DNA of 64,000 nucleotides from a virus. The translations under genes were made by a program, and so were the position numbers. This document shows positions 1 to 64,000 of this stretch, in pieces. The notes under the pieces were generated by a model that saw only the letters and a program-made list of their open reading frames with translations, had not been told where the DNA came from and made no database searches. The stretch lies in the IMG/VR virus record IMGVR_UViG_3300035184_000978, positions 1 to 64,000 of that record. One strand, given 5' to 3'. The stretch's first letter is position 1. Each line of letters begins with the position of its first letter.

Positions 1-2597
1 AAGGAACTCAAGGTGTTCAAGGTACTCAAGGCACACAAGGCACACAGGGTGTTCAAGGTATTGATGGAGAAACTGCAGCGCAAGGCGTCCAGGGAATTCA
101 AGGTGTTCAGGGTGTTCAAGGTACTCAAGGCGTACAGGGTACTCAAGGCGTACAGGGTACTCAAGGTTTAGTTGGAGCAACATCAGCTCAAGGTATTCAG
201 GGTATTCAAGGAATTCAGGGTATTCAAGGTATTCAGGGTGTTGACGGAGCAACGTCAGCTCAAGGAATTCAGGGTATTCAAGGTACTCAAGGCGTACAGG
301 GTACTCAAGGTTTCGTTGGAGCAACATCAGCTCAAGGTATTCAAGGAATTCAGGGTGTTCAAGGAACTCAAGGTGTTCAAGGTATTCAGGGTCCAATTGG
401 TAATACATCAAATGCTACACAAATAGGACTTAATGATATACACACGTCTAGTTTACAAGAAACTGTAATGTATGTCACATTAGCCCAAGGTGGAACTGGT
501 TCATCAGTTCCACTATATGCAACGAAATCAACTCATCCGGATAATACTTCAAGAAACTTTAATTATAGATCAGGACCAGCAATACTCGAAGTAGAAAATA
601 TAGATGCGTTTGGTGATTTAACAGTTCGTGATAATCTTATTATAGGATCAACAAACCAAACAATAATATCACAATCAAACAACGCTTTAAATATTGATCT
701 TTCTAATAATAATATTTTAATTCGTGACTCAAATAATTCAAATATTGAGAGGTTTACTTTTGATAGACTTACTGGAAACTATGCATCAAGCGGTAGTGTA
801 ACTGCAGGTACTTCAATGACTGCTCCAGTATATTATGACGCTGATGACACTGCGTTCTTTGGTGACTTTGCTGGTATATCGAATATGAACATAGTGAAAG
901 CTAATACATTCGAAGTCAAGCCTGGATATACAATCAGTTCTGCTACAAGTCCTTCGCTTGGCGTTTTTGGCACAATTAAAGTTGAAGGCGGACTATGGTC
1001 GGGGTATGCAATTAGAGAAGATTGGGTACTGATGTCAAATGGTGCCGGCCAAGTTGGATTATATAATCAAAATGACAATCAATATGCATTGAGAGCGTTT
1101 CAAAACGCTAGCACCACTTTATACTTCAATGGTGTTGCTGAACTTACAACAAAACCTAATCACGTTCTAGCCTATAACGAAATGCGATCCCCAATATACT
1201 ACGGTTTATATAGCTCTCAGGGTTATCTTGAACCAGGTGCAATGAACGCATTTGTATCATTTAAAACTTATGGTGTAATTTCTAGAACAGGATTTGATTC
1301 TGATAATGGAGCAAATAACAAATTCTTACTAGCAGAAGATCAAAACCAATGGATTTGGAATACCGATACTGACTGGGGTATTGTTTGGGCCACTGATACA
1401 ACGTCAGCTTATCGTCGAACATCGTTTGGCGACGATACTATATCATTTGTTGGTGATAGTAACGTAAGAGCAAGTATCGATCTTGGTAATGGCGACGCTT
1501 ACTTTCAAGGTGATGTAACTGCAGGTACTTCAATGACTGCGCCAGTATATTATGACGCTGATGACACTGCGTTCTTTGGTGACTTTGCTGGTATATCGAA
1601 TATGAACATAGTGAAAGCCAACTCCTTTGAAGTTGCATCTGGTCGTACAATCTCTAATTCAACTGGTTATGGCACAATTAAAGTTGAAGGCAATTTCTGG
1701 GCAGGGTATGCAATCAGAGAAGATTGGGTATTGATGTCAAGTGGTATTGACAAAATTGGATTATATAATGATGTTGATAATTACTGGGTATTAGCTGCGT
1801 TTCGAAACGCACGTACTGAGTTATACTGGAATGGTTCTGCTCAGATTTCGACACAAGATAATTATGTGAAAGTTGATAATGCAATTCGGTCACCAATATA
1901 CCAAGATATTGTTGACAGCCAATGGTATATTCAACCAGGTTCAGGTGCTACTTCAGTGTCATTTAGAACTAACGGTACAATTCAGAGAATTTTCTACGCT
2001 AATGACGGAGCAAATAACGTATTACTAGAATCATCAGATCGAAACCAATGGATTTGGAACACCGGCGCTACCACTGGTATTGTTTGGGCTACTGATACAA
2101 CTGCGCTTTATCGACATGCTCCGTTTGGTGACAACATGTTATCGTTTGTTGGTACTGGTAATGTAAGAGCAAGTATCGACCTCGACAATGGTGATGCTTA
2201 CTTCGAAGGTGATATAAGTGCCGACAACATTTTTGCTGCCGGTACTGTTTCATCAGCATCTGATAGACGAATAAAAGAAAATATAGAAACTATAGATAAT
2301 GCATTAAGCAAAGTATTAAGACTTCGTGGTGTTAACTATAATAAAATACAAACCGAAAAAGAATCAGGACCAATCAAAACCGAAATGGGTCTTATTGCCC
2401 AAGAAGTGCAAGAAATAGTTCCTGAGGCTGTAACTTATGACGAATATAGTGATAGATACGGTGTTAATTATTCGAATATGGTAGCGTTATTAATAGAAAG
2501 TGTCAAAGACCAAAACAAAATTATAAATAGTCAACAGAAACAAATTGACGAATTAAAAATAATGTGTGAAAACATGATAGCTAAAAACAAAAAATGA
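1..2597 (+). CDS. Tail fibre with Gly-X-Gln repeats and S74 chaperone domain (5' partial)
   Basis: The reading frame is open from base 3, so the gene begins upstream of the window; the first internal Met (468) is not the true start. Seen: about 130 residues of Gly-X-Gln triplets, a spacer, two copies of a module of roughly 235 residues sharing GTSMTAPVYYDADDTAFFGD and the shorter motif AIREDWVLMS, and a C-terminal segment beginning near SDRRIKENI and containing GLIAQEVQEIVPE. The last part matches the intramolecular chaperone/peptidase S74 family, which trimerises fibres and then cleaves itself at the Ser of the S-D-R-R region. Inferred role: trimeric receptor-binding fibre. It ends in a short coiled-coil-like tail and is followed 10 bases later by the next virion gene. 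Confidence 0.85.
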   Translation, partial: GTQGVQGTQGTQGTQGVQGIDGETAAQGVQGIQGVQGVQGTQGVQGTQGVQGTQGLVGATSAQGIQGIQGIQGIQGIQGVDGATSAQGIQGIQGTQGVQGTQGFVGATSAQGIQGIQGVQGTQGVQGIQGPIGNTSNATQIGLNDIHTSSLQETVMYVTLAQGGTGSSVPLYATKSTHPDNTSRNFNYRSGPAILEVENIDAFGDLTVRDNLIIGSTNQTIISQSNNALNIDLSNNNILIRDSNNSNIERFTFDRLTGNYASSGSVTAGTSMTAPVYYDADDTAFFGDFAGISNMNIVKANTFEVKPGYTISSATSPSLGVFGTIKVEGGLWSGYAIREDWVLMSNGAGQVGLYNQNDNQYALRAFQNASTTLYFNGVAELTTKPNHVLAYNEMRSPIYYGLYSSQGYLEPGAMNAFVSFKTYGVISRTGFDSDNGANNKFLLAEDQNQWIWNTDTDWGIVWATDTTSAYRRTSFGDDTISFVGDSNVRASIDLGNGDAYFQGDVTAGTSMTAPVYYDADDTAFFGDFAGISNMNIVKANSFEVASGRTISNSTGYGTIKVEGNFWAGYAIREDWVLMSSGIDKIGLYNDVDNYWVLAAFRNARTELYWNGSAQISTQDNYVKVDNAIRSPIYQDIVDSQWYIQPGSGATSVSFRTNGTIQRIFYANDGANNVLLESSDRNQWIWNTGATTGIVWATDTTALYRHAPFGDNMLSFVGTGNVRASIDLDNGDAYFEGDISADNIFAAGTVSSASDRRIKENIETIDNALSKVLRLRGVNYNKIQTEKESGPIKTEMGLIAQEVQEIVPEAVTYDEYSDRYGVNYSNMVALLIESVKDQNKIINSQQKQIDELKIMCENMIAKNKK
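3..395 (+). repeat. Collagen-like Gly-X-Gln coding repeat
   Basis: Nine-base units of the form GGT-NNN-CAA/CAG are repeated dozens of times, encoding G-T-Q, G-V-Q and G-I-Q triplets, interrupted about every 80 bases by a short GATSAQ or GETAAQ spacer. Perfect or near-perfect unit identity suggests recent slippage. Such triplets form a fibrous stalk in other phage fibres; the Gln-rich third position differs from the usual Gly-X-Pro pattern. Confidence 0.85.
797..2212 (+). repeat. Tandem duplication of a fibre module inside the tail fibre gene
   Basis: Two direct copies of about 710 bases start at 797 and 1515 with the same 20-odd bases (GTAACTGCAGGTACTTC...) and encode parallel modules. Their first 120 bases are almost identical, while later parts have diverged at the codon level. 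This is intragenic duplication of a fibre domain, usual in receptor-binding proteins. Confidence 0.75.
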
Positions 2598-2607
2598 GGA
2601 ATTAAAA

Positions 2608-2982
2608 ATGTCTTTTACGTATAAGTGGGAAGTAACAGGTCTTAAAGTTAAAGATCAATTAAATGCTGACAGTGTTATTTTGGCAAATTCAGTATGCCAA
2701 ACATATTGGAAAGTAACTGGAACTGATGTTGATGGCAATGAGGGGAGTTTTTCAGGAGCAACTCAATTCAATTCTGATAACTGCTCGATTGAAGATTTTG
2801 TTGCCTTTGAATCGTTATCGGAAGTTCAAGTATTATCTTGGATTCAGAATATTGTAGATAATGACGCATCTTATAAAACGCATATCGACAGTCAAATACA
2901 AAAACGAATTGATGCCGTTGCCATCACAGAAGCAATAATGCCGTGGGCACCTGTCGAGAATAGTGATATAATATCGGAGTAA
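2608..2982 (+). CDS. Small tail-associated protein, paralogue of next gene
   Basis: 124 residues opening with SFTYKWEVTGLKVKD and containing a QTYWKVTGTDVDGNEG segment. I recognise this pattern from small conserved proteins encoded among tail genes of marine T4-like phages, without known function. It has a clear GAGGAATTAAAA ribosome site. The next gene aligns with it along its first 60 residues, so the two are likely tandem duplicates. No membrane segment or signal peptide is visible. Confidence 0.7.
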   Translation: MSFTYKWEVTGLKVKDQLNADSVILANSVCQTYWKVTGTDVDGNEGSFSGATQFNSDNCSIEDFVAFESLSEVQVLSWIQNIVDNDASYKTHIDSQIQKRIDAVAITEAIMPWAPVENSDIISE

Positions 2983-2985
2983 CTT

Positions 2986-3321
2986 ATTATACAATTTAGC
3001 TGGCAGATAATGGGATTTGAAACATCAAACGAAATTAATTTCGAAGGAGTTGAACTTATTGACTCAGTTTTAAAAATCAGATGGAGACGAATAGGATCAA
3101 GTTTAGCTGGTACTACTTCTGTTATAACTGGTAAAAGCATTCTATCTGCTTATAACGTTGAAGCAGCCAGTTATATAACTTTTAAAAATATTACTGAAGA
3201 AGTTGGTATTAATTGGATTATATGTTCGTTGCAGCAAGAAAGATTAACTGAAATTGATCAAGAAATATCAGGTAGATTATCTGAAAATGAGAATATCAAA
3301 AAAATCACTTTTGGTTTGTAG
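2986..3321 (+). CDS. Paralogue of the preceding gene, probable ATT start
   Basis: The frame continues directly after the previous stop. The first ATG (3010) would cut off the residues QFSWQI that align with the TYKWEV opening of the upstream paralogue. A GGAG at 2976-2979 lies 6 bases before an ATT codon at 2986, so ATT is the best start, giving about 111 residues. The alignment (FSWQIMGFET against YKWEVTGLKV, then KIRWRRIGSS against QTYWKVTGTD) supports one fold. Function unknown; it is probably a virion or assembly protein co-expressed with its neighbour. Confidence 0.6.
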   Translation: MIQFSWQIMGFETSNEINFEGVELIDSVLKIRWRRIGSSLAGTTSVITGKSILSAYNVEAASYITFKNITEEVGINWIICSLQQERLTEIDQEISGRLSENENIKKITFGL

Positions 3322-3342
3322 TACACAAAGAACATAAACCCG

Positions 3343-3350
3343 TATAAATA
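3343..3350 (+). promoter_or_regulatory. T4-type late promoter
   Basis: Exact TATAAATA, the octamer recognised by the gp55-type late sigma factor in T4-like phages. It lies 39 bases before the ATG at 3390. Confidence 0.8.
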
Positions 3351-3389
3351 AACTTATATTTTGTAATTATTTTGATTTGGGAGTATAGT

Positions 3390-4424
3390 ATGAATAATTT
3401 GAGTTTGCATGGGTTAGCGACTCATGTAGTTAATTGCGGTGGGATCGTAGCTCCAATACCAATCCCACCGGAATTGACACAAGAAACGGGCGTAACGAAT
3501 CCATCTATCTTCGTATATAAAGGTAGAATTCTAATGAATGTTCGACACGTCAATTACACGCTTTATCACAGTGAAGGAAAGAAATTCGTTCATCAGTGGG
3601 GTCCTCTTCAATACGTCCATCCAGAAAATGATGTTACTCTTACTACACATAATATAATGTGCGAGTTAGACGAAGATATGAATGTTATTTCTTCTAGTAG
3701 AATTGACATGAAATTAGACACAGGTAAACCTACTTGGAGTTTTATCGGACTCGAAGATGGAAGATTATTTGAATGGGAAGATCGTTTATTTTTATGCGGG
3801 GTTCGCCGTGATTGTTATGATGACAAAGGTACTGGTCGTATGGAGCTCTGCGAGATTGAAGAAATAAATGGAGTTTGGACTGAAGTAGGAAGATTTCCAA
3901 TCCCATCGCCCGGAAATAATGGTACTTATTGTGAAAAGAATTGGATGCCTATAGTTGATATGCCATGGCACTTTGTAAAATGGTGCAATCCTAGTGAAGT
4001 TGTTCGTTTTAATATCAAAACTGGAACTACAGAAACTGTCATACTAGACGAGAGTAAAAAATACTCGTTTAGTAGAGATCTTCGTGGTGGTACTCAAATT
4101 TATCCTATAAACGATAATCAACGAATAGGAATAACTCACGAAGTCAATCTAATGAAAGATGCATTTGGTAGAAAAGACGGCCATTACATGCATAGAGTTG
4201 TAGTATGGGATAAAGATTGGAGTATAATACACAGTACTAGTGAGTTTACATTTATGGGTTGCCAATACGATTCAGCTAGAAAGATTAAATACGGAATTGA
4301 GTTTTGTACTGGTTTGGCATTTCATAACGGAAATGTTCTTATATCTTATGGGTTTCAAGATAATGCAGCTTTTGTTATGAAAGTATCACAAGAAGTATTC
4401 TTTGATTTTTTGAGTAAGGGATAA
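3390..4424 (+). CDS. Five-bladed beta-propeller protein, GH130/glycosidase-like
   Basis: About 344 residues from the ATG at 3390, preceded by GGGAG. Seen: an opening ELTQETGVTNPSIFVYKG, then GLEDGRLFEW and further blade-like repeats of hydrophobic strands with Asp/Trp turns. This resembles the beta-propeller of glycoside hydrolase/phosphorylase family 130 and related carbohydrate-binding proteins, but I cannot confirm catalytic residues. The stop is 3 bases before the next gene, so the two are probably co-translated. Role by context (tail and fibre genes on both sides): virion surface carbohydrate recognition or modification, which is inference. Confidence 0.55.
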   Translation: MNNLSLHGLATHVVNCGGIVAPIPIPPELTQETGVTNPSIFVYKGRILMNVRHVNYTLYHSEGKKFVHQWGPLQYVHPENDVTLTTHNIMCELDEDMNVISSSRIDMKLDTGKPTWSFIGLEDGRLFEWEDRLFLCGVRRDCYDDKGTGRMELCEIEEINGVWTEVGRFPIPSPGNNGTYCEKNWMPIVDMPWHFVKWCNPSEVVRFNIKTGTTETVILDESKKYSFSRDLRGGTQIYPINDNQRIGITHEVNLMKDAFGRKDGHYMHRVVVWDKDWSIIHSTSEFTFMGCQYDSARKIKYGIEFCTGLAFHNGNVLISYGFQDNAAFVMKVSQEVFFDFLSKG

Positions 4425-4427
4425 ATT

Positions 4428-5630
4428 ATGTTGAGAGAACTAACAACTGAGCACGTTAAAGACCCTAAAAATACCAACAAAATGCTTAATTTAGCGAGAG
4501 AATATGATAAGATAGGCAATGGTGCTGCTGCAATTTCTTTTTACACAAGAGCAGCAGATATTGAAGAAATTGATAAGCTACTTCAATACAAATGTATGAT
4601 ATACGCTGGACAATGTTTTGCAAGACAAAACAACCGCGACTACACGGTGTTTGGATTTTACCAAAATGCTGTTGCACTTACTCTAGATAGACCAGAAGGA
4701 TATTTCCTATTATCATGTGAATTAGCTAAGAGAAATGAATGGAATAGTTGTTTAATATATGCCAGACTTGGATTAAAGCACGCTAAAGTTGAAACTATAG
4801 TAGATATTAACTACCCAGGCGAATACGCTTTAAGATACATGCAAGCACTCGCTATGTGGAAAATTGCGGGAAGCGATATCGCAAGACTTGAATTCTTTGA
4901 TCTTAAATACAAAACAGTTCTTAATGACGAATATAAAGAAAAAGTTGATAGAATGTTATTAGAAACAAATTACACTGCTTCTATTCCGTATAAGAAAGAA
5001 GATATTAATTCGTATAGATACAAGTTCAATTCATTAGAAAATATAGAAACAAATTATTCAAAATGTTTACAAGATATGTTTGTATTATCTTGTCATAACG
5101 GTAAAAGAAATGGAACATATCTTGAAATAGGTTCTGGTCACCAAACTGTTAATAGTAACACATTTTTGTTAGAAAAAGAATTTGATTGGAGAGGTATTTC
5201 AATTGATAACAACAAAGAATTATCGTTTAATTTTGGCCAATCAAGGCATAATACAATTATGCAGATGGATGCATTAGAAATTGATTATAGTGAATTATTA
5301 CAGAAACACTGTTTTCCTGAGATTATAGATTATCTCCAAATTGGTGTTAATTCATGCAAATTATTGAAAAAAATACCATTTGACTCAGTTGATTTTGGTG
5401 TAATTACATTTAAACACGACTCTTATAAAAATAGTGAATCTAGAGAAGAATCTCGTAAAATATTAACAGAAGCCGGATATATGCTAGTTGGTCGTAATAT
5501 ATCAGTTAATTTTATAGATGGATACGAAGATTGGTACGTACATCCAGAAATTGTTGAGAATTATGTACAGCTATTAACAGACGAAAAAATAAATTTTGTG
5601 TGGCAATATTTAATGAATATAAATAACTAA
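4428..5630 (+). CDS. TPR protein with FkbM-like methyltransferase domain
   Basis: 400 residues. The first ~190 show helical repeat texture with Ala/Tyr/Leu spacing like tetratricopeptide repeats (NLAREYDKIGNGAAAISFYTRA). From about residue 220 there is a Rossmann-like methyltransferase core: GTYLEIGSGHQTVNSNTFLL, then GISIDNN at the strand-2 acidic position, and MQMDALEID. This layout fits FkbM-type SAM-dependent methyltransferases. With the propeller gene upstream it may modify a sugar on a virion or host molecule; that link is inference. Confidence 0.6.
   Translation: MLRELTTEHVKDPKNTNKMLNLAREYDKIGNGAAAISFYTRAADIEEIDKLLQYKCMIYAGQCFARQNNRDYTVFGFYQNAVALTLDRPEGYFLLSCELAKRNEWNSCLIYARLGLKHAKVETIVDINYPGEYALRYMQALAMWKIAGSDIARLEFFDLKYKTVLNDEYKEKVDRMLLETNYTASIPYKKEDINSYRYKFNSLENIETNYSKCLQDMFVLSCHNGKRNGTYLEIGSGHQTVNSNTFLLEKEFDWRGISIDNNKELSFNFGQSRHNTIMQMDALEIDYSELLQKHCFPEIIDYLQIGVNSCKLLKKIPFDSVDFGVITFKHDSYKNSESREESRKILTEAGYMLVGRNISVNFIDGYEDWYVHPEIVENYVQLLTDEKINFVWQYLMNINN
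5618..5625 (+). promoter_or_regulatory. T4-type late promoter
   Basis: Exact TATAAATA overlapping the last codons of the upstream methyltransferase gene, 28 bases before the ATG at 5654. Confidence 0.75.
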
Positions 5631-5653
5631 ATAAAGTTTAATAAGGAACAAGT

Positions 5654-6046
5654 ATGTCTATTAAAATAGGTAGTAATACAGTAATTAATGATTCGCGAGA
5701 GTTAGAAAACATCAATGACTCGACAGGTTTGTATGGTAATTTTCAACCATTAGTAACAACTGCTAGCGTCTCAGAGTCTTATAATATTTCCATGATAGTG
5801 CCAGTATACAATCTCACAATGATATCTAGTATTGCATTTACTGTTAACAACATTGTAGCAGGCCAAGCAAATACAATATTACTAGACAGAAGTTCATCAT
5901 CACTAACACCAACTTTTCCTTCATCGGTTGAATGGTCTAATAATACATTGCCGAATTGGACTCAGTTTCGGTATTGGCTTATAACATTCGTGTGTTATAG
6001 TAATACAAAGATTATGGCTAATGCAGCCGGATACGATTTTGTTTAA
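5654..6046 (+). CDS. Small virion-type protein A (tandem paralogue)
   Basis: 130 residues beginning MSIKIGSNTVINDSRELENI, with AAGGAACAAGT before the start. The first 25 residues are almost identical to those of the next gene, after which they diverge but keep the pattern ...NTILLDRSSSS...W.N...P.W...RYWLI. The beta-rich, Ser/Thr/Asn-rich composition and late promoter fit a small fibre or decoration protein. No known domain is recognised. Confidence 0.7.
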   Translation: MSIKIGSNTVINDSRELENINDSTGLYGNFQPLVTTASVSESYNISMIVPVYNLTMISSIAFTVNNIVAGQANTILLDRSSSSLTPTFPSSVEWSNNTLPNWTQFRYWLITFVCYSNTKIMANAAGYDFV

Positions 6047-6055
6047 GGAATAATT

Positions 6056-6448
6056 ATGTCTATTTTAATAGGTAGTAATACAGTAATTAATGATTCACGA
6101 GAGTTAGAAAACATCAGTGACACAACAGGTTCATATAGCAATTTTCAACCAAAAATAACACAAATTCTTGCAAGCCAGTTTAACGCACCTTCACCAATAA
6201 TGACACTTACTATGGTTGCAAACAGAACATATGAGGTAGTTAACGCAGCCACTGGTATGAGCTCACTTATATTACTTGACAGAACAACAAGTAATTATAC
6301 ACCATTTTTTAGTAGTACTGGTTCTAATGGTGTACACTGGGGAAATAATGTAGAACCAACATGGTCTGATCATAGATATTGGTTAATTTCCATATTTTGT
6401 TGGTCTTCTACCAGATTTGCTGCAAATGCATCTGGTCACACAATTTAA
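6056..6448 (+). CDS. Small virion-type protein B (tandem paralogue)
   Basis: 130 residues, the same length as its neighbour upstream, opening MSILIGSNTVINDSRELENI. The conserved N-terminus with a variable middle resembles a common attachment module carrying different tips, although this is inference. An AAGGAATAATT ribosome site follows the upstream stop at once, so the pair is an operon. Confidence 0.7.
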   Translation: MSILIGSNTVINDSRELENISDTTGSYSNFQPKITQILASQFNAPSPIMTLTMVANRTYEVVNAATGMSSLILLDRTTSNYTPFFSSTGSNGVHWGNNVEPTWSDHRYWLISIFCWSSTRFAANASGHTI

Positions 6449-6459
6449 GGAATAAAATA

Positions 6460-6906
6460 ATGTCGCTTATTCACACATATCAACTCGGTGCAATGATGAA
6501 CAACATAATACTTGAACAGATTACACTATATTCAGGTTATAGTTTTTTTGGTAGTACCGCAGGTGATACATCAGAGTACGGTTTAACTTTTAATTTTGTT
6601 GGTAGATTAATAGAGAGTGATAGAACTGGCACATCTACTATTGGTAATTGGGTTAATACTGCGCCATCGCCAACTGGTACTTATTGGATTAGAGCGTCAG
6701 GCTTTACAGCAGGTTCTGAATATACATCATCTAGTATTGTAGCTGGTACTTGGAATGAATTAAACGCGTCCAGAAGCGTGTTATTTGAAGTTGGGCCTTA
6801 CGAGTTTTTTACAGAATCAGTAACAATAGACATTGCTTCTGATTCGAGTGGTTCTACTATATTAGATACAACAACTCTTACCATCAACCTTGAAGATGGT
6901 TCATAA
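6460..6906 (+). CDS. Uncharacterised late protein, beta-rich
   Basis: 148 residues starting MSLIHTYQLGAMMNN, with AAGGAATAAAATA immediately upstream; an earlier in-frame Met lies inside the preceding gene and lacks a ribosome site. Gly/Ser/Thr-rich with short beta-strand texture and no membrane segment. It is the last gene of the fibre-like group before the neck genes, so a virion role is likely but not shown. Confidence 0.65.
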   Translation: MSLIHTYQLGAMMNNIILEQITLYSGYSFFGSTAGDTSEYGLTFNFVGRLIESDRTGTSTIGNWVNTAPSPTGTYWIRASGFTAGSEYTSSSIVAGTWNELNASRSVLFEVGPYEFFTESVTIDIASDSSGSTILDTTTLTINLEDGS

Positions 6907-6922
6907 ATAGTATTGTACCTTT

Positions 6923-6930
6923 TATAAATA
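6923..6930 (+). promoter_or_regulatory. T4-type late promoter
   Basis: Exact TATAAATA, 29 bases before the neck gene start at 6960. A weaker CATAAATA lies at 6902-6909. Confidence 0.8.
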
Positions 6931-6959
6931 GAATATAAGAATATATAAGGCTGGGATTT

Positions 6960-7703
6960 ATGGCACAACCAACTACAAGAGCAGAATTTAAAGAATACAT
7001 ACTTCGAAAAATGGGTGCTCCTGTCATTGAAATTAATGTTGCAGAAGAGCAAGTTGAAGACCGTGTAGATGAAGCAATGTCATTCTGGAATGACTATCAT
7101 TATAACGGTAGTCAACTTGTTTATATTAAACATAAATTAACTGCTGAAGATGTTACAAATAAATACATAACGCTACCCGATAAAATATTAGGTATTTCTA
7201 AAGTTTTTGATATTGGTTCATCAATTTCATCTGGTACAGGAATGTTTAATGTTCAGTATCAATTTGTTCTAAACAACGTTACTGATATAAACGGTTACGG
7301 CATGCAAAATTATTACATGACAATGCAACATTTAGAAATGATGCAAGAGTTACTTGTAGGTAAACCACTTATACGATATAATAAACACGTTAATAGACTT
7401 TATATTGATGTGAATAAAGCATCGCTGATAGAAGGTCAGTTTGTCGTTATTGAAGCATACGATTTAATTGATCCCGATACTTATTCTGACGTCTGGTCTG
7501 ATCGTTGGTTGCAGAATTACGCAACTGTACTTGTTCGCGAACAGTGGGGTTTAAATCTCACAAAATTTGTAGGAATGCAATTAGTTGGAGGAGTATCTTT
7601 TAATGGAGAAAGCATATTAGCAGAAGCAAGAGCTGATAGAGAAAGAATTGAAGATGATGCTATATCTAATTTACAACCACTCACTTACAACTTTATCGGA
7701 TAA
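6960..7703 (+). CDS. 13: Neck protein, gp13-like
   Basis: 247 residues. The N-terminus (RAEFKEYILRKMGAPVIEIN, then a D-R-V-D-E-A-M-S-F-W-N-D-Y-H run) is the signature of T4-family gp13, a head-completion/neck protein that joins the portal vertex to the tail. It is shorter than T4 gp13 (about 309), as in many marine relatives. Gene order 13-14-15-16-17 matches T4 exactly. The stop is 3 bases before gene 14, so the two are translated together. Confidence 0.9.
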   Translation: MAQPTTRAEFKEYILRKMGAPVIEINVAEEQVEDRVDEAMSFWNDYHYNGSQLVYIKHKLTAEDVTNKYITLPDKILGISKVFDIGSSISSGTGMFNVQYQFVLNNVTDINGYGMQNYYMTMQHLEMMQELLVGKPLIRYNKHVNRLYIDVNKASLIEGQFVVIEAYDLIDPDTYSDVWSDRWLQNYATVLVREQWGLNLTKFVGMQLVGGVSFNGESILAEARADRERIEDDAISNLQPLTYNFIG

Positions 7704-7706
7704 TTC

Positions 7707-8384
7707 ATGGCTACTAGCTCATATTTTAACAACTATGGTAATCTCAACGAACAGAAATTAATCGATGATCTCGTAATAGAGTCGATTAAAATATATGGTG
7801 TTGACATAATTTATATCACTCGCTCTTTACAGAGTGTCGATACCATCATGAATGAAGATGATATTTCCATATTTGATGAGACATTTGAATATGAAGTTTA
7901 TGTTAAAAACGTTGATGGATTTGAAGGTCAGGGTGATTTCTTATCTAAGTTTGGTTTGCAAATCCAAGACGAAGTTACTTTTACTGTTGCATACAGAACA
8001 TTTGAAAAATTTGTTACAGGAGAAAATGCAACAAAAACTAGACCACTAGAAGGTGATTTAATATACTTCCCGTTAACTTCAAAAATGTATAGGTTAAATT
8101 TTGTTGAACATGAAAGTGTTTTCTATCAAGCAGGAACACTACAAGTATATGATATGAAATGCGAGCTCATGGAATACTCTGGTGAGAGGATGGCAACAGG
8201 CAACATAATTGTTGATGAACACTTTAGAGATATCGATACTTCAAATACAAATTCACTAGAAAGCCTCTCAGATGTTGACTTGATGTCTGATAACTTAAAC
8301 TTTGAAACTGAAGGCGACTCAATTATCGATTTTAGCGAGATAGATCCGTTTAGTGAATCACTCGATATAACAGATTTAGAATAG
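7707..8384 (+). CDS. 14: Neck protein, gp14-like
   Basis: 225 residues beginning SSYFNNYGNLNEQKLIDDLV. The pattern FEYEVYVKNVDGFEGQGDFL, followed by a V-T-F-T-V-A-Y-R-T-F strand, is typical of T4-family gp14, the partner of gp13 in head completion. The C-terminal 40 residues are very acidic and low in complexity (SLSDVDLMSDNLN...), unlike the core. Position between 13 and 15 supports the call. Confidence 0.88.
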   Translation: MATSSYFNNYGNLNEQKLIDDLVIESIKIYGVDIIYITRSLQSVDTIMNEDDISIFDETFEYEVYVKNVDGFEGQGDFLSKFGLQIQDEVTFTVAYRTFEKFVTGENATKTRPLEGDLIYFPLTSKMYRLNFVEHESVFYQAGTLQVYDMKCELMEYSGERMATGNIIVDEHFRDIDTSNTNSLESLSDVDLMSDNLNFETEGDSIIDFSEIDPFSESLDITDLE

Positions 8385-8392
8385 GATAACTA

Positions 8393-9184
8393 ATGGCAAT
8401 TGCAAACTATTTTTATAATGAAACAACTAGAAAATATGTTGCTCTCTTTGGTACTTATTTTAATCAGTTGAGAATAAAAAGAACTGATAACAATGGCACT
8501 GAAATACAAAATATGATTGTACCAATATCTTACGCTCCATTTCAAAAGATATTAAGTAGATTAACACAAGATCCGAATTTAGATCAAAAGTCATCAATTA
8601 CGCTTCCAAGAATATCTTTTGAAATGACTTCAATGTCTTATGATGGTACTCGCAAAATATCACCAATAAAGAAAATTAGAAAGAATTCTATTCGCGATAA
8701 TTTTATATACGCTGGTACTCCGTACAATTTAGAATTTTCGTTGTACATAATGACTAAATATAACGATGACGCTATGAAATTAGTAGAGCAGATATTACCG
8801 TTCTTTAATCCAGAATTCACTAGCACAGTTAGACTGCTTGATGATATCGATCCAATTGATGTTCCGTTGATACTAAACGATGTGTCAAGCGAAGACATCT
8901 ACGAAGGTGAGTATACAACTCGAAGAAGCATAATGTGGACTTTAAACTTTACAATGAAAGCTTGGTACTATGGACCGGCAAAACAAGGTAAACTTATTAA
9001 ATTTGTTGATAGTAGAATTTCAACTTCAGACGCAGCTAACTCTCAAGTTGAATCAACAATAACTGTTCAACCCGGATTAACATCAGGTGGTGATCCAACA
9101 ACAGACATTACAGAAACTGTCGATTATAGTTTAATTGATTTTGCTGATGATTGGGATTATATAGTAGATATTAATAGTCCGTAG
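8393..9184 (+). CDS. 15: Tail terminator/sheath stabiliser, gp15-like
   Basis: 263 residues. The start IANYFYNETTRKYVALFGTY and the middle PISYAPFQKILSRLTQDPNL are recognisable as T4-family gp15, which caps the tail tube and sheath and contacts the neck. Length is close to T4 gp15 (272). The last 50 residues are acidic and Thr-rich. RBS GGATAACTA precedes the ATG. Confidence 0.9.
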   Translation: MAIANYFYNETTRKYVALFGTYFNQLRIKRTDNNGTEIQNMIVPISYAPFQKILSRLTQDPNLDQKSSITLPRISFEMTSMSYDGTRKISPIKKIRKNSIRDNFIYAGTPYNLEFSLYIMTKYNDDAMKLVEQILPFFNPEFTSTVRLLDDIDPIDVPLILNDVSSEDIYEGEYTTRRSIMWTLNFTMKAWYYGPAKQGKLIKFVDSRISTSDAANSQVESTITVQPGLTSGGDPTTDITETVDYSLIDFADDWDYIVDINSP

Positions 9185-9192
9185 GAGATAGT

Positions 9193-9645
9193 ATGAAAAA
9201 AGATGATATTATTGCATCGACACTTGGTTTAAGACCGTTAGCTGATTCTGTTGATAAAGAACTTCCGGTTATTATAGATCAAGAAACAGAAAAAACAAAA
9301 GAATTAGCAGTTATTGATCACTCAAATAACGAAATCGTTCAAGATATCGAACAAGCTAGAACAAATATAAAGAATATTATTACACAAGGTGACTCTGCTC
9401 TAATTGAAATGATGGAATTAGCAAAGCAATCAGAATCGCCAAGAGCATTCGAAGTTGCATCTACGTTGATGAAAACATTATTAGATGCTAACAAAGATTT
9501 TGTTGATATGGCTAATAAAAAGAAATATGCCATAGAAGAAACGATAGATAAAGGTGGCTCTCCAGGAGCTAACGTTACAAATAACAACTTAATAGTTTCT
9601 ACTGCAGATTTATTGAAAATGATGAAAGGCGAAGGTAATGATTAA
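9193..9645 (+). CDS. 16: Terminase small subunit, gp16-like
   Basis: 150 residues. The central helical part (DIEQARTNIKNIITQGDSAL...SPRAFEVASTLMKTLLDANK) matches T4-family gp16, which forms a ring and regulates the packaging motor. The N-terminal 40 residues look flexible. Its stop overlaps the start of the large subunit gene by 8 bases (9638-9645), a typical translational coupling of the two subunits. Confidence 0.9.
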   Translation: MKKDDIIASTLGLRPLADSVDKELPVIIDQETEKTKELAVIDHSNNEIVQDIEQARTNIKNIITQGDSALIEMMELAKQSESPRAFEVASTLMKTLLDANKDFVDMANKKKYAIEETIDKGGSPGANVTNNNLIVSTADLLKMMKGEGND

Positions 9646-10525
9646 TGGATATTTAGGTAATACAAACCTAAAGAAAATAAATGAGGACATATCATTTACT
9701 CCAGAACAATTAAAAGAATATATGGCGTGCATGAAAGATCCGATATATTTTTCTAAAAATTATATTAAAATAGTTCACGTTGATCGTGGCTTAATTCCTT
9801 TCGATATGTATGATTACCAAGAAGATATATGTAATAAAATATTCAAGTATCGAAGAGTTGCTGTACTTACTGCAAGACAGGCTGGTAAAACCACTACTGC
9901 AGTTGCAATCATATTACACTATATTTTATTTAATGAATTCAAAACTGTAGCTATTCTTGCTAACAAAGGAGACGCTGCTCGTGAAGTATTAGGTAGAGTT
10001 CAACTAGCATATGAAGCACTACCAAAATGGATGCAGCAAGGCATCGAAGAATGGAATAAAGGTAGTATCGCATTAGAGAACGGTTGTAAAATATATGCAG
10101 GTACAACATCTTCATCTGCTATTCGCGGTAAGTCAATCTCATTCTTGTACTTAGACGAAGTCGCGTTTATCGAAGGCTATGATGAATTCTTCGCTTCAGT
10201 TTATCCTACTATATCATCTGGTGAAACTACTAAATTATTAATGACATCAACACCAAACGGTATGAATCATTTTTATAAAACATGCGTTGGTGCTAAAGAA
10301 GGTACAAACGGATACGAATACAATGAAGTGACTTGGGATATGGTTCCTGGGAGAGGACTTACGTGGAAAAATGAAACTTTGGAAGCTCTCGATTTTGATG
10401 AAGAAAAGTTTGAGCAGGAATACAATTGTGTAAAAGGAAACACTATAGTCACCGTAAGAGATAAAGATACTGGTGAAATAAAACAAATTGCAATAGAAAG
10501 TTTATACAACGAAATTCAAGTATGA
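9638..10525 (+). CDS. 17: Terminase large subunit, N-terminal half fused to a 32-residue N-intein
   Basis: Residues 1-263 are the packaging ATPase: Walker A TARQAGKTTTAV near residue 82, Walker B with LYLDEVAFIEG near residue 170 and the coupling motif TSTPNG near residue 205. At Cys264 (codon 10427) terminase similarity stops and intein block A begins (CVKGNTIVTV), ending after only 32 residues with a stop. The missing nuclease half is encoded at 11237-12409. Such a short N-intein matches the 'atypically split' terminase inteins known from AceL-TerL. Protein trans-splicing should join the halves, giving about 539 residues. Confidence 0.9.
   Translation: MINGYLGNTNLKKINEDISFTPEQLKEYMACMKDPIYFSKNYIKIVHVDRGLIPFDMYDYQEDICNKIFKYRRVAVLTARQAGKTTTAVAIILHYILFNEFKTVAILANKGDAAREVLGRVQLAYEALPKWMQQGIEEWNKGSIALENGCKIYAGTTSSSAIRGKSISFLYLDEVAFIEGYDEFFASVYPTISSGETTKLLMTSTPNGMNHFYKTCVGAKEGTNGYEYNEVTWDMVPGRGLTWKNETLEALDFDEEKFEQEYNCVKGNTIVTVRDKDTGEIKQIAIESLYNEIQV
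10427..10522 (+). other. N-intein segment (block A only)
   Basis: Thirty-two codons from the nucleophile Cys1 to the stop. Block A only; the block B histidine motif is absent here and is found in the C-intein instead, placing the split between blocks A and B. The flanking extein residues ...FEQEYN rejoin CQFVGSSGT at 11579. Confidence 0.85.
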
Positions 10526-10542
10526 GTGCGAATTCTTTGGTT

Positions 10543-10550
10543 TATAAATA
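10543..10550 (+). promoter_or_regulatory. T4-type late promoter inside the fractured terminase locus
   Basis: Exact TATAAATA between the N-half stop and the endonuclease start (10567), so endonuclease and C-half can be transcribed late independently of the upstream genes. Confidence 0.75.
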
Positions 10551-10566
10551 AACTAAGGAGATTAAC

Positions 10567-11268
10567 ATGAATAAAAATGTTGTATACATGATAACTAGAA
10601 CAGATGGTCAGCAATATATTGGTATTACTTGTGAATATAGAAAAAGAATGTCCACTCATAAAAAATCTAAAAGATTTGAAATTGGTATAGAAAAAATTGA
10701 AATACTAAAAGATTGCGATACTTATTCAGAAGCAGAAGATTTAGAAGAAATATTTATAGCTGAGCATGATACGTTTTATAACGGTCTTAATGAAAGTATA
10801 AATGGAAAAGGTAATCATTTAGCTCCTAACTTTAACACAAAGGGATTTAAATACTCTGAAGAATCAAAGCAAAAAATGAGAGATAATCATTGGTCAAAAA
10901 AAATGAAAAATACATGGTCGAAACCTGAAAATTTTTCTGAAGAAACAAAAAAGAAATGGTCTGAAATGCGCAAAGGTAAGAGTTGGGGCGGTAGGAAAAT
11001 ACCATTTAGTGAAGCTAAGGATATTATAGATAATTTTGAAAATGATACTTTGATATTTGAAGACGAGTTTGTCGTTCAGTTTGTTAAAAAATTAGATAAA
11101 TACAAAGTTGGTAAAGTTAAGATTGAAGAATTAAAAGCATCTAACGGTAAATATATTAGTAAAAAGAAATTATATTCTGAATTTTACTCGAAAAAATATA
11201 ATGTTACAGCGGATGCAATTAGAAGAATTATAGAAAATGGAGTGTCAGAACGTGCAGTTACAGAGTAA
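10567..11268 (+). CDS. GIY-YIG homing endonuclease inserted between terminase halves
   Basis: 233 residues. An N-terminal GIY-YIG nuclease fold is visible as VVYMITRTDGQQYIGIT (the variant V-Y-M...Y-I-G), with a conserved Arg in YRKRMSTH and an acidic residue in the LEEIFIAEHD region. Next come NUMOD3-like DNA-binding repeats (KGFKYSEESKQKMRDNHW) and a C-terminal basic helix-turn-helix-like part. GIY-YIG enzymes cut intein-less or insertion-less alleles to spread by homing. RBS CTAAGGAGATTAAC is strong. Its 3' end overlaps the C-half gene by 32 bases. Freestanding placement inside a fractured gene matches the published 'fractured gene' arrangement. Confidence 0.88.
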   Translation: MNKNVVYMITRTDGQQYIGITCEYRKRMSTHKKSKRFEIGIEKIEILKDCDTYSEAEDLEEIFIAEHDTFYNGLNESINGKGNHLAPNFNTKGFKYSEESKQKMRDNHWSKKMKNTWSKPENFSEETKKKWSEMRKGKSWGGRKIPFSEAKDIIDNFENDTLIFEDEFVVQFVKKLDKYKVGKVKIEELKASNGKYISKKKLYSEFYSKKYNVTADAIRRIIENGVSERAVTE

Positions 11269-11578
11269 ATATGAAATACTGACAAACGACGGCTGGTCAA
11301 AATTTGACGGCGTACGGAAGTCACTAACTACTGGTATAGTAACTCTATCGTTAGAAAATAGACAAACGTTAGAATGTTCACTAGACCATGAGTTAGAAAC
11401 CGACTTGGGATTTACACCAGCGCAGAAATTACTACTAGGTTATAGAATTAAAACTAAGGACGGCTTCAGTAGAGTTTCATATTTGCATATTGACAAAAAC
11501 GAATCTGCCAATGTATACGACGCGCTAGAAGTTAGTAATGGAAATAAATATTTAACAAACGGAATGGTTTCTCACAAT
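11237..11578 (+). other. C-intein segment (114 residues)
   Basis: Contains the block B-like [S/T]xxH histidine (SLDH), a hydrophobic splicing core and the final His-Asn before Cys+1. No endonuclease domain is embedded; the nuclease is the separate upstream gene. Confidence 0.85.
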
Positions 11579-12409
11579 TGTCAATTCGTCGGCAGTTCTG
11601 GTACTCTTGTTAGTGGATCTAAACTAAAAGAATTAGCTTATGTTAGGCCATTGCATGAAGGTAATGGCCTAACACAATACAAAAAACCAGATAAAACTAA
11701 AACATATGTACTCATTGTTGATGTATCAAGAGGTAAAGGTTTAGATTATTCAACGTTCAACATTATCGATATAACTAAAATGCCTTATCATCAAGTATGT
11801 GTTTTCAGAGATAATTTTATTGGCCCAGTAGATTTTGCTGCAACAATATTTAGATTAGGTAAAATGTATAATGAAGCATATGTATTAGTAGAAATAAACG
11901 ATATTGGCGAACAGGTGTCAGACGTGCTTACGATGGATTATGGCTACGAGAATTGTTTATTCACAGAAAACGCAGGTCGAGCTGGTAAAAGAATTTCAAG
12001 CGGTTTTGGTAAAAGAGCTGATAATGGAATAAGAACAACAAAAAGTGTAAAATCTATCGGTTGCTCAATATTAAAAATGTTGATAGAACAAAACCAATTA
12101 ATTCTATATGATTTTAATACAATACAAGAACTGTCTAGATTTTCTAGAAAGGGTTCATCTTATGAGGCTGAATCTGGAGCTCACGATGATTTAGTTATGA
12201 ACTTAGTCATATTTGCATGGCTATCTGACCAAGCGTATTTTAAAGATCTAACTGACATAAATACAATGATGATGCTCAGAGAGAAAACTGAAGAGCAAAT
12301 AGAAGAAGATTTGTTACCTTTTGGTTTTATTGATGACGGACATGATGAAGTTGATTCAGAAGGATTTAGACCAATTGTTACTACAAATGGTACAGATGAT
12401 TGGATTTAG
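11237..12409 (+). CDS. 17: C-intein fused to terminase large subunit nuclease half
   Basis: 390 residues. Residues 1-114 are the C-intein: a block B-like SLDH motif near residue 48 and the terminal splice motif NGMVSHN. The C-extein starts at Cys115 (CQFVGSSGTLVSG). It then shows the RNase H-like headful nuclease, with first acidic motif VLIVDVSRGKGLDYSTF, VLVEIND in the middle and AHDDLVMNLVIFAW with the last Asp. The start at 11237 lies inside the endonuclease gene and has only a weak AGAAG site, so translation may be coupled to it. Together with the N-half this gives a complete gp17-type packaging motor. Confidence 0.9.
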   Translation: MECQNVQLQSKYEILTNDGWSKFDGVRKSLTTGIVTLSLENRQTLECSLDHELETDLGFTPAQKLLLGYRIKTKDGFSRVSYLHIDKNESANVYDALEVSNGNKYLTNGMVSHNCQFVGSSGTLVSGSKLKELAYVRPLHEGNGLTQYKKPDKTKTYVLIVDVSRGKGLDYSTFNIIDITKMPYHQVCVFRDNFIGPVDFAATIFRLGKMYNEAYVLVEINDIGEQVSDVLTMDYGYENCLFTENAGRAGKRISSGFGKRADNGIRTTKSVKSIGCSILKMLIEQNQLILYDFNTIQELSRFSRKGSSYEAESGAHDDLVMNLVIFAWLSDQAYFKDLTDINTMMMLREKTEEQIEEDLLPFGFIDDGHDEVDSEGFRPIVTTNGTDDWI

Positions 12410-12438
12410 ACGATTGGATTTTCTAAGTGTGTAGTTTT

Positions 12439-12446
12439 TATAAATA
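12439..12446 (+). promoter_or_regulatory. T4-type late promoter
   Basis: Exact TATAAATA, 39 bases before the sheath gene start at 12486, which has an AAAGGAGAACAA ribosome site. Confidence 0.8.
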
Positions 12447-12485
12447 ACAAAAGAAACAGATATTATTTAACAAAGGAGAACAAAT

Positions 12486-14414
12486 ATGGCTTTTTCTGTA
12501 AGTCCTTCGGTGATTGTTCGCGAAGTGGATGCATCAGCAACGGTGCCAGCCATCGCAACACCACCAGCAGCAATAGCTGGAGTTTTTAGATGGGGTCCAA
12601 TTAACGAACCTATACTGATTTCCTCAGAAAACGAGCTAGTTGGTCGCTTCGGTGCACCAGATGATAATTCATATGAAACATTTTTTGTTGCATCTGATTA
12701 TCTTTCATATTCTAATGCGTTATATGTAGCAAGAGCAGACAATGGATCGCTAACTGCTTCTAGTAGTGTTTATGGAGCAAATAATGCTCTTATTACTTCG
12801 GGTTCGTTTGAAGGTAAATACCCCGGAGCAATTGCTAACGATATTGATATTGCATATGTAAACGATACAAGTTTTGAAAATTCTATTGCATTAGTAGGAG
12901 AAATAGTTAATACTGATATTTCACCAGCTATAGCAAATACAGCTCAGACGATAGCTTTTAACGCTCTAAGCTTCAATTTACAAGTTCCAGTAGATGATGA
13001 CGGTGAAATGCGCACTGCTATTACAAATTTAGTTGCTGGTGATTCACTAGTTATAGGTAATGATTCTGTTGGTTATCAAACTATTAAAGTTTCAAGCATA
13101 ACAGAAACAGCACTAGATAGTTTAGGTGTGGAAACTGCAACACCTGGCGATATCACAGCTTATGAATTCGAGATAGTATTAGAAAGTAGATATACATTAG
13201 CTGAAACTTCACTATATAGTCTTAGCTTAACTAAAAAATGGGCATATGCTTCGTTGTTTGGTAAAGCTCCAGAAGTTGGTACATACCACATTGCTGTAAT
13301 AGATTCAACTGGTAATATTTCAGGTGAAGCTGGACAAGTAGTAGAGATATATGAAGGTTTGTCTATAACTCAAGGTTCAACACTAACTGATGGTCGTAAC
13401 AACTATTATGCAGATGTAATTAACAATAATTCTAGTTGGGTTAATGTTGCTAATACTGCAAACTTTGAATCTATAAGTTCTGCTTATGAAACACTAACTT
13501 TAGGTACTGATGGTACTACAGAATCTACTACAACATTGGGTCCTTTAGCTGCTGCTTATGACACATTCGCAAACGGAAACGAAATCGATATTTCATTCGT
13601 ATTACAAGGTAAAGGCGACGATAATGCAAATATTGCAAACTATATAGTATCAAACATTGCTGAATCCAGAAAAGATGTTGTTGCTTTCCTTTCTCCATCA
13701 AAGGAAGCGGTTGTTGACACAATTCAAACTAACGCGATACTAAATAACATTATTGCATATCGTAATAAAGTTCAATCTTCTTCATACTGGTTTATGGATA
13801 GTGGTTACAAGTACAGATATGATAAGTATAACGACAAGTATAGATATGTTCCATTAAATGGTGATATGGCTGGACTTGCTGCTAGAGTTGAACCATATGA
13901 ATCTCCAGCTGGTTTTAGAAAAGGTATAATCAAAAACGTTGTTAAATTAGCGTTTAATCCCAATAAAACACAAAGAGATCAGTTGTATAGCTCAGACGTC
14001 AATCCAGTAGTTTCACAGGTTGGCCAAGGTATTGTATTGTTCGGTGATAAAACTGGATTAGGTATTCAAAGTGCTTTTGATCGTCTTAATGTTCGTAGAT
14101 TGTTTATTGCTGTTGAGAAATCAATTGCAAATGCAGCTCAGAACATATTGTTTCAATTAAATGATACGTATACTCAAACACAGTTTAAAAATATTGTTGA
14201 CCCTTTCCTAAGAGACATACAAGGTCGTCGTGGAATTATAGACTTCCGTGTAATATCAGATGAAACAGTTAACACAGCCACTGTTATAGATCAGAACAAG
14301 TTTAGAGCTAATATCTTTATTAAGCCATCACGTTCAATCAATGTAATCGAACTAACATTCGTTGCGACTCGTAGCGGTATAGAATTTGACGAAATCGTCG
14401 GTTCAATTTCTTAA
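12486..14414 (+). CDS. 18: Contractile tail sheath protein, gp18-like
   Basis: 642 residues, close to T4 gp18 (659). The N-terminus (SPSVIVREVDASATVPAIAT) and the C-terminal domain (KTQRDQLYSSDVNPVV, GIVLFGDKTG, FDRLNVRRLF) are the classical phage sheath landmarks. It builds the sheath that contracts around the gp19 tube. The central Asn/Ser/Thr-rich insertion is the variable outer domain. A very strong Shine-Dalgarno fits its high copy number. Confidence 0.93.
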   Translation: MAFSVSPSVIVREVDASATVPAIATPPAAIAGVFRWGPINEPILISSENELVGRFGAPDDNSYETFFVASDYLSYSNALYVARADNGSLTASSSVYGANNALITSGSFEGKYPGAIANDIDIAYVNDTSFENSIALVGEIVNTDISPAIANTAQTIAFNALSFNLQVPVDDDGEMRTAITNLVAGDSLVIGNDSVGYQTIKVSSITETALDSLGVETATPGDITAYEFEIVLESRYTLAETSLYSLSLTKKWAYASLFGKAPEVGTYHIAVIDSTGNISGEAGQVVEIYEGLSITQGSTLTDGRNNYYADVINNNSSWVNVANTANFESISSAYETLTLGTDGTTESTTTLGPLAAAYDTFANGNEIDISFVLQGKGDDNANIANYIVSNIAESRKDVVAFLSPSKEAVVDTIQTNAILNNIIAYRNKVQSSSYWFMDSGYKYRYDKYNDKYRYVPLNGDMAGLAARVEPYESPAGFRKGIIKNVVKLAFNPNKTQRDQLYSSDVNPVVSQVGQGIVLFGDKTGLGIQSAFDRLNVRRLFIAVEKSIANAAQNILFQLNDTYTQTQFKNIVDPFLRDIQGRRGIIDFRVISDETVNTATVIDQNKFRANIFIKPSRSINVIELTFVATRSGIEFDEIVGSIS

Positions 14415-14437
14415 TAAGATAAAAGGAGAACAAGAAT

Positions 14438-14971
14438 ATGAGTTTCAATATTAACGAGTTCAAATCACAATTAACTGGTGGTGGTGCTCGTCCAACTCTG
14501 TTTCAAGTTCAAATACTAAACCCAGTAAACCCTGAGGCTGACTTTAAAGTTCCTTTTTTAGTCAAGGCCGCAGGAATTCCTGCATCAACTGTGGGTTCTT
14601 ATACAGTTCCCTATTTTGGGCGAGAAGTAAAGTATGCTGGCGATAGAGTTTTTGAAGATTGGAACATTACTGTAATTAATGATGAAGACTTTTCCATTCG
14701 CAACTCGATGGAAGCCTGGTCAAATGCAATAAACACACACGATAGTAACCAACGAGCTTTACCGAAAGATTACAAGTCTAATGCTATAATCACTCAATTT
14801 GGTAAAGATGGTAAAGCTTTAAGATCTTATGTATTTGAAGGTTTATTTCCCATATCAATATCGCAAATTGATGTTGGTTGGGAGAATGTTAACACTATTG
14901 AAGAATTCACAGTTAGCTTCCAATACGACCTATGGCGTGTAGAAGGTAATACTGGAATTCCAACTACCTAA
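14438..14971 (+). CDS. 19: Tail tube protein, gp19-like
   Basis: 177 residues; T4 gp19 has 163. Landmarks are FNINEFKSQLTGGGARPTLFQ, PYFGREVKYAGDRVF and WRVEGN near the end, typical of the T4 tube beta-barrel that forms the inner tail tube. It is 23 bases downstream of the sheath gene with its own AAAGGAGAACAAG site, so the two are transcribed together from the 12439 promoter. Confidence 0.93.
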   Translation: MSFNINEFKSQLTGGGARPTLFQVQILNPVNPEADFKVPFLVKAAGIPASTVGSYTVPYFGREVKYAGDRVFEDWNITVINDEDFSIRNSMEAWSNAINTHDSNQRALPKDYKSNAIITQFGKDGKALRSYVFEGLFPISISQIDVGWENVNTIEEFTVSFQYDLWRVEGNTGIPTT

Positions 14972-14976
14972 TTGTG

Positions 14977-14984
14977 TATAAATA
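14977..14984 (+). promoter_or_regulatory. T4-type late promoter
   Basis: Exact TATAAATA, 32 bases before the portal gene start at 15017. Confidence 0.8.
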
Positions 14985-15016
14985 TAATCAAAACAATGGA
15001 TAAGGTGATTAAATAA

Positions 15017-16543
15017 ATGCGTATTTTTGGTTTTGAAATAAATCGCGACGAAGATCTTAGTGCTAAAACTTCGCTAGGATCTTTTGCTGAGCCACAAAAT
15101 GACGATGGTGCAATTTCTGTAGAAAATGCATTAGGTGGTTCTTATGGGATGTCTTTGGACATGGAAGGTGCTGCTAAATCAGAATCTGAATTAATAACTA
15201 AATATCGCGGGATGGCTATGCATCCCGAAATCTCTCAAGCAATTGATGAGGTTGTTAATGAAGCGATCAATGTCGATACTTTTAATAAAGTAGTTAAAAT
15301 AATATTAGACGACATTGAACTTCCAGATAAAGTAAAACAAAGAATCTCTGAAGAATTTGATACTATTATAAGTCTTTTAGATTTTAATCACAAAGCATAT
15401 GATATATTTAATAAATTTTATGTAGATGGTCGTTTAAACTATCATATCATTATTGATGAAACTAACTTAAAAAAGGGCGTCGTAGAATTACGATATATAG
15501 ATCCACGTAAAATAAAATTAGTAAGGGAAATGGACGGCAAAAAAGTTCTCCCCAATACTGGTATTTATTCTAAGAAAATTAAGAATGAATATTATGTTTA
15601 TTCCAACAATGGTTTTGGTACAGCTACAAATGGGTCTTCAACTAGCCTAAATGCTACTGGATACAGAATTGCAAAAGATTCTATAGCAAGAGTTACTTCT
15701 GGAATTATGAATGAAAATAATTCTTTAGTACTTTCTCCTATACACACGGCAATAAAACCTTTAAACCAGCTTAGAATGTTAGAAGATGCAACTGTTATCT
15801 ATACGTTAACTCGAGCACCCGAAAGACGCATATTCTATATTGATGTTGGTAACTTGCCGAAGACAAAGGCAGAGCAATATCTTCGTGATATGATGACTCG
15901 TCATAAAAACAAATTACAATACAATTCTGGTACTGGCGAAGTTACAGACGCTCGTAAAATGATGACAATGACTGAAGATTTTTGGTTCCCTCGAAGAGGT
16001 GGTGAAAGATCTACTGAAGTTGATACATTATCAGGTGGTAATTCGCAAGCATTAACTTCAGATGAAAATTTGCAGTATTTTAAAGGTAAATTATATAAAG
16101 CATTAAAGGTACCTGTATCTAGATTAGATCCCGAGACAATGCATTCTTTCGGCAGAGTATCAGAAATAAACAGAGACGAACTTAAATTCGGAAAACGAGT
16201 TCGCAGATTACGAACACGGTTCTCTGAGTTGTTTAGTCATATATTAGAAAAACAATTAGTTCTTAAAGGCATTTTAGATCCTACTGAATTTGAAAATATT
16301 CGCAATAATATAAAGTATGATTTTGTTAAAGATAACTATTTTGAAGAGCTCAAAGAAGCTGAAATAGTTAGAGAAAGGTTGAATACACTTCGTGAAATAG
16401 AAGATCATGTTGGAGTTTATTATTCGAAGGCTTGGGTTGTGCGCAACATACTGCGAATGACAGAAGAAGAATATAAAGAAATGGAAAAAGAAATGAAAAG
16501 CGAAAGCGACAATTCTCCAGAAAAAGACGATTTAGATTTATAA
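15017..16543 (+). CDS. 20: Portal vertex protein, gp20-like
   Basis: 508 residues (T4 gp20 524). Landmarks include LITKYRGMAMHPEISQAIDE, VVELRYIDPRKIKLVRE, TRAPERRIFYIDVGNLPKTK, FWFPRRGGERSTEVDTLSGG and SRLDPETMHSFGRVSEINRD, all diagnostic for T4-family portals. It forms the dodecameric ring through which DNA is pumped by the terminase. The C-terminus is Glu/Lys-rich. RBS AAGGTGATTAAATA is weaker than for the sheath and tube, as expected for a 12-copy protein. Confidence 0.95.
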   Translation: MRIFGFEINRDEDLSAKTSLGSFAEPQNDDGAISVENALGGSYGMSLDMEGAAKSESELITKYRGMAMHPEISQAIDEVVNEAINVDTFNKVVKIILDDIELPDKVKQRISEEFDTIISLLDFNHKAYDIFNKFYVDGRLNYHIIIDETNLKKGVVELRYIDPRKIKLVREMDGKKVLPNTGIYSKKIKNEYYVYSNNGFGTATNGSSTSLNATGYRIAKDSIARVTSGIMNENNSLVLSPIHTAIKPLNQLRMLEDATVIYTLTRAPERRIFYIDVGNLPKTKAEQYLRDMMTRHKNKLQYNSGTGEVTDARKMMTMTEDFWFPRRGGERSTEVDTLSGGNSQALTSDENLQYFKGKLYKALKVPVSRLDPETMHSFGRVSEINRDELKFGKRVRRLRTRFSELFSHILEKQLVLKGILDPTEFENIRNNIKYDFVKDNYFEELKEAEIVRERLNTLREIEDHVGVYYSKAWVVRNILRMTEEEYKEMEKEMKSESDNSPEKDDLDL

Positions 16544-16563
16544 TATATTCAAAGGAATTTTAA

Positions 16564-17205
16564 ATGAAAACAATTAAAACATTAATGCAAGAATCTGGAA
16601 TTAAGGCAAGATCTACAGATGAACAAAGATTCGTAGATCAGCATGAAATTGAAATTATAAAACACCCAGTTGCACCAGAAAGTCAATTCAAGGGTACTAT
16701 TGCTAAAAAGAAACGTATAGCAGATAACGACGAAGTTTCTTCTAAGACGTCTTACGATAAAGCGTATTCAATGAAAGAAAGCGATGACAGAAGTGAAATG
16801 TTAGTAAGACAACTACATTTTATCTCGTATGCAGCAGAAGAAATTGTTGAATTTTTAGAAGAAGGACGTGATATTGAGTCTTGGTATCAAAACAAAATAG
16901 CTATAGTATTCGATAGTATGGAAGGTTTGTACTCATTCGCTGAAGGCGAAAAACAAATGAATTATAGTCAAGCTAGTGAATATGGTTACAATGAATCAGC
17001 TGATCTATCTGAAAATACATATAAAGCAGGCGAAATTGTATTAGATAACAATGATAAAATTAAAGTTACTGCACAAGATGCAAAACTTCTAAATACACTG
17101 TTAAAAGATTTAGATGACAAAAACCGCAAAAGCTTCGAGCAAATTTTAATGTCTGATAAGTCGGGTTTCGAAGAAATTGTCGGTTTTGCAAGAGAAGCAA
17201 TATAG
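16564..17205 (+). CDS. Prohead core-type protein in the gp67/68 position
   Basis: 213 residues between portal and protease, where T4 carries core genes 67 and 68. The middle part (RQLHFISYAAEEIVEFLEEG, ESWYQNKIAIVFDSMEGLYSFAEGE) is a conserved helical block found in the corresponding gene of marine T4-like phages. The N-terminus MKTIKTLMQESG resembles capsid-targeting peptides with a gp21-type cut after L/I-x-E-like residues. Scaffold/core role is inferred from position and this pattern. Confidence 0.6.
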   Translation: MKTIKTLMQESGIKARSTDEQRFVDQHEIEIIKHPVAPESQFKGTIAKKKRIADNDEVSSKTSYDKAYSMKESDDRSEMLVRQLHFISYAAEEIVEFLEEGRDIESWYQNKIAIVFDSMEGLYSFAEGEKQMNYSQASEYGYNESADLSENTYKAGEIVLDNNDKIKVTAQDAKLLNTLLKDLDDKNRKSFEQILMSDKSGFEEIVGFAREAI

Positions 17206-17218
17206 ATATGCTTGTTTA

Positions 17219-17226
17219 TATAAATA
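17219..17226 (+). promoter_or_regulatory. T4-type late promoter
   Basis: Exact TATAAATA just after the core gene stop, 19 bases before the protease ATG at 17246. Confidence 0.78.
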
Positions 17227-17245
17227 AATATAAAGGAAACCAATT

Positions 17246-17920
17246 ATGAAACTTATTACTGAGATACTTGCTGATAATTGTGAGGCAATTACTGAATCAA
17301 ACGAATCTGGTAAAAAATCATATTTTATTGAAGGTATATTCATGCAAGGTGATTTAAAAAATCGCAATGGCCGTATATATCCAAGCGTGATTCTTGAAAA
17401 AGAAATGAAAAGATATACAGATGAATATATTAGTAAAGCTAGGGCTTTGGGTGAACTTAATCATCCAGAAGGACCTCAAATTAACGCCGATAGAGTATCT
17501 CATCTTATCACTGAAATGAAGCGTGATGGTAATGATTTCTACGGTAAAGCAAAAATACTTAGTACACCAATGGGTGAAATCGTTAAAACATTTATTGACG
17601 AAGGCATAAGAATTGGTGTATCTACTCGTGGCCTTGGATCAGTTAAACAGTCTAAGGATGGCATTATGGAAGTTCAAAACGACTTCCATTTATCGACAGT
17701 TGACATTGTAACCGATCCTTCTGCACCAAATGCATTTGTTAATGGTATTATGGAGAACGTTGACTATTACTATGATATTGCTTCAGGCAATTGGCGTGCT
17801 CAAGAAATACTAGAATCTATTGAACAAGAAGCTAAGAAACAATATACAAAAGTTATGAAGATTGACCAAATGCAAGCAGCTAGAATGTTTGAATCATTTG
17901 TTCGCTCTTTAAGAAATTAA
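17246..17920 (+). CDS. 21: Prohead core protease, gp21-like
   Basis: 224 residues (T4 gp21 212). A serine protease of the herpesvirus-assemblin-like fold: catalytic His in ALGELNHPEG, catalytic Ser in GVSTRGLGSV, with FMQGDLKNRNGRIYP at the front and VDIVTDPSAPNAFVNG downstream. It matures the prohead by cutting scaffold, capsid and internal proteins after L/I-x-E sites. The minus-strand late proteins with MK[SN][FY]K N-termini elsewhere in this window are candidate substrates. Confidence 0.95.
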   Translation: MKLITEILADNCEAITESNESGKKSYFIEGIFMQGDLKNRNGRIYPSVILEKEMKRYTDEYISKARALGELNHPEGPQINADRVSHLITEMKRDGNDFYGKAKILSTPMGEIVKTFIDEGIRIGVSTRGLGSVKQSKDGIMEVQNDFHLSTVDIVTDPSAPNAFVNGIMENVDYYYDIASGNWRAQEILESIEQEAKKQYTKVMKIDQMQAARMFESFVRSLRN

Positions 17921-17926
17921 AATTTA

Positions 17927-17934
17927 TATAAATA
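17927..17934 (+). promoter_or_regulatory. T4-type late promoter
   Basis: Exact TATAAATA, 30 bases before the scaffold ATG at 17965. Confidence 0.78.
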
Positions 17935-17964
17935 TCAATACAAATCAAACAAAGGAGAACTAAT

Positions 17965-18867
17965 ATGGCAGACGCTAAAAGGTTTAAAGATGACGATGGT
18001 CAATCTTTTACAGCAGTTCCAGTAAAACCAGCTGGTGGAACTGACGGTGTAGTCGATAAGAAAGATAACGGCGAAAAAATTAAAAAGTTTAAAGAAGAAA
18101 CTGATGATGATGTAGAAATCGTAATCGAAGAATCTATTCAAAACATGTTTGAAGGAATGGATCTTTCTGAAGACTTTAAAACTAAAGTAAGTTTTGTTTT
18201 TGAAGCCGCAGTACGCGAACAAGCATCTTTGAAAGCAGAATCTATGAGAGAAGATATTCGAGCAGAATTTGAAACTGAGTTGGAAGAATCTATTTCTTCT
18301 AAAATGTCTGAAGTAGTTGATAACCTTGATTCATATCTAGGCTATGTAGTTAATGAATGGATGAACGAAAACGAAATTGCTATAGAAACTGGCGTTAAAG
18401 TTGAAATAGCCGAGTCACTTATGTGTGGTTTAAAAGAATTGTTCTCTGGTCATAACATGGACGTTACCGAAGAAACAATCGATATTGTTTCTGGTTTGGA
18501 AGAACAAGTTAGTTCTTTAACTGTTAAAGCAAACAACACAATTACCGAAAATATTCGTTTAAATTATCAAATCGAAACATTAAATTCTAATAAAGTTTTT
18601 GATGAAATGACTGAAAGTCTAACAGTATCACAACGCGAAAGATTAAAAAATCTTTCAGAAAGTTTAAATTCGAGTGATATTGGTGAATATTCAAAAAACC
18701 TTCAAACACTAAAAGAATCATTCTTTGCAGGAAGTTCTGTTAAGAATGACGTACTTGATGAAGAAAACGAAATTCTTACTGAAGAAACTGCGACTAAACG
18801 TCCTGCTTCTGATAACGGAATGATTAATGCTCTCGTAGAAGCGCTTAACACAAGAAAAAGCAAATAA
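17965..18867 (+). CDS. 22: Prohead scaffold core protein, gp22-like
   Basis: 300 residues (T4 gp22 269), highly charged and mostly helical, with many Glu-rich stretches suited to cleavage to small peptides by gp21. The segment VEIVIEESIQNMFEGMDLSE and a C-terminal EALNTRKSK are typical. It forms the prohead core around which gp23 assembles. Strong AAAGGAGAACTA ribosome site. Confidence 0.9.
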   Translation: MADAKRFKDDDGQSFTAVPVKPAGGTDGVVDKKDNGEKIKKFKEETDDDVEIVIEESIQNMFEGMDLSEDFKTKVSFVFEAAVREQASLKAESMREDIRAEFETELEESISSKMSEVVDNLDSYLGYVVNEWMNENEIAIETGVKVEIAESLMCGLKELFSGHNMDVTEETIDIVSGLEEQVSSLTVKANNTITENIRLNYQIETLNSNKVFDEMTESLTVSQRERLKNLSESLNSSDIGEYSKNLQTLKESFFAGSSVKNDVLDEENEILTEETATKRPASDNGMINALVEALNTRKSK

Positions 18868-18887
18868 ACTAGCGAATATAGTTTTAT

Positions 18888-18895
18888 TATAAATA
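18888..18895 (+). promoter_or_regulatory. T4-type late promoter for the capsid gene
   Basis: Exact TATAAATA, 43 bases before the capsid ATG at 18939. Confidence 0.8.
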
Positions 18896-18938
18896 ATTAA
18901 AACAATAAATAAATTTACTCAACAAGGAGATAGACTAC

Positions 18939-20264
18939 ATGTCCGAGTCAAACTATCAAAAACTTGTGGAAAAGTGGAGCCCAATTCTTGAGCACGAATC
19001 TTTTTCACCTATTAAAGATGCACATAAAAAATCTGTTACTGCTACGATTCTAGAAAACACTGAACGTGCTTTACAAGAAACTGGCGATATCTCTGCTAAC
19101 ATGACTTCATTGTTATCAGAAACTCATGCTAACGATGCTGGTACAGGCGGATTTGGTTCTGGTTCTGCAGCAGGTGGTCCTACTGCAGGTTATGATCCGG
19201 TACTTATTTCTTTAGTACGTCGTGCAATGCCCAACATGATAGCATACGATATATGTGGTGTTCAACCAATGACTGGTCCAACTGGTCTTATATTTGCAAT
19301 GCGCTCACGAGCTACTAACCAAGCCGGTGCTGAACAGTTTTATGGCGAAACTAACACTGCATTTTCTGGTGCTGGTACTCAAACTGGAACTATCCCTGCT
19401 GCTGATGCTGCAAACACTACTTTGTTTGACACAGGTACTGGTATGGGAACTACTGAAGCTGAAGCACTTGGCGACGGTGGTGGTTCTAACTATGCTGAAA
19501 TGGCTTTCTCTATCGAGAAAGTTTCTGTTACAGCTAAGTCACGCGCACTTAAAGCTGAGTACACTACTGAGCTAGCTCAAGATCTTAAAGCAGTTCACGG
19601 TCTAGACGCTGAAACTGAATTGGCTAACATCCTTCAAACTGAAATCTTAACTGAAATCAACCGTGAAGTTGTTCGTACGATTTACACTACTTCTTCTATC
19701 GGTGCTGTTAATACTGCTACAGCTGGTATATTCGACTTGGATGTTGATGCTAACGGTCGTTGGTCTGTAGAGAAGTTTAAAGGTTTAATGTTCCAAATCG
19801 AGCAAGAAGCTAACCAAATTGCAAAAGATACTCGTCGCGGTAAAGGTAACCTAGTTATTTGTTCTTCTGACGTTGCTTCTGCATTGCAAATGGCTGGTGT
19901 ATTAGATTACACACCTGCTTTAAACGCTAACACTCTTGAAGTTGATGATACAGGCAATACTTTTGCTGGTGTTCTTAACGGTCGTTATAGAGTTTATATT
20001 GACCCATTCGCTGGTTCTAACTACTTAGTAGTTGGTTATAAAGGTTCAAGTTCTTTCGATGCTGGTTTGTTCTATTGCCCTTATGTTCCTCTTCAAATGG
20101 TTCGTGCAGTTGGTGAGAATAGCTTTCAACCCAAGATAGGGTTCAAAACCCGTTATGGTATGGTAGCCAACCCATTCGCTAATGGCCTTGATGCTGGTCT
20201 TGGTGCTCTTACAGCAAATACTAACAAGTATTATCGTAAAGTACGCGTAAATAATCTTTTTTGA
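18939..20264 (+). CDS. 23: Major capsid protein, gp23-like
   Basis: 441 residues, shorter than T4 gp23 (521). Landmarks are LVRRAMPNMIAYDICGVQPM, TGPTGLIFAMRSR, ELANILQTEILTEINREVVR and PKIGFKTRYGMVANPF. The N-terminal ~60 residues form the removable delta domain; an L-S-E just before THANDAGTGG is a plausible gp21 cleavage site. Codon use here is the most optimised in the window (many GCT, GGT and CGT codons). No gp24-like vertex gene follows; a terminator and an opposite-strand gene come next. Confidence 0.95.
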   Translation: MSESNYQKLVEKWSPILEHESFSPIKDAHKKSVTATILENTERALQETGDISANMTSLLSETHANDAGTGGFGSGSAAGGPTAGYDPVLISLVRRAMPNMIAYDICGVQPMTGPTGLIFAMRSRATNQAGAEQFYGETNTAFSGAGTQTGTIPAADAANTTLFDTGTGMGTTEAEALGDGGGSNYAEMAFSIEKVSVTAKSRALKAEYTTELAQDLKAVHGLDAETELANILQTEILTEINREVVRTIYTTSSIGAVNTATAGIFDLDVDANGRWSVEKFKGLMFQIEQEANQIAKDTRRGKGNLVICSSDVASALQMAGVLDYTPALNANTLEVDDTGNTFAGVLNGRYRVYIDPFAGSNYLVVGYKGSSSFDAGLFYCPYVPLQMVRAVGENSFQPKIGFKTRYGMVANPFANGLDAGLGALTANTNKYYRKVRVNNLF

Positions 20265-20276
20265 TTAATAATAAGA

Positions 20277-20332
20277 GCGGATTAAAATCCGCCTTTACGC
20301 AAACTATTAGGAGCCTTCGGGTTCCTTTTTTT
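20277..20332 (+). terminator. Tandem terminators after the capsid gene
   Basis: Hairpin GCGGAT-TAAA-ATCCGC (20277-20292) followed by a second, GGAGCC-TTCG-GGTTCC (20310-20325), with a run of seven T. The second is a textbook intrinsic terminator with a UUCG tetraloop, ending the 20-kb late plus-strand block. Confidence 0.9.
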
Positions 20333-20852
20333 ATGCCTGAGAATGGCGAGCTTTAATATGACGAGACATACAACCAGCATTCATCCTCATATCACAATGA
20401 GGGCATTTCTTTTTCTGTAAAGCCTTTTGCCTAATCTTATCAACAGACTCAGGATTATCCATAGGATTGTTAACCAACATTCTTGCTCGAGATTTTTCTT
20501 TATGAGATTCAGGATTAGACCAAGTCTTACCTAATGCTGATGTATTACCCATAGCACCAGCTGATATCTTAGATTTAGCTTCTTCTGAGTGAGGCTGATG
20601 ATTACCCATATTAGGATTAGCTTCTCGCTTTTCTTTCATTAGTTTGGATAGTTTTGCTTTGTGTTCTTTTGAGTGTGTTTTACCGGTGAAAGGATGTTCG
20701 TCACCAGGAAAGTAATAATCCCAAGACTCACCTTTTGGTAAATTTGTTACTGCATCTTCGGGTACAGTAATACTATCATCGAATTCAATTAATGAATGGA
20801 TGTTTCTGATACCGAGTGCTTCTGAAATTGGACAGTGCTTATAAATAGACAT
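20331..20852 (-). CDS. NUMOD3-repeat protein with C-terminal zinc finger (homing-endonuclease relative)
   Basis: 173 residues from an ATG at 20852 with AGGAGT 10 bases upstream. Seen: NUMOD3-type repeats (FTGKTHSKEHKAKLSKLMKE, NHQPHSEEAKSKISAG, LGKTWSNPESHKEKSRARM) and a C-terminal C-x2-C...H-x3-H finger (CPHC...SRHIKARH). The first 65 residues show neither GIY-YIG nor HNH catalytic motifs. NUMOD3 repeats are DNA-binding parts of homing endonucleases, so this may be a derivative that lost or changed its nuclease domain, or a regulator. It is convergent with the capsid gene and shares its terminator. Confidence 0.65.
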   Translation of the reverse strand: MSIYKHCPISEALGIRNIHSLIEFDDSITVPEDAVTNLPKGESWDYYFPGDEHPFTGKTHSKEHKAKLSKLMKEKREANPNMGNHQPHSEEAKSKISAGAMGNTSALGKTWSNPESHKEKSRARMLVNNPMDNPESVDKIRQKALQKKKCPHCDMRMNAGCMSRHIKARHSQA

Positions 20853-20935
20853 GTAGCTGATACTCCTGTTAAGTGTTAGAATGGATGGAGACTGCAATCT
20901 CGTGATCCATACTTATTTAAAATAGGAATTTAATC

Positions 20936-21085
20936 ATGATAAAAAATATAGATGAATTATTTGACAGTGAATATCAAATATACATAAACAGAGCATCTTA
21001 TCTTCATGATAATGGATGTTATCTCGATAAAACTGAAGAAGAACTTGTTACAATGATTTTAAAAACTGAGAATACTAACATTTGA
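20936..21085 (+). CDS. Possible small plus-strand protein (49 aa)
   Basis: An ATG at 20936 preceded by AGGAATTTAATC opens a 49-residue frame rich in acidic and Tyr residues (MIKNIDELFDSEYQIYINRA). It would be one of very few plus-strand genes in the early region. The ribosome site is reasonable but no promoter is evident. Low confidence. Confidence 0.35.
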   Translation: MIKNIDELFDSEYQIYINRASYLHDNGCYLDKTEEELVTMILKTENTNI

Positions 21086-21111
21086 TTCGTTTATGAGAAT
21101 TGTAACCCAAC

Positions 21112-21243
21112 CTAAACCAGATTGCAATCTAATCTGTAATCGTCTTTCATTAGACAGATGATGTTTGTTGCAAATCCTTGAAACCAACCTAGTTTATTCT
21201 TATATTTTCCACTATTAATTAATAGGCAAGTTTCACTAATAAT
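21112..21243 (-). CDS. Small early protein with probable ATT start (43 aa)
   Basis: A perfect early promoter (21280-21308) leads to ATAGGAATTAAATT, the standard leader of this phage, but where other genes have ATG this one has ATT (21243). From there 43 codons are open (ISETCLLINSGKYKNKLGW...) with balanced composition. Either AUU is a real start, as in bacterial infC, or the gene has lost its start codon. No function recognised. Confidence 0.45.
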   Translation of the reverse strand: MISETCLLINSGKYKNKLGWFQGFATNIICLMKDDYRLDCNLV

Positions 21244-21279
21244 AATTTAATTCCTATTGTTATTAACGATGATATATCT

Positions 21280-21308
21280 ATTATAACAAAGTTAATAATA
21301 AATGTCAA
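21280..21308 (-). promoter_or_regulatory. Early promoter P1
   Basis: TTGACA, 17 bp, TATAAT on the minus strand; -10 at 21280-21285. It serves the ATT-start gene at 21243. Confidence 0.8.
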
Positions 21309-21316
21309 TGGTTATT

Positions 21317-21590
21317 TTAAGTTTTTGAAACAAAATTTATTCCATTTTTAATGTTAGTTGATGAATCTTTAAAGTAGTCAAAACACATATCAACAGTTTC
21401 ATCAGTATGAAAGTTATAAACAGAAACACTTGACATAGCGATGTTCGAACTAACAGAAACACAAAAATCGTCAGTTGAAAATCTAAATACATCATCGTTT
21501 TCAAACTCATTGTCGATAACACTACCATACTTTAAAGATGAAGATTCTATAATAGTTTTAGCGATGTTTTTTTATTGCTTCAGTGTACAT
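21317..21590 (-). pseudogene. Frameshifted early gene (90 aa if one base is removed)
   Basis: Promoter P2 and the standard leader run into an ATG at 21590, but the frame stops after 10 codons. Removing one base from the seven-A run (plus-strand T 21567-21573) restores a 90-residue protein continuing ...NIAKTIIESSSLKYGSVIDN and ending ...KNGINFVSKT at 21317. The coherent remainder argues for a recent lesion or a homopolymer sequencing error; a programmed +1 shift on A7 is less likely. No domain recognised. Confidence 0.65.
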
Positions 21591-21620
21591 AATTTAATTC
21601 CTTTATCAATTTATGTAACT

Positions 21621-21649
21621 ATTATAATAAAATCAAAGCGAAATGTCAA
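21621..21649 (-). promoter_or_regulatory. Early promoter P2
   Basis: TTGACA, 17 bp, TATAAT; drives the interrupted gene starting at 21590. Confidence 0.85.
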
Positions 21650-21684
21650 CTATTATTAAATCATACAGACGTGAGTGAAAAACA

Positions 21685-21754
21685 GTTGTAACGCATCCTT
21701 TTGCATCCGTTACAACTGAACAATAATAGAGATTGACGTCAATCTCTATTATTG
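21685..21754. terminator. Double hairpin at the end of the adhesin operon
   Basis: A 34-base near-perfect palindrome (21721-21754, 16-bp stem, CG centre) overlaps the stop of the gene ending at 21749, followed on the minus strand by a second stem GTTGTAACG/CGTTACAAC (21685-21716). No T-run, so it may act as an mRNA 3' end or block rather than a classical intrinsic terminator. Confidence 0.6.
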
Positions 21755-22114
21755 TTTAAATTTCAAATCATAGATCAACCTGCCTTGCTGTTTCGTAATC
21801 TGCACTTCGGCTGCTGTGGGTGGATGTGGTTCATCCGACATTAATTGTTCAAACCTTGCAACTAACTCTTCCTTTGTTAGCCCTGTACCTTCCTCGTAAA
21901 ATGGGTGGTTTAAACCCTCGCGGAATAGTTCTAGGACTAACTCAGGTGCGGTACCTGTAACATCCTCTAATCCTTCTACATAAAGAAGTAGGATGACCCC
22001 CTCTGGATCACTACCATCTTCATTTTTAGGTGGGTGCTGCGCTCTATACGGATATTTAAACTCGAGCGCATCTGGTTCGTAACCTTTGACGTACACGTAC
22101 CATAGGTTGTTCAT
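21749..22114 (-). CDS. Adhesin-linked small protein, possible fibre chaperone
   Basis: 121 residues directly behind the large adhesin gene (2-base gap), in the place where phages often keep a fibre-assembly chaperone. Pro/Glu-rich middle and a C-terminal part TAAEVQITKQQGRLIYDLKF that looks like an alpha-helical end. No recognised family. Composition is richer in G and C than the early genes around it, like its upstream neighbour. Confidence 0.6.
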   Translation of the reverse strand: MNNLWYVYVKGYEPDALEFKYPYRAQHPPKNEDGSDPEGVILLLYVEGLEDVTGTAPELVLELFREGLNHPFYEEGTGLTKEELVARFEQLMSDEPHPPTAAEVQITKQQGRLIYDLKFKQ

Positions 22115-22115
22115 T

Positions 22116-23645
22116 TTAAGCGCCCCTTATTATATGCTGCAACGAAACATTGGCTACATCTTGTATAAACGGAAATGGTCCGGTGCCTCCTGCTCTCGCA
22201 AACTTAATTTGACCTCCATCTGCTATTGCATTAATGCTTACAGTTTCTTCTTCAAGTGATAAACGTACCCCACTACCATCTTCGTGATATACTCCCCAAA
22301 GCCTTAACCTATCACCTGATAAATCATTCTTGTCGGAATTGTACCAACTTACTTTAAGTTCTGAGCCAGCAGGTAAATTGAACTCTAGTAGTACTAATAC
22401 TCTGTAACTTCCTGTCGGATTGTTATACGTGTAGCTTGCTCCTCCATTGTATCCCCACTCAGCCTCACTTCTATTCATCGGATGGGAAACTAGGTTGGTG
22501 CTGATATGGTCATTAGTACCCTCTATTGGCGAGTAAACTCTACGAACATCGTTGCCTGTGCCTATGTTTTCATATGTTATGAAGTTACTTACTTTACGGA
22601 CTGACATGGTAATAGCATCGGCTTTACTATGGTCCCCTGATAGCTCCATCACATTTAATCTTGGGTTGACACCGCTCAAGAATTTTAACGGGAACGTTGC
22701 TGATCCTGTATCGCCAGATACAACATCAGTAGTAAAATTACCGTCACCTGCATTAAACTTTATCCTGCCTGTTAAGTTTGTCCACGATACCTCTGCTACG
22801 TAACACTCATCCGCCTCAAAGTTTCCACTATAATCTCCCGCAAACGTAGAATATGCGTTGATATCTGCGTCTGTAGAAATCACCCCGTAATCCCATAACT
22901 CCGGACCAAAAACGTTATTGACCGGAAGTTCGTACATTTGAGTGAGTTCGTTTAATAAGAACTCTAATGTGTTAGCTGGTGTTGTGATGTTTTTTAGTTT
23001 TACGTTTGAAAGTATGCCAGAAAAGTTAAACCCGCCAGTATTCCACGCTCCCAAAATGTCATAAGCCAAAGAATTTGCATTAGTAGCGCTTGGGGCTGCT
23101 ATTAACCCATCTACTCTCATTTCGATAGTAGATCCTATTCTTTTAACATTTAAAGTATGCAGTACGCCATCGTCATAACTTAGCGTTGTTTCTGTTGCTG
23201 CGCTGCCATTTAGAACCAGTCTTATCTGCCCCCCGTTTACAACGCCGAGCCAGATACTGGTATCACCCGACTTACCTAAAATCATATTAAATGTCGTGGC
23301 GTTATTTATACTAAAATCAACCTCAATCTCAAAATTACCCGCAGCCGACCAAGGCTTAGCCAATCTGTAATGGGTGTTTGACTCCACTCCGTCTAGGGTT
23401 ATTAGGGTTCTGCCGACTATATTACCTAAAAAGTCTAATCTTCCCTGGTAATACGTTTTTGAGAGTTCACCGAATGTATCGATTGTTGAACCGATTCGTC
23501 TACACTTAGTATAAATTTCACTAAATTTGAATTTGCGTATTCCGTTTAATTGTTTAAGCCACAACAGTCTTTGACCACTTTCAACGCCTGGGTCTGGCGG
23601 TGAATTGTCAAATTCGTATTTGTCGTTTATTGGTATCCAGGCCAT
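22116..23645 (-). CDS. Putative tail adhesin with LamG-like domain (late, minus strand)
   Basis: 509 residues. The N-terminal 80 residues (MAWIPINDKYEFDN...) may be a virion-attachment part. Residues ~90-215 look like a concanavalin/LamG-type sandwich (FEIEVDFSINNATTFNMILG...DDGVLHTLNVKRIGSTIEMR). A second beta-rich region follows (~280-500). A late promoter (23674) rather than an early module drives it, although it sits among early genes, and its base composition is visibly less AT-rich. Interpretation: recently acquired receptor-binding cassette with its partner at 21749. Confidence 0.6.
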   Translation of the reverse strand: MAWIPINDKYEFDNSPPDPGVESGQRLLWLKQLNGIRKFKFSEIYTKCRRIGSTIDTFGELSKTYYQGRLDFLGNIVGRTLITLDGVESNTHYRLAKPWSAAGNFEIEVDFSINNATTFNMILGKSGDTSIWLGVVNGGQIRLVLNGSAATETTLSYDDGVLHTLNVKRIGSTIEMRVDGLIAAPSATNANSLAYDILGAWNTGGFNFSGILSNVKLKNITTPANTLEFLLNELTQMYELPVNNVFGPELWDYGVISTDADINAYSTFAGDYSGNFEADECYVAEVSWTNLTGRIKFNAGDGNFTTDVVSGDTGSATFPLKFLSGVNPRLNVMELSGDHSKADAITMSVRKVSNFITYENIGTGNDVRRVYSPIEGTNDHISTNLVSHPMNRSEAEWGYNGGASYTYNNPTGSYRVLVLLEFNLPAGSELKVSWYNSDKNDLSGDRLRLWGVYHEDGSGVRLSLEEETVSINAIADGGQIKFARAGGTGPFPFIQDVANVSLQHIIRGA

Positions 23646-23654
23646 GTTTGATCC

Positions 23655-23694
23655 GTTTTATCATTATTTTGATTATTTATAATAATGATAAAAC
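23655..23694 (-). promoter_or_regulatory. Late promoter inside a 14-bp inverted repeat
   Basis: TATAAATA (minus strand, 23674-23681) lies between perfect arms GTTTTATCATTATT and AATAATGATAAAAC. It is 29 bases before the adhesin ATG. The transcript start would fall inside the repeat, so the repeat may be an operator or a terminator of the upstream operon. Confidence 0.65.
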
Positions 23695-23784
23695 AGATCG
23701 ACATAATTGTGGGTATCGTATGGTATATCGAAACCGCGAGTGGTTTTACTTATATTTTTTATTTTCTTAGTTGTAATAAAAAGT

Positions 23785-23981
23785 TTAATTTAATTGACGT
23801 AAATATAGAAATATGTAACACCAGCTTGCAATCGATAGACCCGAAAAGAATATCGCTGCAGCACTCACAACAAATGAATAGCGCGTTAACCACATAACAG
23901 ACCAGTGAGTGAGTACATAGGGCATAGCAGTTAATCCAAGCGTAAATATAATCCAAACAAAAAACCAATCATTTCTAACAT
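23785..23981 (-). pseudogene. Frameshifted membrane protein gene (65 aa if repaired)
   Basis: A strong AAAGGAGAAGGATAA site precedes the ATG at 23981, but the frame ends after 16 codons. Adding one T to the six-T run (plus-strand A 23959-23964) gives a 65-residue protein with two membrane helices (FFVWIIFTLGLTAMPYVL and FVVSAAAIFFSGLSIASW). Downstream reading is fully coherent, so this is a homopolymer indel, real or technical. Confidence 0.6.
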
Positions 23982-24022
23982 TTATCCTTCTCCTTTGGTT
24001 TGGTCTAGTGTATTTTTAATTT

Positions 24023-24199
24023 TCATGTAGATTCACCTCTTGCTTTAGATAGTAACTTCTCTTTCTTTTTAATCTCTCTCTTAATTTCTTCGCGGTGCTG
24101 ACCTTTGAAGCAACCAATTGAGCCTTTTAACCGGTTTAAATCAACGTGTATCTCTGCATACATTTCAAGTGCTGCTGCTATTAGATTTGTGTTACTCAT
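24023..24199 (-). CDS. Small early helical protein (58 aa)
   Basis: Start ATG at 24199 overlaps the upstream stop as ATGA, so translation is coupled. Residues after 20 are Lys/Glu-rich and probably coiled-coil (REEIKREIKKKEKLLSKARG). No family recognised. Confidence 0.6.
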   Translation of the reverse strand: MSNTNLIAAALEMYAEIHVDLNRLKGSIGCFKGQHREEIKREIKKKEKLLSKARGEST

Positions 24200-24435
24200 A
24201 TAGGCTTCACCCAATCATTTCTCAATTCAACTACCCCTTCAAAGTCTGTAAAACCAGCCATACACCATTTATCAGATTCTTGACCATAAGACCAAGACAT
24301 ACTTGAACCATCTTCAATAACATAACCCTTATTAGGCTTTAAAAAATAGACAAGGAGACCATCATCCGTTTTCATCATCTTAGGGAATGATTTTGCTAAA
24401 AATTCTGTTTTTGTATCTTTAATTACAACTATCAT
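24196..24435 (-). CDS. Small early protein, IKD-TK paralogue 1
   Basis: 79 residues from MIVVIKDTKTE, chosen because a GAAAGAAG site precedes it and the paralogue at 25558-25815 starts at the same place. Shared pattern: I-K-D-x-K-T-E, P-K-M-M-x-T-x-D-G-L-x-V-Y-F and C-terminal F-T-D-F-x-G-V-x-E-L-R-N-D-W-V. Cys and Trp in the middle differ between copies. Function unknown. Confidence 0.7.
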   Translation of the reverse strand: MIVVIKDTKTEFLAKSFPKMMKTDDGLLVYFLKPNKGYVIEDGSSMSWSYGQESDKWCMAGFTDFEGVVELRNDWVKPI

Positions 24436-24530
24436 GTAGACTTCTTTCAATGTTAATTTAAAGTAATTGTTAGTGATGTAAATATATAATACCATCTAAT
24501 CATATAGTACAATAAAATTAAAATTTTCCC

Positions 24531-24767
24531 TTAAGTCATATTCTTTGCGTCTGAATATGACTCTTTTAGAGTTTTTACTGTAGCTTCATTTGGCGAATAG
24601 CACATGCTTATTTCTACCATATCATTACCAGTTTTAATACCAAAACACTCAACAAAGCACAAGCTGTCAAATTCACTCATCATCAAATCACATATATTAA
24701 TTATTTTTATTTCTTCTGATAATTTTCCAGTAAATGACACATAACCTTTATATATTGATGCTTTCAT
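24531..24767 (-). CDS. Uncharacterised early protein (78 aa)
   Basis: Opens MKASIYKGYVSFTGKLSEEI; Cys/Met-rich middle, no signal peptide or membrane segment. It follows a short intergenic hairpin. Not recognised. Confidence 0.55.
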   Translation of the reverse strand: MKASIYKGYVSFTGKLSEEIKIINICDLMMSEFDSLCFVECFGIKTGNDMVEISMCYSPNEATVKTLKESYSDAKNMT

Positions 24768-24794
24768 AATCTTTCTCTATTGTTTTAGTGTACA

Positions 24795-24816
24795 ACTACC
24801 AGCTTGATCTGGTAGT
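24795..24816 (-). other. Intergenic hairpin between two early genes
   Basis: ACTACCAG-CTTGAT-CTGGTAGT: 8-bp stem with a 6-base loop, no T-run. It lies between the stop at 24839 and the ATG at 24767, so it could be an mRNA processing or stability element. Confidence 0.5.
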
Positions 24817-24838
24817 ATCAATGTAGCAATGTATTAAT

Positions 24839-25192
24839 TTATACTAGTAACCCTTTGGGTTGTGATTCTATAAAATCTGCTATTTCTTCAAATGTTTTAC
24901 CTCCATCGTTTAAGTCTGTTAAGCTGTCCTCGTATTTACTCGACCCGTCGTCATGTTGTAGTCCTACCCACTCCCTAACACCTTCTTGGTCGCCAAGGTC
25001 TCCGCCGTACAAGTTCTTCCCAATCCATCGCTCAAGAGTTCTTCCAGTTTCTTTTTCGTATATGGCGCACATGACACCCAAACAACAGAACCCATCAGAA
25101 TCTTGTAGGGCTTCAGTTGTTTGATCATATTTACCACTACGCAAGCCTACTAATACTTTCTGCATATTGTTATTAATTTTAGATTTTTTCAT
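24839..25192 (-). CDS. Conserved phage protein with FCCLGVMC motif (117 aa)
   Basis: Contains DSDGFCCLGVMCAIYEKETG and a C-terminal LTDLNDGGKTFEEIADFIE. I recognise this as a small protein common in many phages and some bacteria, of unknown function; the Cys pair suggests a structural or metal site. It is the first gene behind promoter P3. Confidence 0.7.
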   Translation of the reverse strand: MKKSKINNNMQKVLVGLRSGKYDQTTEALQDSDGFCCLGVMCAIYEKETGRTLERWIGKNLYGGDLGDQEGVREWVGLQHDDGSSKYEDSLTDLNDGGKTFEEIADFIESQPKGLLV

Positions 25193-25242
25193 AATTTATT
25201 TCCTAATTCAAGTTTTTTAAAGGTTTATCAATTTATGTAGCC

Positions 25243-25271
25243 ATTATAACTTAATCAAAGCGAAATGTCAA
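25243..25271 (-). promoter_or_regulatory. Early promoter P3 (long-leader subtype)
   Basis: TTGACA, 17 bp, TATAAT. Its leader carries an extra segment (AACCTTTAAAAAACTTGAATT) also found at P16 and P18. Serves the gene starting at 25192. Confidence 0.85.
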
Positions 25272-25561
25272 CCTTTAGCTATTAAGTTTTCGCACCTTCC
25301 TTTTACGTCGGGGTGATTTGGGTATTTTAGCTCTAAATTCCGCTCACATTTTTCAATAAATTTATTATATTTACCCCAATTGCAACTCAACCCTGCAGCA
25401 TTTCCTGATTGATAAAATATACATTCAACACCATTTTCATGTTGATAATTAGAAATGTGAAAGTTTACACTATTATTCATGCTTTCTTGCGTATTGGGTT
25501 TGCAAGCTAAAAGTGACAAAGCGATTAAACTAATTAATAATACTTTCTTAATATTAATCAT
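25268..25561 (-). CDS. Putative lipoprotein (97 aa)
   Basis: From the ATG at 25561, which overlaps the upstream stop (ATGA). MINIKKVLLISLIALSLLAC is a signal peptide with lipobox L-L-A-C, so acylation at Cys20 and export are predicted. The mature part has four further Cys. Not Pro-rich, so not a typical Rz1. Possible envelope effector, for example in superinfection exclusion; this is inference. Confidence 0.65.
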   Translation of the reverse strand: MINIKKVLLISLIALSLLACKPNTQESMNNSVNFHISNYQHENGVECIFYQSGNAAGLSCNWGKYNKFIEKCERNLELKYPNHPDVKGRCENLIAKG

Positions 25562-25815
25562 CTGCACACCAAAGTGTCTACCAAAGGGTCTACCCAATCA
25601 TTCCTCAACTCTATTACACCTTTAAAGTCTGTAAAGCATGCTGAGTGCCAAGCACAGGACAAGCACCCGAATCCATACTCTTGTTTGCTGTTGTCACGAA
25701 CAACAATACCACTTTGAGAATCTGTAAAATAGACAATTAGTCCATCTTCTGTAATCATCATCTTGGGGAATGGTCTTGGTTTCTCTGTTTTTGCATCTTT
25801 AATTTCAATTATCAT
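25558..25815 (-). CDS. Small early protein, IKD-TK paralogue 2
   Basis: 85 residues from MIIEIKDAKTEKPRPFPKMM. Aligns end to end with the protein at 24196-24435 (DGLIVYF, ACFTDFKGVIELRNDWV). This copy has C-x2-C-x-W-H in the middle. The two genes are 1.1 kb apart in the same orientation, so dispersed duplication. Confidence 0.7.
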   Translation of the reverse strand: MIIEIKDAKTEKPRPFPKMMITEDGLIVYFTDSQSGIVVRDNSKQEYGFGCLSCAWHSACFTDFKGVIELRNDWVDPLVDTLVCR

Positions 25816-25847
25816 GTATGTTTCTTCCAATTTTAATTTATGTAACC

Positions 25848-25876
25848 ACTATAACATAACAGAATTAAAGTGTCAA
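25848..25876 (-). promoter_or_regulatory. Early promoter P4
   Basis: TTGACA, 17 bp, TATAGT; serves the paralogue-2/lipoprotein operon. Confidence 0.8.
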
Positions 25877-26140
25877 CAACTTCCTCATCATTTCTGAAAA
25901 TGGTTTACCGTCATTAGTAATTGTATTAATGTCAACAATATTGTAACCAACACAATCCCCGAGAGGAAGCGAAAAATCACATCGAAGACAAGTGATTTGT
26001 ATACTAAACCTCTTAACGCAATTTCTGATAAAATCATAAGTATCGGGATGTTCAGCACCAGTATCCATATAAACCACATATACATTCTCCTTACCGAAAG
26101 TTAAGATAGCGAGGTTAACTAAGTATGTAGGTAGGTAGAT
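25865..26140 (-). pseudogene. Remnant of a PAPS-reductase-like (adenine nucleotide alpha hydrolase) gene
   Basis: An open frame reads ...TYLVNLAILTFGKENVYVV then YMDTGAEHPDTYDFIRNC and later TCLRCDFSLPLG and ITNDGKPFSEMM. This is the phage PAPS-reductase-like family, but the N-terminal SGGKxS nucleotide loop is missing: in the same frame a TAG lies at 26144-26146, where the loop should begin. The C-terminus is also shorter than usual. Only 70 residues could be made from the internal ATG at 26077. Most likely a decayed gene. Confidence 0.55.
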
Positions 26141-26143
26141 ATC

Positions 26144-26284
26144 CTACCCCTTTTCTGCTTCAATGTCTTCTGCTTCTAAAGGAGGGATGAGCTTTTGAAT
26201 CTCTTCTTCAATTGCCATTTCCAACTCATCAATATCATTGTTCTCAATAAGCATAAGCCAATATTGGTATTTAATTCGAGTCAT
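26144..26284 (-). CDS. Small acidic early protein (46 aa)
   Basis: ATG overlaps the upstream stop as TAATG. Sequence MTRIKYQYWLMLIENNDIDE followed by a Glu-rich helix ending EAEKG. Coupled translation supports expression; function unknown. Confidence 0.6.
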   Translation of the reverse strand: MTRIKYQYWLMLIENNDIDELEMAIEEEIQKLIPPLEAEDIEAEKG

Positions 26285-26595
26285 TATTCCAAATCCCCAT
26301 TGTTCTCACATCCTATTACAAAGTTGTTAAGATTACTGTAACTAACAATTGTTTCAGGGCTGTCATCAATCCATACATCAGCTTCAAAACAGTGTTGTTT
26401 TTGTTTGCCTGCTGTGTAAATAATATCTATTCCTAAACATTCTGCTTCAAATTCAATGTCTGAGTTAGAACTACTTGTTGCTCTGTACGTAACAAAGGTT
26501 ACAGTGTGCAGCCTTGTTTTGGCCTTAACAACAAAGGCAGTCCAGAGTGTAGGGTCTTCTGTAAATGTTTCATCAAAATCTAGTGCTATAATCAT
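26284..26595 (-). CDS. Small HAD-superfamily phosphatase-like protein (103 aa)
   Basis: Begins MIIALDFDETFTEDP: HAD motif I D-x-D-x-T. Downstream FVTYRA gives the motif II T, and ADVWIDDSPE gives the motif IV acidic pair. A minimal HAD fold; phages use such proteins as nucleotidases or phosphatases. Substrate cannot be told. Lies in a string of TAATG-coupled genes. Confidence 0.75.
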   Translation of the reverse strand: MIIALDFDETFTEDPTLWTAFVVKAKTRLHTVTFVTYRATSSSNSDIEFEAECLGIDIIYTAGKQKQHCFEADVWIDDSPETIVSYSNLNNFVIGCENNGDLE

Positions 26596-26702
26596 TATTT
26601 ACCACCTCCGAACATAAACCATAAAACAAAACGTGACATCCCAATACTTATGAAAATAGCTGCAACACACACCAGACATAGTATTATAATATCTAATTTC
26701 AT
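26595..26702 (-). CDS. Small membrane peptide (35 aa)
   Basis: MKLDIIILCLVCVAAIFISI is a single membrane helix, followed by a short basic-Gly tail. The start overlaps the upstream stop and its stop overlaps the HAD gene start (TAATG both sides), so it is translated in the operon. Confidence 0.6.
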   Translation of the reverse strand: MKLDIIILCLVCVAAIFISIGMSRFVLWFMFGGGK

Positions 26703-26944
26703 TATTTATTCACCTTCAAATTGTGTTTTTCGTTATACTCTTCGAGAGTTTCTAGCGCTTCAAATAGCGAAGCGTCAAATGCAAGTATTATTGAACACGA
26801 TGTATTTACAAGCGTAAGCTCATCCAGATCACCAAGATTAAACGATTCAGTTCCTTTTAAGATTGATTCAGCCCTTTCCGCTGCAGGCACTATAATCTGT
26901 TGTATTAAACTTTTAATCTGTTTTGCCTTTGTTTCTGCAGTCAT
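26702..26944 (-). CDS. Uncharacterised helical early protein (80 aa)
   Basis: Starts MTAETKAKQIKSLIQQIIVP; predicted all-helical with an EALETLEEYNEKH end. Overlaps neighbours by TAATG. Its C-terminal LKVNK is repeated exactly at the end of the upstream gene, hinting at local duplication. Confidence 0.6.
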   Translation of the reverse strand: MTAETKAKQIKSLIQQIIVPAAERAESILKGTESFNLGDLDELTLVNTSCSIILAFDASLFEALETLEEYNEKHNLKVNK

Positions 26945-27165
26945 TATTTATTCACTTTTAAATGTTCACAAAAAGAATATGCAGCATTACCATTCATTAT
27001 TCTATTGTAGTAAATTACAGCTTTGCCGCCATCACTGGAAATATAACCAACAACATCAAGTGGTTTATTGTAATAAAGATGCCTATTGGCTGGGGTTTTC
27101 AATATGAAATCCCACTGTTTAATTTGGTCTATTGTTATATCTTTGATATGCGACAGTATAGTCAT
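26944..27165 (-). CDS. Uncharacterised early protein (73 aa)
   Basis: MTILSHIKDITIDQIKQWDF...; small alpha/beta texture with a YYNKPLDVVGYISSDGGKAV segment and a C-terminal HLKVNK shared with the next gene. Not recognised. Confidence 0.6.
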   Translation of the reverse strand: MTILSHIKDITIDQIKQWDFILKTPANRHLYYNKPLDVVGYISSDGGKAVIYYNRIMNGNAAYSFCEHLKVNK

Positions 27166-27183
27166 TATTTATTCCTTTCGTCA

Positions 27184-27450
27184 TCAGTTCTTTTTCTTGT
27201 TGCGTGTCTTCAGTACCATAGGGAAGTACAGAGTACCATCTACATGGAATTGTCCGCCTAAAGGGGTGTAACCCTTAGCCATCCAGAAATTAACAGACTT
27301 ACTAATACTTAGTCCTAAACTAATGTCTCTTGTTAAAAGAAACTCTAACATTACAAATTCTTTTAAAATGGGTTTTTGATGATGTACAACTGTTTCACCA
27401 TCAAGTATGTTCTTTATTTCTTGTATCTTTTCAAGTGTTATATCAACCAT
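27184..27450 (-). CDS. Uncharacterised early protein (88 aa), GYTPLGG motif
   Basis: The end ...WMAKGYTPLGGQFHVDGTLY resembles the 'G-[WY]-x-P-x-G-G' strand-turn of small DUF1737-like proteins found in phages and bacteria. The N-terminal half is helical. Overlaps the upstream gene by 8 bases. Confidence 0.6.
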   Translation of the reverse strand: MVDITLEKIQEIKNILDGETVVHHQKPILKEFVMLEFLLTRDISLGLSISKSVNFWMAKGYTPLGGQFHVDGTLYFPMVLKTRNKKKN

Positions 27451-27874
27451 TTATTAATTCCCCTAGTAACATATCAATATAGCTAACTACATCGTTTGGC
27501 GACGAGTCAGTGTTTAAGTGTGGATGGTTCAGCTGTTCCTGAGTTAGTATGTTGGCGTTTTCTGCTGAAATCCGTCTATCTGAACAGTACCAAATACTTT
27601 GAGCCAAGTGTTCTGTACCAAACATTGCTTCGCATGCATCGTCCAAGTCAGTTGATAAGCAAGAGGCTCTAAAAGCAATCTCAGAACTGCACTCACTTGG
27701 GTTCATGTATTCCAACGTAGCTTTAGGAAAGTATGCTAAGTCCCCTTCTATAGCTTGATGCCCACATATACAGGCAGCTGTCCCACACTCCCACGATGCC
27801 ATATCAAACTGGTCTGGTGCAACACGGGACATAGTGATTCTTAGTGCTTTAAGTTGTTTCGTGAATAAATTCAT
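27443..27874 (-). CDS. Conserved phage protein with CGTAACICGH motif (143 aa)
   Basis: DMASWECGTAACICGHQA is the signature of a small protein widespread in phages and some bacteria, function unknown; the Cys/His set may bind metal. First gene of the coupled run down to 26144; its promoter is not obvious, so it may be read through from the upstream triplet operon. Confidence 0.7.
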   Translation of the reverse strand: MNLFTKQLKALRITMSRVAPDQFDMASWECGTAACICGHQAIEGDLAYFPKATLEYMNPSECSSEIAFRASCLSTDLDDACEAMFGTEHLAQSIWYCSDRRISAENANILTQEQLNHPHLNTDSSPNDVVSYIDMLLGELING

Positions 27875-27913
27875 ATTAATCTCTTTATTAGTATTAATGT
27901 TTTTCTAACTAAT

Positions 27914-28273
27914 TTACTTTTCTACCATTATTTTTATGTTTGTGCAGTTATCTGCGTTGTAAAAGCGATCAATTGACTCTAGCTTGTTTAAAAGTTTGTG
28001 ATACATCCCTATACTACGACAATGATCATAATCAAACATATAAGCACTGCCATTAACAAGTTCTAAAGGCACTGCAGTGATAGTGCCTTTAGTAGCGTCA
28101 GGTATTTCTTTTATATGATCCCAGTCTTGAGCATTTGTACAAAAAGGTTTTTTATAATTGCAATCGACATCAGTTAAGATTCCATAAATCCATTCTTTGT
28201 CGTGCTCGCTAAACAAATAAGGCGAGCCAATCTCATAAATATTACCTTTATAAATCAATGTTTTATTTTTCAT
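27914..28273 (-). CDS. Triplet paralogue C (119 aa)
   Basis: Starts MKNKTLIYKGNIYEIGSPYL. Same architecture as the two genes upstream: N-terminal 'tag' x-Y-x-G-x-I-Y-E-I-G, a middle GTITAVPLELVNGSAYMFDY and C-terminal CTNIKIM. Begins 1 base after the stop of paralogue B. Confidence 0.7.
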   Translation of the reverse strand: MKNKTLIYKGNIYEIGSPYLFSEHDKEWIYGILTDVDCNYKKPFCTNAQDWDHIKEIPDATKGTITAVPLELVNGSAYMFDYDHCRSIGMYHKLLNKLESIDRFYNADNCTNIKIMVEK

Positions 28274-28648
28274 CTAATCGCCCTCTTTCACTGTCATTTC
28301 ACGTATGTTTGTACAAAGCTTTGTTAAATAGATTGATTGATTTGTTATGAGTTGCCCTGTTGCGTCATTGTATATGCCGACAACAGGCTTAATATCAGCG
28401 TGGTAACTAAACATATAAGCATTGCCATTAACAAGTTCTAAAGGCACTGCAGTGATAGTGCCTTTATTAGTGTAGTGTATTTCTTTTATAAAAGGCCATT
28501 GCTGAAATTTTGTGTAAAAAGGGTTTTTAAAACGAGGACCTATGCCTATTAAGATTCCATATTCCCAACGATTTGCAGCATTACCAAATAAATACGGCTT
28601 ACCAATTTCGTAAATACTGCCATTATAAACCACTGTTTCATTTTCCAT
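28274..28648 (-). CDS. Triplet paralogue B (124 aa)
   Basis: Starts MENETVVYNGSIYEIGKPYL; nearest to paralogue C (both contain GTITAVPLELVNG). The DNA of this middle segment is almost identical between B and C, pointing to recent duplication or gene conversion. Confidence 0.7.
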   Translation of the reverse strand: MENETVVYNGSIYEIGKPYLFGNAANRWEYGILIGIGPRFKNPFYTKFQQWPFIKEIHYTNKGTITAVPLELVNGNAYMFSYHADIKPVVGIYNDATGQLITNQSIYLTKLCTNIREMTVKEGD

Positions 28649-29023
28649 CTAAGCGCCCTCCTTAACTTCCATTTTACGTATGTTTGTACAATCTGATTCA
28701 GTAGCCCAGCCGTCATCAGCCATGATGAATTTCCCGCTATTTTTACTGAATATCCCTATTAAATTAATATGATTATCACATTCAAACATATAAGCGGCCC
28801 CATTAACAAGAGTCTCTGGCGTTATTGTGCCGTGATCCTCAAGTTCAGAAAAAGCGCAGATATTTTTGAATTGGTTTCCGTAACGATCTTCAAAAGGGTA
28901 GATTGAGAAATTGCAAATTGATTTAAGTCGACCATAAATCAATTTGGTATTATCGTCAAAAAATAAATATTCTTGACCAATCTCGTAAACCTTACCTTTA
29001 TAAACTAATGTTTTATTTTCCAT
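28649..29023 (-). CDS. Triplet paralogue A (124 aa)
   Basis: Starts MENKTLVYKGKVYEIGQEYL; the most diverged of the three, with GTITPETLVNGAAYMFECDN. Directly behind P5. The strand-rich pattern suggests a small beta fold; function unknown. Confidence 0.7.
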   Translation of the reverse strand: MENKTLVYKGKVYEIGQEYLFFDDNTKLIYGRLKSICNFSIYPFEDRYGNQFKNICAFSELEDHGTITPETLVNGAAYMFECDNHINLIGIFSKNSGKFIMADDGWATESDCTNIRKMEVKEGA

Positions 29024-29060
29024 AATTTTTGCCTTTTTGCCTTTATGAATTTATGAAACT

Positions 29061-29089
29061 ATCTTATAACTTTCAAAGCTAAATGTCAA
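29061..29089 (-). promoter_or_regulatory. Early promoter P5
   Basis: TTGACA, 17 bp, TAAGAT (weaker -10 than most copies). Serves the triplet paralogue operon. Confidence 0.75.
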
Positions 29090-29205
29090 CAATTATTAAA
29101 TAATATTGTCCTGCTTAATTAGGCTGTAGTATTTCCGTGAAACTTAGATGTATTATGTAGAAAAGTTGATGTTTTGGCATCGTCGTGTGTAGGTGATAAG
29201 ATACA

Positions 29206-29233
29206 AAAAGGATAGCGAAAGCTATCCTTTTTA
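29206..29233. terminator. Bidirectional intrinsic terminator
   Basis: AAAAAGGATAGC-GAAA-GCTATCCTTTTT: perfect stem with a GNRA loop and T-run on both strands. Ends the GapR-like operon on the minus strand just after the stop at 29234. Confidence 0.9.
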
Positions 29234-29431
29234 TTATACTTCAAGCATATTATTAATCATATCTGCAGGTTCTTGAACAGTTAGCATTAGGTTATTTGAC
29301 AAATGCACTTCGGTTCGTTTTTTGCCTGCTTTAAAATAAAAATCTACAAAATAGACTATACTAGTTTTGGTTACATGATATTTCTGATTTTCATGCCAGA
29401 ATGACGTAAGTACAATTATTGAAGAACTCAC
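29234..29431 (-). CDS. Uncharacterised early protein (65 aa)
   Basis: MSSSIIVLTSFWHENQKYHV...; basic middle FYFKAGKKRTEVHLSNN. Overlaps the GapR-like stop by one base, so it is co-translated with it. Confidence 0.6.
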   Translation of the reverse strand: MSSSIIVLTSFWHENQKYHVTKTSIVYFVDFYFKAGKKRTEVHLSNNLMLTVQEPADMINNMLEV

Positions 29432-29682
29432 TACATACCTAGAGCAGATCGATACAAATCAAGTAACGCTTCTTCAGTTTGAAGATCCATTGTATCTTTC
29501 TTGCGAATTGATATAATGCGGCGCAATGTTTTACCGTCATAGCCTTTATCTTTTGCTTCTTTAAGCACTTCTTTTGAATCTTCATTGATTATAGCCTTCT
29601 GCTCTTCGAGACGTTCTAAACGATCTACAAATCCACGAAGTTCTTCTTTTGCTACGCCATATGATGCATTATTATCAGTCAT
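29431..29682 (-). CDS. GapR-like (DUF2312) DNA-binding protein
   Basis: 83 residues. The stretch ELRGFVDRLERLEEQKAIIN then KEVLKEAKDKGYDGKTLRRI and IRKKD is the conserved core of the GapR/DUF2312 family. In Caulobacter GapR encircles overtwisted AT-rich DNA and stimulates topoisomerases. Length equals the family's usual ~85. In a phage it could manage supercoiling ahead of replication or transcription, or displace host nucleoid proteins; that is inference. Confidence 0.88.
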   Translation of the reverse strand: MTDNNASYGVAKEELRGFVDRLERLEEQKAIINEDSKEVLKEAKDKGYDGKTLRRIISIRKKDTMDLQTEEALLDLYRSALGM

Positions 29683-29721
29683 TTATACTTCCTTTAGTTG
29701 TTAATATTATAAAAAATTTAA

Positions 29722-29934
29722 TTACTCGTCGTGCTTTAAAATAACAGTGCTATTTCCAGTGCCTTCAGTTTTAATATAACCATCGTTAATTAATCTACTA
29801 ATTACGATGTCTGTTGCTTTAGAGATTGTCTCATGTATAATCTTTTCTCTAATTGATTCTCTGTACATTATCTTTCCAAATAATGTAAAAATTATAGCGG
29901 TTATTAAAAATCCTACTACATCTATAATCTCCAT
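29722..29934 (-). CDS. Small membrane-anchored early protein (70 aa)
   Basis: MEIIDVVGFLITAIIFTLFG is an N-terminal membrane helix; the remaining 50 residues are charged and helical, ending ILKHDE. Cytoplasmic tail likely. Not recognised. Confidence 0.6.
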   Translation of the reverse strand: MEIIDVVGFLITAIIFTLFGKIMYRESIREKIIHETISKATDIVISRLINDGYIKTEGTGNSTVILKHDE

Positions 29935-29983
29935 TCTATTCCCTTTTAATCATATTTCTTTATTTTTAAATGTTTTGATTCGT

Positions 29984-30187
29984 TCATAATTTAACACCTA
30001 ACGACTTGCAATCTTTAGCAACAGAAACTATCATTTCTAACAACGAATAATTTTCCATAGCGTATCTGATCAAATCTTCAGCATCAACTCTTTCGCTTCT
30101 ATAGTCGTAGGGTATTGGATTTGATTGCAATTCTTCGCTGATATACTTAGTATTGCTAAGTATATCAGACATTTTATGTAAACTCAT
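29984..30187 (-). CDS. Uncharacterised early protein (67 aa)
   Basis: MSLHKMSDILSNTKYISEEL...; acidic/aromatic, no membrane part. Sits 15 bases behind the next upstream gene's stop. Not recognised. Confidence 0.55.
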   Translation of the reverse strand: MSLHKMSDILSNTKYISEELQSNPIPYDYRSERVDAEDLIRYAMENYSLLEMIVSVAKDCKSLGVKL

Positions 30188-30202
30188 TATTTATTACCTT
30201 TA

Positions 30203-30373
30203 TTATTTAAAATTTAATTCATCATAAGCAATACGGATTTCTCTGTTTATTTTATTTTGTCTATCTTCGAACCAGCTGACAAGCCAATTGTCGTTTAAGT
30301 AATTTTCAATCTCTAATGCTTGAGCTTCAGTACAAGTTGCAACTCTCATTATTCGCTTAATGTTTAATCTCAT
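30203..30373 (-). CDS. Uncharacterised early protein (56 aa)
   Basis: A 56-codon gene starting MRLNIKRIMRVATCTEAQAL and ending IAYDELNFK, preceded by GGAGATAAATT. Contains WLVSWFEDRQNK. Part of the run behind P6. Confidence 0.6.
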   Translation of the reverse strand: MRLNIKRIMRVATCTEAQALEIENYLNDNWLVSWFEDRQNKINREIRIAYDELNFK

Positions 30374-30376
30374 AAT

Positions 30377-30619
30377 TTATCTCCAACCGTCAAGTTCTGC
30401 AGCTGCCCAGTCAACGCGATCCTCAATAAGATACGGGCTTGGGTGATTAACACATAACATCTTACCATGTGTTCCATGTGAATGTATTTCTGCCGGAATA
30501 CATTCATTACGTAGTTTTTCAAACATGTCACGCGCTTCATCGATATTATTAAATTCGATTACTTTTTCTGGTGAAGGTTGGCGGCAATGATCAAAAACTC
30601 TTACTGTAAACTTTTTCAT
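30377..30619 (-). CDS. Uncharacterised early protein (80 aa)
   Basis: MKKFTVRVFDHCRQPSPEKV...; small alpha/beta pattern with His-rich EIHSHGTHGKMLCVNH, ending AAAELDGWR. First gene behind P6. No family assigned. Confidence 0.6.
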   Translation of the reverse strand: MKKFTVRVFDHCRQPSPEKVIEFNNIDEARDMFEKLRNECIPAEIHSHGTHGKMLCVNHPSPYLIEDRVDWAAAELDGWR

Positions 30620-30649
30620 AATTTAATTCCTTTATCAATTTATGAGACT

Positions 30650-30678
30650 ATTATAATAAAGTTATAACGAAATGTAAA
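30650..30678 (-). promoter_or_regulatory. Early promoter P6
   Basis: TTTACA, 17 bp, TATAAT, with the standard GATAAAGGAATTAAATT leader into the ATG at 30619. Confidence 0.85.
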
Positions 30679-30752
30679 CAACTATTCACTAAACATTTAG
30701 AAGCTGGAATATCTAATAATAAACATGTTGTAACTGTATTAGATATATTCAT
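30651..30752 (-). CDS. Possible small early peptide (33 aa)
   Basis: ATG at 30752 with TTGGAGTTAACAT upstream and promoter P7 before it; MNISNTVTTCLLLDIPASKC..., partly hydrophobic. Its 3' end overlaps promoter P6. A 10-bp stem ATATCTAATA/TATTAGATAT (30701-30738) lies within it, so the region may instead be an untranslated structured leader. Confidence 0.35.
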   Translation of the reverse strand: MNISNTVTTCLLLDIPASKCLVNSCLHFVITLL

Positions 30753-30799
30753 ATGTTAACTCCAAAATTTAATTAGTATTATTTTAAACCGATAACTCT

Positions 30800-30828
30800 A
30801 TTATAACACAGATAGATGTGAATGTCAA
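30800..30828 (-). promoter_or_regulatory. Early promoter P7
   Basis: TTGACA, 17 bp, TATAAT just downstream of the 30840 gene stop. Confidence 0.8.
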
Positions 30829-30839
30829 CTGCTATTTAA

Positions 30840-31454
30840 TTAATTTGCACCTAATAATTCACTTGGTAATCCTAATGAACTTTCAATGCGCTTAATTTCA
30901 TTTTCTCCAACATATGTTATAAACCATAACGGAACTTGACGTTTAGACCACATCATTTTAAAATTATCGACTTTAGAAGCGTAATACCGCTGATATGATT
31001 CTATAGGACATTCTTTAATACATTCTGGATTAGATTTCATAGCTAATTTAAAAGGTGTAAGAGGTTTGTTCGGAATGTTTTTTGGTGGTATGGCGAGGAG
31101 TTTTAAAAGCTTAATTTCAGTCATATGTACTTTACCATAACGCAAAGTATATTCTTTACACAAAGCAACAAAATGTTTATAGTGCCATTTATAATTAGTA
31201 ATAGACTCATATGTCCATTTAGTTGAGGGGTGATTAATATGAGCGGCTTTATAAATTACATCATTATTATTCACTAGCAAATATCTAGTAACTTTTCTTC
31301 CATTTAATGATGTATCATGATACAATTTTCCATCGAGTACTCTGTGTGCTGTAGAGAGCATCTGAGCACTTTCTACAATCATCTTAACAACGTGTTTATC
31401 GCATTGTTCTTGTGCTGCAATTACTGGGTCTAAATTAAGTACAAATATATTCAT
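30840..31454 (-). CDS. Conserved phage protein of unknown function (204 aa)
   Basis: Opens MNIFVLNLDPVIAAQEQCDK and continues with HVVKMIVESAQMLSTAHR. The opening, the motif HPSTKWTYESITNYKWH and the end YQRYYASKVDNFKMMW...PLWF mark a family widespread in large tailed phages (T4-like and others). The conserved Cys-Asp-Lys-His and Arg/Trp residues suggest an enzyme, but no reaction is established to my knowledge. Expressed alone from P8. Confidence 0.7.
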   Translation of the reverse strand: MNIFVLNLDPVIAAQEQCDKHVVKMIVESAQMLSTAHRVLDGKLYHDTSLNGRKVTRYLLVNNNDVIYKAAHINHPSTKWTYESITNYKWHYKHFVALCKEYTLRYGKVHMTEIKLLKLLAIPPKNIPNKPLTPFKLAMKSNPECIKECPIESYQRYYASKVDNFKMMWSKRQVPLWFITYVGENEIKRIESSLGLPSELLGAN

Positions 31455-31512
31455 TATTATTTCCTAAAAACAAAAAAACCATAAACTAAAATACTTCTTA
31501 AATTATGAGACT

Positions 31513-31541
31513 ATTATATCACAATTTTTAAAAAAGTATAC
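31513..31541 (-). promoter_or_regulatory. Early promoter P8 (weak -35)
   Basis: TATAAT at 31513-31518; the 17-bp spaced -35 reads GTATAC, far from consensus. Position relative to the ATG at 31454 fits the other copies. Confidence 0.55.
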
Positions 31542-31590
31542 AAGTTTATGGTTTTGTTCTTAGATCAGTTCGTTATAAGAAATAGATAAT

Positions 31591-32250
31591 TTATTTCTGT
31601 TGGTTAATCCATTTGGCTGACAAACTATTTTTTGGTTTGACTTTAGACCAAGCCATAACTTTACGATATATCCTCATAACACCTTTTTTATAATCAGCAC
31701 CTGCAGAATTATCAACTATGAATAAATTAGCGGAAAATGCTGCTTGAAATTTACCAAGATTATTCTGAACCTGAGACCACATCTTCTTCACAGTGTCAGT
31801 TTCCAATGATCGTTCACGATCATTGTTGCGAGTGACAGCTGTTAATTCGTCAGTATTAACAAATATCATAGCTGTTTCGTATCCAAGAGATTCAAGATTT
31901 TCTTTTTGTTTCATAATTTTAGCGTAATCTTTTCCAGTTCCATCTATGACTAAACCTAAACGACCTGTTATATACATTTCTTGTCGTTTTGATGTTATAG
32001 ATTTAGATTTATTTCGGATTTCTTGACCTTGAATCGAAAATATATTTTCGGGATTCATTTCAATACCAGCTTTTTTCATGTTGTTTTCGAACACTTCGTC
32101 TGAGTTAACTACTTTGAATCCTAACGAACTTAAAGCTGTTTTTCCTACTATGAATGATTTTCCAGACCCAGGCCCTCCAGCAAGAAAAACTGCTTTAAAT
32201 ATTGCCGGGTCGTTAACTCCTTCTTCCAAAAACGATTTAAAATTTTTCAT
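31591..32250 (-). CDS. P-loop kinase with capsid-targeting-like N-terminus (late)
   Basis: 219 residues. Walker A GGPGSGKS at residues ~26-33, then a Lys/Ser-rich core and GLVIDGTGKDYAKIMKQKEN with FVNTDELTAVTRNNDRERSL, typical of zeta-toxin/polynucleotide-kinase-like P-loop kinases that phosphorylate small molecules or nucleic acid. The first residues MKNFKSFLEEG match the internal-protein style of this phage: MK[SN][FY]K followed by L-x-E. A late promoter (32313) drives it although early genes surround it. Inference: the kinase is packaged in the head, trimmed by gp21 after LEE and injected. Confidence 0.72.
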   Translation of the reverse strand: MKNFKSFLEEGVNDPAIFKAVFLAGGPGSGKSFIVGKTALSSLGFKVVNSDEVFENNMKKAGIEMNPENIFSIQGQEIRNKSKSITSKRQEMYITGRLGLVIDGTGKDYAKIMKQKENLESLGYETAMIFVNTDELTAVTRNNDRERSLETDTVKKMWSQVQNNLGKFQAAFSANLFIVDNSAGADYKKGVMRIYRKVMAWSKVKPKNSLSAKWINQQK

Positions 32251-32312
32251 GTATACTGTTCCTGTTTAAATTAATCTTATATAATAGTAAGATTTTACTG
32301 GTTTAATAAACT

Positions 32313-32320
32313 TATTTATA
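32313..32320 (-). promoter_or_regulatory. Late promoter for the packaged-kinase candidate
   Basis: TATAAATA on the minus strand, 62 bases before the ATG at 32250. Confidence 0.7.
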
Positions 32321-32342
32321 TAGTTAAATTTATCAATACTTA

Positions 32343-32537
32343 TCAATCAGTAAAGTACATGGACACGATATCTTTACAATTTTCGGTGATCACTTCTTTA
32401 ATTTTGCTTTCTAGAAATATTCTAGAGAATTCGACATATATTATTTCTCCAATTATAATAAAAATCGATATTGGCACGACTATTAGTATAAACAGAGACC
32501 ACTTAAATATATTAGTTTTCATTTTTAAAATATTCAT
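32343..32537 (-). CDS. Small membrane protein (64 aa)
   Basis: ATG at 32537 chosen for the AGGAG 5 bases upstream. One strong membrane helix (WSLFILIVVPISIFIIIGEI), then a charged ~30-residue tail ending SMYFTD. Not recognised. Confidence 0.6.
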   Translation of the reverse strand: MNILKMKTNIFKWSLFILIVVPISIFIIIGEIIYVEFSRIFLESKIKEVITENCKDIVSMYFTD

Positions 32538-32558
32538 AAACACTCCTATTCGTTAAGA

Positions 32559-33014
32559 TTATGAATTAGGTTTATTATCATTTTTGATTGATAGACGATC
32601 TGGAACGAATGTATTTAAAACACCATTCTTAACTTTGAAATACTGGGGTTTACCTATGTATCGTGCATATACTCGACCACCATCGATCATGTTACCATTA
32701 ATAAAATGTTTGTAATCATGATGGCTTTGACTGTACTCTAGTTGACCATCATCACCTTCAACACAACAAATTACAGTATCTTCAATCATATCTGCGTTTG
32801 ATATGTACATACTGCTCGCCAAACCAAAATTGACACCAAAATAATGGTTGCCAAACTTTGGATGTGGTGTATCACGATAGAAAATATCAAGTTGTCTGTC
32901 TGATTGTGTAGTATCAGAAGTAAGTACGTACTTTACAGGTACACCATCCTTTTCAGAATAAAATTTAACAATCTTGTCTGTATCTTTAAATACTGTTTTG
33001 TGTTTAATGTTCAT
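32559..33014 (-). CDS. Uncharacterised early protein (151 aa)
   Basis: MNIKHKTVFKDTDKIVKFYS...; beta-rich with aromatic residues (FGNHYFGVNFGLASSMYISN). One base after the RNA ligase stop, so co-translated with it. No family recognised. Confidence 0.65.
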   Translation of the reverse strand: MNIKHKTVFKDTDKIVKFYSEKDGVPVKYVLTSDTTQSDRQLDIFYRDTPHPKFGNHYFGVNFGLASSMYISNADMIEDTVICCVEGDDGQLEYSQSHHDYKHFINGNMIDGGRVYARYIGKPQYFKVKNGVLNTFVPDRLSIKNDNKPNS

Positions 33015-33015
33015 A

Positions 33016-33939
33016 TTATAACCCGTTTAATTTTTTTGCGTAGAAAGAACGGACTCTGCTAGAAATTGCTTTTGAAACTTGTTTCATTGTTAAACCATTC
33101 TTTTCGAGTACATCAGATTCTTCAGTATAGATATCAGTCATAATCCACTTGATATATTGACCAAATAACGTTTGGTCAATGCCAACTTCTTGAATACCCT
33201 GTTCTAACCTGTTATCAGAAGCTGCGTAATTTACAAATTCTTCGATATTTGCTATAAGTTCGGGATTAACAGTTGCAAGTTTTCTGACTTTAGACGTAGA
33301 ATGTTTTTGACCTTTCACTTTAAATAATAATTTGTTAAATTCTGGGTTAGCACATTTCCAAACAACTCCTTCTCCAGTACCTGACACTCCAAGCTGTCTA
33401 CCAACTGGGCATTCATTTTCAACTTCTTTAGTAATCTCAGCAAGTTCTTGCGTTGATTTTTCAGGGAACTCAGTGTTAATTACTATTGAATATACTGGGA
33501 AATCACTAATCAAACAGACATTTGGAACATCAACCTTAGGTATCAAATTCAGTGGAATATCTTCGCCTTGGACTGTCACTTTAAAAATAACAAACATCTT
33601 ATGTAGTTCAGCGATGGCAACACCTTTCTGGATTCCGTTACCACACCATTCACCATGAACAATCACATCATCTATGTAAATAGATGATAGGAATTTAATC
33701 CAATCTCTTTCATTCTGAGATTGTTCATAAGCAAAGTTGTAGTTGTCGTTCTCAGAAGTGATTACTTGACTTCGACTTTGATACCAGATTTTTCCATCTT
33801 TATAGCCCACTCCACCGTTAGTGCCGTGTAGTTTCACAGTACCCTGAAATACGAGTTCTTTGATATCACGATTCTCTCGCAAATACATCATGTCTTTTAC
33901 GACATTTCGAAACTGAACTATTTTACTAAATGCTATCAT
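33016..33939 (-). CDS. rnlB: RNA ligase, Rnl2-like
   Basis: 307 residues with the nucleotidyltransferase motifs in order: I KLHGTNGG (Lys adenylation site, ~residue 37), III/IIIa VHGEWCGNGIQKGVA (cf. T4 Rnl2 GPGIQK), IV GEGVVWKC and V LLFKVKG. The reaction is ATP-dependent sealing of 3'-OH/5'-phosphate RNA ends through ligase-AMP. It sits 2 kb from the polynucleotide kinase-phosphatase gene. Probable role: repair of nicked tRNA or other RNA during infection. Confidence 0.88.
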   Translation of the reverse strand: MIAFSKIVQFRNVVKDMMYLRENRDIKELVFQGTVKLHGTNGGVGYKDGKIWYQSRSQVITSENDNYNFAYEQSQNERDWIKFLSSIYIDDVIVHGEWCGNGIQKGVAIAELHKMFVIFKVTVQGEDIPLNLIPKVDVPNVCLISDFPVYSIVINTEFPEKSTQELAEITKEVENECPVGRQLGVSGTGEGVVWKCANPEFNKLLFKVKGQKHSTSKVRKLATVNPELIANIEEFVNYAASDNRLEQGIQEVGIDQTLFGQYIKWIMTDIYTEESDVLEKNGLTMKQVSKAISSRVRSFYAKKLNGL

Positions 33940-33969
33940 AATTTATTACCTTTATCAATTTATGAGACT

Positions 33970-33998
33970 ATTATAAAACAATTAAAGCGAAATATAAA
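33970..33998 (-). promoter_or_regulatory. Early promoter P9 (weak -35)
   Basis: -10 TATAAT, -35 region TTTATA at 17 bp; serves the Rnl2-like ligase start at 33939 through a standard leader. Confidence 0.6.
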
Positions 33999-34008
33999 CA
34001 CTTATTTT

Positions 34009-34293
34009 TCATTTAATTCCCCTCGTTCCACTAAATATAATATTCATCGCGTATGTAAATATCCACAGGAATGTTCTACCTGCAACAGCTAATGCTAATC
34101 CACAAACGAAAAACAATCCGAAGACAAGGGCGTATTGCCAAAATACGCCCAGAAAGAATATTGTGACCATGTCTGTTTTATATTCTTTCTGTTCAACTGT
34201 AAAATAAACTGTTATAAAACCAACTACCCATATAATTACAGTTCCCCAAGGCCAACTCTGAACTAAGAATTCGTCTGACATAATATATTCCAT
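34009..34293 (-). CDS. Membrane protein with three helices (94 aa)
   Basis: Hydrophobic segments at VIIWVVGFITVYF, TIFFLGVFWQYALVFGLFFV and ALAVAGRTFLWIFTYAMNII. Start could be the ATG at 34293 or the in-frame MSDEF at 34281; the former is used here. Not a recognised holin but the size and topology would allow it; this is only a possibility. Confidence 0.6.
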   Translation of the reverse strand: MEYIMSDEFLVQSWPWGTVIIWVVGFITVYFTVEQKEYKTDMVTIFFLGVFWQYALVFGLFFVCGLALAVAGRTFLWIFTYAMNIIFSGTRGIK

Positions 34294-34301
34294 AATACAG
34301 C

Positions 34302-34517
34302 TTACTTCATCACACTTGAGTTATTTGTAGACGAAGATATTTGAACAAGAGAATCTTCATGTATAAACCCACTCTTTAGCATAGAGTTTAATCCTTCGTT
34401 AGTGTGAATATTCACCTTTTTACCATCGGGTTTAGTAACAATAAATTTTTGATTTGATTTGAGCGTTTCATTGCGACGGTCGTTGTATTTGTTATTTCTT
34501 GGATCTCTTCTATTCAT
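34302..34517 (-). CDS. Small basic protein with ligand-loop texture (71 aa)
   Basis: MNRRDPRNNKYNDRRNETLK...; strongly basic first 25 residues, then FIVTKPDGKKVNIHTNEGLN. May bind nucleic acid; not recognised. Confidence 0.55.
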   Translation of the reverse strand: MNRRDPRNNKYNDRRNETLKSNQKFIVTKPDGKKVNIHTNEGLNSMLKSGFIHEDSLVQISSSTNNSSVMK

Positions 34518-34537
34518 TTCAGTATACCTTTAATTTT

Positions 34538-34990
34538 TTATCTAATTAATTTACGAAGACCATTCTCATATAATTCGAATACATATTTAATTTTACTACT
34601 ATCATAGGTTTCACTTAATATAACTTTATCATCTTCAAAATAAATATATGCAGGTGATTCCCAGTGTTCATAAAAATCTTGTGGAGTTTCAGTTTCCTCT
34701 TGGTTGACTATAGACTCGGTAAAATAATCATCGCTTGAGTTAATACATTCTGCGATTTTGTCACTTTGTTCTTGAGTTAGAATACCTTTATATATGTAAG
34801 TACTACCACCTTTGTTTTTCCAATAATGTGGACAAAATCCTTCACCAGACCAATCATGAGCACCATAGTTTTCACTGTGTTGTGTCGTTATAACAACGAC
34901 TGAATTTTTGAGTCGTTGTTCTTCTATTGCGTTTTCTTCTATTTCAATTTGGGCCAATTCAAGTTCTTGCGTAAAAGTAACTGTATTCAT
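34538..34990 (-). CDS. Uncharacterised early protein (150 aa)
   Basis: ATG at 34990, with AAGGAATTTATT before it. Contains VVITTQHSENYGAHDWSGEG and FCPHYWKNKGGSTYIYKGIL, a recurring pattern in phage proteins of unknown role. The first 30 residues are helical and acidic. Confidence 0.65.
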   Translation of the reverse strand: MNTVTFTQELELAQIEIEENAIEEQRLKNSVVVITTQHSENYGAHDWSGEGFCPHYWKNKGGSTYIYKGILTQEQSDKIAECINSSDDYFTESIVNQEETETPQDFYEHWESPAYIYFEDDKVILSETYDSSKIKYVFELYENGLRKLIR

Positions 34991-35020
34991 AATAAATTCC
35001 TTCATTCATTCGATAAGACT

Positions 35021-35049
35021 ATCATATCACAATCAAATTGAAATGTAAA
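35021..35049 (-). promoter_or_regulatory. Early promoter P10
   Basis: TTTACA, 17 bp, TATGAT; serves the gene at 34990. Confidence 0.7.
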
Positions 35050-35061
35050 CAATTATTTTAG

Positions 35062-35973
35062 TTAAAATTCGTTGTATAGACCACGATTCACATTAATAAC
35101 ATTCTCAATACCAAGTTCTTCCCACAAACGAAGTACTTGATGTCGATCATCAATAGCTCCAACAATGTTATAATCATTTGCAATTGACCAAAACAATTCT
35201 TCTTTAATGATAAAATCTTTGCGTGAATCATCTTCTTCACGCATTAGAAGTTTTTCAAAGTTACCAAAGTATGCGCTCAACCAATTAAGAGTATCATCAT
35301 GACATGTACCATCTCGGCCACTTAAAAAGATAATCTTGTGTCCACTCATCGCTAATCCAGTTACCATGGATATTACCATTTCACGTGGGCTGTCATACTT
35401 AACTTTGTGCCATTCAAAAGGTTTGCGAATACCTTCCATGCTAGCAACTGTACCATCGATATCAACAATGACTGCTTTAGGTTTAGACGTATCTGGAGTA
35501 TAAGTTTTACGATCAAGATATTCTTCCATACGCAGGAATTGTTGTCGAAGTACTTTAGTATTAATGCCACCTTCGCGTTGTGTGTTGCGTTTTACTAATT
35601 CAATCCATGGTACATTAAATGATATTTCTTCAATTTCATAATCATTTTCTTCTGCAAGTTTACTCCACTTATTACGATAATATTCGTTTAGATTCGTATC
35701 AGAAACAATGATGTTAACACGATATTTAATTGCGAAGTTGGTTTTTAATCCGATAATCTCGGATACTTTATTTTCATTTGATTTATTAAACTTATACTTA
35801 GTCCAATCTCTTTTTCCATTACAAAACAGTTCAAAACGAATTTCGTCTCTGTTTAGATTCGACCATTTGGCGCTTGTGTTGTGCGCTGCTTGGTCGATGA
35901 CAAACTTTTCTGCCCAAGTTGTTTTGCCTGAACCTGCAGCACCAACAGTTAGGATAATTTTTGGCTTGCTCAT
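35062..35973 (-). CDS. pseT: Polynucleotide 5'-kinase/3'-phosphatase, PseT-like
   Basis: 303 residues, same as T4 Pnkp (301). N-terminal kinase: Walker A GAAGSGKTTW at ~11-19 and the lid region KRNTQREGG. C-terminal HAD phosphatase: VDIDGTVA (D-x-D-G-T), FLSGRDGT and AIDDRHQVLRLWEELG. It converts 2',3'-cyclic phosphate/5'-OH ends into ligatable ends. With the two RNA ligases in this window it forms the full T4-type tRNA repair route that counters anticodon nucleases. Confidence 0.95.
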   Translation of the reverse strand: MSKPKIILTVGAAGSGKTTWAEKFVIDQAAHNTSAKWSNLNRDEIRFELFCNGKRDWTKYKFNKSNENKVSEIIGLKTNFAIKYRVNIIVSDTNLNEYYRNKWSKLAEENDYEIEEISFNVPWIELVKRNTQREGGINTKVLRQQFLRMEEYLDRKTYTPDTSKPKAVIVDIDGTVASMEGIRKPFEWHKVKYDSPREMVISMVTGLAMSGHKIIFLSGRDGTCHDDTLNWLSAYFGNFEKLLMREEDDSRKDFIIKEELFWSIANDYNIVGAIDDRHQVLRLWEELGIENVINVNRGLYNEF

Positions 35974-36002
35974 AATCGTTTCCTTTATTAATTTATGAGA
36001 CT

Positions 36003-36031
36003 ATCATATAACATTCAAAGCTAAATGTCAA
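36003..36031 (-). promoter_or_regulatory. Early promoter P11
   Basis: TTGACA, 17 bp, TATGAT; drives the kinase-phosphatase gene at 35973. Confidence 0.8.
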
Positions 36032-36264
36032 TCACTAATTAAAATTATTTTTTCTAATTCAAAATTTTCGTATGCTGCGATGTCGTCTTGATGAATACAA
36101 TGATCGTCATCAACACTGTAATTTTCAATTGTAACAGAATGCGAGTTGGTTGGTTGCTGACCGTGGTCTGCTTCAACCCAAACTTCTGCGCTACCATAAC
36201 CCGCTTCTTCTATTTTCTTTAATTCAACTAGCAATTCGCATAATTTTATAGTGTGTACTTCCAA
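36028..36264 (-). CDS. Uncharacterised acidic early protein (78 aa), TTG start
   Basis: Frame opens at a TTG (36264) overlapping the end of the upstream membrane gene. KLCELLVELKKIEEAGYGSA then VWVEADHG and a His/Asp-rich part DDDHCIHQDD. The helix-strand pattern resembles small phage proteins predicted to dimerise. Start uncertain. Confidence 0.5.
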   Translation of the reverse strand: MEVHTIKLCELLVELKKIEEAGYGSAEVWVEADHGQQPTNSHSVTIENYSVDDDHCIHQDDIAAYENFELEKIILISD

Positions 36265-36452
36265 GTTAAACCAGCACTAAGACTATACCAACTATATAAT
36301 ATTAAAAACCAAAGAACAACTCCTATAATTTTTTCCCACCATACACCTGCTAATAACCCTTGAGAAAATGTTGATACAGTTATAAAGAAAACTGCTACTG
36401 TTAGCCACATGTTTATAAGAAACCAAAATATAACTCCTAAAAATACTATCAT
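36246..36452 (-). CDS. Two-helix membrane protein (68 aa)
   Basis: Hydrophobic helices at VFLGVIFWFLINMWLTVAVF and IGVVLWFLILYSWYSL separated by FSQGLLAGVWWEK. Trp-rich. Precedes and overlaps the acidic gene. Function unknown. Confidence 0.6.
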   Translation of the reverse strand: MIVFLGVIFWFLINMWLTVAVFFITVSTFSQGLLAGVWWEKIIGVVLWFLILYSWYSLSAGLTWKYTL

Positions 36453-36482
36453 CTTAATTCTACCTATTGTTATTGAAATTTA

Positions 36483-36510
36483 AGAGATGATATGCGTTCG
36501 CATATCATCT
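36483..36510 (-). terminator. Strong hairpin behind the DNA-ligase operon
   Basis: GAGATGATATGCG-CGCATATCATCTC around a two-base centre, about 13 bp. It follows the 25-residue gene that ends at 36539 and is followed by CTTAAATTT, so it probably ends the ligase transcript. Confidence 0.65.
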
Positions 36511-36538
36511 CAATTGCTTGCTCATTTGTCGTACACTT

Positions 36539-36616
36539 TCAATATTTATGGCCACATTCTACTAATAATTTGTCTGTACATGTAGAAAATTTAGTCGTTG
36601 CTTTATTATCTGGCAT
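36539..36616 (-). CDS. Small peptide coupled to DNA ligase (25 aa)
   Basis: The ATG overlaps the ligase stop as TAATG. MPDNKATTKFSTCTDKLLVE ends CGHKY; Cys and His could bind metal. The frame stays open for 22 codons beyond its TGA, but those codons run through the terminator hairpin. Confidence 0.5.
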   Translation of the reverse strand: MPDNKATTKFSTCTDKLLVECGHKY

Positions 36617-37902
36617 TATATTTTCTCACCTTTTTCAAATCCACGGAACGTTTTAAAACGTGGGAATCGTAAACTGTAAAATTCACCATCTTGAGATTTA
36701 GTAACAGCATCAGCCCGAACTTCAATTAGTTGGCCAATAACTTCATCTTTCATACTCCAGAATTCTTCTCTTTGTTTATCAGAATATCCACCACCGACAT
36801 TAACTTTAATATCTAAACCATCATCAGTACCTTGTACAACAAGTGCACCCAACTTACCAACGTTCCTACCAGTACCTTCTTCTACGCCTACAACTTTCAG
36901 AGTAACTTCGATAAAAGGTTTCATTTTTAACCAAGCAGCAGATCGTTTACAAACATAAACTTCATCGATAGGTTTAATCATTAATCCTTCGTAGCCTTTA
37001 TCGATTGCTTCTTTATTGAATTGTTTAAAGAATTTTTGACCATCTTCAGTATCTAAGTCAGTTAAGTACGCGTCGACCGGTCTAATACAATCACTATATC
37101 CGTTAAAAGTTTCTCTCATTGCCGTGTAACGATCAATTGACTTTTTTGAAGATTTACCAGCTTTAAATTCATCGAGTGGTAGCACATCAAATACAGCGAG
37201 ATATGAATCAACGGTGTTAACTTCAGATTTTCTATTGACTTGAGTCATAAGTTTCTGAAAGTCTTCACTCATTACTTCACCATCGATTGCCATACCTTCA
37301 AGATTATGATTACTCAGTGCACGATTAATATGAGGAAAGTTATTAAATATTTTACCGTTGCGACTATGTAGTGTAGCTATACCATTCTGAACAATAGCGA
37401 TCACTCTAACACCATCGTACTTATATTCTAGGAAACATTTACCTTTGATTTTCTTTTCATTCTTAGCACCATCCTGAGCTAACATACAAGTAAAAACCGG
37501 AACTCTAAACTTATCGTCAGTTGACTTAAGAGCATTTGAGATTGTCTTTTCAGATGTTCCACATTTAAAATCTTTCAATAAGATTCGCGAGTACCAATAG
37601 TTCCATTCGTCAGCTGTTGCTAAATCTGCAATTCTTTGAATTTCGTCACGAGCGGCATGACCAGTCAATTGGCGTAGTCTTAATTTATCAGCAAGAACTT
37701 TAAATTCTTCGAACGATAAACCGTCGCCATTTGATTTTGCTAGCGGAATATTCTTCACTACACCAAACGTAATCATACTGTCTAATGCTAATAAAAGACC
37801 TTCTTTGAAGTCTTCAACATTGACGTGATTACGAACTGTTTCTTCTTTAAAAAGCCTGCTATTGTCTGACTCTAATAACTTTATAATGTCACTTGGTTTC
37901 AT
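36616..37902 (-). CDS. 30: ATP-dependent DNA ligase, gp30-like
   Basis: 428 residues (T4 gp30 487). Adenylation motif I LEYKYDGVRV at ~152, motif III near AVFDVLPL, motif IV GYEGLMIKP and motif V AAWLKMKPF, followed by an OB domain with GALVVQGTDDG. It seals nicks in replicating DNA. The N-terminal helical domain is shorter than in T4. It overlaps the 25-residue gene downstream. Confidence 0.92.
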   Translation of the reverse strand: MKPSDIIKLLESDNSRLFKEETVRNHVNVEDFKEGLLLALDSMITFGVVKNIPLAKSNGDGLSFEEFKVLADKLRLRQLTGHAARDEIQRIADLATADEWNYWYSRILLKDFKCGTSEKTISNALKSTDDKFRVPVFTCMLAQDGAKNEKKIKGKCFLEYKYDGVRVIAIVQNGIATLHSRNGKIFNNFPHINRALSNHNLEGMAIDGEVMSEDFQKLMTQVNRKSEVNTVDSYLAVFDVLPLDEFKAGKSSKKSIDRYTAMRETFNGYSDCIRPVDAYLTDLDTEDGQKFFKQFNKEAIDKGYEGLMIKPIDEVYVCKRSAAWLKMKPFIEVTLKVVGVEEGTGRNVGKLGALVVQGTDDGLDIKVNVGGGYSDKQREEFWSMKDEVIGQLIEVRADAVTKSQDGEFYSLRFPRFKTFRGFEKGEKI

Positions 37903-37907
37903 TGATT

Positions 37908-38067
37908 TTACCCATATATTAAATGTTTATATTGTTCTTCTGATATTTCAGTCTTGGTGATTTTTTTATGACCACTGAAATTGAGCTCAATTGTATCTTC
38001 GACATCATATTCTTGAACCCATATTCCACGACGATTTTGTTTTGATTGAATGATATAAGTATTTCAC
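37908..38067 (-). pseudogene. Frameshifted early gene (52 aa if one base is removed)
   Basis: Promoter P12 and the standard leader run into a GTG at 38067. The GTG frame stops after 20 codons, but removing one A from the AAA at 38062-38064 gives a coherent 52-residue protein (NTYIIQSKQNRRGIWVQEYD...ISEEQYKHLIYG). The intact 3' part and perfect promoter suggest a single recent lesion or a sequencing error. Confidence 0.5.
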
Positions 38068-38097
38068 AATTTAATTCCTTTATTAATTCATGTTGCT

Positions 38098-38126
38098 ATT
38101 ATAACACAATCAAACAAAATAGTCAA
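38098..38126 (-). promoter_or_regulatory. Early promoter P12
   Basis: TTGACT, 17 bp, TATAAT; reads into the interrupted gene at 38067 and probably on into the DNA ligase. Confidence 0.8.
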
Positions 38127-38129
38127 TGT

Positions 38130-39221
38130 TTATTTTATGCTTAATATGTTATATCGAGAATTTTTAGATATTCTCATAAACCATTCTCCAAAAGTGAGAT
38201 TAGGTTCTTGTAGTCGTCGAAATATCAAACCAGAGAATGACTTATCTTTTATTTTAATAGCCAATGTTTTACGGTCAGGTAAATTCTGAATGTACCAGCC
38301 CCAGTACGCATTAACCTCAGCTTCTATAGCCAAATATGAGTTGATATACTTTGAAAACATTTCGTTATCTTCGGGGAATATTGACAAGTACTCGCTGTGC
38401 TCATTCATCGCTATTAAATCGATAACGCGACGTGGAGTTAAAGCACCTTCGCCGCGAAGGTGATGAGCAGCAACATACGCAGGGTTTTTGATTTTCATCT
38501 GAGGACAACCGTCTTTATAAAGTACATAACCTTCATTTAATTCGCGAAGTTCTTTAGCTGCAATCAAACAGTTTTCATAAGTATCAAACTTGTATTGTTT
38601 AGGGTAGTACCAGTATGAATTAAAAGAACGTGGTCCGTATTCGCCAGTTAAGTTATTGCGTTGTGCGAGTAAATAAGCTTTACGATCTTTGTACCGAGTA
38701 ACAACCCGATTCTCTGGCGATACAACTTCAAATATATAAGTTGTTTCAGTATCCAGATTATTAACACCGAACGGGTTTACCGTATCTTCAATAAGATCTT
38801 TCCACGAAAGATCAAAACCCATTATGCTCATATCAGATGATGGCATTATCATTGAGCGAGTACGATATAACCATTGGCCATTATAATAAAATAAACCAAC
38901 AAGCGAACCATCAACTTTTTCATAAGCAATCATTTCATTAGGTTTCATGTCGTCGCCAGTACCTGCTTCGCCATAGTTAAAGAAGCGGTCAAACGAACGT
39001 GAAATGATTCTACATTCTGTTTTACGTACACTGTCGATATATTTAATTTCAAGTACCAATGAACGACATTCTTTGACTATGGGATTAGTCTTTGGTGATT
39101 TGATTTGACAATAATTTAAGCAATAAAGGTCTGGATATTTTTCGTTTTGAGCAACTTTTATACCAAGTTCGGCTGTAAGGTCTTCAAGTGAGTGTGATTC
39201 AAGATATGCTAATATGTTCAT
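38130..39221 (-). CDS. rnlA: RNA ligase 1, RnlA-like
   Basis: 363 residues (T4 Rnl1 374). Motif I YEKVDGSLVG (adenylated Lys), upstream KECRSLVLEI and SRSFDRFFNYGE, motif III TYIFEVVSPENRVV, motif IV EGYVLYKDG and motif V QMKIKNPAY. It is the tRNA-specific partner of the kinase-phosphatase: it re-seals anticodon-loop breaks after end healing. Has its own promoter (P13). Confidence 0.93.
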   Translation of the reverse strand: MNILAYLESHSLEDLTAELGIKVAQNEKYPDLYCLNYCQIKSPKTNPIVKECRSLVLEIKYIDSVRKTECRIISRSFDRFFNYGEAGTGDDMKPNEMIAYEKVDGSLVGLFYYNGQWLYRTRSMIMPSSDMSIMGFDLSWKDLIEDTVNPFGVNNLDTETTYIFEVVSPENRVVTRYKDRKAYLLAQRNNLTGEYGPRSFNSYWYYPKQYKFDTYENCLIAAKELRELNEGYVLYKDGCPQMKIKNPAYVAAHHLRGEGALTPRRVIDLIAMNEHSEYLSIFPEDNEMFSKYINSYLAIEAEVNAYWGWYIQNLPDRKTLAIKIKDKSFSGLIFRRLQEPNLTFGEWFMRISKNSRYNILSIK

Positions 39222-39248
39222 AATTTAATTCCAAGTGTTAATAAAAGT

Positions 39249-39277
39249 ATTATATAATGTTAGTTTGGTAGTGTCAA
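39249..39277 (-). promoter_or_regulatory. Early promoter P13
   Basis: TTGACA, 17 bp, TATAAT; drives the Rnl1-like gene. Confidence 0.85.
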
Positions 39278-39280
39278 GGC

Positions 39281-39613
39281 TTATTCGTGTAGTTTATCAA
39301 TACAATTTTTTATATAATCTGCTTTTAACTCCTTTGTTGCATATACCTTAATAAATACTGCACTAACAGGCATGATAATAGGAAAAAGAATAGTGACTAT
39401 TAATATGCCTAAAACTTCACCTAGCCGCAACTGTAATAAAGGTTGTTTTATGATATACTTTATATCACTTATAGATCTTTTAGTAACAAACCCCAATCTT
39501 TCGAAAAAAGATTTATTATATTGTGCAACTGGAGAGTTGCCGTTAATGTTAAAGTCCTTATTCTCTAATGCTCGTAGTGTTATTTCTTTCATATATTCTT
39601 TAAATGTAATCAT
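39281..39613 (-). CDS. Membrane-associated early protein (110 aa)
   Basis: MITFKEYMKEITLRALENKD...; residues 62-90 (LRLGEVLGILIVTILFPIIM and on) form one or two membrane helices, with a charged C-terminus. The N-terminus loosely resembles the internal-protein style, but it has an early (P14) rather than a late promoter, so that link is weak. Confidence 0.6.
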   Translation of the reverse strand: MITFKEYMKEITLRALENKDFNINGNSPVAQYNKSFFERLGFVTKRSISDIKYIIKQPLLQLRLGEVLGILIVTILFPIIMPVSAVFIKVYATKELKADYIKNCIDKLHE

Positions 39614-39653
39614 ATTTATCTCAATATTAATGATTGTTATAATTTATGATACT

Positions 39654-39682
39654 ACAATAACACAATCACAATAAAATGTCAA
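39654..39682 (-). promoter_or_regulatory. Early promoter P14
   Basis: TTGACA, 17 bp, TATTGT; serves the membrane protein at 39613. Confidence 0.75.
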
Positions 39683-39696
39683 CGATTATTTTTTAA

Positions 39697-39921
39697 TTAG
39701 ATTCGTTCATGTGAAAAACCGTCAGTACAATAAAGAGTCACAGAATTGTATGATTCTAATTTGGACTCAACACTCAAGCATTTTTCGATCATTTGTTTCT
39801 CTACTTTTTGTTGGTCAAATAAGACAACTGCGTCCGATATTGCCATAACACTAAGCACAAAACCAATGATAATGAGAGCCATATGTTTTTGAGTACAAAC
39901 TCCCATCTTCTTTAATATCAA
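39697..39921 (-). CDS. Small membrane protein (up to 74 aa)
   Basis: One membrane helix (MALIIIGFVLSVMAISDAVV) then a 40-residue part with two Cys (KCLSVES, LYCTDGF), so probably periplasmic with a disulphide. Starts at 39921, 39903 or 39882 are possible; all overlap the upstream gene. Confidence 0.55.
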   Translation of the reverse strand: MILKKMGVCTQKHMALIIIGFVLSVMAISDAVVLFDQQKVEKQMIEKCLSVESKLESYNSVTLYCTDGFSHERI

Positions 39922-40188
39922 TTAAAGCATTGTTATGCAGAATATGATTGTCAAGTAATTCATGTTCAATTTCAATTTCGTCAACTATTATGCTAGTTGC
40001 GGTATGACCACGTAATTTATCCAGATTTGTAATTGATAATATTCTTATTTCCATATCAATTGACGGAATAAAAACCGAAGTTGATGTACTTGAAAACTTA
40101 ATGTTTTCAGCACGAAACATTTTTTCGTACGTTTTTTTAAACCAGCAACCAGCATTTGATTTTTAACAATGTGTATATTTAATGTCAT
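39851..40188 (-). pseudogene. Frameshifted early gene (112 aa if one base is added)
   Basis: ATG at 40188 is 2 bases after the upstream stop. The frame MTLNIHIVKNQMLVAGLKK is lost at a seven-A run (plus-strand T 40132-40138). Adding one A continues into TYEKMFRAENIKFSSTST and down to SLYSKTYGSHYHWFCA. Otherwise translation can restart at the internal ATG 40120, giving 89 residues. Function unknown. Confidence 0.55.
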
Positions 40189-40190
40189 TT

Positions 40191-40415
40191 TTATATCTCA
40201 TTTAATAATTCAACTTCATCAACACCAGAGTTTTCAATAATCTCTCTGAGTTGATCGTTTTCATTTTCTAAAGCCATTGCATCTATTAGTAACGTTGTAT
40301 ACAATTCTAACAATTCATTATGTAGGTTAACACAAACAAATGCTGCTGATTTCTTTGGAACAACTTCTAATCCGTTAGAAGTTACTGCAAAAAACATATC
40401 TTTTGTTTTAGTCAT
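40191..40415 (-). CDS. Uncharacterised early protein (74 aa)
   Basis: MTKTKDMFFAVTSNGLEVVP...; C-terminal half is an acidic helix (ALENENDQLREIIENSGVDE) with leucine-zipper-like spacing. Overlaps the upstream gene by 4 bases. Confidence 0.6.
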   Translation of the reverse strand: MTKTKDMFFAVTSNGLEVVPKKSAAFVCVNLHNELLELYTTLLIDAMALENENDQLREIIENSGVDEVELLNEI

Positions 40416-40618
40416 AATTTAACTCTTACTTTACAATACTCAACAACTTCAAGTGAATCTTCAGAATAGTTATAGCCAAAGTCACCATCAACAAATGATA
40501 CATTATATTCGTAAGCATTCGTCATGGAAGATGGCGTAATCTTTGATATTATGCCATCTTCCAATTCTCCAGTTTGTCTATTTGTCGTATTAACAACATC
40601 ACCATAATTTATTTTCAT
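40412..40618 (-). CDS. Uncharacterised early protein (68 aa)
   Basis: MKINYGDVVNTTNRQTGELE...; strand-rich, reminiscent of small SH3-like barrels (INYGDVVNT..., YNVSFVDGDFGYNY). First gene behind P15. No family assigned. Confidence 0.6.
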   Translation of the reverse strand: MKINYGDVVNTTNRQTGELEDGIISKITPSSMTNAYEYNVSFVDGDFGYNYSEDSLEVVEYCKVRVKL

Positions 40619-40643
40619 AATTTATTCTCTTTATCAATTAACT

Positions 40644-40672
40644 ATTATAACACAATCAAAGCGAAATGTCAA
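40644..40672 (-). promoter_or_regulatory. Early promoter P15
   Basis: TTGACA, 17 bp, TATAAT with TTTCGCTTTGATTGTGT spacer. Confidence 0.85.
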
Positions 40673-40675
40673 CAG

Positions 40676-40939
40676 CTATTTGGTATATTTAATTATCGTT
40701 CGAACAACATCTCTTAAACAAGAAATTGCAAACTGCATTACTATAAGAACAACAACCATTAAATAAAATAAACTAATGCCACCTACCCACGCAATCATAA
40801 ATGTAATTTCGTGTGGAGCGCATAAGAAAATAACTATGCCAATTAAAAGGCCAAACAGTGTACCTACCAAGATTATGAACAATAGTGTTTTTAGTGTATC
40901 GATAAGAGCCATTCGTAGAATATCCGAATTATTAGTCAT
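40676..40939 (-). CDS. Two-helix membrane protein (87 aa)
   Basis: ATG at 40939 overlaps the upstream stop (ATGA). Helices LLFIILVGTLFGLLIGIVIF and GGISLFYLMVVVLIVMQFAI; short charged ends. Possibly holin-sized, but early and in a membrane-gene pair, so function is open. Confidence 0.6.
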   Translation of the reverse strand: MTNNSDILRMALIDTLKTLLFIILVGTLFGLLIGIVIFLCAPHEITFMIAWVGGISLFYLMVVVLIVMQFAISCLRDVVRTIIKYTK

Positions 40940-41133
40940 TTTACATCTCCACATTCGTGTTGCCATGCAAAATCATCATGGCCGGTAGGGACAATTGTCC
41001 AGTTTCTATCGCGCTTGTTGCAACCCTTGCACTTCATTTTAAATAGCGGCGTTGTTCGACTGAAGAGCCAAGCCACCGACAAAAAAATTATTGAGAATAT
41101 TAGAATCATTATTAGAAACTCAATGAATGTCAT
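40936..41133 (-). CDS. Membrane-anchored zinc-ribbon-like protein (65 aa)
   Basis: N-terminal helix IEFLIMILIFSIIFLSVAWL followed by C-x2-C (CKGC) and, 25 residues later, H-x-C (QHECGD), which could complete a small metal site. Overlaps both neighbours by 4 bases. Confidence 0.6.
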   Translation of the reverse strand: MTFIEFLIMILIFSIIFLSVAWLFSRTTPLFKMKCKGCNKRDRNWTIVPTGHDDFAWQHECGDVK

Positions 41134-41654
41134 AGTGTTCGCTCTTTAATAGTTTCAAAGTTGATAGGTGTATACTCAGTATGCTCGACACAAACATTAA
41201 TGTAGTTTTTGTCTAATTCGCCATTTGAATCAGTCATTTGGACTTGATGTGTGTGTCCGTGTATGTTAGGACAACCTCGAAGCTCATTTGGGTGTATTGG
41301 AGGATGAGTTAACCAAAATCCTTTGTGTTTAAACATAGAACCAGTTTTATGAAAGAAATCTCGCTTAACCATTTCTTTATACATCAGCTGACGTATACCA
41401 TTATCAGTATCGTGGTTTCCTGGTATGTAATGCAGAATACCAACACGATTACTGATAGTTTCAATCATCTTAAAACGTTCTTGGGTAAAACAAGTATCGC
41501 CTAGCATCCAAAGCGTATCGCGTTTTCCAACAGTAGACAATATGTTGTCGTATATTAGATTATCGTGTTCTTCCGGCGAACTAAAACGAGGACGATATGA
41601 GCAAATATTTTTGTGCCCAAAATGAACGTCGCTTATAAAAAATAATCTTGTCAT
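41130..41654 (-). CDS. Calcineurin-like metallophosphoesterase
   Basis: 174 residues from MTRLFFISDVHFGHKN (AAGGAATTATT upstream). Full metal motif set: D-x-H in SDVHFGH, GDTCF, GNHD and GHTH near residue 146. Minimal single-domain phosphoesterase of the type many large phages carry; the substrate (cyclic nucleotide, nucleotide or protein phosphate) cannot be told from sequence. Co-transcribed with the membrane genes downstream. Confidence 0.85.
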   Translation of the reverse strand: MTRLFFISDVHFGHKNICSYRPRFSSPEEHDNLIYDNILSTVGKRDTLWMLGDTCFTQERFKMIETISNRVGILHYIPGNHDTDNGIRQLMYKEMVKRDFFHKTGSMFKHKGFWLTHPPIHPNELRGCPNIHGHTHQVQMTDSNGELDKNYINVCVEHTEYTPINFETIKERTL

Positions 41655-41712
41655 AATAATTCCTTGTGTTATGCCCTTCGGCTGTACCAAAAATTATTTT
41701 TGTTTAAATCAC

Positions 41713-42108
41713 TCATAATTTTATTTCAAAAACTGTAGCTGCAACATAAGAATCTTCAATATTGAAGACTGAGAATTTAGTTTTCTTTTCAAACTTAATG
41801 TCGCCAGTTTCATTAAGAACATCGTTATCAACGAAGGCGTAAGTGCCCTTTTCTAAATCAAACATACATAAAGTGGTGATACCTTTATCAGATATTGTAC
41901 GTTTAATAGTTGAGATATCAAAAGAGCAAATACCTTGGCATGATAACCAATCAATTTCATCACTGTCAAGATCAACAATAGACCAACCAATATTGTTATA
42001 TCTTGTTTTGAACCAAGCAACTGTTGGTTCAAAACCATCTATATTAGCGTACCATGAATTAGAAATAGTGACATTTTTTGCAACTTCAGCTAGTTTTTGA
42101 ACTTTCAT
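41713..42108 (-). CDS. Uncharacterised early protein (131 aa)
   Basis: MKVQKLAEVAKNVTISNSWY...; beta-rich, with WLSCQGICSF and an acidic C-terminal third. Behind P16. No recognised motif. Confidence 0.6.
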   Translation of the reverse strand: MKVQKLAEVAKNVTISNSWYANIDGFEPTVAWFKTRYNNIGWSIVDLDSDEIDWLSCQGICSFDISTIKRTISDKGITTLCMFDLEKGTYAFVDNDVLNETGDIKFEKKTKFSVFNIEDSYVAATVFEIKL

Positions 42109-42158
42109 AATTTAATTCCCTGATTTAAGTTTTTAAAGGTTTATCAATTTATGTAACC

Positions 42159-42187
42159 ATTATAATACAATCAAATAGAAATGTCAA
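42159..42187 (-). promoter_or_regulatory. Early promoter P16 (long-leader subtype)
   Basis: TTGACA, 17 bp, TATAAT, with the extra leader segment shared with P3 and P18. Confidence 0.85.
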
Positions 42188-42265
42188 CGATTGTATATAC
42201 AACTGTTTTACGAACTTTTTCGGTAGATTGTTTATTAGTCACAACCGAAAGCAAAAATATTATGG

Positions 42266-42478
42266 CTATTTGCTGAATATTGTCGATGGCATTAATGGCA
42301 TTATACAGTCATTTGTCGTCATATATACTTCTGAAACGCTTCTTAAGTCGTAAATAGAAAAACTTTGTAAAGTCCCGTCATTAAGTAAAACTATTACCCT
42401 AGTTTCGCCCACGAATTGCAATATCTGAACAACTTCAGATGTCTTGCATGTGATAGCTGTTAATTTAATATTATTCAT
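42266..42478 (-). CDS. Uncharacterised early protein (70 aa)
   Basis: From MNNIKLTAITCKTSEVVQIL (ATG 42478). Strand-rich with VGETRVIVLLNDGTLQSFSI, an SH3/PilZ-like pattern. Follows the HD-domain gene after 11 bases. Function unknown. Confidence 0.55.
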   Translation of the reverse strand: MNNIKLTAITCKTSEVVQILQFVGETRVIVLLNDGTLQSFSIYDLRSVSEVYMTTNDCIMPLMPSTIFSK

Positions 42479-42489
42479 TATATAATTCT

Positions 42490-43032
42490 CTATTTGTTTA
42501 TAACTGCAAACCAAGGTCTAAAGACTTTTTCAAAAGTTTCTGTATCGCTCATACGAAATGCAACATCAACAAATCCGGCTTTTTCTACTAACTCTTTAGA
42601 TTCACGTTTAAACGTAATCCAAAAATTAGGGTCATATTCTTCGATGCTTGAACTATTATGCATCAAATCACAAAGTTTAATAGCTTTAACAACATCAGGA
42701 GCTGTAGATAATCTAGATATGTCAAGAGCCTTTCTAGTAGCCCTGTCACCAATGTAGTTTTCTGGTTTTGTTAAGAACCAAACGTATCTAGCTACAGTGT
42801 CTCCAAAACATTCACGTATCTCTTCGATTGTAACTTGAGTATCTTCAACAGTGTCGTGCAAAATAGCTGCTTGAGAAGCAACTATGCTGTTCTCTCCACG
42901 AGTTTCAAAATAAGACATAAACATAGTACGAACAGCAAGTGGGTGAGTTACATAATCTTCACCGGTGTATTTGCGAACTTGACCACTATGCAAGTTAATT
43001 GCAATTTTGATTGTCTCTTCAATTGATTTAAT
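42490..43032 (-). CDS. MESH1/SpoT-type HD hydrolase, probable ATT start
   Basis: 180 residues if started at ATT 43032. The family motif begins INLHSGQVRKYTGEDYVTHP, then AAILHDTVEDT (HD), the ATRKALD region, LCDLMHN and a Tyr-Asp. These are the residues of the (p)ppGpp pyrophosphohydrolase half of RelA/SpoT and of stand-alone MESH1. No ATG precedes the conserved start: AAAGGAAATAATC leads to ATT AAA TCA ATT GAA, so AUU initiation is the best model. Predicted to degrade an alarmone signal during infection. Confidence 0.8.
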   Translation of the reverse strand: MKSIEETIKIAINLHSGQVRKYTGEDYVTHPLAVRTMFMSYFETRGENSIVASQAAILHDTVEDTQVTIEEIRECFGDTVARYVWFLTKPENYIGDRATRKALDISRLSTAPDVVKAIKLCDLMHNSSSIEEYDPNFWITFKRESKELVEKAGFVDVAFRMSDTETFEKVFRPWFAVINK

Positions 43033-43063
43033 GATTATTTCCTTTCCTTTATTTTATGTGACT

Positions 43064-43092
43064 ATTATAACACGATTAAAGCGAAATGTAAA
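43064..43092 (-). promoter_or_regulatory. Early promoter P17
   Basis: TTTACA, 17 bp, TATAAT; serves the HD hydrolase. Confidence 0.8.
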
Positions 43093-43125
43093 CGATTATT
43101 TTATTTCCTCTTGTATTTAAGTATA

Positions 43126-43157
43126 AAGTTAACATCGATATATCTTGATGTTAACTT
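43126..43157 (-). terminator. Hairpin after the large adhesin gene
   Basis: AAGTTAACATC...GATGTTAACTT, 11 bp, followed by TATACTT on the minus strand. Separates the late adhesin unit from P17. Confidence 0.7.
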
Positions 43158-43176
43158 TATTAAGCTACACAGTATG

Positions 43177-46100
43177 TTATTGTAAAGCTATAAATGCACC
43201 AACCGTTAGCATACTAGCTAGCTGGGCTTTTTCATCAGTAGTTAGTACAGAGACAACCCCAGCGCCAGCCTGCAAGATAATTGATAAAGTGCCTACTCCA
43301 ATTTCAGTATCCTCATCCTGAATATTAAATGTGAACGTATCCTCCCCAACCGCGCCTATAGGGGCATTATATAAAATACTATTCCCGTCAGCAGTTACTG
43401 ATATATTATCAGCAGCTTCGGCTGGTAACAAAGACGATCTTGTAGACACGCTATGAAAAGTAACACTTGCATCATTACCATCTGGATCTGTAGCACCAAC
43501 TAAAAGATCTGATACAGGGATGACTCTAAGCTTGTTACTTTCACCATCTAGTATAGAAAGATTTTGAGCCACAGGCGCATCACTAACTATATTCAGCGTT
43601 ACTGTAGCTGTACCCTGGCTTCCTAAAGGATCAGAAACAGTATATGTAAACGTGTCTGCTCCCACGGACCCAGCGGTTGGTGAGTATACCATGTGAGTTG
43701 TAGTCTTAGACACCGCACCTTTAGTACCTTGCGTAAATGAGCTAATCCTAATCGCATCACCGTCAGGGTCTGAATCATTGCCTAGAAGTTCAGATAAAAG
43801 TATTGATTTTGTTACGTTTTTCGTGACCGCAATAATCCCATCATTGCCTGCTACTGGAAGCCTATTAGTATCTGTGAATCCTAATGCTCCCAGTTGGGCA
43901 TCCGCAGCCTGATAAATCGCATTTAAAGCGATTAAACCTACATTAGCGTCGTCGGTTGCATCATACGGTAGCTCTCCATAATTACCTAGTGGGTTACCAC
44001 CCGTAACCATTTCAGGATCATAATAGCTACCAGGGTTGACATCTACATCATTTAAAACAGAAGTAAACCCGTTTGAAGTACGGACAGGAGCTTGTGAAAC
44101 CCGAACAAATTCCCGTAGTCCTAGAAGAGTCGCGCCGTTAAACTGTTCTGGATCTGTCCAATCGTGCTGTTTAGAGATTAACTGCCAAGCATCTGTGTTA
44201 GTGCCTACACCTGAAATTGATAACGAGTATCGTGGAGTACCATTTAAATAGTTAGCGAAAGGAAGTTCACTAATTGACGTTGTAAATTCAGCATCGTCAC
44301 GACCAAAGTAGTTTCTTCTTGCTACTGTTATATCTGCTCCGCCAATAAGTGGTGTGTAAGTAACTTCTGTAGTAGGATCAGAAAGCTCAAAACCTCTATA
44401 GCCATTAGCATTAAAGAAGTCAGCACCCGTCCCTGGGTTAGGGGCTTCAACAGTGTTGTCACCTGCAGTACTAGTGTCAGCAGTGCCATACTGATTAATT
44501 TTAATATTGTTATTCAAATTTTCAGGAATAACAAGATCAGGGTACGCTCTACCAGACACGTCTCCTACTGACCAAACAACATTAGTTCTAGTAGTATTAT
44601 CCCAAAAAATATTGTTTTTACAATATCTTAGAATGTCGCGATAGTAACCATTCTCAGATGTGCAAAATGCACCTTCACTAATACCAGTAAATAAAGTATT
44701 GTTAGTGTATATCTGAGGAAAGTGTGATCCCCACCAAACATTGCTCCCAGCCGATGTCTCGAATGATTCTGGGTGGTAATTAGAACCTAGTATTACTTCA
44801 CCTGCATTACTAGCTCCGGTATTAGGGTTAGTGCCCTGCCAGCCAGAAGGGTAATTTGTAGCAGGTGTTGTTACCCAAAACGAACCCGCAGCGGTAATAT
44901 TCTTAGAAGGTAAATTTATGTTGCCTGCGTAAAAAACAGCCCCAGTCTTATGTGTACCAACAGTTACTCCTCCTAGTTGTGTTGACCTTTCTTCGCTAAA
45001 GCTAGTATTTGTTACTATGGACTCTCCCTGACCATCAGTATCTCCCACTTCCCATATATTATTCATGATAATATGAGCACCATCACCAATACCACCACCG
45101 AACGCTAAAACGTGGGGGTTGCTTGTGCTGTGATCTTCTAAAAAGTAGTTATCTTGTATAAATGTACCAATACCCATTCTACCAGAAGCAGTACTACCGT
45201 CAGCATTGTCACCGAATGCAGTTCTAAGTGCTGCAGGTATATCTGGGTCTCTCTTACCAGTACCGTAAGGTAATTTTTGAAAACTAATTAAAGCAGTACT
45301 AGCAGGGCCCGTTCCATAATAAGAAGCTATAGAGCCATCGTCCCACGCGGAAGGTTGGTTAAAGTCTGTATTTGCGTCTGCGAGGCCCCAGGCGTTTGAC
45401 CTAAGTATCATATTACGCTTAAACGTGATTGCTCCGTGACCAACCCACCCAAACACACCAATACCCATAGCAAAAACAGTATCCTCAATTTCCCAACCTG
45501 CTGCACCGTCCATCCACCTCATATGCCTATCCCAAACACAATGTTTCATTCGTCTAAATGGTGTGACGTTGGCGGTAACTTTAAAAGAGGTATTTGTAGG
45601 TGCGTCACTGACATCTAAAGTTTGGTCTAGATCTATAAAAGGGAGCTGATTCATCCAGTACTTAGATCTTTTTGCCGTAACGTACTCAAAAGTTATTTGC
45701 GCTCTACTACCAGCATCGTCTATGCCATATTGTCCAGCTATTCCCGTAGTGTCCTCTAGTACGCAATGCACCATCCTAAATCTCAGATCATTATCATGAG
45801 TTGTATTAGTAGTTTCATGCGTCAATCTTGGCGAAAATCCGCGAATGATCTTATTACGGTTGAAACCCTTGTCTTTAAGTAGAGTTTCGTTGTAATTAGC
45901 ATCTGTAGCAAGTATTGCAGGTATATCCCCAAAGTTTTTAAAGTGAGTGTACGTTGCGTCGATACATCCGCTTGAATGTCTTGAATACTCACCTACAGTT
46001 CGTCCGCCAAGGAAAAAACTAGTTCCACCGTCTACGCACTGAATTGTAGTTGGATTTGCTTCTGTTCCATTTATTGTTAAGCAACCTTCTATGTTGTGCC

Positions 46101-46545
46101 TTCCATAGTTCATAGCGATATCTACAACATAAAACTTATTGGCACCAACATCTTCGGCATTTGTCGCCAATGCGTTACCTGCTGAGTTAGTGCCTGTTAC
46201 GTCTGCATCTGTAGGATCAATAGTAATGGTTACTCCAGCACCTATAGTTGCAACTGAATCCATAATAAGTAGATCGCCTTTTAGTAATAAATCTACATTA
46301 TCACTAACAATTAAGGTGCCCTGTCGCATCCATATTGCTGCTGAAGGTGCGGCGTTAGAGGCAGAAGAGAAACTTGGTGCCCAACCACCAGATTGCACAC
46401 TGCTGCCTAAAGTTATAGACGTATCCATAGTAAGCGTATATCCACCGTAACTAACGATATGGTCATTTGCAGAAGGTACAACACCGCCTACCCATGTTGA
46501 TGGTTCTGAAAAATTACCCGTTGAGGTTTGTAGTATTGTAGCCAT
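43177..46545 (-). CDS. Giant late adhesin: beta-helix region plus cadherin/Ig-like repeats
   Basis: 1122 residues, the longest gene here. The first ~110 residues (TGNFSEPSTWVGGVVPSAND, then SYGGYTLTM) resemble G8/secreted polysaccharide-binding domains. About 110-750 reads like a right-handed beta-helix (many short N/G-rich turns with hydrophobic strands). From about 880 there are two cadherin-like repeats with DSDPDGDAI and GATDPDGND calcium-type motifs and S-x-A/V-G-x-D-T-F-T-Y. The short C-terminus is helical. Base composition is clearly less AT-rich than its surroundings. Probably a receptor-binding or glycan-acting tailspike. Confidence 0.7.
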   Translation of the reverse strand: MATILQTSTGNFSEPSTWVGGVVPSANDHIVSYGGYTLTMDTSITLGSSVQSGGWAPSFSSASNAAPSAAIWMRQGTLIVSDNVDLLLKGDLLIMDSVATIGAGVTITIDPTDADVTGTNSAGNALATNAEDVGANKFYVVDIAMNYGRHNIEGCLTINGTEANPTTIQCVDGGTSFFLGGRTVGEYSRHSSGCIDATYTHFKNFGDIPAILATDANYNETLLKDKGFNRNKIIRGFSPRLTHETTNTTHDNDLRFRMVHCVLEDTTGIAGQYGIDDAGSRAQITFEYVTAKRSKYWMNQLPFIDLDQTLDVSDAPTNTSFKVTANVTPFRRMKHCVWDRHMRWMDGAAGWEIEDTVFAMGIGVFGWVGHGAITFKRNMILRSNAWGLADANTDFNQPSAWDDGSIASYYGTGPASTALISFQKLPYGTGKRDPDIPAALRTAFGDNADGSTASGRMGIGTFIQDNYFLEDHSTSNPHVLAFGGGIGDGAHIIMNNIWEVGDTDGQGESIVTNTSFSEERSTQLGGVTVGTHKTGAVFYAGNINLPSKNITAAGSFWVTTPATNYPSGWQGTNPNTGASNAGEVILGSNYHPESFETSAGSNVWWGSHFPQIYTNNTLFTGISEGAFCTSENGYYRDILRYCKNNIFWDNTTRTNVVWSVGDVSGRAYPDLVIPENLNNNIKINQYGTADTSTAGDNTVEAPNPGTGADFFNANGYRGFELSDPTTEVTYTPLIGGADITVARRNYFGRDDAEFTTSISELPFANYLNGTPRYSLSISGVGTNTDAWQLISKQHDWTDPEQFNGATLLGLREFVRVSQAPVRTSNGFTSVLNDVDVNPGSYYDPEMVTGGNPLGNYGELPYDATDDANVGLIALNAIYQAADAQLGALGFTDTNRLPVAGNDGIIAVTKNVTKSILLSELLGNDSDPDGDAIRISSFTQGTKGAVSKTTTHMVYSPTAGSVGADTFTYTVSDPLGSQGTATVTLNIVSDAPVAQNLSILDGESNKLRVIPVSDLLVGATDPDGNDASVTFHSVSTRSSLLPAEAADNISVTADGNSILYNAPIGAVGEDTFTFNIQDEDTEIGVGTLSIILQAGAGVVSVLTTDEKAQLASMLTVGAFIALQ

Positions 46546-46781
46546 TATGCTGTTCTCTCTTTAGTTATAACGAGATTATTTGAGTCATATCTAATTTGTA
46601 CAGTGCCTACGAGTGTACCAGCGATGCCCGTGCCTCCAACGTAGTAGTCTAACTGTATTATATTATTAGCAGCGGTTCCACCACCTTGACCATAAGTGTA
46701 TACTACATGATCATGAGCGCCTATTCCCATAGTGGTTTGTCTAGAGTTTTCTATTCTATTAGAGAAGTTATTAAAAGCCAT
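46545..46781 (-). CDS. Small late protein coupled to the adhesin (78 aa)
   Basis: Stop and adhesin start overlap by one base. MAFNNFSNRIENSRQTTMGI...; Gly/Thr-rich, with YYVGGTGIAGTLVGTVQIRY strands. Possibly an adaptor that joins the adhesin to the virion; inference from position and the late promoter. Confidence 0.65.
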   Translation of the reverse strand: MAFNNFSNRIENSRQTTMGIGAHDHVVYTYGQGGGTAANNIIQLDYYVGGTGIAGTLVGTVQIRYDSNNLVITKERTA

Positions 46782-46842
46782 TTCTTTCCTCTTGTGTTAA
46801 AGTATATGCAAATGTGCAAAATATTTACCATAAACATACGGT

Positions 46843-46850
46843 TATTTATA
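46843..46850 (-). promoter_or_regulatory. Late promoter of the adhesin unit
   Basis: TATAAATA on the minus strand, 61 bases before the ATG at 46781. Confidence 0.75.
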
Positions 46851-46967
46851 ATAATTAAATTATATAGCAGTATTACAAAGTACTTTAAATTCTGAGTCAA
46901 GATCATTAATTTTGAGATCTTTTTTTAGATGCAGCTTGATGAATCATCGACATGATGAAGGCTGAAT

Positions 46968-47303
46968 CTATTTAGCGGGGCACCGAATGTCTTTTATAAT
47001 TGCAATCTTTGAAATTTCAATTGCAATTTTTGCAAGACTTTGTGGGAATATAACTTGAGAGTCTTCACCAAGCCTATTTGTGTTGATTGATTCCAAGTGA
47101 CTTTCGAGAAGAACGTAGAATTCTAGTTTAGTTGCAGATTCTTTAATAAAGCGTTTTGCTTCATTTAGAGATTCAAAAGCATCAGGAGATGTTAATAGTT
47201 CTCGTGTGTATTTGTTACTTTCGTACCAAACAAATATGCAGTCATTTGTTATTTTTTCAATTTCAAATGTTGCATGATTTGTAAATATTTTTGATTTTTT
47301 CAT
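46968..47303 (-). CDS. Uncharacterised early protein (111 aa)
   Basis: MKKSKIFTNHATFEIEKITN...; small alpha/beta texture with WYESNKYTRELLTSPDAFES. The 87 bases upstream (47304-47390) read as an in-frame fragment (FGPIETLTAEAYLDSELVIE...) without a start, a possible remnant of another small gene whose end overlaps this ATG. Confidence 0.6.
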   Translation of the reverse strand: MKKSKIFTNHATFEIEKITNDCIFVWYESNKYTRELLTSPDAFESLNEAKRFIKESATKLEFYVLLESHLESINTNRLGEDSQVIFPQSLAKIAIEISKIAIIKDIRCPAK

Positions 47304-47411
47304 TAGTTGTTACTCGGTAAACAGCACACATATTCAATTACTAATTCACTATCTAAATATGCTTCAGCTGTTAGTGTTTCGATTGGGCCAAATTTTTGTT
47401 ATTGCTTCTTC

Positions 47412-47433
47412 TAAGATTAATACCTAATCTTAT
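47412..47433 (-). other. Short hairpin between early genes
   Basis: TAAGATTA-ATACC-TAATCTTA stem just after the stop of the 47437 gene. No T-run; attenuator or processing site possible. Confidence 0.4.
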
Positions 47434-47436
47434 CAG

Positions 47437-47589
47437 TTATATCCACCTTTGATTTATGATTTCTAGTTTTAACTTTACATTTTCTTTTTCAAGCTCATCA
47501 ACTACCGATTCTAAATAATTAACATAGTCTATAATGGGCTCATTTAAATGCTTTTTGTTTGCTGCATGTGACATTGTTGGTCTAATCAT
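47437..47589 (-). CDS. Small coiled-coil early protein (50 aa)
   Basis: AGGAGAAATAT precedes the ATG at 47589. MIRPTMSHAANKKHLNEPII then a heptad-like helix YLESVVDELEKENVKLKLEI. It lies 9 bases behind the upstream stop. Probable oligomer or adaptor. Confidence 0.65.
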   Translation of the reverse strand: MIRPTMSHAANKKHLNEPIIDYVNYLESVVDELEKENVKLKLEIINQRWI

Positions 47590-47598
47590 ATATTTCTC

Positions 47599-48090
47599 CT
47601 ACCAGCTAAAATTATTAACATCTAAATACACTTGTGAATGTACCCTGACTGGGTTGTGTCCTTTTTTGATTATAGGCGATATGTCTTTATGTGTAGCTCT
47701 TATGAAGCCTCTCCACTGAAACTTCTCAGACATAGTTCCACGATGTTCATCTTCTTGCGTAAATCGAGTCCAAGTTCCTGGTTTTACTTTACCAGTTTTA
47801 CGAAACTCAGTAAGTGGTTCATTTGATACGTATAAGTACATTGGAGCATCCAAATTTACTTTATCAAAATCTTGTTTGTTGTTTACACGCGGAACATTAT
47901 CATAGTGCCAGTTTGGAATACAAGGCCACTGTGAAGGCATTAACATATGAACCTTAACATCCCACACAAAGTCTAATGGATTTTCCGGAAACGCTTCAAG
48001 TATTAAGTCAGCAACATCAGACATTTCACAGTTGAGATTATTCCAACTAGCTTGATGTACTCCACATTTTTGTTTTGACCAATCAATCAT
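47599..48090 (-). CDS. Cupin/2-oxoglutarate-oxygenase-like protein (163 aa), tentative
   Basis: Contains W-H-x-D (NWHYDNVPRV) near residue 80 and a later VHSQVYLD with His, spaced like the H-x-D...H metal triad of jelly-roll oxygenases, and Arg in GFIRATH. Many Trp residues. The match is only by pattern and I do not assign a substrate. Transcribed from P18. Confidence 0.45.
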   Translation of the reverse strand: MIDWSKQKCGVHQASWNNLNCEMSDVADLILEAFPENPLDFVWDVKVHMLMPSQWPCIPNWHYDNVPRVNNKQDFDKVNLDAPMYLYVSNEPLTEFRKTGKVKPGTWTRFTQEDEHRGTMSEKFQWRGFIRATHKDISPIIKKGHNPVRVHSQVYLDVNNFSW

Positions 48091-48140
48091 AATTTAATTC
48101 CTTATTCAAGTTTTTTAAAGGTTTATCAATTCATGTAGCC

Positions 48141-48169
48141 ATTGTAACTTAATCAAAACAAAATGTCAA
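48141..48169 (-). promoter_or_regulatory. Early promoter P18 (long-leader subtype)
   Basis: TTGACA, 17 bp, TACAAT; leader as in P3 and P16. Confidence 0.8.
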
Positions 48170-48186
48170 CCTTTATTTTAAATTAA

Positions 48187-48216
48187 CAAAAAGGCAGATT
48201 CGAATCTGCCTTTTTG
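48187..48216. terminator. Bidirectional intrinsic terminator
   Basis: AAAAAGGCAGATT-CG-AATCTGCCTTTTT, perfect palindrome with T-runs both ways. Ends the NAD-salvage operon just after the stop at 48232. Confidence 0.9.
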
Positions 48217-48231
48217 ATACTACATCAAATG

Positions 48232-49950
48232 TTACAAGCTTTCTAGCACACGTGTTCTAATTTCCTGTAATGTAGTTTCTCTTGTTAAAACACCGTTTGA
48301 GAAAACAGTTTTTAACAGACCTTGTTGTTCTTGCTCGGGTGTTTGCTGGTCATATAAGACAAATTGTCCATCTTCAAATTCAACTCTTAATAAACCTTTC
48401 GCTGACTTTTTATTAGGATCTGTTTTGGGGTCTTTGAATACATTAACACCTTTACCATTGCGTATCACATGAGTTGCCTTAACAGCAGAACCGTGAGTAT
48501 CGCGTGTAACATGTTGATATGAATAAGAACCAATACCTAGTACAACTAATGGAGCAAAACCTTTCGACATAAGTCTGCGATAGATTTCTTTTTGCCGAAT
48601 TAGTGTAATTGAATCACCATATATTGCACCGATTTGGTCAGCGAGTAATTTGAAACCTTTATCAGTTTCTCCACCCGGGAATTGATCGTATAAACATTCA
48701 ATCAGACCTTTATCTTCTGCTGATAATTCAACTTTATCGAATGTACAGTGACTAACATCACTACCCATATTATCAACGAAGTAATATTGCTTATCGTGTC
48801 GATTCAAATCAGGTTCGTATTTTACGTTGTATATGACGCCATCAATTGAGAATAAGCCGCCTTCACTATCATGTGGGTCTTCTGGGTCTAGGTTTTGAGT
48901 AAACTGATCGTTGAGTATATCAGCAACTTCTTCTTTGGATTCGGCAATACCAATTTCACGACCACATAATACTTCAACTGGGTCGCCAGTATCTGGGCGA
49001 ATAACAAGCTTACCTTCTCTTGCCATAATGTTATTTCTTATAGCAGGCAGACCTTTCTCAACGAATGACCAAAAGTCAAATGAATCTGATACATGAGATA
49101 TGATACCAGTCGGTACTTTTGTGAATAAGTATTTAACATATTCAATCTCTGCTTCAAGTTTAGAAACACCTTTTTCTTCAGCGTATGACATGATAAACGA
49201 GGTTGCTGTTGAATGTTCTGTTGCAGGAACAGATACACCAACTAATTCATTTTCAACATCTGCGTTATAATAATCTTCGGCGAACATAATAGCAGGTAAG
49301 GTATCTGTTCCTGCACTTGAACATAAATGACCAAAACCACTCATTGCTCCTGCTTGCTTACCAAACATACCTCTCATAGAGAAGTCATGGTTCATGAACA
49401 ATAATAAATCATTGTTGATACCAATATCATTAAACATTTTCTTTGTGTTTTTAAGATACGCTCGACTTGTAGTTGCGCTTGTTTGGATTCCCCAGTTTTC
49501 TGCAGAAGTTACTGTTTCTAAGTAGTTAGTCAACCAATTAAAATCGCTACCATTGTGCGTATTCAAGAATGTCATTGGTGGTACACCATAAGGTACAACT
49601 GAACCTTCGGGTAGCGCTTTAATTTCTATTGGTAAATAACCAAGTTTATGTAAAGCAATAAAATGGTCTACATTATATTCAAAACCTAATAATGCTTTTG
49701 TGTGTTTCTTGATATAAGCAATTGCTTCATCAAGAGGTATATTAAAGAATGTTTCGTTCCACGATTTGATGAGTGTGTCTTTTATAAAATACTGTAATCC
49801 TACAAATACAACACCATCAGAATCTACAGATTCTATGTTACTTAATCTTCCACTTCGACTTGTGTAGTTTGAGTACACTCGTGTTATTCCTTCGCGATAT
49901 GCTTCTTTGTGGAAAAGTTTATATGCATCTGTTGTTAAACTTGCGTTCAT
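48232..49950 (-). CDS. nadV: Nicotinamide phosphoribosyltransferase (NadV/NAMPT)
   Basis: 572 residues from the ATG at 49950 (AAGGATTTTATA upstream; the PRPP synthetase stop lies 11 bases before it). Family landmarks: LTTDAYKLFHKEAYREGITR, YSNYTSR, SAGTDTLPAIMFAEDYYNAD, the catalytic-His region VPATEHSTATS and the phosphate-binding RPDTGDPVEVL. It makes NMN from nicotinamide and PRPP. Being paired with a PRPP synthetase gives a compact NAD precursor salvage unit, seen in several large Vibrio/Aeromonas phages and linked to recovery from NAD-depleting defences. Confidence 0.94.
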   Translation of the reverse strand: MNASLTTDAYKLFHKEAYREGITRVYSNYTSRSGRLSNIESVDSDGVVFVGLQYFIKDTLIKSWNETFFNIPLDEAIAYIKKHTKALLGFEYNVDHFIALHKLGYLPIEIKALPEGSVVPYGVPPMTFLNTHNGSDFNWLTNYLETVTSAENWGIQTSATTSRAYLKNTKKMFNDIGINNDLLLFMNHDFSMRGMFGKQAGAMSGFGHLCSSAGTDTLPAIMFAEDYYNADVENELVGVSVPATEHSTATSFIMSYAEEKGVSKLEAEIEYVKYLFTKVPTGIISHVSDSFDFWSFVEKGLPAIRNNIMAREGKLVIRPDTGDPVEVLCGREIGIAESKEEVADILNDQFTQNLDPEDPHDSEGGLFSIDGVIYNVKYEPDLNRHDKQYYFVDNMGSDVSHCTFDKVELSAEDKGLIECLYDQFPGGETDKGFKLLADQIGAIYGDSITLIRQKEIYRRLMSKGFAPLVVLGIGSYSYQHVTRDTHGSAVKATHVIRNGKGVNVFKDPKTDPNKKSAKGLLRVEFEDGQFVLYDQQTPEQEQQGLLKTVFSNGVLTRETTLQEIRTRVLESL

Positions 49951-49960
49951 TATAAAATCC

Positions 49961-50791
49961 TTATTTAGCTTTTTCATTAAATTCAATCAAATCTTTACTA
50001 CTTACGTATTTTCCGATATGATTGCGTGTATAAATTTTGTCTATATCTTTTAGTATATCTAAACCCTTTGATCCAATTAAATGAGTTACAAATAATATAA
50101 CTTTACATCCGTGACTTTTTAATTCTTTTGCTAATGGGATAAATGTACCACCACCATCTAATATGTCATCTACGATAAAGACAGTAGAATTTGGTTTTGG
50201 TAATTTGTTGAGTTTAATACTTAAAATCTTTCCTGTGCTTATATCACGTATTTTGTCTGCTGTTAATAAAGGTATGTTGAGACTGAGTAGCGATAATTTT
50301 CCGGCTTTATATACCGAGCCTTTGTCTGGCGCAAGTATGTAATCTGGTTTAATTTTGTTAACAATCGGTAAAGCAATGTCAAATTGTTTTGTTTCTTCGA
50401 TTGGCAATTCATGATAACAATCAGATATGTATTCTGAATTATGAATATCATCTATGAAGATTTTATCAAAGTCGCATTTTTTTAACCATTCTAAAAACAT
50501 TGAAAGTGGATGTGCGTTACCTGTTTCAAAAACTCGGTCTGCTCTTGCGTGCGGCAAGTATGGTAGCATTAGACTGACATGCGACTCAAGACCATGATAG
50601 TTTTCATGTAGTGCAGATAAAACAAGATTAACTTCTTCGCGAATATCCGAAACAGAAGTTCTTGTATTGACTGATATTGAAATGTTTGTGGGATTTTCTG
50701 GTAAATCAATTATCTTGCATGTGCGCGCACCATCAGAAAACTGTACCCATTCTATTTTTACTTCTTGATTGCTAATAATTAATCCAATCAT
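49961..50791 (-). CDS. prs: Ribose-phosphate pyrophosphokinase (PRPP synthetase)
   Basis: 276 residues, shorter than the bacterial ~315. Landmarks: ATP-binding PYLPHARADRVFETG (bacterial PYxxYARQDR), LAPDKGS (cf. SPDAGG) and PRPP loop VFIVDDILDGGGTFIPLA. It makes PRPP from ribose-5-phosphate and ATP, feeding the NadV enzyme encoded next. First gene of the operon behind P19. Confidence 0.93.
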   Translation of the reverse strand: MIGLIISNQEVKIEWVQFSDGARTCKIIDLPENPTNISISVNTRTSVSDIREEVNLVLSALHENYHGLESHVSLMLPYLPHARADRVFETGNAHPLSMFLEWLKKCDFDKIFIDDIHNSEYISDCYHELPIEETKQFDIALPIVNKIKPDYILAPDKGSVYKAGKLSLLSLNIPLLTADKIRDISTGKILSIKLNKLPKPNSTVFIVDDILDGGGTFIPLAKELKSHGCKVILFVTHLIGSKGLDILKDIDKIYTRNHIGKYVSSKDLIEFNEKAK

Positions 50792-50821
50792 AATTTAATT
50801 CCTTTATTAATTTATATAACT

Positions 50822-50849
50822 ACTATAACACAATAAAAGCTAATGTCAA
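50822..50849 (-). promoter_or_regulatory. Early promoter P19
   Basis: TTGACA, 16 bp, TATAGT (one base shorter spacer than the others); drives prs-nadV. Confidence 0.75.
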
Positions 50850-50852
50850 CGT

Positions 50853-51122
50853 CTATTTACGTTTATTAATTTTGCGACATCTACTAGTATGATTTGCCAT
50901 TGCATTAGTAACTGTTTTGTGAAGTTTTTCTCTAGAGACAAAACGATATGCGTATTCAAAAACATCGTCTACTGCGTTAATACACTGACTTGCTGAATTT
51001 AAATATAAGTTATTTTTTTGAAGATGTAGTTCCATACTGCGAATACGATCTTCTTTTTCTTTTAACTTAGCATTAAGTTGTTTAATATTCTCTATTAAAA
51101 CATTTGAATTTAATTCATTCAT
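50853..51122 (-). CDS. Coiled-coil early protein (89 aa)
   Basis: From MNELNSNVLIENIKQLNAKL (ATG 51122, AAGG 8 bases before). A heptad-like helix to about residue 40, then a part with FVSREKLHKTV and a basic end SRCRKINKRK. Not recognised. Confidence 0.6.
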   Translation of the reverse strand: MNELNSNVLIENIKQLNAKLKEKEDRIRSMELHLQKNNLYLNSASQCINAVDDVFEYAYRFVSREKLHKTVTNAMANHTSRCRKINKRK

Positions 51123-51127
51123 TGGTG

Positions 51128-51262
51128 CTACCTTATCTTTCCGTACAATCTTTCCCACAATGCAACCAATAGTTTGGCGATCTTTCCAAATAACATGAGA
51201 TTAAAATAAAAGACGCATATCATAACGTAAACAATAAACACGCCTTCGAGTGGACTTATCAT
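51128..51262 (-). CDS. Small membrane protein (44 aa)
   Basis: AGGAG upstream and ATGA overlap with the previous gene. MISPLEGVFIVYVMICVFYF is one membrane helix; the rest (LFGKIAKLLVALWERLYGKI) is an amphipathic basic helix. Confidence 0.65.
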   Translation of the reverse strand: MISPLEGVFIVYVMICVFYFNLMLFGKIAKLLVALWERLYGKIR

Positions 51263-51639
51263 TTAATAATTCTCCTTTTTTGTTTAACACTTGATACCGA
51301 TAACCTCGTGTTAATTTCAATTAACAGTGATTCAATTAGCGACTGCTCACAACTAATTGAATCACGTTGATTTCCTGTTACACTTTCTGTTTTAAGATAC
51401 TCGCAATATTGGAGTAATGACGGAATACAACGAGCAAGTAATTCTGTATCTGTTACTGAATATATTTCAGAATATATTCCGGCAGTTAATTTTTTTCGAA
51501 TACGATCTTTAAATTCTGTATCAGTAGACGATACAGAATTACTTAATGTAATAGTAGATTCAATATTTAATTTGGCACTATAGATCTTCACGAAATCTGT
51601 TTTTTTAGTGCAAAATTCAATTTTACTTGAATCAATCAT
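51259..51639 (-). CDS. Uncharacterised Ser/Thr-rich early protein (126 aa)
   Basis: From MIDSSKIEFCTKKTDFVKIY (ATG 51639). Middle STITLSNSVSSTDTEFKDRI, ending in a helical segment with SLIESLLIEINTRLSVSSVK. Overlaps the membrane gene by 4 bases. Confidence 0.6.
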   Translation of the reverse strand: MIDSSKIEFCTKKTDFVKIYSAKLNIESTITLSNSVSSTDTEFKDRIRKKLTAGIYSEIYSVTDTELLARCIPSLLQYCEYLKTESVTGNQRDSISCEQSLIESLLIEINTRLSVSSVKQKRRIIK

Positions 51640-51871
51640 TATATCTTCTCTTCTGGTGATTATATTCTGAAGTAACTTCGATGGTAACACATATACATAG
51701 CAATGCATCATATGCAGTAACTGCGTATTCGACAACGCCTTCCATATATGGAGTAGTTGCCTCAACAAAATTCGCATTATACGATAATTTGATATCGTAT
51801 TTATCTGCCATGTAATCAAGATACGTACTCTCTAATTCTTTATCTGTTCTTTTATCCATTTCTTTATCCAT
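51632..51871 (-). CDS. Uncharacterised early protein (79 aa)
   Basis: ATG at 51871 (an alternative 4 codons upstream). MDKEMDKRTDKELESTYLDY..., charged N-terminus, then strands VEYAVTAYDALLCICVTIEV. Chain of overlapping genes on both sides. Confidence 0.6.
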   Translation of the reverse strand: MDKEMDKRTDKELESTYLDYMADKYDIKLSYNANFVEATTPYMEGVVEYAVTAYDALLCICVTIEVTSEYNHQKRRYND

Positions 51872-51995
51872 TATAGACTTCATTTAACAAATTTGGTTTT
51901 TTCAGATTGTCGTGATCAACTTCGTTGAGCTGATCTGCATCTTCAGAGAGCTCATCGTTACCATTTAATACTTTTTTTGTTTCTTCTTCACTCAT
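51864..51995 (-). CDS. Small acidic early protein (43 aa)
   Basis: MSEEETKKVLNGNDELSEDA...; strongly acidic, probably unfolded or a DNA mimic-like peptide (speculative). Overlaps the start of the next gene. Confidence 0.6.
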   Translation of the reverse strand: MSEEETKKVLNGNDELSEDADQLNEVDHDNLKKPNLLNEVYNG

Positions 51996-52004
51996 AAATT
52001 TCTA

Positions 52005-52175
52005 TTACCTTTTGTTTATTGTAAAAAGAACTTTAGCAAATACAACATCTTTAGAGCTTTCGAATCTGTCATAATCTATAAGAGATATATAACCATCTTT
52101 CCCAGTAGTAGTTGGCCAACCACGAAGACTTTTTTTAACACCTTTATTAGGTTTAGCTCTAGTGACGTAAGACAT
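52005..52175 (-). CDS. Uncharacterised basic early protein (56 aa)
   Basis: MSYVTRAKPNKGVKKSLRGW then PTTTGKDGYISLIDYDRF and VVFAKVLFTINKR. The basic N-terminus could contact nucleic acid. RBS GGAAATAAATT. Confidence 0.6.
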   Translation of the reverse strand: MSYVTRAKPNKGVKKSLRGWPTTTGKDGYISLIDYDRFESSKDVVFAKVLFTINKR

Positions 52176-52191
52176 AATTTATTTCCTTTGT

Positions 52192-52245
52192 TTAACTATC
52201 GTAATAATCACAAGGTTCATCACCTTCTTCTCGATCAGTATACAT
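52192..52245 (-). CDS. Leader-type micro-ORF (17 aa)
   Basis: A full P20 promoter and the standard AAAGGAATTAAATT leader lead to an ATG at 52245 with only 17 codons (MYTDREEGDEPCDYYDS). The perfect expression signals suggest it is translated, maybe as an acidic micropeptide or as a leader for downstream genes. Confidence 0.45.
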   Translation of the reverse strand: MYTDREEGDEPCDYYDS

Positions 52246-52275
52246 AATTTAATTCCTTTATCAATTTATGAGACT

Positions 52276-52304
52276 ATTATAATATAATATAATCAAAATG
52301 TCAA
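52276..52304 (-). promoter_or_regulatory. Early promoter P20
   Basis: TTGACA, 17 bp, TATAAT; overlaps the end of the upstream gene (stop at 52301). Confidence 0.85.
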
Positions 52305-52528
52305 CGATATTCGTGAAAAATTATTTCTGTTAAAACGTCATCTACGAAGATGACGTTAGACATGACGAGTTTAGTTTTTTTCCTAGCTACAAACATTCCA
52401 TTGCCTTTGTTTATGAAATGATTAAATATGACCTTTGACACTGTATAGATCATTTCAGAATCATTCATTTCTAAACTTAGACCATAATTATCAAATGCTG
52501 ATTTAACTACTCTTTCGCTTAATTCCAC
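52301..52528 (-). CDS. Uncharacterised early protein (75 aa), GTG start
   Basis: GTG at 52528 overlaps the previous stop. ELSERVVKSAFDNYGLSLEM then KVIFNHFINKGNGMF and a strand-rich end. Not recognised. Confidence 0.55.
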   Translation of the reverse strand: MELSERVVKSAFDNYGLSLEMNDSEMIYTVSKVIFNHFINKGNGMFVARKKTKLVMSNVIFVDDVLTEIIFHEYR

Positions 52529-52674
52529 AACGAACTAATCCTAACAATCATTTTATCAAACAATCGATTATAAGCTGGTGAAAATATTGCAACAAAAAAT
52601 GCAATTCCAATAATCGCGAAGGCAAGTGATAAAACTCCTACAACTAAAATCAATAATTCAATTATAGTTTCCAT
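52519..52674 (-). CDS. Small membrane protein (51 aa)
   Basis: METIIELLILVVGVLSLAFA then IIGIAFFVAIF: one long or two short helices, with a basic C-terminus. ATG 52674 follows the stop of the 52693 gene. Confidence 0.6.
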   Translation of the reverse strand: METIIELLILVVGVLSLAFAIIGIAFFVAIFSPAYNRLFDKMIVRISSLWN

Positions 52675-52692
52675 AATTTTTAATTCCTTTAT

Positions 52693-53352
52693 CTATGTCC
52701 AAAGACTGTTGTAATATACACCAAAGAGTCTGAAACCGTTGTTAATTCTGTTATTATAAACTTTAGCACCTTCGACGTCGTACTTGTGAGTATCATTAGG
52801 ACCAGTTAGCATTTGAATCGTACCGTTTTCCAATTTTTTTACTTGCATGTCGTATTCACCAGAGTGAAAATTATCTTCCCAATCTTGGTTGTCGCCAGCC
52901 TTTGTATTAAAAGCAAATATCATTTCATCAAGAACGTAAACCCAGCGATCATGGTAAAACTTATCAGTATCATGATGCTTGTGCTGAGTCTTATCACTTG
53001 TCGATTTGATATTATCAGGAACATCGTCGTCATCAACAAAAGGAGAACATTCTTTGCATTTCTTCAATTCAATAAGAGTTGGTAATATAATATGAGCAAG
53101 CATTGTATCTGCAGACCAAATATCCCAAACATCAGTTTTTACTGATATTTTCTGATCGATGTGATCAAAATAAATTTTGTTGAACATATTGTAAATGCAT
53201 TGAACAACATCATCAATTTTTTGAAACAATCGATCTAATCGAGTCACAGTGTAATTACCAGTACAACCGTTAATACCATAACGCCTGTAAAGATGATCAC
53301 TCTCTATACTTGTAGTTAAACGATAGGGGTATTTTCCAAACTTAAATTTCAA
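52693..53352 (-). CDS. Conserved large-phage protein of unknown function (219 aa)
   Basis: The segment SVKTDVWDIWSADTMLAHII (motif D-x-W-x-x-D-x-x-L) followed by PTLIELKKCKECSPFVDDDD and VPDNIKS, and the C-terminal YHDRWVYVLDEMIFAF, identify a family common to T4-like and other large phages. Function is not established to my knowledge. Overlaps the upstream gene by 4 bases. Confidence 0.75.
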   Translation of the reverse strand: MKFKFGKYPYRLTTSIESDHLYRRYGINGCTGNYTVTRLDRLFQKIDDVVQCIYNMFNKIYFDHIDQKISVKTDVWDIWSADTMLAHIILPTLIELKKCKECSPFVDDDDVPDNIKSTSDKTQHKHHDTDKFYHDRWVYVLDEMIFAFNTKAGDNQDWEDNFHSGEYDMQVKKLENGTIQMLTGPNDTHKYDVEGAKVYNNRINNGFRLFGVYYNSLWT

Positions 53353-53567
53353 TGTTGTATCTCTTCAAAGTTATCTTTAAAATATTTTTTAGAAACTAGC
53401 CATTTGTCTTTATAGTTCTTTGGATTACGGGCGATCATGTCTCCACTTTTTGGAGAGCCGTCTAAATCATCTTCTACTGATATTGATACACAACAAAGAT
53501 CATCTCCTTCACGGTATTCTCTTAGCTCTGCTATTTGTTTTCTGCGGTATTGTTTAAACTCACTCAT
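53349..53567 (-). CDS. Conserved phage protein, YRRKQIAELR family (72 aa)
   Basis: From MSEFKQYRRKQIAELREYRE (ATG 53567). The pattern VSISVEDDLDGSPKSGDMIA, then RNPKNYKDKWLV and a final KYFKDNF, is shared by many phage proteins; no function known. Usually next to the family encoded downstream here. Confidence 0.7.
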   Translation of the reverse strand: MSEFKQYRRKQIAELREYREGDDLCCVSISVEDDLDGSPKSGDMIARNPKNYKDKWLVSKKYFKDNFEEIQH

Positions 53568-53613
53568 TAATCTTCTCTCTTTATTCTTTGAAAGTTTCAT
53601 TTATAATAATATA

Positions 53614-53766
53614 TTAACCGACAAGCCGAACATAATCTAACGACCAACCGTTAATTGCTAAACAATCTATTACATATGATTCAACGTCTTGTTGTGCGTA
53701 ACCTTTTATTATTAACCTGATATCACTGATACCGTTTTTAGATAATTCAACTTCATATTCAGACAT
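53614..53766 (-). CDS. Uncharacterised early protein (50 aa)
   Basis: MSEYEVELSKNGISDIRLII then KGYAQQDVESYVIDCLAING and WSLDYVRLVG. Compact alpha/beta pattern, complete from ATG to stop with a good reading frame. Confidence 0.6.
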   Translation of the reverse strand: MSEYEVELSKNGISDIRLIIKGYAQQDVESYVIDCLAINGWSLDYVRLVG

Positions 53767-53772
53767 TTTTAT

Positions 53773-53988
53773 TTACTCTTCTAATACTTTTAAATGATCA
53801 GTAGCTTTGTCATAAGCATCTCTCAAGTCTGCTTTTGCTTGTCCACCACCCATCTTGCAAACTGCATATAATGAAGCAATTCTTAATTCTTCATAACCTT
53901 TCTTTAACTCTACAATCTTATCGTCTTTTTCTTTAGTATCTAATCTGAATTTTTCAAGTAACTCTATATTTAACAACGCCTGGTTCAT
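53773..53988 (-). CDS. Helical early protein (71 aa)
   Basis: MNQALLNIELLEKFRLDTKE...; Lys/Glu-rich helices with a Gly-rich kink VCKMGGGQAKADLRDA. No motif recognised. Confidence 0.55.
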   Translation of the reverse strand: MNQALLNIELLEKFRLDTKEKDDKIVELKKGYEELRIASLYAVCKMGGGQAKADLRDAYDKATDHLKVLEE

Positions 53989-54057
53989 TTGTTTCTGCCT
54001 TCTTAATTGTTTATCTTTGTTTTTACATTTGATTTAAAATAAGTATTAAATGGTTAT

Positions 54058-54327
54058 TTATTTTTGCTTTTTTCGTCTAATGTATCTAGCCAATGCGTTG
54101 TTAGCAGCTACGATAGGCCAGAATACAAGAAAGCAAAAAGACCCAAGCAGTGCGACGACTAGACATGCAGGCCAAACTAAAGAACATATCACAGTCAATT
54201 CAGTTAGCCAATTATCACTCGTATATTTGAAGTTGGCTTTAGATACGGCAGTATGTATAAAAACGCCAATAAGCAACAAAAACAAAACACTAATGTAGAT
54301 TATAACAATAATTTCTAAACTCGTCAT
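54058..54327 (-). CDS. Two-helix membrane protein (89 aa)
   Basis: Helices MTSLEIIVIIYISVLFLLLI and VICSLVWPACLVVALLGSFC; C-terminus basic (ARYIRRKKQK). Inner-membrane orientation with basic end in the cytoplasm is likely. Confidence 0.6.
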   Translation of the reverse strand: MTSLEIIVIIYISVLFLLLIGVFIHTAVSKANFKYTSDNWLTELTVICSLVWPACLVVALLGSFCFLVFWPIVAANNALARYIRRKKQK

Positions 54328-54563
54328 TTTTGACTCCTTAGTATTTGTACTTTATTAAGCAACGAATCTACAGTAGAATCCAAGTCAGACATTTTTAAGA
54401 AAGTATGAATAGATCCTATTGTGTGTCTACAACAGTAAGAAGCATCAATAATACCTTTAGCCTGTTGTTCTAATTTAATTATCTCTAAATCATTTACTGT
54501 AAGATAAACCAACTGTCTTTGATCTAATGTAATTAACTTCTTATTTTCAATTCTAAATCTCAT
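54324..54563 (-). CDS. Uncharacterised early protein (79 aa)
   Basis: MRFRIENKKLITLDQRQLVY...; C-terminal helix LKMSDLDSTVDSLLNKVQIL, Cys/His pair SYCCRHT in the middle. Overlaps the membrane gene by 4 bases. Confidence 0.6.
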   Translation of the reverse strand: MRFRIENKKLITLDQRQLVYLTVNDLEIIKLEQQAKGIIDASYCCRHTIGSIHTFLKMSDLDSTVDSLLNKVQILRSQK

Positions 54564-54608
54564 AGTGTGATCCTACTCTTAGTGTTTGCTTTATAATGAT
54601 GGTTATCA

Positions 54609-54890
54609 CTACAAAATTCTTAGATGATTGTTGCGAGCACTATACATAATATTGTGAGCATTTACATCATGAATTGTTCTGATAATTAATGAATTATCGG
54701 ACAATGAAATCTTTTCATCAAACAATGGATTATAAGGAAAGCTGTTTTTACCCTTAAAATCATCTGATGTTGCTACATAAATAAATTTAGGGTCTAGCCA
54801 TGATTCAGTTTTATTAAATGATTTTGCACTAGGCCATGTTTTTAATAGAACATTTCCTTTTTCTAAAACTGTAGCAAATACTTTTGCCAT
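54609..54890 (-). CDS. Uncharacterised early protein (93 aa)
   Basis: MAKVFATVLEKGNVLLKTWP...; beta-rich, ends HNIMYSARNNHLRIL. Not recognised. Confidence 0.6.
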   Translation of the reverse strand: MAKVFATVLEKGNVLLKTWPSAKSFNKTESWLDPKFIYVATSDDFKGKNSFPYNPLFDEKISLSDNSLIIRTIHDVNAHNIMYSARNNHLRIL

Positions 54891-54935
54891 AACTTTACTC
54901 CGTTTATAAACGACATGAAGGTATATTTAATAATA

Positions 54936-55142
54936 TTAAATTTGAGCAGATTCTTTTCTTTCAATCTTTCTGGATTTTAATTCATCAACTGCTGCACGTC
55001 GCCCGATTTTGCGCGATTCTGCCTTACTGCTTGCCCAAAACGGATGGCAGTCGATTAAGGTGCCTTGGTATCTATGTTCTGCGGTAATGTAGCCCATTGA
55101 ATCGGATGAAATTTTAATGTCTGATGTTTTGTATAAATTCAT
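54936..55142 (-). CDS. Uncharacterised protein (68 aa) with early and late promoters
   Basis: From MNLYKTSDIKISSDSMGYIT; C-terminal basic helix SSKAESRKIGRRAAVDELKS. Both promoter P21 and a TATAAATA (55226) lie upstream, so it may be made in both phases. Confidence 0.55.
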   Translation of the reverse strand: MNLYKTSDIKISSDSMGYITAEHRYQGTLIDCHPFWASSKAESRKIGRRAAVDELKSRKIERKESAQI

Positions 55143-55192
55143 AATTTTTCTCAATTATTCAGTAGTTTTGGCTAATTCCCCAACCTGAAACT

Positions 55193-55221
55193 ATTATATA
55201 TCATAACTGGCTACATGTAAA
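55193..55221 (-). promoter_or_regulatory. Early promoter P21
   Basis: TTTACA, 17 bp, TATAAT. Together with its leader (GTTTCAGGTTGGGGAATTAG) it is nearly identical to P22, 350 bases away. Confidence 0.75.
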
Positions 55222-55225
55222 ATAT

Positions 55226-55233
55226 TATTTATA
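55226..55233 (-). promoter_or_regulatory. Possible late promoter
   Basis: TATAAATA on the minus strand 84 bases before the ATG at 55142; the longer distance makes it less certain. Confidence 0.45.
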
Positions 55234-55267
55234 ATTAATTTAAATATGTTGCATGTTCGCTCATCTA

Positions 55268-55501
55268 TTACATATTCACTTCGTAGTGGTTTGCAGCTGC
55301 TACTAGCTCTTTCTTGGTTTTTGCGAACAGTGTCCAGTCTCCGTTGAAGTCGCCTTCGTGTGTAGACCTCCAGTGTTCTAATCCATATTCTACTGAGTCC
55401 ATTTTTTCTATTATTACAACATCACCGTTTTTGTGTGTTGCTTGATGTGTTCCATCTTCCATCTTTTTAAATTTCAGCATAATATCTTTTTTGTCCTGCA
55501 T
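55268..55501 (-). CDS. Uncharacterised early protein (77 aa)
   Basis: MQDKKDIMLKFKKMEDGTHQ...; strands then WTLFAKTKKELVAAANHYEV. An internal Met (MLKFKKMEDG) is an alternative start. Behind P22. Confidence 0.55.
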   Translation of the reverse strand: MQDKKDIMLKFKKMEDGTHQATHKNGDVVIIEKMDSVEYGLEHWRSTHEGDFNGDWTLFAKTKKELVAAANHYEVNM

Positions 55502-55539
55502 AATTTGTTTGGTTTTGGCTAATTCCTCAACCTGAAACT

Positions 55540-55568
55540 ATTATATATCATAACTGGTTGTATGTAAA
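55540..55568 (-). promoter_or_regulatory. Early promoter P22
   Basis: TTTACA, 17 bp, TATAAT; paired copy of P21 with leader GTTTCAGGTTGAGGAATTAG. Confidence 0.75.
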
Positions 55569-55591
55569 CGATTATGTGTACTTATTCAACT

Positions 55592-55664
55592 GATGACTGA
55601 CAGGATTCGAACCTGCGACATGACGCAATAAAAACCCTGATTTACCAGACTAAGCTACAATCAT
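55592..55664 (-). ncRNA. tRNA-like element with degenerate anticodon arm
   Basis: Acceptor ATGATTG/CAGTCAT, TA at 8-9, D-loop AGTCTGGTA and a perfect T-arm GCAGG-TTCGAAT-CCTGT are present. The middle (GGGTTTTTATTGCGTCA) does not form a 5-bp anticodon stem, so no isotype can be given. No encoded CCA. Either a decayed tRNA or an RNA with another role. Confidence 0.5.
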
Positions 55665-55713
55665 CATGTGAATAAGCCCTGGGACTAGGCAAAATCAAAA
55701 ATATCACTGGGAT

Positions 55714-55743
55714 ACGATGATTGGTCACACTTCCAATCATCGT
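55714..55743 (-). terminator. Hairpin between the 55752 gene and the tRNA-like element
   Basis: ACGATGATTGG...CCAATCATCGT, 11-bp stem with an 8-base loop, without T-run. Probably ends the upstream mRNA or shields the RNA element. Confidence 0.55.
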
Positions 55744-55751
55744 TACCCACA

Positions 55752-56132
55752 TTACGGCACCAACTTTAGTGCTTTGCGAACATAGGATATAAACAGTCCG
55801 CTAGACTCCGAAGCTTCTTTCATTTTAGCTTCAAGCTCAAAGCGCTTCTTGCGTTCGCGGTTCAGAGCATTTTGCAGCTCTGCTGCAAGCTGTTTGTCGG
55901 CTGTAATTCGGACTCGCATATCTATCGCTCTATAGTCTCGTCTAATTTGATGGCGAAACCCGTCAAGAGCTATTAGCAAGAGCTTGTAAGCGTCAGAGTG
56001 GCCCCGGTGCTTACGCAGGTTTTGGAGGCTGAACTTCATACTGTCAATCTCATCTCTCAAAGCGTAATAGTTGCGGGTGCTTTCTTCCCTTTCTTTTTTC
56101 CATTCGTCCTTTAAAATTTCGCTGTCTGGCAT
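55752..56132 (-). CDS. Coiled-coil protein of different composition (126 aa)
   Basis: MPDSEILKDEWKKEREESTR...; almost entirely charged helix with heptads (NRERKKRFELEAKMKEASES), ending YVRKALKLVP. Its codons are richer in G and C than neighbours, suggesting later arrival. Could be a spanin-like or scaffold-like helical protein, but no signal peptide is present. Confidence 0.6.
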   Translation of the reverse strand: MPDSEILKDEWKKEREESTRNYYALRDEIDSMKFSLQNLRKHRGHSDAYKLLLIALDGFRHQIRRDYRAIDMRVRITADKQLAAELQNALNRERKKRFELEAKMKEASESSGLFISYVRKALKLVP

Positions 56133-56275
56133 TTTGAATTGATCCTTTTAATTAACTACTAGCATCATGGTTATAAATACTTTGTTTTAGTGTTGGATTG
56201 AAAATTAACTTTATCTTTGGCTATCATAGTTTTACTTAACCAATTCATCTTCTAAGTCCTTTAATTTACTCATTA

Positions 56276-56536
56276 TTAAGCAACAATCATATTTAATTGT
56301 TTAATAATTGCAGATAGTGACTCTGTACTGGGTTTGTATTTTTTACGTAGTGATGTTTCATGCCATTTTAAATAATGGTCTGTGTCTAAATTAGTTTTGT
56401 AAACATATCCAACATATCCACACTCCATTAGTTCTGGCTTATCTGATACATACGTAACAATTGCATCCATGCCGTTAAACTCTGTAAATAGTTTACCTTG
56501 GATAATTACATTCTCTTCTAAGTTAAAGTAGTTCAT
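56276..56536 (-). CDS. Uncharacterised early protein (86 aa)
   Basis: MNYFNLEENVIIQGKLFTEF...; first half strand-rich (MDAIVTYVSDKPELMECGYV), then helix TESLSAIIKQLNMI. SH3-like barrel possible. Between it and the next gene down (56133-56275) I see only a 13-codon ATG frame and no clear gene. Confidence 0.55.
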   Translation of the reverse strand: MNYFNLEENVIIQGKLFTEFNGMDAIVTYVSDKPELMECGYVGYVYKTNLDTDHYLKWHETSLRKKYKPSTESLSAIIKQLNMIVA

Positions 56537-56590
56537 TATTCCACCTAATATTTTTGCAATAAACTGTATTTAAAAAGTATATGTTTGATT

Positions 56591-57013
56591 TTAACTTTCA
56601 TTATTTTGATTGGTTGATACTTTGCTGATAAATGCATCAACTCTATTCATTATTTTGATTGTGGCTAGGTAGCCCACTCCATATCCATTGTCAGTAACCT
56701 TTTGTGACTTGGTTATGTCTATCATTATCTTTGCGGCGATTGAAATGTCTTTCTCAAGCTCTGCAATCTTACTACATTTTTCAGCACACTCATTTGTTTG
56801 GCTTTTTATAGTATTTTCAAGATCTGTAATTGTATTTTTTTGACTTCGAGTGTTCCAAGCTTTGATTAAATCAAACCTTTGACCTAATCCTGTGTTACTC
56901 GTTACTGCGCCGCATGAGTGAACCAATCTAAACCTACCAAGCTTACCAGTGATGGTTGGAACTTCTGAACAAAAGGGGCACTGTTTTAATTCTTTACTCG
57001 TTTGGTTATCCAT
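56591..57013 (-). CDS. Lar-like restriction alleviation zinc protein
   Basis: 140 residues. C-x2-C (CPFC) near residue 13 with a second Cys at SCGA and the ending IKAWNTR follow the Lar/zinc-ribbon pattern, known from the Rac prophage Lar protein, which modulates type I restriction. A coiled-coil tail of ~80 residues (TDLENTIKSQTNECAEKC...) is added and is unusual for the ~60-residue family. Possible anti-restriction role; inference. Confidence 0.65.
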   Translation of the reverse strand: MDNQTSKELKQCPFCSEVPTITGKLGRFRLVHSCGAVTSNTGLGQRFDLIKAWNTRSQKNTITDLENTIKSQTNECAEKCSKIAELEKDISIAAKIMIDITKSQKVTDNGYGVGYLATIKIMNRVDAFISKVSTNQNNES

Positions 57014-57043
57014 AATTTAATACCTTTATCAATTTATGTAACT

Positions 57044-57072
57044 AATATAATATATTCATAATTAAATGTCAA
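57044..57072 (-). promoter_or_regulatory. Early promoter P23
   Basis: TTGACA, 17 bp, TATATT; drives the Lar-like gene at 57013. Confidence 0.75.
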
Positions 57073-57106
57073 CATATTTTTCTAATGACATTGTATATAT
57101 TATATG

Positions 57107-57397
57107 TTATAATTTTGCTCCAAAGTTTACACCATTAATAAAAGCTGTAGTAATATCGTCAGGAGTAAGTGCATTTTTACATATAGAATCTTTAGTGTAT
57201 TCTGTTGCAGCACGTTGAACTGAATCATTGATATACATCTCTTGTGTATATTTTTTAAATTCACGTTGTTCTCGCTTAAGTTCAATATTTTTTAAGTATT
57301 CTATTGAACTGCAACTATTACATAAACTTGACGATGCAGGATTAGTATGATTACGACAACATATCCTGCACCGTACATATCTTCTTTTAGAATTCAT
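57107..57397 (-). CDS. Zinc-ribbon-like early protein (96 aa)
   Basis: N-terminal C-x2-C...C-x2-C (CRIC, LCNSCSS) suggests one zinc knuckle with basic residues MNSKRRYVRCR before it. The rest is helical and charged. DNA or RNA binding is plausible. Confidence 0.6.
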   Translation of the reverse strand: MNSKRRYVRCRICCRNHTNPASSSLCNSCSSIEYLKNIELKREQREFKKYTQEMYINDSVQRAATEYTKDSICKNALTPDDITTAFINGVNFGAKL

Positions 57398-57454
57398 AAT
57401 TTATTCTCTTAATCGATTTATGTTAATGATATATTCAAATATTTAACAATATGT

Positions 57455-57724
57455 TTAAGCTGCTTTTAACTCTTTAATTGCTGACTTTATCCAAACTTGC
57501 TGTTTGTCTCTTGTTGCTGGTATATGTCCATTTTTAAAACATAAGTATCTAATAGCGAAATCGTTTACCAAATTGTCATTTTCTCTATTGTGAGCTATGA
57601 TTATTTCTATTTCGTTTTCTATGGTTTCTGCTATTCCTTTTGCTGCTTCTCTTACTTTTGCTGCGTTTTCGAAAGATTCTAGTCTCATTGCTAGTCTTTT
57701 TGCGAAAGTTTTAAATGTAGCCAT
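57455..57724 (-). CDS. Helical early protein (89 aa)
   Basis: MATFKTFAKRLAMRLESFEN...; amphipathic helices, then RYLCFKNGHIPATRDKQQVW. Behind the alternative promoter at 57745. Not recognised. Confidence 0.55.
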   Translation of the reverse strand: MATFKTFAKRLAMRLESFENAAKVREAAKGIAETIENEIEIIIAHNRENDNLVNDFAIRYLCFKNGHIPATRDKQQVWIKSAIKELKAA

Positions 57725-57749
57725 ATTATTCTCTTTTTATGATTGCTTC

Positions 57750-57783
57750 AATAGAGTTATAATATCACATATAAACAAGTATG
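57750..57783 (-). promoter_or_regulatory. Early promoter, second subfamily (copy 1)
   Basis: TGTACA, 17 bp, TATTAT followed by AACTCTATTGAAGC, a leader seen only at three sites. Confidence 0.55.
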
Positions 57784-57841
57784 TACACATATATATGATA
57801 TTATTTTTACTATAGCCGTTTGTCATTTATAGCTTGACCAT

Positions 57842-58084
57842 CTAATTTAACTTTGCTTTAATTGATCTCCAAATATGCTTAATGTCATCAACCGTATACT
57901 CATAAGGGTCATAAGCAAAATCAATCTCGCAGACATTACATTCTTCATCAGTATACTCGTAATGCCCAGCTTCTGCAAATCCAAGCATCTCAGTGCTTAA
58001 CATCTCTAAAGCACTTTCAATTTTTGCTTTTTCTTTAAATTTTCCAACAAATCCGGCTTGTTCGTTAACTACTTGTAGTCTCAT
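57842..58084 (-). CDS. Uncharacterised acidic early protein (80 aa)
   Basis: MRLQVVNEQAGFVGKFKEKA then an acidic middle GHYEYTDEECNVCEIDFAYD. Two Cys close together. Ends HIWRSIKAKLN. Not recognised. Confidence 0.55.
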   Translation of the reverse strand: MRLQVVNEQAGFVGKFKEKAKIESALEMLSTEMLGFAEAGHYEYTDEECNVCEIDFAYDPYEYTVDDIKHIWRSIKAKLN

Positions 58085-58112
58085 AATTTTCTCGCTTGGT
58101 TTGTTTACTTAA

Positions 58113-58146
58113 ATAGAGTTGTAATATTACACATATTAACTCGAGT
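58113..58146 (-). promoter_or_regulatory. Early promoter, second subfamily (copy 2)
   Basis: TATACT, 17 bp, TATTAC, followed by AACTCTATTTAAG; weaker match than the other two. Confidence 0.4.
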
Positions 58147-58187
58147 ATACGCTATGTGAGTAAATCTCAAGTTAATATGATGGTTGA

Positions 58188-58334
58188 TTAGCTGGATTTA
58201 ATGTCTCGCTCATAGCGAGAAATCATTGCAACATCAACTGGCAAGCCCAACTCTACACACTCTTGTATGTAACGTTCCAAGCACTCAGTTAAATGAACTG
58301 ACTCTTTAGATTTTAATGTATTCGTTGTTGTCAT
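58188..58334 (-). CDS. Uncharacterised early protein (48 aa)
   Basis: MTTTNTLKSKESVHLTECLE then RYIQECVELGLPVDVAMISR. Helical; complete frame behind the 58376 gene. Confidence 0.55.
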   Translation of the reverse strand: MTTTNTLKSKESVHLTECLERYIQECVELGLPVDVAMISRYERDIKSS

Positions 58335-58375
58335 TTTGCTTTCCTAGAGAAAATGCCCCGAAAGGCGGTAGGTTA

Positions 58376-58531
58376 CTATTGATCTTTTTCTGCTTTAGCT
58401 TTAGCTTTGCGATTTATATAAGATTTAGCGTTAATTATGCTTAATTCTAAATCATCCTCAATGTCGTCGTGGCCATGGCCGCCACATTCGCGGTCATTGT
58501 CAAAATAGTGACTCCAGTTTAAATCGTTCAT
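58376..58531 (-). CDS. His/Asp-rich small early protein (51 aa)
   Basis: MNDLNWSHYFDNDRECGGHG then HDDIEDDLELSI and a basic Ala/Lys tail. The H/C-rich first part could chelate metal. Starts behind the third copy of the alternative promoter. Confidence 0.55.
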   Translation of the reverse strand: MNDLNWSHYFDNDRECGGHGHDDIEDDLELSIINAKSYINRKAKAKAEKDQ

Positions 58532-58564
58532 TGTAATTCCTTTGTTATGTTTGCTTCAATAGAG

Positions 58565-58598
58565 TTATAATATCACACAAATATGTATATGTACATAC
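58565..58598 (-). promoter_or_regulatory. Early promoter, second subfamily (copy 3)
   Basis: TGTACA, 17 bp, TATTAT then AACTCTATTGAAGC, the same as copy 1. Confidence 0.55.
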
Positions 58599-58648
58599 AT
58601 ATTTCATATTAATTGCATATATAAGTGAAGACCAAGTTGTGATAGTGA

Positions 58649-58855
58649 TTAAAGCCAGATAGTGCCAGCTGATTCTTGAATAGTGTATTCGTATTTGTTT
58701 AACACCGGCTTACCGTTGAAGGATTCGCTTTCAAGTACAATCAAGACTCCATCCAACTTTGCGTGAGGAATTCCATCTATCATGAATATTTTTCTGGTCA
58801 GGTTTCTAAATGTTGCCCCTCTATCTGTTTTAGTCATGACTGTTAGATTTTTCAT
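58649..58855 (-). CDS. Uncharacterised early protein (68 aa)
   Basis: MKNLTVMTKTDRGATFRNLT...; strand-rich with a basic first half. Behind P24. Not recognised. Confidence 0.55.
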   Translation of the reverse strand: MKNLTVMTKTDRGATFRNLTRKIFMIDGIPHAKLDGVLIVLESESFNGKPVLNKYEYTIQESAGTIWL

Positions 58856-58897
58856 AATATATTTCCTGATTTGTTTGCTTTATTAATTTATGAGACT

Positions 58898-58926
58898 ATT
58901 ATAATATAATGAGAACGAAATGTCAA
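58898..58926 (-). promoter_or_regulatory. Early promoter P24
   Basis: TTGACA, 17 bp, TATAAT; serves the gene at 58855. Confidence 0.85.
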
Positions 58927-59182
58927 CTTTATTTGGAGGGATGTTTAAAAAAAGGAGTTGTGATAATACGAATGTTACTAATATTTATTAACTACCCATC
59001 AAAAGTGACTAATGTTATCAGGGTAGGATTTTATTGATTTTTCTTATCAATGGTGATTAAATGTCATACTAGAAAAGCACCACTGTCTTTTTTAGTACAT
59101 ACTCCTAATAGTGAGCTTAACCAAAAGTCAATAAAGTCAGAGGCTACAGGGACATGTTATCTGTCAGTCCAAGCATCACTCA
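58927..59182. other. 256-base stretch without a clear gene
   Basis: No frame on either strand has both a ribosome site and coding texture; the best is a 21-codon plus-strand frame near 58970. No tRNA or strong hairpin is visible. It separates P24 from the late gene ending at 59183. Confidence 0.5.
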
Positions 59183-59641
59183 TCAGCTATATAATTTGTT
59201 TATGAGTTTTATTTCTGCGTCAACTTGAGCAACCAACTTTCTTGCTTTTGTATAACTAGCAATAAGTTTAGTTCCATTTTTCAATGCACTCGCATCAATG
59301 TCTTCAGATCCAACTTTAAACGCATCTGCGAGTAATTGATTGATCTTAGTCATGTCGTTGAGTTCCATGTGATTTGGATCTAATTCTAATTTAGCTTCGG
59401 TGAGTACAGATTCCGTCAATGGTTTATCTTTAGTTAAATGATACTTACCTGCGATTTTAGTAGTAAAATACGTTGCGGTTTTTCCTTTATGAGTACCATT
59501 AGAGTTTTCAATCTCAGCGCGCGCCATAGCAGCGCTTTGATCTATTTTATACAACTTTTTCATTACAGCTTCGTAACTTCCAGTTGCAAGTACAGATTCT
59601 TCTAATTGGCTGCGCTCTTTGAATGCTTTAAATGATTTCAT
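59183..59641 (-). CDS. Putative internal head protein 1 (152 aa, late)
   Basis: N-terminus MKSFKAFKERSQLEESVLAT: MK[SN][FY]K start, then L-E-E followed by Ser, a good gp21-type cleavage site. This matches the capsid-targeting sequences of T4 internal proteins (IPI-III, MKTYQEFIAEA type). The remainder is a charged helical protein, probably basic after processing. Late promoter at 59680 inside an early region. Predicted: packaged with DNA and injected to protect or redirect the host; T4 IPI inhibits a type IV restriction enzyme. Confidence 0.6.
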   Translation of the reverse strand: MKSFKAFKERSQLEESVLATGSYEAVMKKLYKIDQSAAMARAEIENSNGTHKGKTATYFTTKIAGKYHLTKDKPLTESVLTEAKLELDPNHMELNDMTKINQLLADAFKVGSEDIDASALKNGTKLIASYTKARKLVAQVDAEIKLINKLYS

Positions 59642-59679
59642 TTTTCTCTATCTCCTAATTAATCCAATTGTTTCAATTA

Positions 59680-59687
59680 TATTTATA
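59680..59687 (-). promoter_or_regulatory. Late promoter for internal protein 1
   Basis: TATAAATA on the minus strand, 38 bases before the ATG, overlapping the end of the upstream early gene. Confidence 0.72.
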
Positions 59688-60003
59688 GTGTTCTTTCACG
59701 TTTAAATGTGTCGATAATAAAGTTAATGCCATCTTCAATAACATCGTAAGAATTTGTTTCGTTAATCAAAGGAAGTTTAAGATTTACCGTTTTGCCTTCA
59801 TTAAAATCAAATATGTCTATTTCAGCTTCAAATAAGCTATCAATGTTTTCGAAAATATAAACAGATACGCAATAATCGTCATCACCTAGTATGAAGCGAT
59901 ATACGTTTTCATCTTCAAATTCTGCATCAATTTTACCAGCAAGGGTTACGCATGCTCTTGAGATGATTGATTGTGCTATAGCTGTTGTTTCGTTAAGATT
60001 CAT
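59683..60003 (-). CDS. Uncharacterised acidic early protein (106 aa)
   Basis: MNLNETTAIAQSIISRACVT...; strand-rich acidic core (FEDENVYRFILGDDDYCVSV). Behind P25. No family recognised. Confidence 0.6.
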   Translation of the reverse strand: MNLNETTAIAQSIISRACVTLAGKIDAEFEDENVYRFILGDDDYCVSVYIFENIDSLFEAEIDIFDFNEGKTVNLKLPLINETNSYDVIEDGINFIIDTFKRERTL

Positions 60004-60033
60004 AATTTATTCTCTTTATCAATTTATGAGACT

Positions 60034-60062
60034 ATAATATAACAATCAAAATAAAATGTCAA
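60034..60062 (-). promoter_or_regulatory. Early promoter P25
   Basis: TTGACA, 17 bp, TATTAT. Confidence 0.75.
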
Positions 60063-60080
60063 CAGCTATCTTTATTTAAA

Positions 60081-60157
60081 TGGCAAAGGTGGAGGGATTC
60101 GAACCCCCATCACGCGAGTTTGGAATCCGCTGTTCTACCAATTGGAACTACACCTTC
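60081..60157 (-). tRNA. tRNA-Trp (CCA)
   Basis: GAAGGTG/CACCTTT acceptor, G discriminator and encoded CCA. D-arm GTTC...GAAC, anticodon loop TTCCAAA, T-arm GGGGG-TTCGAAT-CCCTC. Trp-type body with G73. The anticodon stem has one A-C mismatch. Confidence 0.85.
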
Positions 60158-60199
60158 ATATTAAACTCTTCGTAAGATTAGACTAAAACGTACTGCACG

Positions 60200-60325
60200 T
60201 TTTTTATTTGTAGCTTTTAGTTTTTAACAGTGTCACTATCGTTATTAGCAAATCCATTAATGCTTGATGTTTTAAATGAATTTCAACATTTTTAAAATAT
60301 TTTTTACAGTACCAGAATCTTCAAA
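60200..60325 (-). pseudogene. Decayed copy of the internal protein 3 gene
   Basis: Plus-strand DNA CTTTTAGTTTTT.A.CAGTGTC and AATCCATNAATGCT...TTTTNAAAATATT matches the gene at 60367-60609 over about 120 bases with several indels. On the minus strand only fragments such as KHQALMD (compare SPALMDW) can be read between stops. Tandem duplication with one dead copy. Confidence 0.6.
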
Positions 60326-60366
60326 ATTAAGTGATTTAGCTGGTGCTGATAAATTCGAATTCCTTA

Positions 60367-60609
60367 TTATTCGTCCGCTGCGTATAGTGCATCTACGAAC
60401 GCCTCATATGCTTTTATTGCAACTTTTAGTTTTTGAGCAGTGTCTCTGTTTGTACTATTTGCCCAATCCATCAATGCTGGAGAACCTAAATATTTTTCAA
60501 TGTTTTCAAAATATTCAGTAGCAGATAGAGAATCTTTAAATGTTGTATACTTCACCATTTTATCCATTGAAGCTTCATTAAGTGTGTTGTGTTGTTTAAA
60601 ACTTTTCAT
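60367..60609 (-). CDS. Putative internal head protein 3 (80 aa, late)
   Basis: MKSFKQHNTLNEASMDKMVK: MKSFK start and L-N-E followed by Ala, a gp21-type site. The rest is a helical 65-residue protein (SATEYFENIEKYLGSPALMD). Late promoter at 60660. A degenerate tandem copy lies directly downstream. Size and layout resemble small T4-like internal proteins. Confidence 0.6.
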   Translation of the reverse strand: MKSFKQHNTLNEASMDKMVKYTTFKDSLSATEYFENIEKYLGSPALMDWANSTNRDTAQKLKVAIKAYEAFVDALYAADE

Positions 60610-60659
60610 GTGTTTCCTTTATTAGACTATTATAACATAATAGTATCTTTATTTTGAGT

Positions 60660-60667
60660 TATTTATA
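60660..60667 (-). promoter_or_regulatory. Late promoter for internal protein 3
   Basis: TATAAATA on the minus strand, 50 bases before the ATG at 60609. Confidence 0.7.
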
Positions 60668-60741
60668 ATTTGACTGGTGTTGAGAAATTCTAATTCCAAT
60701 CACACAGTTCTGTTTAATAAAGATTCTCACTAAACAATATA

Positions 60742-60760
60742 TTGAACGAACTTCGTTCAA
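60742..60760 (-). terminator. Hairpin overlapping the stop of the 60757 gene
   Basis: TTGAACG-AACTT-CGTTCAA at the very end of the coding sequence. No T-run; weak terminator or protection element. Confidence 0.45.
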
Positions 60761-60921
60761 AGGATGTTCGTTATTACTATTGCTTCTTTACGATTTAAGG
60801 AAATACTATATTGGTCAATAAATCTTTGTTTGCATTCATGTTGTTGCCTTTTAATCAATGCGCCATTGTAATACATTTTTGTATAGTCTTCTATTGCTGG
60901 TTTAAAGTCTTCGTTTTTCAT
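60757..60921 (-). CDS. Small early protein coupled to the RNase H-like gene (54 aa)
   Basis: ATGA overlap with the upstream gene. MKNEDFKPAIEDYTKMYYNG then ALIKRQQHECKQRFIDQYSI; helical and basic. Function unknown. Confidence 0.6.
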   Translation of the reverse strand: MKNEDFKPAIEDYTKMYYNGALIKRQQHECKQRFIDQYSISLNRKEAIVITNIL

Positions 60922-61409
60922 GATATATGACGTTCATGTACTGGAGCTTTAGCGCAAACTAATTTTTTAAAACAATCAGCTGCTGAACTTGCGGCCCACG
61001 CGTTTGGTTTTACAAGTGGTTCAATTTGACAAGTACCTTTAATGTACCCTATCGCCTGAGTAACTACACAAGATGATCCGGCGTTGGGATTTGGATTAAT
61101 ATCCAGGTGTACAAAAGTTTCATACTCTATAATCTCAGGAGCCAATTTCAGATATAATTCAGAAGCTTTAATAACTTCGCTCATTAATCGCATTGCTGGC
61201 TTTTTGTTATTTACTTCATAATCTTTTTCACGGATGGTTTCACCAAATATCTTACAACCTTTTGAACCATCTAGGTGAACTACGACAACAACATTATAAT
61301 CAACAACACCTTTCTGACGTGATACTTTTTCAGAATCACAACCAATGTGAACAGTGGTTTTAGGACCTTGACTATTTACAAATTTTATTACCTCTTCTAA
61401 ATTTAACAC
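60918..61409 (-). CDS. YkuK/DUF458-like RNase H-fold protein
   Basis: 163 residues. TTVHIGCDSEKVSRQKG gives the first Asp strand, with VVVVVHLDGSKGCKIFGETI, then KKPAMRLMSEVIKASELYLK and a later VHLDINPNPNAGSS with the second acidic residue. This order matches the Bacillus YkuK family, predicted nucleases or RNA-binding RNase H-like proteins. It lies between the two tRNA groups, so a role in RNA processing is attractive but unproven. Confidence 0.7.
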   Translation of the reverse strand: MLNLEEVIKFVNSQGPKTTVHIGCDSEKVSRQKGVVDYNVVVVVHLDGSKGCKIFGETIREKDYEVNNKKPAMRLMSEVIKASELYLKLAPEIIEYETFVHLDINPNPNAGSSCVVTQAIGYIKGTCQIEPLVKPNAWAASSAADCFKKLVCAKAPVHERHIS

Positions 61410-61437
61410 GATGTTTACTCACTGTTGTTACAAAAAA

Positions 61438-61502
61438 TGGTAGGTCTGGACGGAATCTAACTGCAATGTAAAAACAGTTCGATTCCCCTCAGCTACAGGC
61501 CT
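61438..61502 (-). ncRNA. Compact tRNA-like RNA with CCA end and long central hairpin
   Basis: Acceptor AGGCCTG/CAGACCT (one mismatch), A discriminator and encoded CCA. Inside, GGAATCGAACTG pairs with CAGTTAGATTCC (11 of 12) around an 11-base loop, leaving no D- or T-arm of normal shape. 65 bases in all. Either an armless tRNA or a tRNA-derived stem RNA. Confidence 0.45.
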
Positions 61503-61507
61503 AAAAA

Positions 61508-61627
61508 TATGTTATGATGGGTTATCACACATCTAGTTTAAACAGGTTGATACACTATTAAGTTTAAACCGTAGTCTAAACGCCCGTCCTCTTTACAACA
61601 ACGATACCGCGTTAGTATCACAACATA
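61508..61627 (-). ncRNA. Structured 120-base RNA element closed by an 11-bp stem
   Basis: Ends TATGTTGTGAT and ATCATAACATA pair over 11 bp with one G-U. Inside are a small AACG-CGGTAT-CGTT hairpin and two GTTTAAAC palindromes 18 bases apart that can pair. No reading frame of note. Placed in the middle of the tRNA group, so probably co-transcribed. Confidence 0.45.
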
Positions 61628-61631
61628 ATTT

Positions 61632-61720
61632 TGGCAGAAGGCATCGGTTTCTGGTCGGGACTGTGTTATCGACAATATAGTTTAGCAAACTGCTCCAGTT
61701 CCCCGACTGGTTTACCTTCT
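61632..61720 (-). ncRNA. Class-II tRNA-like element, GCT-like anticodon loop
   Basis: AGAAGGT/GCCTTCT acceptor, G discriminator and CCA, 89 bases as in Ser/Leu tRNAs. D-stem CCAG/CTGG and loop TTGCTAA (anticodon GCT, Ser) can be drawn, but no T-arm forms; instead GTCGGG of the D region can pair with CCCGAC near the 3' side. Decayed tRNA-Ser or pseudoknotted RNA. Confidence 0.45.
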
Positions 61721-61725
61721 AAAAA

Positions 61726-61801
61726 TGGAGCGTCTATCCAGATTCGAACTGGAAACTGCAGGGTGGAAGCCTGTTGTGTTGCCGTTAAACACCATAGACG
61801 C
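61726..61801 (-). tRNA. tRNA-Gly (TCC)
   Basis: GCGTCTA/TAGACGC acceptor, T discriminator, encoded CCA. Anticodon loop CTTCCAC, T-arm with canonical TTCGAAT. Body like bacterial tRNA-Gly. Confidence 0.85.
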
Positions 61802-61824
61802 TTTAAACTTTTTCAAATATAATT

Positions 61825-61897
61825 AGGGTGGACAACGATTCAGCAGATGTGGAATAACAACCGGGAGCTTTTCCAATTAAGCTACGACCACACCCTA
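61825..61897 (-). ncRNA. tRNA-like element with good D-arm, broken anticodon and T arms
   Basis: D-arm TA-GCTT-AATTGGAA-AAGC is canonical and outer bases TAGGGTG/CACCCTA pair. The anticodon region CCCGG-TTGTTAT-TCCAC (loop reads GTT) has only two pairs. The T region contains AATCGTTG instead of TTCGA. No CCA. Probably a decaying tRNA. Confidence 0.45.
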
Positions 61898-61953
61898 CAT
61901 AAATTATATTATAAGACCAACGAAATACAAAGATTTCATTTTAGATTTTCTTT

Positions 61954-62349
61954 TTACTGAACACCCAACTTAGCAGCTGTCGTTTTAAAATTCTTCTTTC
62001 TCATTACTGTTTTTGCAATCATATCTAATTCATCGTTTTTCTTATCATACTTAAGCATAAATGGTAAATTGATGTATGAATTAAAATCAGTTATGACTGC
62101 TTCAACACCCGGATTCATTCCACCGATTTTATTACCGTGCTTAGCAAATACTTTTTTAAACATTGCCATCATTTCAACTACTGTGATCTGTTTGCCATTT
62201 CTTGGATCATTAACTCTATCCCTAAAATGTCTACCCGACAAATCAACGTCAACACCAACTGCAGCAAAAAGTTTATCTGCAAACTTTTCTATGATGCCTA
62301 TTTCTGTACCACTTAAACTCTCTACTATAAATTCTTTGTACGACTTCAT
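61954..62349 (-). CDS. Putative internal head protein 2 (131 aa, late)
   Basis: MKSYKEFIVESLSGTEIGII is closest to the T4 internal-protein leader: MKSYKEF, then I-V-E followed by Ser. The mature part is basic and helical (FADKLFAAVGVDVDLSGRHF...RKKNFKTTAAKLGVQ). Late promoter at 62380. It sits alone inside the tRNA cluster. Confidence 0.65.
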   Translation of the reverse strand: MKSYKEFIVESLSGTEIGIIEKFADKLFAAVGVDVDLSGRHFRDRVNDPRNGKQITVVEMMAMFKKVFAKHGNKIGGMNPGVEAVITDFNSYINLPFMLKYDKKNDELDMIAKTVMRKKNFKTTAAKLGVQ

Positions 62350-62379
62350 TTAAACTTTCTCTTGTTGTTGTTATAATCA

Positions 62380-62387
62380 TATTTATA
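62380..62387 (-). promoter_or_regulatory. Late promoter for internal protein 2
   Basis: TATAAATA on the minus strand, 30 bases before the ATG at 62349. Confidence 0.75.
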
Positions 62388-62453
62388 TATTAGAGTGCAT
62401 TGAGTAGAACAACAAGTTTTTTGAGTGCAATTATTATAATCAAACATTTAAAA

Positions 62454-62541
62454 TGGAGGAAGGTAGAGTAATCGAAACCCCAACGTTTTACCGATGCCCA
62501 AGGGTTCAAACCTTGTTGCCTACCATTTAGCGGTACCTTCC
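62454..62541 (-). tRNA. tRNA-Ser (TGA)
   Basis: GGAAGGT/ACCTTCC acceptor, encoded CCA, 5-bp anticodon stem CAAGG-TTTGAAC-CCTTG, long variable arm and T-loop TTCGATT. Discriminator is T where Ser tRNAs normally have G, which may weaken charging. Confidence 0.8.
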
Positions 62542-62584
62542 TAAAATTATATCAACAACACATTTAATAATTTGTTTATCTTCC

Positions 62585-62648
62585 TGAGAGCCGGTAACGA
62601 TAAACTTGGTCCGGTTAATCAACAATTTATACTATAATAGTATAAATT
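62585..62648 (-). other. Spacer with perfect hairpin directly after tRNA-Thr
   Basis: AATTTATACTA-TTA-TAGTATAAATT (62624-62648) starts at the base after the Thr CCA. Beyond it a CCGG...ATCGTTA-CCGG stretch contains the same ATCGTTA heptamer as the unusual T-loops but no complete tRNA can be folded. Possible processing signal plus tRNA relic. Confidence 0.45.
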
Positions 62649-62723
62649 TGGTGCCGATTAGAGGTAACGATCCCCTATCCCCAGATTACAAAACTGGTGC
62701 ATCACCATCAATGCTTAATCGGC
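62649..62723 (-). tRNA. tRNA-Thr (TGT) with exchanged T-loop and D-loop contacts
   Basis: GCCGATT/AATCGGC, A discriminator and CCA as in Thr tRNAs. Anticodon loop TTTGTAA. Position 8 is A and 14 is T (D-arm GCAT-TGATGGTG-ATGC). T-arm AGGGG-ATCGTTA-CCTCT, where T54 and A58 are swapped to A54 and T58. All stems pair, so it looks functional rather than decayed. Confidence 0.75.
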
Positions 62724-62769
62724 TAAACTTTGGTAGCAATTCAACGCTACATATGTGCTCTTACAATAT

Positions 62770-62859
62770 TGGCGGACGGGGTTGGGTTCGAACCAACGAT
62801 GGGGATAAATCCTCGGCAGGTTAACAGCCTGCTGCCTTCAACCACTCGGCCACCCGTCC
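62770..62859 (-). tRNA. Class-II tRNA with Ser-type body and anticodon GTT
   Basis: GGACGGG/CCCGTCC, G73, CCA, D-arm GCCG-AGTGGTTGAA-GGC and a long variable arm are all tRNA-Ser features. The perfect anticodon stem-loop GCAGG-CTGTTAA-CCTGC reads GTT (Asn codons), one base away from the Ser GCT loop CTGCTAA. T-loop TTCGAAC is normal. Confidence 0.8.
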
Positions 62860-62875
62860 TAAATTTTTATTAAAA

Positions 62876-63030
62876 ATATTTTCTGTATGCCACTCGAATC
62901 TAACAAGTTACCAGGTAACCATGTAACCATCCCAGCTTATCCGATACATATGTTCCATTGCGGTTACAACGGTAATGTATGTTCACGCGATAGTCGATTC
63001 AAACTACAGCTTAGACATACAGAAAATATT
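62876..63030 (-). ncRNA. 155-base structured RNA closed by a perfect 15-bp stem
   Basis: AATATTTTCTGTATG (minus 5') pairs perfectly with CATACAGAAAATATT. Internal hairpins include ACTTG-TTAGATT-CGAGT, which is T-arm-like, and GTTACCTGGTAAC. First element after promoter P27. Not matched to any RNA family I know; a split or intron-bearing tRNA is possible. Confidence 0.5.
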
Positions 63031-63054
63031 CTTCTTTCCTGATTTGATGAAACT

Positions 63055-63083
63055 ATTATATCACACATAATAGTTAATGTCAA
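63055..63083 (-). promoter_or_regulatory. Early promoter P27 within the tRNA cluster
   Basis: TTGACA, 17 bp, TATAAT; starts transcription just before the 155-base RNA element. Confidence 0.85.
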
Positions 63084-63101
63084 CACTTATTTTATTAAAT
63101 T

Positions 63102-63173
63102 TGGTGGAGCCAAACGGTAACGATCCGTTCCATCCGTGGTGCAAGCACAGAGTCAATCCCATAAAGTGGCCCC
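63102..63173 (-). tRNA. tRNA-Ala (TGC) with reduced D-arm and exchanged T-loop
   Basis: GGGGCCA/TGGCTCC, A73, CCA: Ala body. Anticodon loop CTTGCAC on a 5-bp stem. T-arm AACGG-ATCGTTA-CCGTT. Between acceptor and anticodon stem only 16 bases remain (CTTTATGGGATTGACT), too few for a standard D-arm. The acceptor shows a G-U at position 3-70 (GGGG/CTCC), the classical Ala identity pair. Confidence 0.7.
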
Positions 63174-63212
63174 AAATCGTTAGTAAACTGTATTCTTCAA
63201 CAATTTACATAA

Positions 63213-63287
63213 TGCATCCCGTACCAGATTCGAACTGGTGTTGCCGCCGTGAAAGGGCAGAGTTCTAGGCCTCTAAACTAACGGGAT
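63213..63287 (-). tRNA. tRNA-Glu (TTC)
   Basis: ATCCCGT/ACGGGAT acceptor with G73 followed by CAT rather than CCA. Anticodon loop CTTTCAC on a GCC/GGC-rich stem, D-arm GTTT-AGAGGCCTAG, T-loop TTCGAAT. Strong match to bacterial tRNA-Glu. Confidence 0.85.
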
Positions 63288-63296
63288 AAACTGTTG

Positions 63297-63367
63297 TGGG
63301 TCGGGAGGTAACGATCCTCCTTCAGTAGACTTTTAATCTAGTGCATCACTATTAATGCTTCGAACCC
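63297..63367 (-). tRNA. tRNA with anticodon AAA (Phe codon) and exchanged T- and D-loops
   Basis: GGGTTCG pairs with CGACCC with one bulge; A73, no CCA. A8 with T14 (D-arm GCAT-TAATAGTG-ATGC) and T-arm GGAGG-ATCGTTA-CCTCC. The anticodon stem-loop CTAGA-TTAAAAG-TCTAC reads AAA. The acceptor is Lys-like, and the complement of the loop would be a normal Lys loop, so isotype is uncertain. Confidence 0.55.
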
Positions 63368-63373
63368 GTAATG

Positions 63374-63447
63374 TCAGAGAGGTAGGATTCGAACCTACGA
63401 CCACTCGCGTCCAAGGCGAGTACGCTACCAGACTGCGCTACTCTCTG
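63374..63447 (-). tRNA. tRNA-Pro (TGG)
   Basis: CAGAGAG/CTCTCTG, TA-GCGC-AGTCTGGTA-GCG, anticodon CTCGC-CTTGGAC-GCGAG, T-loop TTCGAAT. Canonical throughout; CCA not encoded. Confidence 0.88.
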
Positions 63448-63454
63448 TATTCTT

Positions 63455-63530
63455 TGGTGGCCCAGCCTAGATTCGAACTAGGAATAAACGATTATGAGTC
63501 GCATGTGTTAACCAATTACACCACCGGGCC
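63455..63530 (-). tRNA. tRNA with CAT anticodon, Ile2-like
   Basis: GGCCCGG/CTGGGCC, A73, CCA. Anticodon TGCGA-CTCATAA-TCGTT; this GCGACTCATAATCG core matches bacterial tRNA-Ile2 (lysidine-modified CAT, reads AUA) better than elongator Met. T-loop canonical. It would help decode the AUA-rich phage genes. Confidence 0.8.
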
Positions 63531-63542
63531 ATCATTACTCTT

Positions 63543-63577
63543 TGGTACCAGTTACTAAACTAAACTAAACTGGTACA
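63543..63577 (-). other. Spacer hairpin between tRNA-Asp and tRNA-Ile2
   Basis: GTACCAGTT...AACTGGTAC (9 bp) around a loop with TTTAG repeated three times. Likely a tRNA precursor processing signal. Confidence 0.5.
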
Positions 63578-63585
63578 TTTAAATT

Positions 63586-63660
63586 TGGCGGGAATGAAGG
63601 GTTACGATCCCTCTTCTCTGACGTGACAGGCCAGCATAATAACCAGTATACTACACTCCC
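63586..63660 (-). tRNA. tRNA-Asp (GTC) with exchanged T-loop
   Basis: GGGAGTG/CATTCCC, G73, CCA. Normal T8 and A14 D-arm (GTAT-ACTGGTTATT-ATGC). Anticodon CTGGC-CTGTCAC-GTCAG. T-arm GAGGG-ATCGTAA-CCCTT: A54 and T58 instead of T54 and A58. First gene behind P28. Confidence 0.78.
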
Positions 63661-63699
63661 AAATTTTTAATTTCTTTCCTTATTTGATTTGATAAGACT

Positions 63700-63728
63700 A
63701 TTATATCATGCCTTAAATCAAATGTCAA
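63700..63728 (-). promoter_or_regulatory. Early promoter P28 for the tRNA cluster
   Basis: TTGACA, 17 bp, TATAAT; 40 bases before tRNA-Asp. Confidence 0.85.
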
Positions 63729-63756
63729 CCTTTATTTTAATTAATTTTGACAATAA

Positions 63757-63786
63757 AAAAGGTTTAACCTTTCGATTAAACCTTTT
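63757..63786. terminator. Bidirectional terminator
   Basis: AAAAGGTTTAA...TTAAACCTTTT with T-runs; ends the small late gene before the tRNA promoter. Confidence 0.85.
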
Positions 63787-63813
63787 ATGAAAATGCTTTT
63801 ATTTACATTATGT

Positions 63814-63945
63814 TCACAAAGGGTTTAACCATTTTGTTTCCGCCGGAAGTACTATAAAATTACTATCTACACTAGACCACGACATATTACTAAAGGCAGA
63901 TCCCGTAGTCTGTGTGCTGTGTGTATGTTGATATCGTAAAGTCAT
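63814..63945 (-). CDS. Small late protein (43 aa)
   Basis: ACAAAGGAAATACGA precedes the ATG at 63945. MTLRYQHTHSTQTTGSAFSN then MSWSSVDSNFIVLPAETKWL. It is flanked by an exact late promoter and a strong terminator, so it is a single-gene late unit. Probably a minor virion protein; not recognised. Confidence 0.65.
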   Translation of the reverse strand: MTLRYQHTHSTQTTGSAFSNMSWSSVDSNFIVLPAETKWLNPL

Positions 63946-63971
63946 TCGTATTTCCTTTGTAATTATACTTT

Positions 63972-63979
63972 TATTTATA
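63972..63979 (-). promoter_or_regulatory. Late promoter for the 43-residue protein
   Basis: TATAAATA on the minus strand, 26 bases before the ATG at 63945. Confidence 0.75.
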
Positions 63980-64000
63980 ACGAGAATTTGTAAAACTCGA

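Follow-up and report, generated by a model that had tools for sequence, protein, structure and literature searches.

An alternative T-loop with A54 and A60 recurs among tRNAs encoded by phages

The window analyzed here (64 kb out of a 65,268-base virus record) contains T4-type head and tail genes, and its major head protein shows 67% identity to its counterpart in Sinorhizobium phage phiM12 and relatives. The last 4 kb of the window are occupied by a minus-strand tRNA cluster. A scan of the window for T-arms (5-bp arms with 7-base loops) identifies, among normal arms, exactly four arms in this cluster that carry A54 and T58 in place of T54 and A58 (hereinafter, swapped), at 62671, 63124, 63315 and 63608, all on the minus strand and each with 5/5 stem pairs. 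The same DNA was searched with ARAGORN, Rfam and a covariance model, R1, derived from 35 swapped tRNAs of other phages with the window left out. The tRNA genes and tRNA-like matches are the following:

62649..62723, minus strand: tRNA-Thr(UGU), swapped T-arm AGGGG-ATCGTTA-CCTCT (loop 62671-62665), A8/T14, G21, encoded CCA; ARAGORN, Rfam (45.0 bits), R1 (57.3 bits), T-arm scan
63102..63173, minus strand: tRNA-Ala(UGC), swapped T-arm AACGG-ATCGTTA-CCGTT (loop 63124-63118), G3-U70 in the acceptor, encoded CCA, shortened and unpaired D-arm; R1 (34.8 bits), T-arm scan, undetected by ARAGORN and Rfam; nearest bodies are tRNA-Ala
63297..63367, minus strand: AAA-anticodon tRNA-like gene (anticodon doubtful), swapped T-arm GGAGG-ATCGTTA-CCTCC (loop 63315-63309), A8/T14, one-base acceptor-stem bulge, A18 replacing G18, no CCA; R1 (43.4 bits), T-arm scan, fold z -3.1
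63586..63660, minus strand: tRNA-Asp(GUC), swapped T-arm GAGGG-ATCGTAA-CCCTT (loop 63608-63602), normal T8/A14, encoded CCA; ARAGORN, Rfam (48.6 bits), R1 (50.5 bits)
62770..62859, minus strand: tRNA-Asn(GUU), normal T-loop TTCGAAC; ARAGORN, Rfam, T-arm scan
63214..63287, minus strand: tRNA-Glu(UUC), normal T-loop; ARAGORN, Rfam, T-arm scan
63373..63447, minus strand: tRNA-Pro(UGG), normal T-loop; ARAGORN, Rfam, T-arm scan
63455..63530, minus strand: tRNA-Met(CAU), normal T-loop; ARAGORN, Rfam, T-arm scan
61726..61801, minus strand: tRNA-Gly(UCC), normal T-loop; ARAGORN, Rfam, T-arm scan
60081..60157, minus strand: tRNA-Trp(CCA), normal T-loop; ARAGORN, Rfam, T-arm scan
62454..62541, minus strand: tRNA-Ser(UGA), long variable arm, normal T-loop TTCGATT; T-arm scan, undetected by ARAGORN
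55592-55664, minus strand: weak tRNA match, the ninth (33 bits), located 4 kb upstream of the main cluster, with the normal T-loop TTCGAAT

The four top matches of model R1 in the window are the four swapped loci, the next best reaching 26.1 bits; ARAGORN and Rfam detect only the Thr and Asp genes among the four. The scan and the model, the latter a check proposed in the sequence-only reading of this DNA, thus confirm the description given there of four tRNAs with ATCGTTA or ATCGTAA loops on intact 5-bp stems. The same reading counted six neighbors with normal loops; these neighbors are indeed normal, but there are at least eight, including tRNA-Ser(UGA) and the weak match at 55592-55664. Where canonical tRNAs (T54, U55, C56, R57, A58, Y60) combine a T54-A58 reverse-Hoogsteen pair with Y60, the four genes have A54, T58 and A60, and the presence of T58 sets them apart from the A54/A58 pairing of the eukaryotic type. 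All four loops begin with ATC, so that U55 and C56, the partners of G18 and G19, are kept; G18G19 is present in the Thr and Asp genes. That these tRNAs cannot receive m5U54, as previously noted, is a direct consequence of A54. The four genes are of unequal standing because Thr and Asp fit the cloverleaf in model R1, Ala has lost the paired D-stem, and the AAA gene, which is probably decaying, combines A18 with the acceptor bulge and the missing CCA.

The cluster encompasses several additional elements, all on the minus strand. At 62883-63022, there is a structured RNA of about 140 nt (fold z -2.4) with an acceptor-like closing stem of 7-9 bp (CTGTATG..CATACAG) and a T-arm-like element with the loop TTAGATT immediately ahead of the 3' strand of that stem; in size and location, it is reminiscent of the tRNA-like stable RNAs annotated in the tRNA clusters of T4 (RNA C, D) and T5 (RNA1, RNA2). 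A 65-nt element at 61439-61503, with an acceptor-like stem that is nearly complete and with the T-loop-like TTAGATT, folds instead as one long hairpin (fold z -3.0). The sequence at 61632-61720 resembles tRNA-Ser(GCU), with a 7-bp acceptor, G73, CCA and the anticodon loop TTGCTAA, has no recognizable T-arm and is negative in ARAGORN and Rfam; a degenerate tRNA-like sequence at 61824-61896 has a good D-arm and a GTT-like anticodon region, without a proper T-arm. The protein encoded between tRNA genes at 60918-61409 contains an RNase H-like domain (PF04308, 2.7e-13; phrog_11311), and no close relative of it was found among viral contigs. Outside the cluster, the gene at 48232-49986 encodes a phage nicotinamide phosphoribosyltransferase (phrog_448, 2.4e-171), possibly an NAD+ salvage gene.

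Searches of a phage collection started with the window Thr and Asp tRNAs identify the swapped loop in a 642-kb uncultured phage, which has four such tRNAs (Val-UAC, Ile-GAU, Thr-UGU and Val-GAC), and in tRNA-Phe of Pseudomonas phage K5. The cultured Pakpunavirus phages PAK_P1 and K5 both carry this loop in tRNA-Phe, as does a PAK_P1-type sequence (L165), and the K5 tRNA-Phe used as a query matches 104 records, 48 of these at a level of at least 99%. Other examples are tRNA-Phe of Aeromonas phage TS3 and tRNA-Ile of Klebsiella phage K32PH164C1. A search with a specific Thr pattern gave 0 matches. A scan of IMG/VR with a tRNA-shaped pattern containing the swapped loop (at least 120 stretches), followed by ARAGORN on these stretches, yields at least 214 A54/T58 tRNAs in at least 115 loci and of at least 19 isotypes; among the matches listed, the loop forms are ATCGTTA (164), ATCGTAA (24), ATCGTTC (10) and a few others. 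In a control sample of 118 other loci drawn by the normal loop, A54/T58 is present in 13 of the 485 tRNAs not used for drawing, and in 6 of the 42 arrays with five or more tRNAs. Most array members have normal loops, the swapped share amounting to a minority of 2.7-6% of the tRNAs. Hence the swapped loop represents a class of T-loop that recurs in phage tRNAs, and sequencing error in the window is excluded as its general cause, given that the loop is common to unrelated phages and cultured isolates. T4, T5, 44RR2.8t and Aeromonas phage 65 were found to have normal loops only, which may be the reason why the trait went unnoticed; no earlier description of a swapped phage T-loop was found in the open-access papers searched.

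The U54-A58 pair is regarded as near-invariant and essential for the T-loop fold. Among neighboring tRNAs that played no part in locating the loci, the 54/58 states are T/A in 1797, A/T in 95, A/A in 31, G/G in 6 and T/T in 1; these counts come from related sequences and are descriptive only, since significance values that ignore shared ancestry overstate independence. A T-arm scan independent of ARAGORN, with the opposite strand as background, reproduces this picture, which rules out a bias of that program as the cause of the coupling; the CTCATAA "loops" that it returns are Met anticodon arms, not T-loops. The previously reported joint change of 54 and 58 stands, with the correction that position 60 (T to A) is a third coupled site. 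A60 is found in 69 of the 88 A/T loops and 32 of the 33 A/A loops, compared to about 3% of T/A loops, 97% of which have a pyrimidine at this position. The swapped class also gives up the canonical Levitt pair 15-48 (G-C or A-U) more often than not: the pair is retained in 18/83 A/T and 1/26 A/A tRNAs versus 851/1188 T/A tRNAs, and in 14 of 50 A/T versus 293 of 460 normal tRNAs when the same isotypes are compared after removal of redundancy at 70%. Class II tRNAs (Leu, Ser, Tyr) are nearly exempt, with 3/373 swapped compared to 92/1519 among the others; this scarcity is a structural limit, the class II core being different. Some of the Asp, Lys and Thr lineages, the window Thr and AAA genes among them, also have a reversed 8-14 pair (A8/T14). 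The loops ATCGAAA and ATCGATA, with A54/A58/A60, are present in 30 phage tRNAs. A further alternative class, G54/G58/A60 (GTCGGAA), occurs in well-formed tRNA-Phe, Asp and Glu, mostly with CCA (e.g., L209, L210, L344 and L427).

Conservation of the remainder of the molecule bears on whether these are working tRNAs. In an equal-length alignment of 35 non-redundant swapped phage tRNAs, 98.2% of the cloverleaf stem cells are paired, 318 cells are changed on both sides compared to 55-82 when the partners are slid, and 20 of the 21 pairs are doubly changed. A complete 7/7 acceptor is present in 92% of swapped and 87% of normal phage tRNAs, and CCA is encoded in 80% and 84%, respectively. Because the cloverleaf is kept with compensatory changes, and the acceptor and CCA match the quality of normal tRNAs, the swapped class as a whole is, as judged from these alignments, under selection as tRNA. 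Decay or pseudogenization of surplus phage tRNA genes could be invoked for the window AAA gene (A18, bulged acceptor, no CCA) and for Ala with its broken D-arm, and these additional defects do fit partial decay. As an account of the swapped loop, however, decay is disfavored and highly improbable: over the phages as a whole, swapped tRNAs are no less well formed than normal ones, the stems strongly covary, the same specific triplet of changes appears each time, and T54/T58 is essentially never seen. The original claim of covariation rather than random decay is therefore strongly supported, and the covariation reaches position 60 and the 15/48 pair, with stem compensation across phages.

When the T-loop is masked, the nearest neighbor of a swapped tRNA is of the same isotype in 183 of 210 cases; it is swapped in 138 and has a normal loop in 60. 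One possible source of the pattern is a single tRNA family disseminated by horizontal transfer, with switching of anticodons, in which case the covariation would reflect one event. The Ile-GAU, Thr-GGU and His tRNAs, like one Asp lineage, do group with swapped relatives (48/55 for Ile, 19/26 for Asp), and Ile, Thr, His and this Asp lineage are, on the evidence of these comparisons, old swapped lineages. The predominance of same-isotype neighbors runs against a single family, as does the finding that, for Gly, Val, Lys, Gln, Asn, Leu, Ser, Pro and Arg, the nearest relative of a swapped tRNA is often a normal-loop tRNA of its own isotype; these cases look like separate origins. The tRNA-Phe orthologs, too, differ between Pakpunavirus (ATCGTTA) and Otagovirus (CTCGATA), both with A60. 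The Otagovirus gene is an unannotated tRNA-Phe in VCM, PHB09 and Kremar (L475-L477, locus ~2994-3069). A single spreading family is thus barely credible, and the swapped elbow probably arose many times. The nearest body of the window Asp tRNA is the normal-loop tRNA-Asp of Aeromonas phage 65, and the window Thr is nearest to normal-loop Thr tRNAs, so the swap in these two genes looks derived. Normal closest relatives for two of the four window tRNAs are what is expected of a derived swap, and errors in this sequence fail as a blanket explanation, given that unrelated phages share the loop. With regard to the earlier statement that the change occurred four times, four genes are indeed swapped, and four independent events are unproven, although the closest relatives of Asp and Thr have normal loops. 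Given that T54/T58 is rare and that A54/A58/A60 does occur, the suggested order of change is 54 and 60 first, followed by 58.

Bacterial chromosomes were considered as a source. In 398 Pseudomonadota and 398 Bacillota genomes, the sole swapped tRNA lies in an array of the genome chosen as the center, and the other pattern matches are not tRNAs; none was found in 794 random bacterial genomes with the pattern used, the GG/CC ATCGTTA form alone, so that rarer forms are possible in bacteria. Of the 120 pattern matches listed in a scan of genome contigs, few are tRNAs, and most of those belong to dense tRNA arrays. An origin from host tRNAs is unsupported in the 794 random genomes and, as far as sampled, bacterial chromosomes are not the source.

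In the standard loop, the 54-58 pair stacks on G53-C61, and residues 59 and 60 are pushed out (PMC7912444); by this geometry, the changes at 54, 58, 60 and 15/48 are physically adjacent. We consider it likely that these phage tRNAs are elongators whose elbow is of an alternative, internally compensated kind, which arose many times and is tolerated or mildly favored. In the loops described above, A54 replaces U54 along with A60, and A58 usually gives way to U58 as well. Within the same edge geometry, A54-U58 and U54-A58 pairs are not isosteric, and pairing of 54 and 58 in the swapped loop is accordingly a structural prediction: the two residues may still close the T-loop by a rearranged pair (swapped A-U, or A-A, G-G, C-A), with A60 and a rearranged 15/48 layer accommodating the altered geometry and U55-G18 and C56-G19 still locking the elbow. 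Such a tRNA would fold, be charged and decode without m5U54. The probable route leads via A54/A58/A60 intermediates, which have the loop of the eukaryotic initiator tRNA, and the swapped state would then persist in phage tRNA lineages and spread with mobile tRNA arrays. Tolerance or mild advantage could come from the brief action of phage tRNAs, which need not pass all T-loop quality control of the host.

A different cause would be selected escape, whereby a host, defense or rival factor that recognizes T54-Psi55 or the loop with U54-A58 (either a T-loop nuclease or m5U/Psi-dependent surveillance) fails to read the swapped loop, so that these tRNAs survive cutting. One known nuclease, CdiA-CT E479, cuts between T54 and Psi55 (PMC9086364), and phage tRNAs evade anticodon nucleases via mutations in the anticodon loop (PMC10264068). 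Either a phage-specific benefit or a relaxed constraint is suggested by the many origins in phages, set against none in the 794 bacterial genomes. We know of no isotype-restricted T-loop nuclease matching Ile, Asp, Thr and His. Swapped tRNAs are only a minority in each array, which means that other codons would still bring translation to a halt, and a purely structural cause would itself predict the coupling to 15/48. Escape by this route is thus improbable: it is unsupported here, and it is not the leading explanation because normal loops prevail in the same arrays, leaving the phage tRNA set unprotected. It is similarly doubtful that a second elbow architecture (R54, A60 and a non-Levitt 15/48 layer), unmethylatable at 54, evolved repeatedly and was kept for its invisibility to a T-loop-reading host or rival factor.

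The compensated elbow, our preferred interpretation, has partial parallels. In eukaryotic tRNA-Ala, A54/A58 always goes with R15/A48 and R60, and unusual 54/58 and 15/48 pairs have been described as unseen in bacterial or archaeal tRNAs (PMC7566577). The phage class resembles cytosolic tRNA-Ala(AGC) in having A54 for T54 and a purine at 60 and in losing the 15-48 pair alongside (PMC7566577), but in the eukaryotic case 58 stays A (m1A58) and a single isotype is involved, in animals, whereas here U58 is usual and 19 isotypes are involved, in phages. The phage A54/A58/A60 loops are of the same kind as that of the eukaryotic initiator tRNA (A54, A58, A60; AUCGAAA) and resemble an intermediate; the phage molecules, however, are elongators of many isotypes with U58 as the main state. 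Phage tRNAs that escape nucleases by changes in the anticodon loop (PMC10264068) or evade retrons (PMC11555353) likewise deviate at positions read by host enzymes; in the present case, the deviation is in the elbow, not the anticodon loop, and escape is only hypothetical. Mitochondrial tRNAs with degenerate T- and D-loops also lose conserved elbow positions, but the swapped phage class keeps U55, C56 and G18/G19 and has a specific, conserved substitute.

Taken together, these observations reveal a natural, recurrent and compensated exception to U54-A58, common among phages and undetected in the sampled bacterial chromosomes. Phage tRNA counts obtained with standard tools are too low because the window AAA and Ala genes are missed by ARAGORN and the Otagovirus orthologs are unannotated. 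The finding opens questions on how tertiary contacts change together, on the importance of m5U54 and on the enzymes that read the T-loop, and direct testing is possible, given that cultured P. aeruginosa phages carry the swapped tRNA-Phe.
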